Origin: Pempheris klunzingeri
Taxonomy: Eukaryota > Chordata > Actinopteri > Acropomatiformes > Pempheridae
Assembly: GCF_042242105.1 (NCBI RefSeq)
Contig: NC_092030.1
Coordinates: 7,867,001-7,931,000, forward strand
Length of the DNA: 64,000 bases
Direction of reading: 5' to 3'
Shown here: in pieces, positions 1 to 64,000 of the stretch
Numbering within the stretch: the stretch's first letter is position 1
How the letters are laid out: each line of letters starts with the position of its first letter
Notes under the pieces: model-generated
Told to the model about the DNA's origin: nothing
Database searches by the model: none
Seen by the model: only the letters and a program-made list of their open reading frames with translations
Program-made: the position numbers and the translations under genes

Positions 1-1310
1 CCAAGAGGAGGCCCCCAGAATGTCCAATATGTTGGGAGGACTTTGACATAAAGTTCATTCTCTCAGTTGATGTTATCAATATATTTGAAATAAATTATGA
101 CACCAATTAATTGGAGGGCCCAATTCATTCGAAATGAAAACATCACAAAAAAAAAATAAATAAAAAATATCAGGATTTTCATGGGCCCCTCTCCCTACTC
201 GGGCCCTGGGTAGTCAGGTCCACTTTTCCCCCCACTACCACGCCTGTGTATATTAGCATATATCCGCCTCAAACAGCAGTAAAATCTAGCAGCTGTACAC
301 GTTAGCTAGCATTAGCTAATTAGCTAACAACAGACCACTGATTTGTTTGTGATTGTTCAGCCATTCAGCCTCAGACTGACTTCATTAACCAAAGCCAACT
401 CTGTGTCTCCATGATGTTTTCCTCCTCTCGCCCTCCAAAGACTTTATGAAGCAGAAGCAAAGTGTCCAACTCCTTGTAGCTGAAGGAGAAAAGCCGACTG
501 CTGTCCGGAGCACCGCATCTTCAGATTTTATTGTGATGGGCACACCATGCGGCCAATCACGTGCGAGAACAGAGTAGGATCATACCATTATGTGAAAGTA
601 GGAAGGGAGACGCTCTGAAGACAGCTAGTGAGGTGGTACAGTCCAGGTACAGAAGATTTAAATTCAAGCGGGTCGGGAAAGAATGAACACTTGACTTTTA
701 GGTCAAGAAATGAGCGAAAACCGTAAAAGCAGCATCTGGCCTTTATTGATTTATTTCATTTGTTTGCTGTGGTTCTATGTTCAGTTGATCATTCAAAGGT
801 TTGATTCAAATATTAAACAATAGTAACTGTGTATCTTTTTTTGTAACGAAATTGTTCTCATTGTTCCAGGAATCATTCCAGCCATGTCATAAACCCTGAT
901 ATATTGTATGTTGATGGACATAAGAATAAATGCACAATGTAAACATACAAGAATTATGACAACTGAGATATTTGGTAGTATTATTCGACCTCTGCTCTCC
1001 AGACACCTCACAAGGATCTTTGCGTCTTACATATCACTGCCAATGACCACATATATTAATACAATGTTCATACTCTGCACATTATCACACAACTTTCTGA
1101 GACTCCATTGATGTATGTAAATAGAGATGTGATGTATGTAATGGAAAGAATAATTCAATGAAGTATGTTGCTACTATAAATAAAGATATTATTCTTCCAC
1201 CACTCATTGTAAACCAGTTTACTTGACCTACATTGTACCTTTGAGACTGCTTTTACCATGAATAGTAACATTTACCATTCATTACTATCACATTTCCTTG
1301 TACACATTTC
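1..1310. other. Left-edge non-coding stretch
   Basis: I see no gene here. Bases 1-250 contain runs rich in GGGCCC-type sequence such as GGGCCCTGGGTAGTCAGG, which resemble the ends of old teleost inverted-repeat transposons, but no boundaries can be fixed. The rest is AT-rich with only short open frames lacking splice signals or recognisable motifs. Confidence 0.4.
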
Positions 1311-1670
1311 TTACATTGGCTACAATAAATATCCAGAAAATGTGGAGTGGATATATGGACCAGCATAAAGTCCTGCAGCCTGGTCAGATGGCAGCTGCAC
1401 ATGCACAGAGTCTCCTTGTCGTAACGGATGCCTGATCCAGAAAGCCCTTTTTCTGTTCATCATATGTGTACATTAGTGGCTCATTGATCTTCATCAGGGC
1501 CACCCACACATTACCTCATTTGCAGTGGGCATGGTAAGCAAGATAGTAGATCCCTGGTACGTAACAGGTGAAAATGCCAGTTCGTGGATTGTAGTCCTGG
1601 TTGCCGTTGTGCAGGAGTTTGTCAAAGATGACAGGAGAGCCCACAGGAGGGAAGGGATCTGTGAAGTGTT
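1311..1670 (-). pseudogene. Collagen VIII/X C1q-domain pseudogene
   Basis: The minus strand reads as the C-terminal C1q (NC1) domain of a type VIII collagen. Recognisable blocks are [73 protein letters not shown] and, in another frame, [20 protein letters not shown] followed by the family's terminal LL-x-PM and a TAA stop. It is broken in at least three ways. A TGA replaces the glycine codon after HCK (near 1515). A deletion with frame shift falls after DQAS (near 1412). A TAG replaces the tyrosine just before the terminal PM (near 1318). The collagen triple-helix part is absent; homology fades above about 1665. In functional col8a genes this domain lies inside one large exon, so lack of introns does not show whether it was retrocopied. 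Confidence 0.8.
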
Positions 1671-1699
1671 GCCACAGTGACAGCGTTTGACAAAACCTC

Positions 1700-2283
1700 A
1701 AGAGCTTCAAAACTTTGCATCTTCCATGTCTTGGGAATGCTTGGACCAAATTTGAGGTGTCTGTGGCTAACCTGCTGAGAGAGAGACGTCTGAGAATAAA
1801 ACATGCACTTCCTCCCACCACTAGGTGGTGCTATGACTATGGTTCTAAATTAGCATGTGCATGTCTTCAGAGCCGAACAGTCATCAAACAGTATAAATGT
1901 GGTGAAGATAAGACCTTGTAGAGTGGAGTTACTGCAGTTTTGTAGAGACTTATCATAACTTTTCATCGTTGATGTCTTTTCTATCAGCTGACCAAGTTTG
2001 AAGTGGATCGCTTCTGTACATCTTGAAGAGATACATGAACCCACCAAATTTTGTACATGTACATAAAACACAGTTCCGGGGCTTGAAATTGGGAGGCGCT
2101 ATGGAGCCATTTTCCCACGCCCATTTGCAAGACCCTTAAAACATGTAATTTTTCACCACGACTGATGTAAAGTTTCATGAGTTTCCGTGTATGTTTAGGC
2201 CGTCAAACTTGCAATTTATTTCGGATGCATTTCCTTGCATTTCAATAGGGTCCTCGCACCGCTTGGTGCTTGGGCCCTAATTG
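1700..2283. repeat. Teleost interspersed repeat
   Basis: This stretch contains phrases I recognise from dispersed teleost repeats: the block around 1815 with ACTAGGTGGTGCTATGACTA, the block around 2090 with GGAGGCGCTATGGAGCC, and the terminal block near 2250-2280 with CGCACCGCTTGGTGCTTGGG. It probably is one non-autonomous element lying directly beside the C1q pseudogene. No coding frame is preserved, and the superfamily cannot be assigned from sequence alone. Confidence 0.5.
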
Positions 2284-5200
2284 TATAGGCACATTTTAAA
2301 TCCAATGCTTCAAAACTAGAAATTTTTTTCAGACCAATAAAATAACTCTTGACAAGATAAAAATGTACCATTTAGAATTATTAAGTGTCCATTAAAGAAT
2401 TATCAATACGACATTCTTATTTATTTATTAGAAAGGGTCTCTTTTTCCATGTGCAACACACACTTGATGTTATTTAAGCAGGAGCTCCACACTTGATGCT
2501 GCAGGCATAACTTATTAGTTGTCTAAAAGGATGTCCTTTCCACAGAGGTGTGTTTAGTCTCCTGTTTTGTCAGTGTTGTCCAGCTGTGCTCTGATTGGTC
2601 CAGCATGAGTACACTGACTCTCAGTCATGCAGATCACAACCACCTGAGCGATGAATGTGTTTAAGGCTCTGCCTTGTGATGATGATTTGACCATGCCTGA
2701 CAAAGACCTTAGTAAGATGGAAAGATAGCATTAGATTATGTTTGTGGGAGCAATCAGTACACTGTGCAGATCTTTTGTCAGGTTTGTTTTTTGATCCAGC
2801 ACCTGTGGAAGACTTGGATGTGAATACCCTACATTCTGTTTAATTACCTAGTCAGCCAAAGCTAAATCTTCTAGTGACAATTGCCATTTCAAAATCAACA
2901 GTTGGGTTGGGTTGGGTTGACGCTGCTTTTTTGTCTTTTGTCATATCTTTGGAAAACAACAAATAAGCTTATTTCTCAAAATGCTAACTACTCCTTGAAG
3001 AGCTTCGTGTTTCACTCCACGCCTGTTGAATGTTTCTACGGTGGCCTTGAGAAAGAAACTCCTCCTACCTTCTGACATCAGCAGTCTAGATGTCAAACAC
3101 CTAAAAGTGAACTATGCTGGAAAAAAAACAACGGACACCATATCAGAATCTCCATTAACAATAAAAATTATTAACATACATTTTAAAACATACAAAAACA
3201 AACAATACAAGGCAGAAGGATGATAGAAGGCCCAAGTCATTCCAACGTGAACAAAAATCTGTTATAACTAAATGCGTTGACTGAACTAGACATAACCTCG
3301 CTGCGAATCAAGTCATAGTAACAACGCGTTAGCTCATTAACTAGCCTAATTAAAACAGTGCCTGTTGAGATGATCACAATCATACTTCTCTTCATGAAAA
3401 ACAAAACAGATATACAAGTGCAGAAACCTACAGACCTCTGGGAGAATCTGTCTGGGGTTTTTTTGTAGTGCGGTTACAATAAGAGCTGTATTCTGCCTCC
3501 GCAACTAACTACATCACAGGAAGTACCTAGACTGAAGGTTTTACATGCATCACTCTGTTCTCTACATGGACTCAGATGAGCCATCTGATCAGTCAGGTAT
3601 GTGTACTAGTTTCTTCTCTCAGTTTTCACTCCTGTGTTCACTGTTTGTGTAGGAAAAATAAAGTGACCCTACACAACAAGTGGATCCTTTTTTAGTCTAA
3701 AAGTGTAGTTGGCTGACAAACCACTGAAAGTGCCTCCTTTATTTGCATTTGTTGGCCAGTATAAACAGCTTGATTCTAACTTTGCAGTGTACTCAAATTG
3801 AAAATGTCGCTCAAATACTTATTACAAGTCCAAATCAGCAGAGAACACGCATTTATGCAGAACCTCCAGTCTAGAGTAAATCCAAATTTAAAGTTAAATG
3901 TACATTTGTGAATAAGGAACCTTCACTGTTTGTTAATCTCTCTCATATACTAAACACAACTGGGTGTGTCTCTTACTGCATACATGCTGTAGAGCAGATC
4001 GCTTCTGAAACTGAAAACTTCACTATGTCACTACAGTGGATTTGTTTTTCTTGTAGATTCCGGTGACGATTTAAGTCCAACATACTCATGAACTGTCCAG
4101 GGAATATTCCTCTGATGTCCTCTGCTAGGTTTCAAGGGGCAATAAGCCATGTTTTCTGCTCCTTAAATCAACGATGTGTGACATTTAGAATCCGTCACTG
4201 TGTTCAAAGTTCAGTTGGAGGAAGAAGAAAACACACATCCAGGTGTTTGTCCATCTGTGTTTAACATTCAAACAGACTGCCATGGACAGAAAAGGCTTTG
4301 GCCAAGTTTCAGTTTTGTTTCTCCATCCCTGTATTCCTTCATTGATGGACAACAAGTAAGTAAATGCAAAGGCTTTAGTGAAATCACAACAAAAAGCTTT
4401 CTGATCGCTGTTAACATTAAACAACTTCACAACAGGAAAGGGGTTTTGGCAATAATAAAAAAAGTCCCCCTGTTTTTTTAAATCACAGTTCTTAACTGCA
4501 GACACCTTAAGATGAGGATTTTGTTGACCCTTTTCATGAATATTGAGTTGAAGTTGCTGATATGGAGCCTATGTAAGAATCACACTATGTGATGAGGAAA
4601 TCTGTTTTGTTTTGCTCTGTACAACAGCCACAACAGATATCTCACTTCAGTTAACCTTCATTCCAAACAAGAAGCCCAATAAATCAGGTAAATAAGGTTT
4701 CCAAGACTTCACAAAGTCCACCTTTGAGGTTAGACAGGGACCAGTTTGTTTCTTTTGGATATCAGTGATATAGACGCCCGTTTCAACCCAGAAAAAATGA
4801 AATGTTAGACATTTAAATTCTCTTAGAAAGCCAGAATTATGAGCAAAATTTCACTAGTAAAAGATTTGGACTTGGCAAATCACATAATTTGGTTTGATAT
4901 TTCATAGTTGACCAAGTCAAAATTTTGTTAAAGACCAAATTCCAACAAAATAATTCAACTTACTGGAACTTAAAACATTTTCGGTCAAAAAGATGATACA
5001 GTAAAATTGTCAAAATTGAGACATACTGTACATAAAACCTTTAACTTATCAAACTTATGGTAAATAGTATAGAATAGATAGTAAATTGAGATTCTTTTGA
5101 CTTGGTATTCTGGTATAATTTTGATTTAGACAGTCATAAGTTTGACTTAGCACATCATAATTTCAACTTGCCTCGAGTATTTTTGTTTTTATCATGACTA

Positions 5201-5589
5201 ACTATCCATCACTTTTTTCTTTTTGTGGCAGAAATGAGCTTCCATACAGCTGAGATGCCAGTCCTTCCTGGATGAGACAAAAGAGGATCAGCTGTGTTGT
5301 CTGTTCCTGGTTTATAAGGGTAACATAAAACCATGGCTATTTTTTTACTCTAAGGGTCTAAGAAGATTATAAGAGAGTCTCCAACAAGCCACTTTTTGTC
5401 CTGTTTTGAACAACACAAAAACAAGCTGAATCTCAACAAGCATTTATCCTGTCTTTTCCTGCTGTGAGAATTATTTTTTGAGTCTTTATGTTTCGTCTTT
5501 GATGGTCTGAGGAACAAGCACTTTCATGTTTCAACATGTGTTGAATTTGTTTCTGTCATGTGGGAGGGGCTCAGGACGTCCACAAAGTC
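2284..5589. other. Intergenic DNA downstream of spindlin
   Basis: No supported gene. The stretch is AT-rich with scattered short frames. The part nearest 5590 should include the 3' untranslated region of the minus-strand spindlin gene, but I could not find a convincing minus-strand AATAAA close by, so its end is unknown. A short GTTGG run at about 2900-2918 is the only simple repeat of note. Confidence 0.4.
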
Positions 5590-8377
5590 TTACGATGTTT
5601 TGACCAGGTCATACACGTAAATGAGGAAGTCATCGTCAAACTTGATGAAGTAGACGGAGGGCTTGGCCTCCACCTGGTGGATGACCATGCCTGTTCGTTT
5701 GCCGCCGTCCTCTTTGGCGTACTCAACCTGTTTACCCACCAGGCTGTCAACCACCTCACCAGGCTCCCTCTCCGCTGGGACGCTGTCATCTACGGAGGGG
5801 CAGAAAAAGATGTTAGATGATGTCCACTAACTGGTATTCACATGTTCTCCATGTCCTGCCTGATAAAACTGAGAGAACAAAGATGAGAAAAACAAAGATG
5901 GGTGGATGAATCGGACAGATTTTAAGGAGCAATTTTGGAAAATAATTGTTTGCCATTTTACACAAATAAGAAACAAATAAGCCTTCTGTCACATAAAATA
6001 AGCCAACAAAACACTTAAGTGTCCAACACAAACACACAAAATTAACTAAATTTAGAAAAAGTTGTAAAGGCTTTCGAGATAGCCCGTGCTAATGTTTAGT
6101 GCAATGAAGTGTGTTCCATTGATGGACATTACATCAGAAATAAACTCATCCTGCTTTTAATTACAGTTAGCTTGGAATAATACATTTAAGGATCAGAATT
6201 TTCAATAAATTCATTATCAAATTATTTTTCTCCTCTGTCCACAAGTTTGAATACAGACTAAGATGAATCGACTCACTGGAGTCAGGCATGATGCGGAGGT
6301 CTCCCTCTTTGTAGTCATCCAGCAGCTGGTACATGTAGAGGACAGGGTCTTTCTCATAGGTTATGTAGAACCAGGTGGTCATGATGGGAGCCCGAGCCAG
6401 CACCATCCCCCTCCACTCCTCCTTAGGACCCTCCTCCGTCTCAAACATGTGCTCCACTGCTTTACCGATCATAGTGTCCGCTAGGTTCACATCTGTTAGA
6501 CGAGATTTGGCTGCAAGGATAAAAAAATTAATTTAAAGGCAGGGTATGCAACTTATTTTTTAGAGGCATTTTTTTTAACTTAAAAATAACAGCCCGACAG
6601 CAACCAATCACTAAGTTTGACAAAATAAAGAAATAATTCCGTTTTCTTTCTTATGCGAGCTAGTTGCAAAAAGAAGAATGGCAGAACAAGTGTGCCCAAA
6701 ATTTCAGCCACAGCTCAGCAACAGACTGGGTTTAGGAATGCCTGAAAGATGAGGTTTTCACAATCTAGCTACTTTCACCAGTCTAAGCTGGACTTTACTT
6801 TGAGCTAAATGCTAATCTTGTCACGCTAAAGTGCTACCATTACTATGCTAACATGTCTAGCTAGTACATTATCATGCATGTCAACATCTATTATATGTTA
6901 TGATGACCTAATGTACCTCCTATTATCATGGGACAATAATTGCTAAATGTTAGCCTGTTATTTTGCTTTGCCAGCATTAACGCACTAACAAAACACACAT
7001 TATGTTACACTAACACGCTAAATATTAATATGCTAACATAGTAGCATTGCCATGTTACACAAACTAATTGCTAAAAGTAAAATACTAATATGCAAATGTA
7101 GAAAATACTAGAGTGTTACAATGACATGTTGCATATTAGCATATTAACATGTTCTGCCAAGACTTAAGGTTTTGTTTGTGTTAGGTATATGTGATTTACA
7201 TTTATTATTATTAAGTCACATGAAAATGACTTTCATTCTAAAACCAGTAAAGTAATTGTGCAGCCCCCCATCACCACCGTGTTCAATTGGTATGATCCTG
7301 TTCTCAGTTCAGTCTTACCCAGTCTGTCAGGGAGCACTTCCAGCCCCTGAACCCTCTCATCTTTATGTAGCTCCAGACCATAAACACAGTCAAAGCCATC
7401 ATACTTTATCAGATAGAGAGATGGGTTCACTGGCACCTGGTGGACACACATACATTTACAACATGTTTTTTTCCACACATCCTTCAATACGTTTTCAAGT
7501 CAGGACATTTACATTAATAATAATACACATTTTAGTTTGCTGCAATAAGGCAGAAGTGAAACAGTGAGGGCAGCAGTGGTGTATGCAGACTCTACAGTCA
7601 TAGAAATAGTGGAGGTCCATGTCATTATTAGGCAGTCTATGGATCATGTGACCATAAAACTACTGCAAAGCCCCACTAATCCCTCACTCAGTCGGTAATT
7701 ACTCCCTCTGCTCACCTGGTCGAGTACTGTTCCTTTCCAGATCACATGTCCTCCTCCTTCCTTCCAGACATGTTGGATCCTGCAGCCGACGATGTTGCGT
7801 CGTGGCTGCGACAAAACTTTGGTGGTCGGACCCAGACTGCTCTTATGTTTCCTTCCAGGGGACATGAAACAACTCAGTCAACATTATCTGCTTGAGATTG
7901 TGTTTAACTGCACTTTGAATTGCATCTGTTGAATTCTCAGTTGAGGGAACAGAAACATTATCTCATACTATGATCTCCTGTTCCTTTCTACACGACATTT
8001 GAGTCCACTAACAAAAATATAAATGACCTGCAAGGCTTCTTAACTCACTTATGGGGGTTCTTTTTTTTCATCATATTTGCAGAAACACCCGCATGCCCTG
8101 AGGAGAAAAACAAATCACAGCACATTCATGAAACCCTGCAAATGAGAGGTGGCTTTATATGTTCTAGCCCATTTACTATTACTGTGGTGGACTGTCTCTT
8201 TGCAACAAGTTTCAAATCTCAGACAGCTGATATTTATACAAATCAACATATACAAGTCACAAAACATGCACCACCAACCATGGAGTGTTTTCTAGCTACA
8301 TGTCAATAGCTGTGTGGCAGTGAGGACGATCTCTGACCTGCATCAGCTGTGTCTCTGTGTCCCGGAGTGCTCTTCAT
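5590..8377 (-). CDS. spin1: Spindlin, histone methyl-mark reader (spin1-like)
   Basis: Six coding exons on the minus strand: 8338-8377, 8049-8097, 7716-7851, 7319-7436, 6277-6510 and 5590-5789 (TAA stop). They join in frame to give 258 aa; human SPIN1 has 262. The protein starts [20 protein letters not shown] and ends YVYDLVKTS, as the family does. Three Spin/Ssty Tudor-like repeats lie at about residues 50-105, 128-183 and 206-256. Repeat 2 keeps the aromatic residues of the H3K4me3 cage: F in HMFET, W in EWRG and tyrosines in ITYEKD and LYMYQ. Spindlins are nuclear readers of H3K4me3 with adjacent arginine or lysine methylation, and they promote rRNA and Wnt-target transcription; this is family knowledge. 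Repeat 1 is one residue shorter than human SPIN1 between its two cage tryptophans. Which teleost spin1 or spin4-like paralogue this is needs a tree. Confidence 0.93.
6560..7170. repeat. Degenerate GCTAACATGCTA-type repeat in spindlin intron
   Basis: The intron between the 6277-6510 and 7319-7436 exons contains, especially from 6800 to 7150, many imperfect copies of a 10-12 base unit of the form ATGCTAACAT. Such AT-rich arrays are common in teleost introns. No coding frame is present. Confidence 0.5.
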
Positions 8378-8381
8378 TCAT

Positions 8382-9555
8382 CTGGAGGCAGAGAGGCAGC
8401 CAGGCTGCCGAGCCACACAGCTGCAACACAAACCTGTCCAGGGTTACAAAACAGAATCTGGTGACAAGCAGGACCTACAACAACATGAGCAGACACCGTG
8501 TCTGACAAAGTGCTGCCAAGGCTGACGGAGATCATTCTAAGTAATGTTCACTATGAAACATTCAGCCTGACGCTAAATTTCATTGATCATTTCATCTTGA
8601 TGACAATGTTTATTTGCCTGAGGCAGCACGCTGGAAACTCAGAATTACATGTAATGTCTCTCTCTGTCTATGCACTTTATCATTTAAACTTCAAACCAAA
8701 TTAAGGAAAGTAAAAGTAAATGCAGGTTTAGCAGTATTTACCCAGCCTCTTACCCAGGGGCTCAATTCAGCAGGGTTGATAAGATGTTGAGCAGTTTTCT
8801 GGGTTTTAAGGATTCCAGCTGCTCATCTGCAGAACACCAGGATCAAACCTGTGACAGGAAAACAGTGTTAGCAATTCGAGAAAACTGGAGGATAATTAAT
8901 CTGAGAAGAAGATCCTGATCTTTCAAATCGTCCCATCAGTGCTTCTGGTTGTAAACAGCAGGGGGTGGCATGTCGCCTGTCTGACCGTGTCTGCTGCACT
9001 CACACACTCTGCTCAGACCGTACCGCTGTCTGATGAATGTTGTTTCTTTAGTCTCTGGGTCACATCTTCCACCCTGAACTCTGACTGCAGGCTGCATCAT
9101 TCATCAGCAGGAATCACACCCACCATGTTTTATTAATGACTGGATCTGGAGCTTGGACTGAAGCTTCACTCCACACATCAGGAACTCCACAGAAACATAT
9201 AGAAATGTGAATTGGTGAGGAACAATCAGAGCAGTGTAAGTTCAGCCCACAGTGGATCAGCCTCCAGAAAGGTTTCATGTCCTGAACATGTGAACTCAAT
9301 TATTGATGAGTGGTGCCTGTGAGGAAGGCCTGTGGTGTATTATTTATCTGCAGGCAGGGTGTTATGTAACACATCTGACCCTCTAACTGCTCACTGTGCC
9401 CTACACAGGCTGCTCTACTCAAGACCAAAACCATCTTCCAGCCAGTTATTCATTTAAAAGTGAAAAAATACAAATTCAAAATAACAGTAAAAGTCTATGG
9501 GACTAACTATGCCACGACTATTTTGTTGGGGGATCAACAGACATACCTCTCTAGG
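8382..9555. other. Spindlin 5' intron, left part
   Basis: The first coding exon appears to begin at an acceptor (CTCTGCCTCCAG on the minus strand, at 8382-8393). Sequence above it is therefore probably the large first intron. I see no coding exon and no clear repeat here. Confidence 0.4.
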
Positions 9556-9559
9556 GGAA

Positions 9560-9835
9560 GGCGGTCCACCGGTGTTATAGTCATCACTGTGTCCCGACAG
9601 AAAGCCCCGCACCACCCCCCACCCCCGCCCTGAGCCTGGTTCTGTTCCAGGTTTCTTCTCGTTAAAGGGGAGTTTTTCCTGCCACTGTCGCCTTATGCCT
9701 AATTCTGAATCGTGGGGTCTCTCTCTTAATTTCAGAGTTTGGTCTACACCTGCTCTTTATGGAAAGCATTTTGAGATAATGCTGTTATGAATTGGCGCTG
9801 TGTAAATAAAGATTGAGTGAGTGATTGATTGATGA
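9560..9835 (+). repeat. Retroposon 3' end with TTGA tail, copy 1
   Basis: This copy ends with GTTATGAATTGGCGCTGTGT, then AAATAAAGATTGAG and a short TGATTGAT tail. The body contains a GTTTTTCCTGCCACTGTCGC block and the phrase GTCTACACCTGCTCTTTATG. The same 3' module occurs at 12690-12835 (opposite strand) and 47785-47906. The shared end and short tandem tail are typical of a teleost LINE/SINE 3' end that primes reverse transcription. Confidence 0.7.
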
Positions 9836-10376
9836 GAAAAACCACATCTGCATTTGACTACTTTACATTGAGCTATTGCTAAATAAATACAGTTGAGAAT
9901 GCAAAATACTCTAACATGTCTCACACACCACTTATTTATTATATTCAAAATATTATCAAAATAATAATCTCATAACTGAAGAGGACAGGACAGGCTACTC
10001 CTCGAAAGAGTTCAAAAAATGTAATACAGTGATATCATTGTCATCATATCATCAATTTAAGGTCATATCTCCCAACCCACACCTGTACAGCTAAATGACA
10101 CCTGAGTCCATCAGGGTTTCTCATGGTTTTATCAGTCAAAGTCAGAGCAGACATTTGCTCAAACAGACTCCTGCTCTCTGCTGGTTACCTGCAGAAGAAA
10201 CCAACTAAACACAAGAGGCACTTTGCAGCATTTGACTACAGCTGGCGGTGATTTCCTACCCGTTACCCAGGGCAACACATTAGTCATCTGTTGTCATGAG
10301 GGGCCGAGAGGTACTGGACAGGAACAACTCAACATCTTGAACTTCAACATAGTGAAACCAGAGACAGTTCAGACTG

Positions 10377-10528
<152 letters not shown>

Positions 10529-11059
10529 TGTTTCTGTTCTCCCCCGAAACATCTGGATTACATCAAGTCGCAGCACTGCCCAAACAGTTCACTCAGACTT
10601 CAGCCCTGTGACTTACAGTACAATAGTTTCATCTCAGTTATGGTCAGGCCACATCGACATCTTAGCTTCACTGATGCTGCCTGACCTTGACAGACTTTTC
10701 ATGACTAAATGGTAGCTGCATCGGCCTCAAAACACATCATCATAACACCTTTCTGTCTGTGAGGAAAGCAACGGACAAAGTGCAACACGTTTGACAGAAA
10801 CAAAAGGAACTTAACCTTTAGGACAGTCAGTCACTGCTCACGTCAAGATGTGTAGACATAATGTTTTGGAACAGACAGAGCCATAAGTATGGAAACATCT
10901 GCAGCTAGCATCCATGCCACACTAGCAGAGCTGTAACGCTGAGGGTGACATGACAAGCGGAGGCACCCGTAGGCTACTTAAAGGTGCAGTGTGTAGGATC
11001 TATGGGGATCTATTAGAGGAAATAGAATACAATATTCATAATTCCTTTTCCAGTAGGGT

Positions 11060-11335
11060 ATAATTAGGAACGGGAATTGAGAACCAGTTCCAAGTGAGAA
11101 CCAACAATCCTTCGGAAACCGTTGTTTCCAAGCTTATCAGATCCTTTTATCAGCAGCTTTACAAAACAATGTCGCTGGAATAGAAGTCATGTCTTTCAGA
11201 GCGGAGAGAAAAAAAGGTGTGAAGCATGGCTTCATTTTACAAAGACAGATGGTAATAATGCTAGTTATAAGGTTTGTAAAATGATCGTTTCAAGCAGTGG
11301 ATATGACAGTGTCTAAGGAGAATAGGGTCAGTGAG
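11060..11335 (+). pseudogene. BED zinc-finger (ZBED/hAT transposase) N-terminal fragment
   Basis: Translation of about 11190-11310 gives KKRCEAWLHFTKTDGNNASY followed by KVCKMIVSSSG. This matches the start of hAT/ZBED proteins, where a BED finger begins with a (V/A)W-x-HF block followed by C-x2-C. Here the first zinc-binding cysteine has become tyrosine (YKVC), so the finger is broken. The upstream GAACCAGTTCCAAGTGAGAA block at 11081 also resembles teleost hAT 5' sequence. No long transposase frame follows. Confidence 0.5.
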
Positions 11336-11531
11336 GGGTGGAGCGAGAGAAGAGAGCGAGCGGTAGACAAAGTGACGACGAATACAAGAAGAGCAAAGGA
11401 AAGTTTAGTAGTGAAAGTGCAGTTTGTTAAGAACAACGTAGCCAAGAACAGCGTCAAGCTCCCGTGTCTTATTCTGCTGTCAGCTGCAGGAACAGTTAAG
11501 GAGGTTAGCCCTGATCAGAAAAGACTAATGC

Positions 11532-12003
11532 TGTGTTTCCACCAAATGCAACGCAAATCAGGCGAATTTGCATGTTGTACGAGTTGAAAATATTCAACTT
11601 GAGTGAGATATTCTCCTGGCAGAGAGCTGTGGATGCACCCACGAGGGGAATCAGCACTGACAGGCTGTCCTGATGTCCTGACGGTGAATCAAACATGGAA
11701 CAACCCTGCGGCACCGGAGCTTGATGATACCACTCGCCATGCCACCGAGACGGACAGAAGAGAAGCGGGCTGGGGAAAAGCAAGCGAGAAAGTTGGACTA
11801 TCTAGTAAATTCTGAAAATATGTGTCAGTTACTTGAGTCTAGTGTTCGGTGGTACTTTTCTTTGAAGCAAGCACTAGCCTCTGTTAGCACAAGCAGCACA
11901 AGCACTAGCTGCAGCTCTCCCCCAGCAAACAAAAATTACCTTGCAATCAAACCTGAGCAAGTAACACAAGGCGAATATTGGCTTCACGTTTGGTGGAAAC
12001 ACA
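11532..12003. mobile_element. Nested 472-bp inverted-repeat element
   Basis: Perfect 15-bp terminal inverted repeats: TGTGTTTCCACCAAA at 11532-11546 and TTTGGTGGAAACACA at 11989-12003. The interior carries a GCGAAT motif near both ends (11563 and 11971). No transposase is encoded. I could not see a convincing target-site duplication, so the superfamily is open. Confidence 0.6.
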
Positions 12004-12149
12004 CCATAACAGTGGAAACACCAGCAATACGCTGAAACATCAGGGCCACTGCTTCCTAACCAAGCAGCATGTCCATTACTGTGGGTGAATATCTGGCGTT
12101 ACTATAACAATAGAGCCACCTAAATGAAAACAAAAGTGATCTCATTTCA

Positions 12150-12322
12150 TCCATCCATCCATTTAAAAAAGGACTAAAAACTGTTCTCTTTCGCAGTTTT
12201 TATGATGCTGACTGATTTTCTTTGTTGTTGTTTCACACTTGTTGATGTGCTACTGCTATTTTATGTATGTCTTTTGTAGTACTTTGAGAATTGCAAGTGT
12301 AAAGTGCACTACAAATAAAATG

Positions 12323-12353
<31 letters not shown>

Positions 12354-12356
12354 TTA
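12150..12356 (+). mobile_element. LINE 3' end with (ATT)n tail
   Basis: The sequence translates briefly as FKKGLKTVLFRSFYD, the usual last residues of ORF2 in teleost L2/CR1-like LINEs, and continues through TTGCAAGTGTAAAGTGCACT and CAAATAAAATGC into an ATT tandem tail (12325-12354). It is a 5'-truncated copy. Confidence 0.65.
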
Positions 12357-12689
12357 GATTATGACAGTTGCTGGGTTCAAACTCTGTGATAGAAAAAAAA
12401 TAGTTGCCTTGGCACAGAAAAATTCAGCAGGAGAAAGGGAATCACTAAAGAATTGAACAAATAAGCATAATCAATGATGGTATTGGTATCAGTGAAGTCT
12501 TATCACTTCCAATCCCTATGTACAATCATCTGAAACTATGAATGGGCCAAATTCTGATGGTGCAACGAGTCACTTCGAGGGGGTTGTGAAATGTATCTGC
12601 TGATTTACAGGAGTCTCTTTCACAATGTGAGTTTATGGATAAAAGTCTTTTTAGGGCCAATGACATCACACGCTTTGGCTGCAAGGTCC

Positions 12690-12835
12690 AATCATCAATC
12701 AATCAATCAATCTTTACTTATATAGCGCCAATTCATAACAAATGTTATCTCAATACGCTTTCCATCAAGAGCAGGTCTCGACCAAACTCTTTAATTAAGA
12801 GAGAGACCCAACGATTCAGGAATTCAACATGAAGG
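12690..12835 (-). repeat. Retroposon 3' end with TTGA tail, copy 2
   Basis: Reverse-strand copy of the module at 9560-9835. It starts with ATCAATCAATCAATC on the plus strand and contains AGCGCCAATTCATAACA and the GAGCAGGTCTCGACCAAACT block. It sits inside the composite element at 10979-13170. Confidence 0.7.
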
Positions 12836-13170
12836 ATTCACATGCGCTGCCGTGTTTCTACAGTAGCCCTGAACAGACAATTAGGGCCTTTTGCATCTTT
12901 ACGTCGAAGTGGCATCTTGAATGTGGCGGCACGAATGCACCTTTGCAAGATGAAGAAAGAAAGCAGAGAAATACCTTTTTCGTGTTGTGACAAATGGAGG
13001 ATCATTCTTATTATCTAGTGAAAATCAAAAGCAAGGGGGCGTGAATCCTTGTAGGCCACCATGGTTTCTCTACATGTGTAGAAAGGGAGGGGTGAGGCGA
13101 GGGATTCAGTTGGTTGCAATCTGCAGCCTCACTGCTATGTGCCACTAAATCCTGCAAACTGCACCTTTAA

Positions 13171-14462
13171 GTCATCAATACCAAAACACAGCGTACGAAT
13201 GCCTTTGGCTGCCCACCGTCTGTCACATGACCCTCACCTTAAACATGGTAGAGGCCCCTCAAGCGTCAGCCAAGAGGACGACTGGTAGCAACAGTGTTGA
13301 CATCATCATGAAATGGAGTTTGGAGAGATGGCGAGTCTGTGATCAGTCAGGTCCTGAGAATTACGTGTTCAAAAGCTGTCAACGAAAAAAAACACTTCAA
13401 CGATAAGTTACTCCAGAAGTTTTGCATTTTTCAACAAGCTAAGCCGGGGCAGCAAACATCTTCTTAAACATGCATGGACAGATGTGGCTGAGTGTTAGCG
13501 TGATAGCTCGAGTTTATTGTGATTTGGGTGAAGTGTGCCTTTGAAGAAAGCAAAGCTTTGGGTTGCACATTGTCCTGTTCACAATGTGAGAAGACGGATG
13601 TAGTGAGATGTGTTGTAATAACACAGTTCTGGGAACCGCACATAGACAAAAACACACTGCTGTGATCTTGTACCGGTCTGGTCTGTAGTGCTCGTTCAGC
13701 GTGCCTGTCTGCTGCAGGTGGTTGTAGTTCTACCTGCAGGATTAGACTCCAGGTGACCTTTGCTTTGATTTAGTTGCAAACTGGCGAAGGGGGCGTAGCC
13801 ATCAGCAGACTGGAGCATTCAATTCAGCTTCCAACAACTTCAGCAGCAAAACCCCAGACCTACTTTACTGACTGCATTACAGGTATAACATGCATGTGTG
13901 AAAGCCTATGCCACACCAGACCCTGTGCAAAAAAGGAAGGTTTTTACTGCTTTCAGCCTGCCTTCTGACACCTATTTTGGCCACGTTTCTTCTTTTGTCT
14001 TCCCCCTTTCCTCCTGTGGTCACAGCCAATGTGGTTGCTGGTTAGAGCACCACCTTGCTGACTGGCTAGGTTAAAGTAATAATAAATATACAGTCATCAT
14101 CTGCATTGACAAACGACCAAGAAGGTTCTGCAGGGCCAGCGTCAGCCATGTTGCTCGCCTATTTTAACTGGAACTTGGAGCCCCAGACCAGGAGGGAAAT
14201 GGAGCGGACAGGGGCCTCAGACACGGAGACTGCGGAGGGACTGTCTGTCTGCGTTTCTGCGGAAAAGGCTGAAATGTCTCAGGCAGAAAGACAGCACAGA
14301 CTCGGGTTAGGTCTCTGGCTTCCCCCGCCCCTCCCCCGCCAGACCAACAGTCGGCGGGAGGACGCCAGTGACAAAACGAGCGCTCAGTGAGTGTTTCTGG
14401 CTGTTTGCCTGCGGGCTGCCTGGCGAGACAACAGACAGGTGCATGCTTGTTTTCTGTCTTAC
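13171..14462. other. Spindlin first intron and CpG-rich flank
   Basis: Mostly featureless. A short perfect hairpin of two CTGCAGGT/ACCTGCAG arms lies at 13712-13739. From about 14100 the sequence becomes GC-rich, with a CCCCCGCCCCTCCCCCGCC block (14322-14340) that could bind Sp/KLF factors. Confidence 0.4.
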
Positions 14463-14640
14463 CGTTGTTATTTTTCAAAAATGGAGGAGCAAGGGGACTG
14501 CGGCGGGGTCTCTCGCCTCCTGCCGTCTCTCCACTGAGCCCGTTTCGACTTCACAGGAACAAGCAGAGGCTCCACAGCCATCTCACCACAGAGAGTGAAG
14601 CTACACACGACGGGTCCGGAGACATCCGCTAAGTCCTTTC
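14463..14640 (-). promoter_or_regulatory. Candidate promoter and non-coding first exon of spindlin
   Basis: The region 14100-14640 is CpG-rich, in contrast to its surroundings. On the minus strand a plausible exon ends at 14463 with donor ACG|GTAAGACAG, with no in-frame protein before it. The next exon in that direction is the first coding exon of spindlin (acceptor at about 8382), giving a 6-kb first intron. Assignment rests on position, strand and splice sites only; a transcript would settle it. Confidence 0.4.
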
Positions 14641-16885
14641 ACAATAAATGTTCTAATGGCAGACACGAGACGATGACGGGGATTTAAGTACATGGTAGAA
14701 AATATATCCACTTAGTAGCTGGAGCCATTGTTATCTTATGTTGTAGTGTTTCTTCAAAGGAAGAGGAATATTTTTCTATATTCAATGGATCACAGTTTCG
14801 CCTCCATGAAGTATGAAGTGCCTTCTGCTAATAGGACTACAATGACATAATAATTATAACGTTTCAGTATAATTATGAACTGTGAAATTATCTTTATTTT
14901 CTTCCCATTAAAATCACCTACATTATTCATCATTAACACAGTTTATTTAATGCTTTTCAGTGATGTTAAAATGCAAACTAATGCTTTACATGTGAATTTA
15001 CATTTCCCAACTGAAAGAAATGAAAGCAAACTCTTCAATAAATATAAGCTAAGAGGTGAGAAATAATGAGATTGTAACATGAAGTCAAATATAATTCTTA
15101 TTTTTCTACAGTATCACACTTCCGGCCATATCACTGCGGGCTTGACACTTCTCACTGCCTCTCTCTCTCCGCCCCTCGCTCGCTCTGCCAAATAGTGCCA
15201 CCGAGAGGAGATACAAGGACATCGACTGGCGCAGTACGCTGTTTGCCCTTGCTTAATAGTGATCCGTCCTGCTGTTGAATGCGACAGAGAGAGGAAGAGC
15301 AGACAGGCAGACAGACAGACAGACAGACAGACAGATGTCATATTGAAGCCAGCTGACCAATAGATAAAAGGATTGATGATCATTTCTGTCTTGACTTGTC
15401 TTGTTGTTACAATTTTCTTAGTGAATCCCTCCTGTCAGAGCTGCGCTGCTGCCATGTCGCCTAGTGGAGTTCACTGAAATCATCAAGTTGTGCATGAAAA
15501 GGATAAACAAGTTTAATCCAGGGAAATGTTCCATGAAGTTCTTTCACCTCAGAATAAGAAGCTGGAAGCCTCATCTCTGAATTATTACTTCTATATCTCA
15601 TAATTGTGACTTATTTTTAGAAAAGATGTTGCAAAAGCTCTCATATACGGCAAAAGGCTTCCGTGTATTTTCTTTTTAGTGAAAGATATTCACGTCCATA
15701 GCACACTCTGGCACACTTTACACATAACTAACTATTGACGCTCTCCACGGTTTAGTGGTTTGCTTAAAGATAATGTGGACAAAAACAAAAAACATATCAA
15801 ACTGGGCAACGTCCTGTTGTCATCTTCCACCAGGAATCTGCTTGTAAAAGCCGACAAAACACGGAGAGAAACAGAAGTGTATAGAAGCTCTCAGACAACT
15901 CAACACAACCCATGTGATGCTCTGCTCTTCGGTTACTTTGACCTCGATACTACATTGGTACCACACTTGTAACCATTGAAACAATCATCTGTCTTCTATC
16001 CTGCGATGGTTCACTGCAAACATTTACAATCTTAACTGGACGTGTCAGTTATCAAGGTCTGAAATCCTTTTTTCAGGTGTTCAGACCAAATGCAAAGCAA
16101 GTCTTCTCCATGAGTAACTCGTGTGAAAACAGTCAGAGTATTTTTTTTGCATATTTTGCAAACCATATATTCACCTTGAACAGCCAGTGGCCGCTGTTTG
16201 GTTGACAGTCCATCTATTAATCAAGTAAATTAGATGATATCTTAAAAGTGACCCCAAATGCATTTTCTACTTCTAATTTTGACTGGCACGCTCGTGTGAC
16301 ATATAGTAACAACATGTACCTCCACCTCTTGCAGCATACTGGTATGTCCTTTGACAGGGAACACAGGTAAACATGACCTGTTCAGAAAAGCACAATCAAT
16401 AGCTGGAATGAGGCATATTTTCAGAACTTCCCATGTAGTCCTGTGGTTTTGCACACTTCTCTCCAAGCCCTCTCCTTTAATTCTGGGGTTTTAGGCTCCA
16501 GCAAGTACATAACATCAGTCATGATTGGCCTCCTCAACGCAGCACCTCACTACTTTTTCACTGAAGTTGAAACTTTTTCTTCTCACACAAACTAAACATT
16601 AGGATGTTTTCATGCTGACGTTCCCTTTTATCACAAAGCTCTGTGGTGCCCAACGTCAGACAGCTGCTACTGTGGCTGTAAGCCTTTAGTCCTGCTGTTT
16701 TTGTAGTGTAATTGCCCTTTATCTTTTAATATCCTTTCCTCTTGCAGTTGTATTGTAACACTACGGCAGCTTCGACAGTCACTTACTGTACACTCTCTGA
16801 GCTCTGTGTATCATGGAGTGTTGTAATCAACAGCCGCACACTCGACCACACAAGACAAACCTTTAACATTGCTTTTTGCAGCATA
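14641..16885. other. Intergenic DNA between spindlin and the kelch gene
   Basis: No gene supported. It contains an (ACAG)n run at about 15303-15336 and one member of a duplicated 120-base block (16201-16319, other copy at 17567-17691). Confidence 0.45.
16201..16319. repeat. Direct duplicate block, copy A
   Basis: Nearly identical to 17567-17691. Both contain AAGTAAATTAGATGATATCT and ACCCCAAATGCATTTTCTAC. Copy A lacks a 7-base insert (near CACAAAT) present in copy B. Copy A lies beyond the 3' end of the kelch gene; copy B lies inside its intron. Confidence 0.85.
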
Positions 16886-16901
16886 TTTTATTTGAATAAA
16901 G

Positions 16902-16907
16902 TTTATT
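16902..16907 (-). terminator. Poly(A) signal of the kelch gene
   Basis: AATAAA on the minus strand, about 145 bases after the TGA stop at 17050-17052, with a second candidate overlapping 16887-16893. This implies a very short 3' untranslated region, mostly GATA repeat. Confidence 0.55.
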
Positions 16908-16943
16908 GCATAAAGAACGAACCCTAAAGGATGTTTCCCCTTT

Positions 16944-22421
<5,478 letters not shown>

Positions 22422-22777
22422 CTTCACATCTGCTGCAGCAAAGAAGCATCACTATCCTCCGTATTTCAATGAATCTTTGAATCTCTTTTTATGGTTTTTG
22501 AATTGAATTCTTAAATTTCATATTGAATTCTGGTTGAAGAATTCTTGTGGGTGTGACATGTTTCACTTAATCTCTCGTAACTCTTAAACACATTGTGTAG
22601 GTGTAACTAAATGAAGACCTTCAAAAATTGATGCCATTTCACCTTCAGGCACTACAGCAGCATGATACATGTTCACATGAATCAATTCCACATAGTTTGT
22701 CAATAGCATCACAAATGAAGAGGACTGCATGAATGTTTCCTAGTTTCTAAAAACAACACTGGCGGGATGAAACCTAC

Positions 22778-22965
22778 CTGTGGAGGTTTGGTTTGTGTGT
22801 GTCAGGATGGTGACTTCTTGATTTTCTAGTTCTGCTGTCGGTTTTCTGGAGCTGCTCTGGAGCCACAGATGAGTCTTCTCAGCTCACGGTCCAACAGCTG
22901 TCTGCTGAGTCTCAGCTTACCACTGAGCTCCACTTTCCTCTGCAGGTACGCTGTTGCTTAGCAGT
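22778..22965 (-). promoter_or_regulatory. Candidate non-coding exon and promoter of kelch gene
   Basis: A plausible non-coding exon ends at 22778 with donor CACAG|GTAGGTTTC on the minus strand and could join the acceptor before the coding start at 22421. Just upstream, 22950-22965 reads GTTGCTTAGCAGTC, loosely like an RFX X-box half-palindrome. Evidence is splice-site shape and position only. Confidence 0.4.
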
Positions 22966-24239
22966 CCCTCCAAACACACCGCCGACTGCAGCAGGCCAGC
23001 AACTAACAGCACAGCAGAGAGATGACACTGAAAAAAGGAACATCAGTCTATTGTATAGTAGTACTGTTTCACGAGGCTTACCCCAATATTTACTTTGAGG
23101 TTACAGAAATCATGTATGTATGAATTTCACACAAAAACTCCTACTTGTGAAATGTAAATGCTGACTGAGCCCTGCATGGGATTGGGTTTAAGGTTAGGAA
23201 GAGATGGTGGTTTGGGTTAAATGTTAATAAAGTAGAGGTCACATCTCATCAGTGTTGTCCTTTTCACCATTAACCAACGTGATTCCACTAACCTGAACTG
23301 CCTGCTGTGACTAAAGATGTCATAAGAAGATGTTATAGAAAGACAAATGGAGTTCACAAACATGTTTTTACATGTGTATTACCTCATCTGACAGTCAATC
23401 CACATAGAGACAGACAACTACTCATGCTCATGCAATTTAAAGTCATCAATTAACCTGCATGTGTTCGGACTGTGGGAGGAAGCCGGAGAACCTGGAGAGA
23501 ACCCTCACAAGCACGAGGAGAACATGAGAACTCCACACAGAAGGTTTCAGGGTTCGAACCGCAAACTTGCCGTCCAGGGGTTTTCGAATGTGGAACCTTC
23601 TTGCTGTGAAGCCCAAGAGGCACAATATGATGAAGTGAAATATTGATTGTATATGTGGATCTGATTCATGCCCACCATCCCCAGTTCAGTCAGTTGTTCA
23701 CAGTTATCATCCACTTAAACCCAGATTAGATTCAATTCCAATGGTTTCTTCCATTTCTGTCCTTTCGTCGTTTTAGTGTCTTTCCAGAGTCAGAACCTCT
23801 GAAATCAGAGATCTCCACATGGGGGCAGACAGACAGGAACATTTCCAAGCAGACATAAAAGTGGATTTGCTGACACCTGTTGGCCTGTTGCTGTACTCAT
23901 GTTTGCACATATTGCCCTGAATTTTGTCGCCTTCCTACTTTAAGCAATCAGCCTAAAGCACCTACATGAATTTAACATTTGGGGCAGTTTGATGGAATTC
24001 CTGCTTTATTCTTCGTACATCTATATATATGGTAATATATAGATATTATGTGGGATATTATATTGGCACTTTTTGTATCTATTGCAGATTGAAATTCAAG
24101 AAGGCAGTGCAGGATCTCCTCCAACTCATCACCATCCTCATCATCATCATCCTGGTGGATATAATGTACAACAAGGTGTTCTTAGATTGCAGACGGCAAT
24201 TAATTCATGAGTCCAAGTTGAGCATATTTATGTTTTTAT
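22966..24239. other. Kelch-mfsd14b intergenic DNA, left part
   Basis: No gene. A dispersed teleost repeat at about 23435-23625 is recognisable from GGACTGTGGGAGGAAGCCGG, GAACATGAGAACTCCACACA and GGTTCGAACC. Otherwise AT-rich, with a short CATCATCAT run near 24140. Confidence 0.45.
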
Positions 24240-24957
24240 GATCTTAAACTAAGAATTGTTGTGTTTCCTTTATACCTGCATGTTCTACAGTAGCTCAGAT
24301 GGACAAATAGGGCTTTTTGTATTTTTGCGTTGTAGTAGCAGCTTGAATGTTTTGGTGAATATGAAGAAACGTAAAGACGAGGAATGCCATTTTGTGTTTG
24401 CCCAACCATTCTCGCTGGTCACCGTAACTCCTCCTACACTGGGGGTTCTCAAAGTATATGAATGAGAGCCGCACAGGAAGAATATTAAAGCATATTACAG
24501 CAAATATTTTCAAAACTAGAAATGTATTTATCAAACATTAAAAGCTTCCCCAGCAGCAGGGAGTGAGAAAAAGAGAGAGATTTTCACCTCTGGCAGTTAC
24601 ATAATAACACAATATTATTATTATTATTAGTAGCAGTGATAAGTTTGTTACTACATCAGCGTAACTTCTCTTGCAAACTTTTTGCTGCAGATTCCCTGTG
24701 GTCACAGTGGTCTTGTTGTCTGGTGCTCTCCTTATACCCATCACTAACTCTGGCTGACAGCACTAGCACTGATGACTCTCGTTGCTCTACAGCCAGCAGC
24801 TTTCTACAAGTTATCAGGAGCTGCACAAGAGCTTTGTGATGGCTGCCACTGACCTGAGCACAGCCTGGAGAGGGAGGGCTGAGATAAGGGATACACAGGT
24901 GGTTGCAATCTACAAGCTCACCACTAGATGCCACTAGATCCTCAATCCTGCCCTTTG
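24240..24957. mobile_element. Decayed second copy of the 10979-13170 element
   Basis: The right end (GTGGTTGCAATCTACAAGCT at 24899, then CACTAGATGCCACTAGATCC) matches the right end of the element at 13105-13170. The left part keeps TTCTACAGTAGCTCAGATGG near 24283, while the left terminus is lost. A TTATTATTATT run lies inside. Confidence 0.55.
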
Positions 24958-25004
24958 ATGAAACCTGACTGGAGGTCCAGTCCAAGAGGCCTAAATGATG
25001 ATTA

Positions 25005-25125
25005 TGTTTTTTATTTAACCTTTATTTAACCGGGAGAATCCCATTGAGATTAAGAACCTCTTTTTCAGGGGAGTCCTGGCCAAGAGAGGCAGCAGCAAAT
25101 ACAGAACACACTCACAAAATTACAC
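25005..25125. repeat. LINE/SINE-like repeat fragment
   Basis: The phrases TTTATTTAACCTTTATTTAA, CCCATTGAGATTAAGAACCT and GTCCTGGCCAAGAGAGGCAG are characteristic of a widespread vertebrate retroposon fragment in teleosts. Confidence 0.55.
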
Positions 25126-25440
25126 TGTTAAAACACAATTTACGAGCAGATTGTGAAAAACAAGTACTCAAGAACTCAAGCTCTTAGTTAGTTTCCAGTC
25201 TTTGTGCAACATCTTCCATGCAAAAGGTGCAGATATTCGTGTGATTCATTGATTCTGGGAGTTTAGATTCTTCTTATTAATTGAAAACCTTTAACAGAAG
25301 GTTTTTGATTTCCCCCATCATCCCTTTAAAAAACCAAAACACAAACAAAAACTCTACGGAGAAGCCATCGTCTCCTCCGAGAAATGTGTTATGAGCACTT
25401 AGTTACTCATGTCATGAGGACAGAGGCACTACAGAAAGTC

Positions 25441-25488
<48 letters not shown>
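25441..25488. repeat. (TTA)n microsatellite
   Basis: About 15 ATT units. A short AC-rich compound repeat follows at 25668-25736. Confidence 0.95.
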
Positions 25489-25489
<1 letters not shown>

Positions 25490-26249
25490 TTTTCCCTGCT
25501 TCCTCTATGACCTCAAAAACATATAGAAGGAAACATATTGATCATCATTTTGCAATCAAACCAAACAAACGTGAGGTGACGCGTCGTCTCTTCTCTGCTC
25601 ATTGATGATGTAAGTCCGCTGGTCACGTTTCTCTCCGTCACCACTCTCATCTTCATCATGTTTTCAGACACACGCACACGCACACACACACGCACACACA
25701 CTCTCACACACACACACATACACACACACACTCACACCATCGCTACCGACACGTGATCTGTCAAACTAACAGCAGCGCTGCTTCGTCTTCGTGTTTGGGC
25801 TCGTGATTTAAAAGGGGAAAGACAATTCAAATATACATATATACAAATACAAATATATTTGTACACTGTGTCCTCAGAGAGTGATTTTATTGTGACGGCA
25901 CCACATTGTGTCCATTGGTTTGTGGTCTGTGTATTTTTCTCATTTTCTGGGTTTCCAGTCTGTCCAACACCGGTTCTGTGTCTCAGATAACTCGTAACGA
26001 ATTACTGCAAATTCAGTCAGTGAGACGGGAAGTGCAGCAACCTGACTTTCAAAATAAATATCAAATATAATCACAAGAAAGTTATAAAGCTTTGTTTCGG
26101 GTGATAAGGTTTTAACAAGTGAATTCAGGAATATGCCACATTTGTGAGAAATAACATCTGAAACATCACCGTATATGACAAAATCCCTTCATTTTACACC
26201 TTAAAAACATGAACCTACCCTTTAACAATTATGTGAGAGAAGATATGTT

Positions 26250-26300
26250 GAGATAAGATAAGAAGCTTTTATTGTCTTTATATTCAATAACAACGAAATT
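26250..26300 (-). repeat. LINE 3' terminal fragment, reversed
   Basis: GATAAGATAAGAAGCTTTTA then TTGTC...ACAACGAAATTG is the reverse of a common teleost LINE 3' end. A related plus-strand tail (GACAAATAAAGGTCTTGAAT with GAATCTT units) lies at 26870-26960. Confidence 0.5.
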
Positions 26301-26759
26301 GTATGATTTTTTTTTAATGGATTAATTTCAGGGTTATCTGCATGAGATAACCTCTAAAGGGGAAAAAAAAGATGAAAATAAAGATTTAATGCTACATGTC
26401 AAATGGGTATTAAGAGTAAAAACACTGGTCTATTTAAGGCACAAGCAATTTTTACTCCTTAAAAAATTAAACCTACATATTCAGAAAACCTATTAAAGAT
26501 TCTATTGTATTTTACAATTTTCTCTGAGGATTCTGTGAGTGAAGAGTGAGGATAAGATGATCCCAGCAGGACATTCACAAACGCTCCACACAACAGTGTA
26601 TATAAAGTATTTAAACTTCGCCATATTTGTTGGTTACCAGCTCTAACAGTTAAGTGAAGAGAGACATTCTGCAGTAATGTGAATCTGAAAGCCCCTGGGC
26701 AACATTTGATTAATGGTAAATATTTATTTATTTATTCTATCTTTATATGTGTATTCTAT

Positions 26760-26762
<3 letters not shown>

Positions 26763-26797
<35 letters not shown>
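26763..26797. repeat. (TA)n microsatellite
   Basis: Uninterrupted TA run of about 17 units. Confidence 0.95.
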
Positions 26798-26801
<4 letters not shown>

Positions 26802-26869
26802 CTTGTGTTTTCTACTCTTATTGTTTCACTTTGAGTGTTATTTTATATTTAATTAATTTTATTATTGTT

Positions 26870-26962
26870 TTAGGCACTCTGAACATTTCACTGCACATTA
26901 TACTGTGTATAACTGTGTATGTGACAAATAAAGGTCTTGAATCTTGAATCTTGGAATCTTAG
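26870..26962 (+). mobile_element. LINE 3' tail with GAATCTT units
   Basis: CATTTCACTGCACATTATAC, then GTGTATGTGACAAATAAAGG and a short tandem of TTGAATC units, is the 3' end of a 5'-truncated non-LTR retrotransposon. It ends about 100 bases before the CpG-rich mfsd14b first exon. Confidence 0.6.
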
Positions 26963-27289
26963 CTGGAGGAGACGATCCAAGTTTTGCTGATTCGTTTGCT
27001 GCGTTTGCGCTTTTAATCTGAAAAGAACCACTGCCCAAACCGGAAGCTCTGTCCCGGTCCCGCTAGCTTGATGGTATCAGAGTGTAGCAGGCGAGCAGCG
27101 GACCGTCGGGCTGACCTGGCGGCGGATCTACCGGGGACGGTACCTCATTACGGTTGTGGTTATTATTATTATCCGTTAGCTCGGCTTAGCCTCTTCGAGG
27201 CTACACAAGGAGGCATCCTGGAAGCACCCGGAGAACCGCGGATATCTACGCGGCATGGATGCTTCGTGACCCGCGGCAGGTGTGAGGAG

Positions 27290-39745
<12,456 letters not shown>

Positions 39746-42700
39746 TGGACAGGTGGAAGGACCACAGAGGGTGGGGCTTTCATCATGGTTTGAATGATTG
39801 ACATTTTGTAACACAGGCAAAGAACCAGTGACATGTTTCCTTTGCCATCGGGCGGGGCAAAGTTGTCAGAAGATTGTGACTGACAGCAAGAAGCCACAAT
39901 AGCATTGTTTTTTTTGTCAGAAGGCGGCATATTACTTCACTGACCTGGTGGAGAGGCAGTAACATCTTGTGAGCGACCAATGAGGATGTTTCTTTCACAG
40001 AGGAGCGACAGCAAAGAGCTGCAAATAAGATGTCATCATTCAGTTTGTCAGAAGAGACAAAAAATATTTGATAGAAAGACGCTGGGGCCAACAGGGACAA
40101 CACAGTCTAAATGGAAACCATCGTTTGATTGGAGTGGAGGGACCTGCCGTGTTTATCATGGAATGGCCTTTTTTGGGACATGCCCACATAAAATGCGTAT
40201 TTTTGAGGTTTTAATGGAGGGATTACTGTTCTTTAAGCTTGAAGTTGTTGATTGTTTTTGTGATAAACAAAAAAAAAGGTGTTTTTATCTTCAGCTGTAT
40301 GATTTTGAAGCCGTATTTTGATGCTGTGATTATTTCTTAATGGTTATTGTACTAAAGAAACGTGTCTGCAACATATTTACAGCAGCCAAAACATCAGTGT
40401 TGATTTATACATGTTGAAGAAGACCAATTTTTTGTTATAGTTTCTTTTTCTTTTTGGCAGGATTAAGGGATTTTTATTCTTTTTAAGTGTACAGTATCTT
40501 ATCTGCTATGAGCTATTAGTGCTAATAAGGTATGAATGTGATGAGCTGAGAGCAGAGTCAGCCACCTGAAATCCAACATGTCAAAATATCAATAGTTCTT
40601 TTCATCTCACAGTCAGTCAGTCTCATGGCCACTTTTCCTCTTCGATTTTAATTTCTTTAAATTTCATCCAGAACCAGAAAGAGGGAAGTGTTTTAGGCAA
40701 GTCATTGGTAACAGGCACAAAAAATCATTTATTGTAGATATTTTAGAAGATAATGAGAAACAAAAGAATCCTGAATGAAGCATTAGTTTTTATAAAATAA
40801 CCAAACACCTCACTGGATAGTTTTTACTCTTGATTTCACCAGTCAGTGTCCCTGTTTGTCACTCTACCTCAAATCAGCGTGTTTTTAAATTGCATTCAAG
40901 CTGGATTTACTCTGTCACGTTTGTTTTATTTTTATATCAAAGTCACTTTATGAAAGTGCTGCTGGCTGCTGGCAGTGGGAAAACCTCAGAGCTGCAACTC
41001 TGGTGTTAAGTTTCTCAACAGTCCAACTTTATGGTTCCACTGTTGCTCTGATTTTCATTTTCAATTTCAGTGAAAAGTGCTTCTGCAGCCCAAACTGTCC
41101 AAAGTTCACAAGTTCAACACCAAACAAACACAAACAATAGATAATCTGATTTAGTCCAAGTGGAACTGGCTCTGTAACACATTTTTTCAGATTATGTCAG
41201 GATTACACTCTTTAACCAATCACCAATTAGTGTATATCCATTTGTTGTTAATTGAACAATAGGTAGCAGTGTCATAGTGCCACAGAATATTTAATGATGA
41301 TATTTAAGATCCAGGTCACCTTTGGGTTCTCTGACACAAAAATGTGGTATGCACCTTTGTGTGCCCCAGATTTTCCTTACCAAACATGAGGCACACTGTT
41401 GCTCTTAACCCCACAAATCGTTGTTTAAATGTCACCAAATGAGGTTTTGTGCAACCTTCACATCCCTCAGTACTGTAATACAAAACCTGGAGAAAATCTG
41501 ACATCCTAGATTTTTTGAAACAAACATATACCATTACCCAGCCTTCCATGGTGCCATGGTGCCATCTAGTGCCCCCCCCCCCCCCCAGAATGTAGGTTTG
41601 GAGATGTCACTATTTGGTAGCATGCTTTGACTGCCCAGGGTCGAGGTGTGCCTTTGATTGCAAGTTGCACTGGGTGTTTGCAGCCCAGTGTGCTTTACTT
41701 GGAAGTCTAGCTTTCACCTCAACTGTGAGATCAGATAGTTATTTGTGTGCTAAGGGTGTCTCATAACCCACAGTATGATTTTAAAAACGCATGGAGGTCA
41801 GCTGGAATGATATTTGTTTGATTTTCTCACATGTCGCAGGTATGAGGTTTTTCCCTGACAGCAGAGGTATTCCTGTGAACACTTATACTTGAAGTATCGG
41901 ATAAAGATTTTACGAGAGCTTTAGAGAAGATTAAGGAACAAATTCTGAAGAGTATATAACTAGCACAGCGTGTACATAGTTAAATGTAAATGTAATTGAG
42001 AATGATACTATGGTTTGTATATAATGTAAGTGAAGTGTGGGATTGGCTTGTTTATTGTGGTTGACATGAAGGTTTTCCTTCAGTTTTCAGTCATGTGTAG
42101 CTCAGTGGCACAAACACAGTCTAGGTTAAAGGTTCAGTTCCCACCATGCAGACCATCAGCTTTATGTTTTTTCATGTTCATTCTGATCAGACGAACAAAC
42201 AAACACATCATTTCCCCCTTTTCTTCTGTTATTAACACCTATGTATGTTTACATGCACACCAGTATCCTGGAAGTCACTTTTATTCTGTCTGTGGTCATA
42301 TTTGGAGCGTGATGATGATGAAACAGAGAGAAACTGGTTATTCCTATCTTTGTAAACCATCTACTTTTTTATAACATTTGAAAGGTGCTAGATCAGATCA
42401 GCTTATCTGAAATTAGTCTTGTACAAATGTTAACAAAACTGCAATTCAATTATCTTGCCAGTGTGATCCAATTTGTTTTAGATCTTTCATAAATTAAAGA
42501 CTAAGATTCACTTCATTCCTGTAGTGACAAAGATGCCTGTTTTTTGCTGCCATTTTTGTGTAAGATTTAAGGCTTTAGTAAGTTTCTTTTCTTTTCAAAT
42601 AACCCAAATCACACACAGTATTCTACGAGTGATTGTAACCAGAATATGATGTTTGTATGAGAAAATACTCCAAAACTCTGATCATAGTATCATCAAATAG

Positions 42701-42910
42701 GATATCAGTGTGAAAGTGAACACTTGAAGTTATTTGATTGACAACTGCTCCCACTCTGTAAGTTCAGCAGCAGAGAAACTGACTCCACAGTGTAAATATT
42801 GTACATGGATTGGATGTCTATTCATGTGAAGAAATGAAATGTACATACACTCTGTCTATTGTCTTGTCTGGAAGTGTACCAGCCAGCTGTTGGTTACTGG
42901 AAATTAAAAC
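39746..42910 (+). other. Probable long 3' UTR of mfsd14b
   Basis: This 3.2-kb stretch after the mfsd14b stop holds no gene and almost no recognisable repeat apart from C runs (41571-41586). ATTAAA hexamers at 42493-42498 and 42903-42908 are candidate poly(A) signals. A weak tRNA-like fragment lies at 42097-42143. Extent as UTR is inferred from low repeat content. Confidence 0.4.
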
Positions 42911-43549
42911 AGCATCTATATGACGAGTACTTTTTCTTTCAGTTCCAGCTGGTTATTGTTCAGCGCATCCTCCTGGGAACCAGAAAAAAGTTCCTCGTTA
43001 CCCTATTTCAACTATGGTATGACTAATCTTCTTTTTTTAAAAAACGAGTGGACTGTTGGAAAATAACATTCAGCAAGCATTTACATAACTGTACACACAT
43101 TTTAGTGAAGTAACACTTGATCAAACAATCAATCCATGGAGAAATGTTACTCTGTTTACCAAGGGAAGGTTGAATACATTAAAATTGTGCACAATTAATC
43201 ATTATTTTACATAAGTATCATTACAACTTTCATTGCTGTACTATTATTTAACTATTAATTAATATACGACAAAACATTATATTATGCTATATCATTCAGT
43301 CTTAATATTGAAATCGAAAGTTCGTGCTTGATGAAACAATTTCACCTTAATGTCCATTGGTGGATGTGCTGGACCTTTCGGCTGCACAACTTGATCTTCC
43401 TCAGCAGAAGGAGTTGCCATAGAATCATAGAATTGTACACATGTACATTGTTCTGAGCCTCCTAGGATTTCCCCTCCATGTCATCAACTGAGCTGAATGA
43501 CTTAAAGTGATTTAAAAATCATTTAAAAAAACTAAATGCAGAATAAGAT

Positions 43550-44040
43550 TCGTTAACGAAACTCAAGTCCATCATGGACAACCCCTCTCCCCCCCTGCAT
43601 GAGACTGTGGGGGCCCTCAGCAGCTCCTTCAGCAGCAGGCTGAGGCACCCAAACTGCAAGAAGGAACGCTACCGCAGGTCATTCCTCCCATCAGCCATCA
43701 GACTCTTTAACAGCAGCATCACTGGCTGATGTCAACACACCGAGAAACAGCCCATAGTCACTACATGGTAGCTAATTGGCACTGTTTCACTCATAATTTC
43801 ATATACCTCTCCGTACTGTACATTTATGTTCATAGTGTATATACTTATATGTATAATGTATATACATAGTGTATATATCATTACAATATATGTTTATTTA
43901 CTATTGCTTTTTTTTCTACTGTTGCTTATTTTATTTCTTTTTTTTTTCTCTATTACTGTTTATCTTGTCCCTGTCTCTGTTGCTGCTATAATATGTGAAT
44001 TTCCCTCTATGGGGGATCAATAAAGTAATAAAAGTAAAGT
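43550..44040 (+). mobile_element. LINE ORF2 C-terminal remnant and 3' end
   Basis: Translation gives LHETVGALSSSFSSRLRHPN, CKKERYRRSFLPSAIRLFNS and SITG then stop, a block typical of the end of many teleost LINE ORF2s. It continues to TGAATTTCCCTCTATGGGGG and ATCAATAAAGT with a short AAGTA-type tail. The copy is 5'-truncated and ends about 100 bases before the MADF gene promoter. Confidence 0.75.
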
Positions 44041-44134
44041 CTAATTCTAATAAAATGTGTCTGGAGACGGCCTCCTCACCAAGGTAAAGGGCGACCCCTA
44101 CTGGGCAATGCGGGTCACTGCGCAGGAACATCCA

Positions 44135-44215
44135 GGAATCCGCCAATCGGAGCTCGGATTTGGGGTCATGTGACCTCGCAGCGCGTCGAGGAAGGATTGA
44201 ACGGCAATAACAAAA
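44135..44215 (+). promoter_or_regulatory. Probable promoter of the triple-MADF gene
   Basis: Just upstream of the start codon lie a CCAAT box in CGCCAATCGG (44141-44150) and an E-box-like GGTCATGTGACCTC (44163-44176) in a CpG-rich setting (CGCAGCGCGTCGAG). The latter resembles USF/MiT-TFE sites. The spacing suits a TATA-less promoter. Confidence 0.5.
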
Positions 44216-47200
44216 ATGGAGGCGTCTCCGTTCAGCTACACACCGGAGAGGTACTGGACGGAGGAGAAAGAGAGGGCGCTCATTGCGTTTTTCTCCAGTA
44301 AGTCAAACACTTTAAAGCAGCAACTGTTCATTCCATAAAAGTTACAGTTTTCATTGACATGTTGTCGTAAGTTGCAATATTTTGTGGCAACCGTTGCTCG
44401 ACGGCATTTAGCAATGGGCGATGCAGACAAGTTAACAGCAATGGCGACTAGCAACTGAAATCAAGTTAGCTTTAATCCTCCCAAAAATACCTCAACAAAG
44501 CCCCTTTATTTTTTGTTTACGTTTTATAAGCGTTTATCTGTGTGTCTCAATAGAAATAGATTGAATTAACGAAGTTTGCTGGCGTCCTAAATTTGGCCAA
44601 CTTCTTATTTTTAGCCATATTTTAGTTGAATATTATTCTTCGTGTTTTAGTTTTGTCTAAAGCCTAATGCACATTATACATTTCCACATAGGGGCACATC
44701 CGGTAAATGAAGCCGCCCTCTGACAGTGAATGAGTAGTGACTGCTGATGCTCCTGCAGGTTTCCCTCACATGCACCAGGCTAAAGCAACTCAGGGCAACT
44801 TAGTAGAGTCCAGAAAGCACCACAGGAAACGACAACAACTAAGAACCACTGTGATCATCATAGCCTCTCTGATCGCAAACCAACATTACTATGTAGATAT
44901 ACTCTTTTATACATTCAAATACCTAATTATGCGCATGTCTAACACTTCAAATCATACTCAGCATCAGACACAATCTGTCATAGCCTGCAACCTGAAAACA
45001 TGTCATTTTGATTGGTCTACATACAGGTTTACTTATTTGTAGACTGGTCAGAAGTTCTCCTCTTGTGGAGACTCTTGTTGACCTTCAGCCAGAACTACAG
45101 GCTGTTAGAACCTGCTGAATTGGAGTTAACACAACTCCAATTTTTATGATCAACCAATTTGCCCCCCCCCCCAAAAAAGAAATGCTTAACAGCTGCTTTG
45201 ATTGAGTGTCTTATTTGTTTTCATTTCCCAGAGCACAGTTGCCTGTGGAACCATAAGTCAGAGAGCTACAAGAACCGACAGCTGCGATGGAAAACCCTGG
45301 AACACCTGAGGATCCTCCTGTCAGCCCACCCCCCACCTGTTCATTTCACAGGTAAGGCTGTGGTCCAATTCGTTGATTTTCAAAGATGCATTTTGTAAAG
45401 GGGAAAAAAATCTTTCTAACCTCATTGTTCTGTTTTTTCTTTCCAGTGGAAGACATTAAGAACAAGTTCAAGAATCTTCGTACCACCTTTCAGCGTCAGT
45501 ACAAAATGGTAAAAGCAAGCAAGGTGTGCAGGTCGGACGACGTGTTTGTGCCGCAGTGGAAACACTACCAGCAGCTCATGTTCCTGCAGGGCTGCTGGGA
45601 CCAGGACGATGGCCCAGATGAACCGCCGCTCTCGCCGCTGACTGTTCCACAGGAGGAGAGCCAGCCTACCCTCATGTCCCCGGGACAGAATATCTCCTTC
45701 CTTCCCACCCCGTCCACCTCCTCTCCATCTTCCTCCTCGTCCTCCTGCGTCCCCTCCAACACGATGGTTAAATGTTACTGGACTGAAGAGAGGGAGCGTG
45801 CCCTGATAGCTTTTTACTCCGGTAAACTAAACACTTGATTCGAGATTCAGCACAATTTGTTACTATGCAAAGGCAAAACCTCATGATAGTTTTAGAATTA
45901 TAATGTTTTGTAGGTGATGGGTGTTGTGTGTTGTTGTGCACAGAACATAACTGTCTCTGGAACAAGAAGTCTGAAAACCACAACAACCGTCAGCTCAGAC
46001 TGAAACTGCTGGAGGCTCTGAGGAGCCAACTGTCCGACCACTCGGTGTCTTTCACAGGTAAGTATCACACGGTCCTCCTTGTTTTATAGGCTCCAGCCCA
46101 ATGCGTGATCATTGTCAGGGTTAGGATATACCTCATAATGACGGTACAATATCAGCACTACTTACACATCCAGGACTTCTAGGCCAGTGGGGTGCAATTT
46201 ATTTTGGATCACTTTTATTCTTATCCCATAAACCATCCCATGACCCCCTGACATGGTGCGGCCCCCAATTAAAGAACCATTGTTTTAAAGTAATTGTTGA
46301 ACATTTCAATACACTGATTCACTTTCTTTTCCTGTGGTTGCACTATGGAGCTGTTATGCTGTGAGTCAGATCTGTTTTGCTTGTCTCATGCACACTCACA
46401 AGGACACGTGCATAGATGACATAATGCACATTCCTGTCATATCACAGCTGTCATGGTACTGCTGGTTAGCAAACATGCATGTAAACAGCACAGGTTTCAA
46501 ACTTTTAAGAGAAACCAGGCTTTGCAAATGTTTTATGAGAAAGGCAATACATTCTTAATATTTGTTTGACTTTAAATATTCAGAAAATGCGTATTTGTGA
46601 GAAACTCTGAATATAAATGTACGTTTTGTTGGTTTAAGAAAACTCTACAGGGCCCCTTATAGATGGCGTCAGGACATGGATAGCCTAGCTTAGTATAAAG
46701 CCTAGAAACAGAAGGAAACAGCTAGCCATGCTCTGTATAAAAGTAAAAAAATGACCCTACTAACAGCTCACTTATTAACACGGTGCTTCTTTTTTGTTAA
46801 TTCTGGAAGCATTTTTTAGTGGCCAGTCAGGTGCAATGGCTGTTCACAGCTTCTTGAAGTCTCGTCATCTGAGTGTGGTTGCCAGGTTTGGTACCATTGT
46901 GACTGTTAAGACACCAAAACCAAAACCTGTGCTCATTGACAGTATCGGGCAATCCAAGTAATAGCTGGAGATTTGGAACAGAAGTTCTTGATCTGGACAT
47001 CAAAAAATAATTTCAGCATGTAACTAAAAGTAACCTAAAGCCACAGCTTGTCCTTTCTACATTTAAGTTTTTGTGCAGATTAAACAAACAAGATAAAACG
47101 TGTCAATCAGTGAGCTAGGCTAGCTGTTTCTCCCTGCTTCCAATCTTTATGCTAAACTGTGCAAACCATGTCTTGGCTCCAGTTCTGTGCATAATACACA

Positions 47201-47874
47201 GATGTGATATTGATCTTTTCAACTCATTCATGGAAAAAAAGCAAATGAACATATTTCCCAAAATGTGGTACTATTCCTTTAAGTAACCTTAACTGGTATA
47301 CATGTATAGTTAATTTTAAACCCATCCGAGTTATACATCTAAAGTGTTAGCATATAGTTAAAGTCCCTTGTTGTCCCTTGTTCAGTATAAAATGGTATCA
47401 ACAGGAAGCAAAACGCAATGAAAACCAAAACTTCCAAATGCGGCTAAAACAAATATGAAAACGTTTCCCCTTGTTATCATATTTTAATAGTGAAAAATTC
47501 AAAATATCCATTTCCTTTGAAGCAAAATCACGACAGCTGCATAAAGCCATTTCTGACCACTGTAGGGCAGAGAGACAAACATTTAGCATCAGCTTTAACA
47601 TCAGTCGCCTACTTTCACATCCAGCAGCCACAGAACATTGTCAGTCCATTGGACTTTTCTTTCTGTCCACCTAGCAGTATTTGCTCTCCTTTAAGCTCTG
47701 GTTTGGTCTCCACTACCACCTGATATTAATACCTGATCCTTTAACTGCAAGATGTCTCACTTCATGATGCTGCTCATGTGGGGATTCTTGAATCCTTAAT
47801 TTTGAATTCCTGAATCATTGGGTCTCTTAATAAATGAAAGCGCCCGGAGATAACGCTGTTATGAATTGGCGCTA

Positions 47875-47906
<32 letters not shown>

Positions 47907-50653
47907 CTTCAGCAAATGTGCTATAAAACCAAAACTCTAAACTAAAAGAGACTAAAAAGCTCCAAAGAGCTGCAGAGTTGGTGATAATTTTGATAAATGT
48001 AACAAATCAAATAGGAGATGTGAGCATTTACTCATGAGCTTATGGAAAGTGACTCCTATGTTGCTGTTTTGCAGTTGAGGATATAAAGTGCAAGTTTAAG
48101 AACCTTCGGACAGTTTTCAACCGTGAATATAAGGTGGTCCAGGCTAGCAGGGCCTCAGACAAACTCTACGTGTCCAAATGGAAACACTACCAACAGCTGC
48201 TCTTCCTCTGCGAGTCCTGCGACGAAGATGACAGCCCAGACGACCTGCTGATACTGGAGCCACAGGAAGACAAGGATCTGGAATATGGAAGCCAAACACC
48301 TTCTTCCACCCTGAGCAGCCTGTCCTCCAGCTCCACCCAACCCAACAGTTTCATCAGGTTCAACAACCCCTCTGCTCCCTCCAGCAGCGCCAAAACCAAC
48401 GCCAGTGCTGCATACCAAGTCCTCCTGTCTGCATCCCCGGAGAAAGTCAAACTAGTGAGCCAAACAACAGCTCCCACACTCCCTGCCTCTCCATCCACCT
48501 CACGATCGGACTCCAAATCTTGTACAAACCCTTCCCCTCTAAGTTTGTCAGCATCTGGTTCCGTCCAGCCAGACAGCAGGCTGAGCACTGACTCTCGCTG
48601 CCACTGGAACGAGGCCAAAGTTCAGCAGCTCATATCTTTTTACTCTGGTTGGTAACATCACTTACGGTGCACACACGCTGTAATAAGGGACAGCATGTGT
48701 TCTTATTTGTTTTTGTTTTTTTTAGTTCTAATGAATATTTATACAGGGTTAACAAGCGTATGTATCCACCTATGGGCATCAGGGGCTGTATTGTCAAAGC
48801 ATTGTATATTATATCTAATGTACTATAGGCGATAGATGAATATAAATATACATTGGACCACAAGGAACACGTTCAATTAAATGAATAGATCTTAGGTATG
48901 CTAGAAACTGTTTCACAGATTTCATCCACTAATCAAACTCAAATATTGACTTGGCATCACAGTAGCAGGGTGATGTGTAAACCGTCATCTTATTAAGTTG
49001 CCATCTATCAAAATATGCTTTCATTGTTGCATTTTTCCAAAAGAATGGCTAAAAACACACAAAACACAATGAGACACTTACCTGCAGCAGGTGACTGATT
49101 GTGACTTAGTAGTCAGCTGGACTGCCTCCAACTTCTCTCACACTTAGGAGCTGGCACTACGGGGACACACTGCCTATCTGTCAATGCTCACGTGCAACTC
49201 GGCTGCCGCTCATCAAAATAGGCGAGTCAGAGTTTCGCCTATGTTTTCCTAGACACGCATGATCACAGCAAAAATAGACAGAGAAAATGAGCTGTCATAG
49301 TCATGTTGACATCAAACCAGCAACACTATGCTATGTTAGTAGCAGCTAGTGTAGCCTGGAGCCTCTGGCCTGCAGCAGAGATGGAGAGCAGGCTACAGGG
49401 GTCTGTTAACTGCGTCCCTCTTAACTCCACACTGCCAGATTGTTTTCATTTTCAATTGTGTAGTCCTCAGGCCCAGCCAATGCTGACATCACTCGAGGCC
49501 GTTGATCAGATTTCACAGCTCCCTCTGGAGACACAAAAGGCTTCATACAATTTTTTTTCACATGTGCAGCGGTACCCCCAAACACCTGCAAACAGATCTT
49601 GGTGTGTAAAATTAGTGGAGTTCCCCTTTGTCAATACAGCCCCAGATCAGTTGAGCCTGGGATGAGTAAGTTGGTGGTTGGTGGTTTCCAAAGTTGCTAG
49701 TGTTATGTAGAGGTCAAGTGAAGTGCCATGAGAGGAATAATGGAGGAGGAAGATTTCCTTTTATAGCTGTATTTTTATGTTGTTCATCTGAGAAAAGGTT
49801 TTCCTTTTTTCTAGAGCACATTTGTCTGTGGAACCACAAGTCAGAGAGCTATAGGAACCGACTGCTGAGGCAAAGCCTGTTGGAGACGCTGAGCAGCCTC
49901 CTGTCTGACAGTGAGCCAGTCCCATTCACAGGTAACAATGAAGGATAGTTGAGGTGTTTCCGGTTTTATGAGCTGTTGTGATGGTGATCTTTATTTCCCC
50001 AAAGCTGTTTTATGTATTGAGGTTCTGTAATTCTTCATTCTTCAGTGGAAGACATAAAGACAAAGTTCAGGAACTTGCGAACCATCTTCCAGCGTGAACA
50101 CAAAGCAGTGAGTTCAAACAAAACGTGTGGGTCGGAGGACTTTTACTTTCCAAAGTGGAAACACTACCGCGAGTTGATGTTCCTCTGCGACTCCTGCGAC
50201 GAGGATGAGCAACCTGAAGACTTCCGCTTCCATGAGCCGCAGGAATCCAGCCTCCTCCACCTGGACGGCCAAGCCCCTCCATCCTCCCTGCACTACCACG
50301 GCCGCACCCAAACTGTTACCAAACTCAACATCACATCACGGAGCCTCGCAGCCCCTCCCTCGCCTACGCCTCCAGACTCCCAGCACTCCTCCCCCTCCTC
50401 CTCCCCCTCCACATCCTCCTCTCACACTGACAACAGAGTGTCAGGACGCAAGCGGGCGAGCCGCCGCCTGCCGCCCACCACCAGCGAGGTGCTGGGCTTC
50501 ATGAGGACGTTCTGTCACAGCCAGACGGTGTCCCCACACGCAGGGTTCCTGAAGTATGTGGAAGAGTGTCTGAACGAGACGCCGCCAGACAAAGTGAAGA
50601 AACTGAAGAAGAAAATAATTGAGACGATCCACAGCGTGTCAGAGGAGGGTTAG
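44216..50653 (+). CDS. Triple MADF-domain protein with BESS-like tail
   Basis: Seven exons join in frame to 662 aa: 44216-44297, 45232-45351, 45447-45821, 45944-46057, 48075-48647, 49815-49931 and 50046-50653 (TAG). Three MADF (Myb/SANT-like, Adf-1 type) domains lie at about residues 21-114, 186-276 and 416-507. Each shows the same landmarks: ALIAFFS or similar, CLWNHKSES or CLWNKKSEN, VEDIK-x-KF-x-NLRT-x-F and WKHY-x-x-L-x-FL, then an acidic patch (CDEDDSPDD, CDEDEQPED). Ser/Pro-rich linkers separate them. A basic GRKRASRR near 592 could be a nuclear signal. The last 45 residues (FLKYVEECL, PPDKVKKLKKKIIETI) look like a BESS motif, which often follows MADF and mediates protein contacts. MADF domains bind DNA, so a nuclear transcription factor is likely. 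All six introns are phase 1. I know no named vertebrate gene with this layout. Confidence 0.93.
44277..45590 (+). other. MADF module 1
   Basis: Residues about 21-114, encoded by the end of exon 1, exon 2 and the start of exon 3. Landmarks: ALIAFFSKHSCLWNHKSES, VEDIKNKFKNLRTTFQRQY and QWKHYQQLMFLQGC. Introns split it after FFS and after HFT, both phase 1. Confidence 0.9.
46640..47285. repeat. Decayed inverted-repeat element in MADF intron 4
   Basis: TAGCCTAGCTTAGTATAAAG and GAAACAGCTAGCC at the left are mirrored near 47110-47155 by GGCTAGCTGTTTCTCCCTGC and CAATCTTTATGCTAAACT. The phrase also occurs near 63520 (GTAGCCTAGCTTAGCATAAA). It is a common teleost non-autonomous element; ends are not sharp. 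Confidence 0.5.
47785..47906 (+). repeat. Retroposon 3' end with TTGA tail, copy 3
   Basis: TTCCTGAATCATTGGGTCTC, GTTATGAATTGGCGCTATAT and AAATAAAGATTGATTGATTG: the same 3' module as at 9560 and 12690, in an intron of the MADF gene. Confidence 0.75.
48630..50200 (+). other. MADF module 3
   Basis: Residues about 416-507, spanning the end of exon 5, exon 6 and the start of exon 7. Landmarks: LISFYSEHICLWNHKSES, VEDIKTKFRNLRTIFQREH and KWKHYRELMFLCDSC. Intron positions and phases match modules 1 and 2. The exon 5 donor is an unusual G|GTTGGTAAC. Confidence 0.9.
49095..49650. repeat. Probable interspersed repeat in MADF intron 5
   Basis: A stretch ending GTGTGTAAAATTAGTGGAGT and TCCCCTTTGTCAATA, with GCCTGGAGCCTCTGGCCTGC inside, resembles a known teleost non-autonomous repeat. 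Boundaries are uncertain. Confidence 0.35.
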
Positions 50654-53045
50654 TGTTGCACAATTTGCCTCAGCGGCCTTCTGTTTTGTTTTTTCAAGCT
50701 GAGCTGTGATAATACTACTCATTAGCTGTCATCTCATACCACAGTGGACCTTATAGAAACCTGTGTGACGATTTAAACGGTCTCCAAAGCCTGTGCAATC
50801 CACCTAGTGAGTACAATGTTATCATTAAGCAAACTACGCAAACTCCATGGCGGAAATGCTGTAGTTGACATAGAGAGACCCTTCAGCAGCGCCACCTTAA
50901 TTGTTGTGCATAGCTTGCATTTTGCACCTCACAGCCACACTCTCCTTGACTATGTGTGTTTTGAAGTTGCCATGAGATGATGGTCTGTCCTGGATGTAAC
51001 CTGAAAGTGACCTGCCATAGATGAAAGGATCATTCTGTCTCAGAGCTGTAAAAACAACACTTTCACACAATCTCTGGCGCTCACTGAAACTGAAACGACT
51101 TTCAGCCATGTTCGCATTCTTGGCGTAACAATTATGATCACATTATTAAATGGGTTAGGTCGAAATAAAACAAAAGGGTCTGGCCCAACACCTGCACTGG
51201 GATGTGTCCCCTGTTTGAAATGTTCCAGCACTCAGCACACTTAACTCGAACTCAAAGCACAATTTAGAGCTCAGTGAATCCCCAAAGTTAATGACATAAT
51301 GGATTCAACCTGAATAGTGTTATTTCTGTCCAAAGGTTTGGCAGAACAGTTCAGTCATGTAATATTAATGTAACAGAGGAATATTAAATATCATATCCTT
51401 TTATCAAAGATTTTATGAAATATGCTCAGTTTTTAAAAAATACCTGACAACCATGGAGGTGTCCCTTTAATGTACAGTAGACGTATGTGCCTTCACATAC
51501 AGTACAGGTGTGAAGAAATGCTGTAAAGTAAGAATTGTTTATTTTTATCGATTTACAAAATGCAAAGTGAGCGAACAGAAGAAAAATCTAAATCAAATGA
51601 ATATTTGGTGTGACCAACCTTTGTCTTCACAACATCATCAGTTCTTCCAGGTCCACTTGCACAAAGTCAGGGATTTTGTGGGATCATATTCAGGTGTGTG
51701 ATTAACCAGTTATACCAAACAGGTGCTGATGATCATCAGTTTCATATGTAGGTTGAAACGCAGTCATTAACTGAAACAGAAAGAGCTGTAGGAGGATTAA
51801 CTGGGTGAGGAACAGCCAAACTCTGCTGCTAAGGTGAGGCTGTGGAAGACAGTTTCATGTCACAGGTCAAACACCATGACTGAGCACAGCGACGAGACAC
51901 CAGGTGGTTCTACTGCATCAGCAAGGTCTCTGCCAGGCAAACATTTCAGAGCAGTCTGGGGTTTCAGGATGTGCTGTTCAAGTTCTTTTGGAAGAAACGG
52001 GCAACGTTGAGGACCGTTGACACAGCGGTCGGCCAAGAAAACTGGCAGCAAAATTTTTCTTCTGTTTGCTCACTTTGCATTTTCCAAATTGAACTTAAAT
52101 TCAATTGAATCTAAATAAATTTAGAATAAATTGTAATGTTTCCTCCAATAATTGGAGGAAAGACAAAGTTAATGAGTGAGTTCATCATTATGGCCATCTG
52201 AGACTCCGCTTGAAGAACAAGGTCTGGGGATGACCACTTAAGCAATAGACTGAAGTAGTCTCAGAACACTACAGGATTTTAAAGGTTAGAATAATTGCTG
52301 CCAAAACTGTTGCCACGCCTCTTCTCCCAGAACAAATCACATGACAAGCCATGGCCATCAGTGTCTTCTTACAGCTTCTAGCGGAGGATGGGAAATAATC
52401 CTCAGCAGCTGTGACCTGTAATGTCCCTCTTCGATTTATTTTAGATCTACGTCGCCACTAAAGCATCTTTGAACATGCTGATGTGGAAGCCCTGCACTGA
52501 CTTGAGTGTGATCAAACTTAACGTTCTGATCTTTAACTGTCTGAAGTATTTAACATGCTGTGATGTTAATTATAAGTACTGTTGCCTCTTTTTAATGAAA
52601 GTCTGACATTACATTCTTTGATCATCAGCTTGTTGAGGTTTTAATACAATGTAAGTTTATCATTGTGATGCCATTATCAGCTGCTGCACAGTTTGTAGGC
52701 CTCATCTTTTTAAACAAATCTATGCATGGTAAGACTTTCTAATGTTCTAAGATTCTTTTGTAATTCAGTGTTAAACAGTTAGGGTTAAATCCAAATCTTT
52801 TGAAGCAATAATGGTTCTTTTTTTTAGGACTGGCCATCATTGAAAGTGTATTTTAAACATGTCTTTTGAGTTGCACATTTAAATAAGAACGATTTATACC
52901 CATCATTGTGTTTGCACTTATTTATTTAAAGTGGACTAAGTGCCTTATCAGAATCACAGCAACTGTGTTTCTAGTTACAGTGCAGGTGTTTGTCTCAATT
53001 CAGAGTTGTATGTGTAATATTAAATCAAATGTACAAAATAAATGG
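50654..53045 (+). other. Possible 3' UTR and downstream of the MADF gene
   Basis: No coding sequence. A Tc1-like relic occupies about 51490-52090. An AATAAA at 53037-53042 could be a poly(A) signal for a long 3' UTR, but nothing else supports it. Confidence 0.3.
51490..52090. mobile_element. Tc1/mariner-like element, internally deleted
   Basis: Inner inverted repeats of 31 bases with one mismatch: the left at 51557-51587 begins AAAATGCAAAGTGAGCGAAC and the right at 52053-52083 ends GCTCACTTTGCATTTT. The left half contains TGAATATTTGGTGTGACCAA and the interior ends with a garbled transposase fragment (KKRATLRTVDTAVGQENWQQ). Both features match a common teleost Tc1-like family. Frames are broken. 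Confidence 0.7.
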
Positions 53046-54716
53046 AGCACCACCGCCTGGCTTTAAATGAGTGGTTAGGAAATGTTGAATGTGATTCTCT
53101 TTCATACCTCCAGATGGCGATCTCTGCTCACATTCTCCACACGCCTCGTCTCCGGAGGACACACTACTTTAAATACATCAGACTCAGGTCTGCGGCTGAC
53201 AAAATCTCAACTCAAGGTCCACTTGCTTGTGGAGCTTTTGACCTTATCACACAGTAGTCTTACAATGTAGGCATCATGAAATCCTCTGCTAATGAAGATT
53301 AGACACCATAAAAGTGCCCTGTAAATAAGGGCTGTTTGCCTGCGAGACAGACTGATGTTCATTGAAATGTGTGTCACCTGAACCTTTTTCATCCTCTCTA
53401 CTCTAAAACCCCCTGTGACCTTTGACCCCTGTTAGCTGATACACTTGATGACACACCCCGCTCAGGCTTAAAGGGCTGCTGCTTCACTGGAATTTCACTT
53501 TTGTAAAGTGACTGCTGTCTCTGCGGAGTGAACACCTCGTATCTCACTTTATATAGCTTTTCCTGCTTTTATCAGATCAGCTGAAGGATCACATGAGGAA
53601 TATTCTGAAAGGTGTCTGTCCAGGATCACCCTCGTAACATCCCCTACTCTAGGCCAGAATGTCCTCATGTCTAATATCTCAGGGACTGTCACGTTTCTTT
53701 GACTGCTTCTTGTATGAGTCTGGGCTGATTGGCTTGGTGATAGATTCTAATGACTTTGGTGAACCTAGTCTCACCATGAGGCCTGTGTTTGTAGGTATGA
53801 GTAGGTGGAAATGTCTCAAAAACTGGACATTTCTATTCCCCTCATCCTTCATGTTTGCATCGAGCGCCATCAGCGACTCACAGAGCTGCTACCAAGGCCG
53901 TAGACTCCTTTTCTTTTTTGCTGTTATATATATAGATATATCCATATATAGATATATATAGATATATATAAAGACAAATAAAAGACAGAATTCTTGGACT
54001 TTCGTGGAAACAGGAGGAGTTGATGACAGCAGGCTTTACACCTTGCCTTTGAGTGTGGATTCAGAACAAGTGTCTGCTGCTGATGGGACGTGTCCCGACA
54101 CACAGGAACCTGATCATCACACAACCGATGTAAAGTCTGGTCTTATTGTGAACCGTGAAAACGATTCGACCCACCAAGGAGTGTGATGTGGTTCTCCACA
54201 GTTATCTGGCTCCAACGTGAATGGAAACAGTGTCAGACGTGAGTTCAGCTCTGCTGTGGAGGATTGGATTACAACTCATCAGCACACACAGGAAACACTC
54301 CGCTTCCAGTCATGTGTCCCTCACTTATCCGCCTTTTATTCTTCATTCTCTCTATTTTTTTTTTTTAACAAATTCTTTGTAAAGACTTTTCTTTTCTCAT
54401 TTCTTCCCTTTTCCTTCCTATATTTCTTCTTTCTTCCTTTTTTCTTCAATCTTTTCATTCTTGTCCTTCCTTTCAGCTTTTCTTACTTTCTTTCTTCCTT
54501 ACTATTTTTCTTCATTCATTCCTTTTCTGTCTTTCTTTGATATTTTTCTCCCCCCCTTGCCTGCCTCTCCCTCTCCTCTCTTCCCCCTCTCTGTCTCCCT
54601 CTCTGTGTCTCACCCCACCTCTCTCTCTGCCTCTCCCTTTTCTTTTCGCCCAGTGAGTCGCAGTAAATCCTATTGTGATGCTAAACTGATTTTCGGAAGA
54701 GAGAGAGAGAGACAGG

Positions 54717-54756
<40 letters not shown>

Positions 54757-54860
54757 CTTTGTATTGAGGTTTGAGCAGCTCTGATCTGTCTGTCTGTCGT
54801 TCATCTTGAAGTTTTACCACTCTCTCCTCTCAGTAAACTTCTGTCCAGCCTGCAGCCGGT
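53046..54860. other. Intergenic DNA upstream of shroom
   Basis: No gene. An AT-rich GATATA run lies at 53928-53972. A strongly strand-biased tract at 54340-54755 is described separately. Sequence after about 54850 becomes GC-rich towards the shroom start. Confidence 0.4.
54340..54755. repeat. Polypyrimidine tract followed by (GA)n
   Basis: From 54340 to about 54655 the plus strand is nearly all C and T (TTCCTT, CTCTCC units). After 45 mixed bases it switches to GA repeats (54698-54755). The two tracts are mutually complementary. Confidence 0.85.
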
Positions 54861-55106
54861 GGTTTCGGGGTGAAGCTGGAGGATCAGCCGCTCTCTGCTG
54901 CTGGAATGCACTTTGCAGGAAACGCAGCCCGGTGCTCGGACACCCCCTGCTCTCACTTTTTCTCCTTTCTCTGAACGAGGAGTTGTACATGATCGAAGGG
55001 AATGCGCGTGTGAAGGAGAGGTCGTTTTCTTCACTCTGGTTCCCCCCTCCTCGGTCCGCCGGGCCACAGCCGGGCTGAGGCCAGAGGGGCGCGGACCGGC
55101 CGGGGC
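54860..55106 (+). promoter_or_regulatory. GC-rich 5' UTR/promoter region of shroom
   Basis: G+C and CpG rise sharply up to the start codon (GGGGCGCGGACCGGCCGGGG at 55085-55104). No in-frame ATG precedes 55107 in a convincing context. Confidence 0.45.
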
Positions 55107-56323
55107 ATGGAGAGCGGCGGCCGGGCGGTGCTCCGTCAGGGAGGCGGCTGGGTGCTGGTGGAGGCCCGGCTGCAGGGAGGAGCGCCGTGGGGCTTCACCC
55201 TGCAGGGCGGCCTGGAGCACGGAGAACCGCTCATCATCTCCAAGGTAGGAGACAGGAAGCATTACTGTGAGTCATGTGGGACACTGTCGCTGCTGACAGG
55301 TCTGTCTACCCAGTGCATGTCTGGGATCAGCACAGGGATGTCTAGATATCAATTCTTTTAAAGGATCTATTATCCACAATTATCTATCTCTTTTTAAATC
55401 TTCAGGTCTAATAGCTGTTTGTATTTTACAAACAATGTAAGTGGTGGAAGATGTAATAGTAGAAACACCACAACAGATACTACTACTAAAGTCATGCACT
55501 TTGATATCGTGTTTCCAAAAGTCCTTATTTTCAAGAAAATTCTTTATAACTTCCATCAGACCAGTTTTGAGATTGCCATTATAGTATTGTACTTCCATAA
55601 AGTTGGGTGATTCATAAGAGACAGATTTTAAAAACAACGATCAATATGAAATCAGCAGAGGCAGGGAAATCCTGATTTTAAGTTATGTGTCGAGCTCTAA
55701 AAGCAGTGGAACATGTCCCGTAGTGCAGCCCACAGCATCATCTCATTTGTTGTAAAAAAATATAATCATCAGGGTCACCGGGTCATCAACTTAGCAAACA
55801 TGTAATGCTCAAAATAAGTTATCACTTTAGAACCATGGCTATCACACCTGTGTTGTGTCCAGGACTGTTGCACCACTCATTTGTTCTCCTTCATCTTAAC
55901 CTCATCCCCAACCCCAACCAGTCGCCCCACCGTAACCTAACCTAAGACCTGTAGGAGACTCACAGCAGAAAGACACTTCAGCACAACACCAGCATTCAGA
56001 TACTTCAGTGTTGTAGTTAACCAGCATTAATTAACAATGATAAATAATTACAGACAATAAAATGCAAAAGTTGTTATTTTAGACTGCTGAATAATTATGA
56101 CCTGTTTCACCTTTTTAAGGCGTCTTTGCCCTGATTGTAGACGCTGCTACACTGACTGTTGATTTGTCATAATAGTTTAGTTAGCTAAGTACAGAAAGTA
56201 ATTAGTGATGAAGTACAGTAATGAGGAAAATTACCACTAATGATCTTTTTCTGTCCTAAGAGCCACTGTGGCTTCATTTAATAAAAATGCAAATCAGCAA
56301 GGCTGGTGCAGCTGTGTGTGTGC

Positions 56324-56367
<44 letters not shown>

Positions 56368-59300
56368 AGGTTATTCTGGGACTGAGGCCAAACGGCTGTA
56401 AAATAGGACAAGAATGTGAATTATGTGTTTTCCTGGGTGCTTTCGAACACACTCATTCTTTAATTTTGTACTGTTCTTAGATCAGTGTTAGCAACATTCT
56501 CCATGTTTGACCCAATCAACTGCCTTATGTGTGCCTGTCTGTCTGAGTGTCTGTCTCTCTCTCTCTTCCTCAGCCTCTGTGTATGTTTCTGCCAGTGGTG
56601 GGCCGTCAGGGCCAGCAAGGCCTTCTCTGCTGGCCTAAACTCAGAATCACTGATTTACGTTTTAATATTTTCCCATTAATCATTTTAGATTATTCCTAAT
56701 AGTCTATGCTCTTCATTTCATAGCGTGTCTCTGTGTTTCTGGGCTGGGGTGCTTCCAGCAGTGTATGTCCATATTAGAGCTTTTATCCAATCATATTTCA
56801 GCCATCATGTGTTGCCATGGTCAAAGAAATCTGCCCTGAGGCCTTCAGAATCAAAAGTGCAGGCGCCCGTAGCTTAAAATACATCGCAATGAAGCTGTTG
56901 CTTTAACCAATCAGATTTCGAGTTGGTGACCCCAGGGCCTTCTAGCAGGCGTACGATGACGTAAGTATTTTCACGTCCTCTGATTGGCTGGTCAGAGAAC
57001 TTAGCCAAAGCTAGCGATTTTTATCTGTAGCGACCTGCACAAGCTAAAACTTTATCATAATCATAAGTATTAATAGCAGTTTTTTTAATATCCATCTCTT
57101 GTGCTTGTCTCTAGCCATACTATTATATGCATCCACACTAGCTTGTAGTTGTGTTTTTTTATAAATAGAATGAAATAAAACAAAACAACAGTATAAAAGA
57201 GAATGCACATGTTATTAGCACTCAAGAAAAGTCAGAATATCTACATGTGAAAGTTTTTAGCAATCAGGATGCCAGAAATGATAGATTCTCCACATAATCA
57301 CTGAAGGGAAACCTCTATCAATGAAGGGGCTCTATTCTATTTTCTAATTGATCCATTTAAAGTGAATCTCAGTTTCTTTGTTGCATTGTGCCAAAGCAGG
57401 AAGACCAGCAGCCTTCAACCTAAAGAGGATTAACGGTGAACAATTCAGTAAATAGACAGATATGAAGTATAGAGGTTGTATAGAGGTTGTATAGCTTGTT
57501 TAACTCTGCATTCACATTCACGCACCGTTACACACTGGAAATTAATTGAACTAATGGAAGCTAATCATTCACTATCTGTCTCACCATGTCATCATTGGGG
57601 CAATTTGTGGTTAGGCGTCTTTCCCAAGGACAGTTATATAGACTCAGTTATTCTGTTCCACCTCATCGTTGCTGGTGAGTGGGGACATCTGGGGCAGCTG
57701 GCAGGCAATGAGGCTGTAGTAAGCAGTAACACAAACATATGAGGAGTAAATACGATCAATAACAAGGTCCCAAGTGGTATCAGAGAGAGTCTCAGTAATG
57801 TGTTGTTCCCAGGCATCTTTTTCTTGGTAGGGTTGGAGAATTGGGAATGAAGTATAATGTTTCATGACAGTTTAACAATGTTTGCTGCCCAGAAAAATGG
57901 CAAAGCTAAACTTCTAGATGACTTTGAATTTTCCTGATAACAATTTATCAAGTAAAAAAGACTTAAAAACTACTTATGCAGGAAAACGTGGATAATTTGA
58001 AATAAATACTGGACCTTTGGCAGTTCTGCCATTTTTGATTGACGCAGCTCGTAAGAGAGATGGAGAAAGTTGACCTGCATATCAGATCTTGTTTAGTCTA
58101 ATCAAAAGGTAAGAGCTTAAAATGATGTGTATAAAATACTTTGAAAGTGCATTTAATGTGTATTCCAAGGTAGGTGAAGCACATTGATTCCACATTGATT
58201 TGTCAATTGCCAAATGGTGAAGTGGAAAAGGCAAACTTTTTGTTCAGTTCAGTTTCTAGCCAGAAATGTTAAGGGATGGATTCGTCAGGGTCCAAAATAT
58301 GTAGAAGGAGATCGTCAGCATACAATGATAATTTATGAGACCGGCCATCTCTTTTTCCACTGTTTTAAATACAGATGTACTGTTTGGTAGTTCTCACTAC
58401 TATGTGTGTGAGGAATGATCAAATATAGGGAATTGGCATATACCCACTGTCTCAGATGTTCAGATTCAAATTTGCCAAACTGGTTAAAAGGAGGCGTTTT
58501 TTTTTTTTCTGCAAGAAGAAAATCAAATAGATTTAGCGACCTGAGCTTGTTTATCATCAGTTCAGTATATTTCTTGTAGTTCTGGGCTGGGGTCAGAGGT
58601 CACAGTGAGGGTTTCCATTAATCCAAGCAGTTCAGGTCAGGTTAATGAGTCTTAATGAGTCTTAATCTGAGGGTCTCATGACTGGCATCAAACTCGACGT
58701 GTGCACTAACACTGCAAGGTTTACACCTTCAAAATGAAGGTGAATGGTAAAGTTCTAACCGAGGCCTCCACTGTGAACATCTACAGCTTTGATCTACTCT
58801 GTTGTATATGTTAGAAATAACCAGTAACTCCATCACAGTTCTGTCAATCTTAACTGAAAACATGTCTAAACATGTCTCTAATTAGTTTGAACAGCTCAAG
58901 GGCCAGCTCGACCAATGGGATAAAGTGTAACTCTCTTTAAGGGACTTACACAATCTGTAACATGACTAAGTCAAGTCTGCGTTTTGGTTGCTTGACCACA
59001 GTAGACGTTAAGAATCTGATGTGTATGAACCCAAACTGAAAGGAGCCCAGAGATAGTCAGACCTGTGTGAGACCTACTGGCCAAGATCCTGTACACTTAA
59101 TTGGACCCAGTCCGACTGTGGTCCAGAATTGAGTAACTGTCAGTTACAAGGAACCAAATGGACCTATGAAGACTTCTGTATTTAAGATGTAGCATGCATT
59201 TGTGCTTGTGTCAGGTCCAATCAAACTTCAGCATGAGTCAAAAGACCTGGAGCAGACGTAAACTGAGGTGGACTAGAATAAAGAATGAATCTGAGACCCG

Positions 59301-62300
59301 GCTCCTTGGATTTGCAGCGGGTCAGGCATTGAAGACCTCTTAGATAAAGCTATGTGACAGTGTAGCTACCGTAACTGAAGCTATACCAATAGTTAAATTG
59401 TTTATAAGAAGTGAAGCAGAAGCTGCAGACATATGCCATGCACTGTATTCACAGTAAATAACAAAATCCACCAATGTCATACTGCAGTGATTCCCAACCA
59501 CTCCAACGGCACATTTTCTTTCCTGATTCTTGCCTTTATTGAACAGTGTCAGTGTAGTGATACACCAGAAACACTGGGGCAGAGACAGGAGTGTGACATG
59601 AAGCAACGGTCCCTGGGGCCACCAGGACACCCCTGCTGCTTTGACTTTTGCAATTGAAGGTGTTGTCACAAGCCAACAAGGTTGTGAACAACTGCACTAT
59701 TTAAAATCAGTTGAGTTAAAGGGTTTTTCTCGGCAGAGCCCCCACACTGCTGTCTGAGGATATTTTCCCAAATCACACAGTCTATATTGATTAGACGAGG
59801 TATGTTTTTTCAGTCACAGTACGAACAGGCTGAGCTGCTCTATTTTGGTAGATGTAGGATAATGAATTTCAGCTGGAATACCAAAGTCAGTGACACACAC
59901 ACTCACAGAGTTACTGAGTGATTCTGTGAGCCTTATTTGGGTATATTTATTCCTGAAAAAGGCAAACAGTGCAGGCATGTGCGGCGTTCTACGGAGCTGA
60001 GGAAAGAGAGGATGTTTAATTTAGCACAGCACATTAGACACATCTCACATTTGTGTTTTATTGAGTTTATAGTTTTGTCATATTAGCATGTCAGCAATCT
60101 AGATACATCATCTTTGTGTGTCAGTGACCTTTGCTTGACATGAATCCCATCATTTGTTAATGTGTTTTCAGTCTTTTTTTGTGTGTTTTGTCCAATGTTG
60201 TTGTGCTTTGCCCCCTCAGGGCCACCGTACATAGACAAGTAATTAAAGTGATACATCACAGACAGTATGGGAGCGTGATCACTATGCTTCAAACGTTGGA
60301 ACTGCAGTGTGTGGGCAAGAGCACATTATGCTTTTGTCTAAAAAGTAACACATGTTGAAATTCAGAAGAGGGTCAGACACACCCTGCGAGAAATTCTTGG
60401 CAGTTGTTTTAGCATTCGAAGAGTCCCTGATGGGTGGGGTTTATTGTTCCAGAACAGTGCTAGTTACCTTTGTCAATCACAGGAATGCCTGTGAAAACAG
60501 CTATTAGAAACAGCACTTTCTGTCATAAGTTACTGTATTTCTGAACCCCACCACTGACCTGCGTTATCTACACGTTTCTAAATGGGCATTTCACGTCCGG
60601 AGGTCAGAATACTCATCAGAAGTGAAATGATCTCCAGGGAGCTTAACTTAACTTAGCTTGCGTAAAAACTGTATTTGTATTTGTAGAGAGAAGTTGGGGG
60701 TTTTCCCATTCATTTCAATACAGTTGGAGCCATGACAGCAACTGCATCTTCCACATGTAAAGTTCCTATTGAAATTCCAAGCATTAGCTGAGGGAAGGGG
60801 GGACTTTTTTGCTTTCCAGGCAGACCTTCCTCTTGGGCTAAATGCAAATTCTGCATTCTTCCCTGTAACATTAGAGCAGGGGTGTCCAAACTTTTTTCCC
60901 TGGGGGCCACATACAGAAAAACATACAAAGGGCTGGGCCACTCACTAGAAGTGAGCTATATTGCTAACTTTAATCCACAAGAGGTGATGTATATCGCCTC
61001 ACCTCTAGTGGATTAAAGTTGGCAAAATCAATCCAATGTAGGTAAATTCTGCTTGATAACTGAATATGATTCAAGAAAAAAACAGCCTTTCCATTAGTGG
61101 GCTTTCATTTATTGGTTGTACAAGCTGGTCTTTGCCTTGTACGCTTTTGTTCAGTGTGTTAAGGTGATCAGTGAGATCCACTAAACATGCCAACCAGAGA
61201 GGGTCACTGAGCTCATGAAGAGGTCCTTCTCTCTTCAAAACTGGTCGATTTCTGATCCCAGGGAATAAAACCGCTGCAGCACAGAGCCACGACTTAGCCA
61301 GCGCACATGAGAATGGTAGAGCAGCCCCCCACCAGCACCAGCATCAGCATCAGCATCAGAGAGGGAAGCTTGAAATAGTCTGTGTTAGAGCCCTGGTGCT
61401 CGAATTAACAGCCTTACCTCCACTTTCTTGCCCCTCGGCGGACACTGTAGAGGCCATTCCTTTGCGCTCACCTGTCCCAGCTGGAGCCCCATCCGTCGTA
61501 CCTTGACACAGCTCGTCCCATTTAAGTCCCATCATGCCAACTGCATCTGGCACAGCTTCAAAAACATCCTCACCCGTCCTGGTGCTCTTTACACTGCTAA
61601 GATCAAGCAGCTCCTCCGTAATGCAAAAGTGATCGTCATTAGTTATTAGCTGTGCTCTCATCACACACCGTGTCTGAAACTTTCTACACTCACTTGCTCT
61701 CTTACGTTTCCTTAATTCTGCCATTTTGGGTCACCTGTAGCAAATTTCTTTTTCGATTACTCATTTTATAGAGAAGCTGCCTCGTTCAAGACAGTTACTC
61801 CACCTAGCTATGAGACTAAGAAATACAATACAGTCCAGCGCAAGTTCCATGTGTGGGCCGTATTACAATACATTTTTAGAATTTCCTGCGGGCCAATGAA
61901 AATTGGACCACGGGCCACAGTTGGCCTGCGGGCCGTAGTTTGGACACCCCTGCATTAGAGTATATTTCATTCCTGTAACCCTTGATCTGTATGGCCTTTG
62001 CATGTACATCACTCTTGGGAGGCCACAAGGCGAAAGACAGCAGAAGGTATCCTTACGCTGCAAATTACTACCTTTGTTAACTTGGCTAACCTTATTTATA
62101 CTGTAAGACGGCTGTCATAGGCAGTCAAACAGTTCACTGGCACTGGTGGTAGCTCAGCTACCTGCTTGACCCTTGTCTTGTATGTCCTGGAGATCCCTGG
62201 AGAGTCTCCCCCAGCGCCAGCCCTACTTATTCTTCCTTTGCAAAAGGGCCCATGTGTAGCTTTTTCACTGGCATCTTATAATACGGCGGTGCATTGTCTT

Positions 62301-62893
62301 GTTTTTTTAAAGAAGTTGCCCATCACTGCACAGATTTCATTTATTCTCACCTGGCTGAAATCTGATGAAAACATGAGCCAGATGTGGTCTGGATGATCAT
62401 GATGACAGCAGTGTGCTCTTTGTTCATTTACAGCTGCACTAACATGAGTTTTTCCTGTCACAGATAAGATATCCAGATGCAGATCACATGGTAACACCAC
62501 ATGGAAATGGAGCCTTAATACTGCATTCACATCATATGTTCAGGGCTCAAGTAAAGTAAACAATTTGACTTCTGTCAAACCACCGATTGTGGCCCAAGGC
62601 TTTCTCGCATGCAGCTCTACAGTATAAAGGACTAAAGGTTTCTCCTGCACCAACTCAACTTACAGTCAGAGTACTTGTTTTTAGCCTCTGGCTGACCTGT
62701 CTTTGCTGTACATGAGAATCAGAGCCACAGCACAAAACGTGTTTTATTTCATGTTTTGAATCCACCAAACACAGCAAACATCCAGGAATCTGAGTTGGTG
62801 ACGTTTGTGCAGAGACATTTTGATGACCAACTTAGGATTTGATTGAGCTTATCTCACGGAGGACAAGACCACAGAACAGTGTGACCTTTAAGA

Positions 62894-62939
<46 letters not shown>

Positions 62940-63077
62940 CCACACACACAGAGTGATAAACAGACAGACACAGACACACATTTTGATACTGCTGCACACA
63001 CTGACAGGCTGTAAAGAGGCATCATTGGCAGCCCTGATAATGCAGTGGGGTCAAGCTGATATATATACAGTATGTAA

Positions 63078-63132
<55 letters not shown>

Positions 63133-63151
63133 TGTCTGTCTGTCTGTCTGT

Positions 63152-63185
<34 letters not shown>

Positions 63186-63843
63186 CGGACTGAGTGTTGA
63201 ATCATCATCACTTTAGACAGTAACAATGTAGGAGTAATGGGAAACTTACAGGAAATGTGTGTCTGTCTGTTGCATAGTTTACTGAACTGAAATGTGAATC
63301 ATTTTTTAAACTTCACTGAACAATCACAAAGTAAAAGAAACACTTCACTCCTCTTACTGCTGCTATCCTGTCAATCTCTCTCACTTAGCATGGCACACAC
63401 ACACACACACACACCACCTAACAGAACAATAGAAACCCTGATAACAGCCACAGCAAGTATGACTCAACAAGTTTCATCGCTGTGTGTCCAGTACAGAGAT
63501 AAGTCCAGAATGTGTGTAGCCTAGCTTAGCATAAAGACACCAGGCAGGAGCAGACAGCTAAACCTGACGTCACTGCATTAAACTGTGTAATGAGCTGGTT
63601 TATTAGGAAGTCATATGTGCAAATTGATGACACAAAACATTCGCCATTTTCTTGAAGGTGAATCTGACTTCTGGTTGTGTCTGTGCAGGTGGAGGAGGGC
63701 GGTAAGGCAGACACTGTGGAGCGGCCTCTGATGGTGGGGGATGAGATCATCACCATTAATGAAGTAGAGCTGAGTGGATTCCGACAGGAGGCCATCGCTC
63801 TGGTCAAAGGATCGTACAAGACTCTGCAGCTCACCGTCCGCAG
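55107..63843 (+). CDS. shroom3: Shroom family protein, N-terminal PDZ exons (partial)
   Basis: Two coding exons, 55107-55244 and 63689-63843, join in frame (46 codons, then 51 codons plus two bases) and the gene continues beyond the window. The encoded protein opens [13 protein letters not shown], then a complete PDZ domain at residues about 18-98: [63 protein letters not shown] and [22 protein letters not shown] is the carboxylate-binding loop. [17 protein letters not shown] is closest to SHROOM3 as I remember it, though SGFRQEAI also occurs in SHROOM2. Shroom proteins bind F-actin and recruit Rho kinase through C-terminal ASD domains to drive apical constriction; those domains lie outside the window. 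The 8.4-kb intron is filled with transposon relics. Confidence 0.9.
56311..56366. repeat. (TG)n microsatellite
   Basis: TG run with one CT interruption in the shroom intron. Confidence 0.95.
56593..57005. repeat. Probable DNA-transposon remnant
   Basis: The left end CCAGTGGTGGGCCGTCAGGG, followed by CCAGCAAGGCCTTCTCTGCT, resembles the start of a teleost hAT-type element. No matching right end was found, so it is probably truncated. Confidence 0.35.
57640..58440 (-). mobile_element. L1-like LINE reverse-transcriptase fragment
   Basis: The minus strand carries [17 protein letters not shown] (58275-58325), the RT active-site motif, then YLGIHI, and further on [20 protein letters not shown], a block of L1/Tx1 ORF2. 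Numerous stops and frame shifts separate the parts, so it is long dead. Confidence 0.75.
59460..59660. repeat. Possible SINE-like repeat
   Basis: CTTTATTGAACAGTGTCAGT and GACATGAAGCAACGGTCCCT resemble a common teleost retroposon. Boundaries are uncertain. Confidence 0.3.
60877..61952 (-). mobile_element. hAT (Charlie-type) transposon relic, 1,076 bp
   Basis: The ends CAGGGGTGTCCAAACT and AGTTTGGACACCCCTG are perfect 16-base inverted repeats. CATTAGAG is duplicated on both sides (60869-60876 and 61953-61960), the 8-bp target duplication of hAT elements. The minus strand encodes pieces of a hAT transposase: [40 protein letters not shown] and, downstream, [20 protein letters not shown]. These correspond to the catalytic-domain TTDGAPAM-TG and EVRWLSRGKVLKRFF blocks of GTF2IRD2/ZBED-like transposases. 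Internal deletion and frame shifts have killed it. Confidence 0.9.
61356..61724 (-). pseudogene. hAT transposase fragment
   Basis: A 122-codon frame inside the hAT relic. It carries the block around the second catalytic aspartate (TTDGAP), with the family's M after GAPA changed to G. The N-terminal zinc finger and most of the C-terminal dimerisation region are absent from this frame. Confidence 0.8.
62897..62932. repeat. (AC)n microsatellite
   Basis: AC run, followed by further interrupted CACACA to 62950. Confidence 0.95.
63080..63184. repeat. Compound (TG)n(TCTG)n(TG)n repeat
   Basis: TG units to 63130, about five TCTG units to 63152, then TG units again. It is complementary to the AC run 150 bases upstream. 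Confidence 0.95.
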
Positions 63844-64000
63844 GTACAGACACTGTGTGGGTGTGTCTCTGCATGTGTGTTAAAGTGTTAGACTTCTGCA
63901 CAGGCCCGAAACTCAGATCCAAACCCAGCATGTACGTATGTAAGACACAACTTAAGTGATTAGTGCCATATTTTTGCTTTGTTTAATCCAATAATGACCT

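Follow-up and report, generated by a model that had tools for sequence, protein, structure and literature searches.

The window, a 64,000-nucleotide stretch of fish contig C19 (C19:7,867,001-7,931,000), carries on its forward strand a gene of seven exons that extends from 44216 to 50653. The joined exons measure 1989 nt and encode 662 amino acids followed by a stop codon. All six introns are in phase 1 and have GT-AG ends, and the start codon, read directly in the sequence, lies in the context AAAATGG. We built this model from genomic sequence alone and made profile searches in the 646-Mb genome. The seven-exon frame of 662 residues with phase-1 introns had been proposed in a first-pass annotation of this DNA; its coordinates, length and phases agree with the model presented here.

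Table. Features of the triple-MADF gene (window positions; a slash marks the exon boundary at a donor site).
Feature	Position	Strand	Content
Exon 1	44216..44297	+	Start codon, first part of MADF 1 (module from 44249); donor CCA/GTAAGT
Exon 2	45232..45351	+	MADF 1 middle
Exon 3	45447..45821	+	MADF 1 end, acidic patch (to 45622), 50-aa Ser/Pro linker, MADF 2 start (from 45773)
Exon 4	45944..46057	+	MADF 2 middle
Exon 5	48075..48647	+	MADF 2 end, acidic patch (to 48244), 118-aa linker, MADF 3 start (from 48599); weak donor CTG/GTTGGT
Competing donor GT (TTG/GTAACA)	48652..48653	+	4 nt downstream of the exon-5 donor; score -0.68; stop after 422 aa, MADF 1 and 2 only
Exon 6	49815..49931	+	MADF 3 middle
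Exon 7	50046..50653	+	MADF 3 end, acidic patch (to 50221), Ser/Pro tail, basic stretch, C-terminus, stop
C-terminal 70 aa	50441..50650	+	Basic stretch, then BESS-like tail (from 50543, by eye)

The protein contains three MADF modules, M1 (residues 12-126), M2 (177-287) and M3 (406-519). Each belongs to the MADF family by the curated Pfam cut-off: PF10545 matched at profile positions 1-84 in every module, with 55.8, 64.0 and 60.2 bits, respectively, against a cut-off of 22. The three domains first claimed for this frame were thus recognized independently of one another, and the prospect, raised at the time, that two of the three might score below threshold did not materialize, since all three pass. 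Apart from PF10545, a single Pfam family exceeded its cut-off in the protein, PF13837 (Myb/SANT-like DNA-binding). The computed isoelectric points of M1, M2 and M3 are all basic (10.0, 9.4 and 8.7), and the modules are separated by Ser/Pro-rich linkers of 50 aa (M1-M2) and 118 aa (M2-M3). An acidic patch had earlier been quoted for two modules; it is in fact present after all three (CWDQDDGPDE, CDEDDSPDD and CDEDEQPED), and a PQE motif follows 5-8 residues beyond each patch. The homology among the modules therefore extends past the MADF domain, through the acidic patch, to the shared PQE. A PDB sequence search gave no match for the gene, the five NCBIfam matches were weak and fell well short of their cut-offs, and Rfam had no match in the window at gathering scores. 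A bacterial-type promoter scan of this fish DNA and its base composition were uninformative.

MADF domains are usually paired with a BESS domain, and the first-pass annotation had appealed to this pattern. The pattern itself stands, but BESS is not recognized in the triple-MADF gene. Pfam gave no BESS match (PF02944) in the full protein or the C-terminus at E<=1, nor for the C-terminus at E<=10 with a query in which one residue was mistyped, and a PF02944 search of the genome returned four BESS matches, none of them in this gene. We rejected an assignment to the MADF-BESS type since Pfam sees no BESS at the C-terminus. When the tail alone was aligned by hhalign with three BESS domains of the genome, the probability was 0.5% (E 0.11); a loose alignment of three tails, including that of the window gene, reached 7% (E 0.0051). 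On these profile comparisons, a distant link between the C-terminal tail and BESS is conceivable. The basic stretch in front of the tail (GRKRASRRL, 50444-50470) is, by eye, a possible nuclear localization signal.

Upstream of the gene lie exons that, by eye, resemble those of an MFSD14-type (MFS) transporter; two of them had no Pfam match and one had no meaningful PDB match. To the left of these, on the reverse strand, Pfam searches with stretches of the frames detected a C1q domain exon (window 1516-1830, 51.5 bits) and a Spin/Ssty exon (window 6167-6532, 83.1 bits). On the downstream side, a PDZ exon (window 63668-63883; 27.8 bits, cut-off 23.2) is followed by a Shroom ASD2 domain (from C19:7973173 on, 118.3 bits) and by ankyrin repeats (from C19:7982490 on, by Pfam). 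The PDZ exon and ASD2 are presumably parts of a single Shroom gene. The frame preceding the ankyrin repeats looks like a SOWAH N-terminus, although this frame had no Pfam match. No cyclins were found among the frames of the next 20 kb (C19:7989901-8009700); this stretch beyond the ankyrin gene is a repeat block broken by a run of N, possibly an assembly gap, with the same frames on both sides.

This arrangement resembles one described in the guppy, where contig IV of LG12 is reported to carry an MFS transporter, a 'MADF-domain containing protein', Shroom3 and a SOWAH-like gene, in that order (PMC7643365). The downstream order, Shroom and then an ankyrin (SOWAH-like) gene, is found here too in the form of the PDZ exon, ASD2 and ankyrin repeats, although our Shroom is known at the family level only, whereas the guppy neighbour is Shroom3. 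For the guppy MADF gene itself, the relevant section of that paper gives neither a domain count nor an exon structure. Judged by gene order, the triple-MADF gene is probably the orthologue of the guppy LG12 gene and has probably already been annotated in that species. In the guppy, the LG12 gene island is flanked by repeats with male-biased coverage, while the island itself is without Y-like coverage, according to the same section (PMC7643365).

Searching the genome with PF10545 yielded eight matches, all 36 candidates having been scored: two in the window gene, two on C1, and one each on C10, C20, C4 and at a further C19 locus (C19b). A second C20 module (C20b) was found by reading frames and confirmed by Pfam. 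Of the five stop-free MADF loci, at least three (the window gene, C1 and C20) carry more than one module; this count is a lower bound because reading around C10 and C19b covered limited stretches. The C20 gene (C20:22029767-22032068) has tandem MADFs of 56.7 and 53.1 bits and shares with the window gene a phase-1 intron in each module, before VEEVK/VEAVK. It differs in having two modules and no F-x-S intron, and its modules show 21-24% identity with the three of the triple-MADF gene. A C-terminal exon of the C20 gene shows a BESS-like tail but no Pfam BESS. At C1:20345549-20347713, two MADFs (59.8 and 56.0 bits) are followed about 1 kb on by BESS (51.7 bits), an arrangement that probably constitutes a single MADF-MADF-BESS gene. 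Unlike in the window gene, the C1 MADFs are intronless, each one open frame, and the BESS is clear. The C4 match (C4:22816458-22816661) contains one TAG and two TAA and is perhaps a decayed copy, and on C18 a BESS domain lies in a 250-aa frame (C18:1604343-1604447, reverse strand) on a contig without a MADF match. When the 662-aa protein was compared with its own genome, seven places matched (E<=0.01), all within the triple-MADF gene itself, and no relatives were found among the viral contigs and genome contigs searched.

The gene belongs to the known MADF family, on which research is scarce and mostly concerned with Drosophila, and whose distribution is described as excluding mammals in the accessible text of PMC11893794. 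No described function was found for it, and the open-licence literature, as far as its text was available, yielded no description of a vertebrate gene with three MADFs; a phrase in PMC6274879, 'three MADF-BESS family proteins', refers there to three proteins and not to three domains. The earlier statement that no named vertebrate gene has such a layout was nonetheless too strong, given the two-MADF loci on C1 and C20, the MADF gene annotated at an apparently syntenic place in the guppy, and Drosophila dAdd1 with three MADFs.

We compared the three modules with each other and with six other MADF copies of the genome (C19b, C20a, C20b, C10, C1a and C1b; the stop-containing C4 match was not included). 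The modules share 56-66% of their residues (M1-M2 73/111, M1-M3 64/114, M2-M3 66/111) but only 15-27% with the other copies, and are accordingly closer to each other than to any of the six. The tree of modules that had been suggested earlier was run with these copies (nine rows), and the three window modules grouped together (support 95/94; 96% of 200 bootstrap trees); four of its six inner branches are open, and the C19b and C10 rows are very long. In label shuffles, 14 of 500 did as well as the observed grouping.

The intron positions, with joints of the other copies read by eye, told two different stories. The first intron (F-x-S/) interrupts all three window modules, whereas the frame of each of the six other copies continues across this position without a break; it is therefore diagnostic of the triplication. 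The second (before VEDIK) has phase-1 counterparts at the identical position in four of the six (C19b, C20a, C20b and C10) and is missing in C1a and C1b. It probably predates the triplication, and so is no proof that a cassette was duplicated. Both positions had been offered as evidence for duplication of a whole exon cassette; we rejected their joint use because the F-x-S/ intron alone is confined to the window modules, so that the claim keeps the module clustering and this intron in its favour and loses the intron after the FT block. Because the modules cluster in sequence and the F-x-S/ intron is restricted to them among the copies compared, an origin by intragenic duplication of an exon block is well supported at the sequence level.

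Synonymous differences between the modules are large (pS 0.84 for M1-M2, 0.57 for M1-M3 and 0.78 for M2-M3), with saturation in two of the three pairs and a dS of 1.09 for M1-M3, whereas nonsynonymous differences are small (pN 0.19, 0.26 and 0.23, respectively). Synonymous change that approaches or exceeds saturation marks the triplication as old, and the pN and pS values together indicate past constraint on each of the three modules. As to the order of the duplications, codons favour M1-M3, proteins favour M1-M2, and the tree does not decide between them. By protein identity, M1 and M2 are closest and M1 and M3 least alike. Across 49 shared sites, however, M1 and M3 have 31 identical codons against a shuffled mean of 22.1, a value reached in 8 of 2000 shuffles, while M1-M2 (20, mean 21.6) and M2-M3 (24, mean 23.1) do not stand out from their means. 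M3 may have changed faster, or gene conversion may have occurred between modules.

Could the repeat pattern reflect three adjacent genes, one for each module? Beyond the pattern itself nothing speaks for such an arrangement, and we regard it as extremely improbable, for exon 3 (375 nt) runs from the last part of M1 through a linker into M2, and exon 5 (573 nt) likewise from M2 into M3. Exon 3 has no stops in the coding frame and four in each of the other two, and exon 5 has none against seven and seven. From sequence alone, this bridging in one open frame makes the three modules a single gene. A product with two MADFs deserves more weight, because the exon-5 donor is the weakest of the gene. 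On a matrix of donor frequencies, CTG/GTTGGT scores 0.04, compared with 1.3 to 8.6 for the five other donors under the same matrix, and its close competitor TTG/GTAACA, use of which leads to a stop after 422 aa, is weak as well. The best GT in 48560-48899, at 48895 and 248 nt on, scores 2.75, above both nearer donors; as the exon-5 frame stops at 48655, an exon extended to this GT would omit module 3. If the main product arose through the GTAACA donor, the later GT or exon 5 read into the intron, module 3 would seldom or never be used. Against this, the MADF of module 3 is complete (60.2 bits) with GT-AG ends, and the 608-nt last exon is open in the coding frame until the final stop. Moreover, the low pN of M3 (0.23-0.26 against the other modules) relative to its pS (0.57-0.78) argues that module 3 is translated. 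Its conservation favours the three-module product, and we consider a mainly two-MADF product unlikely. A still bolder proposal, which we hold to be very unlikely, is that an old teleost triple-MADF regulator reads long composite sites and that donor competition at exon 5 switches module 3 on and off, giving 662-aa and 422-aa forms with different targets.

The sequence shows the three domains, a gene model, a shared descent of the modules and part of the guppy-like neighbourhood. On this basis, we propose as the probable reading that the seven-exon gene encodes a 662-aa nuclear protein whose three-MADF array is old, arose by exon-block duplication in a one-MADF gene and binds clustered motifs multivalently. 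An ancestral gene with one MADF would have undergone old duplications of the exon block to give the three-module array. The modules would each bind short related DNA motifs and, joined by linkers that are presumably flexible, act together to bind strongly to clustered or repeated sites. The acidic patches and the C-terminus may contact cofactors, by analogy with fish ADF-1L and KAT2B. Recognition of long or repeated sites by the three modules, already suggested at first pass, is in this sense a plausible putative function.

Characterized MADF proteins, as described in the accessible parts of the respective papers, offer partial parallels. Drosophila dAdd1 likewise has three MADF domains, predicted to be basic, but unlike the window gene it carries an ADD domain (PMC4249797). 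Drosophila Mzfp1 is a chromatin protein that also has tandem MADFs, although two, and differs in that a six-finger C2H2 cluster does the specific DNA binding (PMC11229372). A basic isoelectric point of MADFs is associated with DNA binding in both papers (PMC11229372, PMC4249797). Among vertebrates, ADF-1L of the miiuy croaker (Miichthys miiuy) is a MADF protein that binds KAT2B and, depending on its MADF, stimulates 7SL transcription (PMC11893794); that text speaks of 'the MADF domain', and the protein can be likened to the window gene by description only.

These same proteins raise the alternative that MADFs mainly mediate protein interactions and that the product is a chromatin scaffold and not a sequence-specific binder. 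The authors of the Mzfp1 study judged its MADFs to be primarily protein-protein contact modules (PMC11229372), and the link between fish ADF-1L and KAT2B needs the MADF (PMC11893794). However, all three window modules are basic, and PF10545 and PF13837 are the sole Pfam families over cut-off in the protein, in contrast to Mzfp1 with its zinc fingers; a scaffold is unlikely, but is the most serious competitor of multivalent DNA binding. MADF genes have also been proposed to derive from PIF/Harbinger elements (PMC11893794), and the gene could then be a recently captured accessory (Myb-like) protein that is multi-copy by chance. The genome holds at least 29 matches to the transposase (PF13359), with all 53 candidates scored, and none of those found lies on contig C19, on which ground we rejected a recent transposon protein. 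An intron position common to other MADF copies, synonymous sites near or beyond saturation, and a guppy MADF gene that also stands beside Shroom3 (PMC7643365) count against recent capture as well and make it scarcely credible.

An old three-module array and two-module loci coexist in one genome, and the tree suggests more than one origin for tandem MADF arrays in fish. In vertebrates, MADF proteins have received little attention, and the triple-MADF gene provides a clean case for how repeated Myb/SANT-like modules alter site recognition.

Two repeat-like features were noted around the gene. In intron 4, at about window 47840-47910, the sequence TTGGCGCTATATAAATAAA is followed by repeated GATT at the end, which we take to resemble the tail of a fish SINE. 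A dispersed repeat (43560-44027, forward strand; left boundary provisional) stops about 190 bp short of the start codon and has at least 46 matches in the genome among those listed, 40 of 967 candidates having been scored. One copy, at C20:22027919-22028339, precedes the first MADF frame of the C20 tandem-MADF gene by about 1.4 kb, a placement that may be due to chance.
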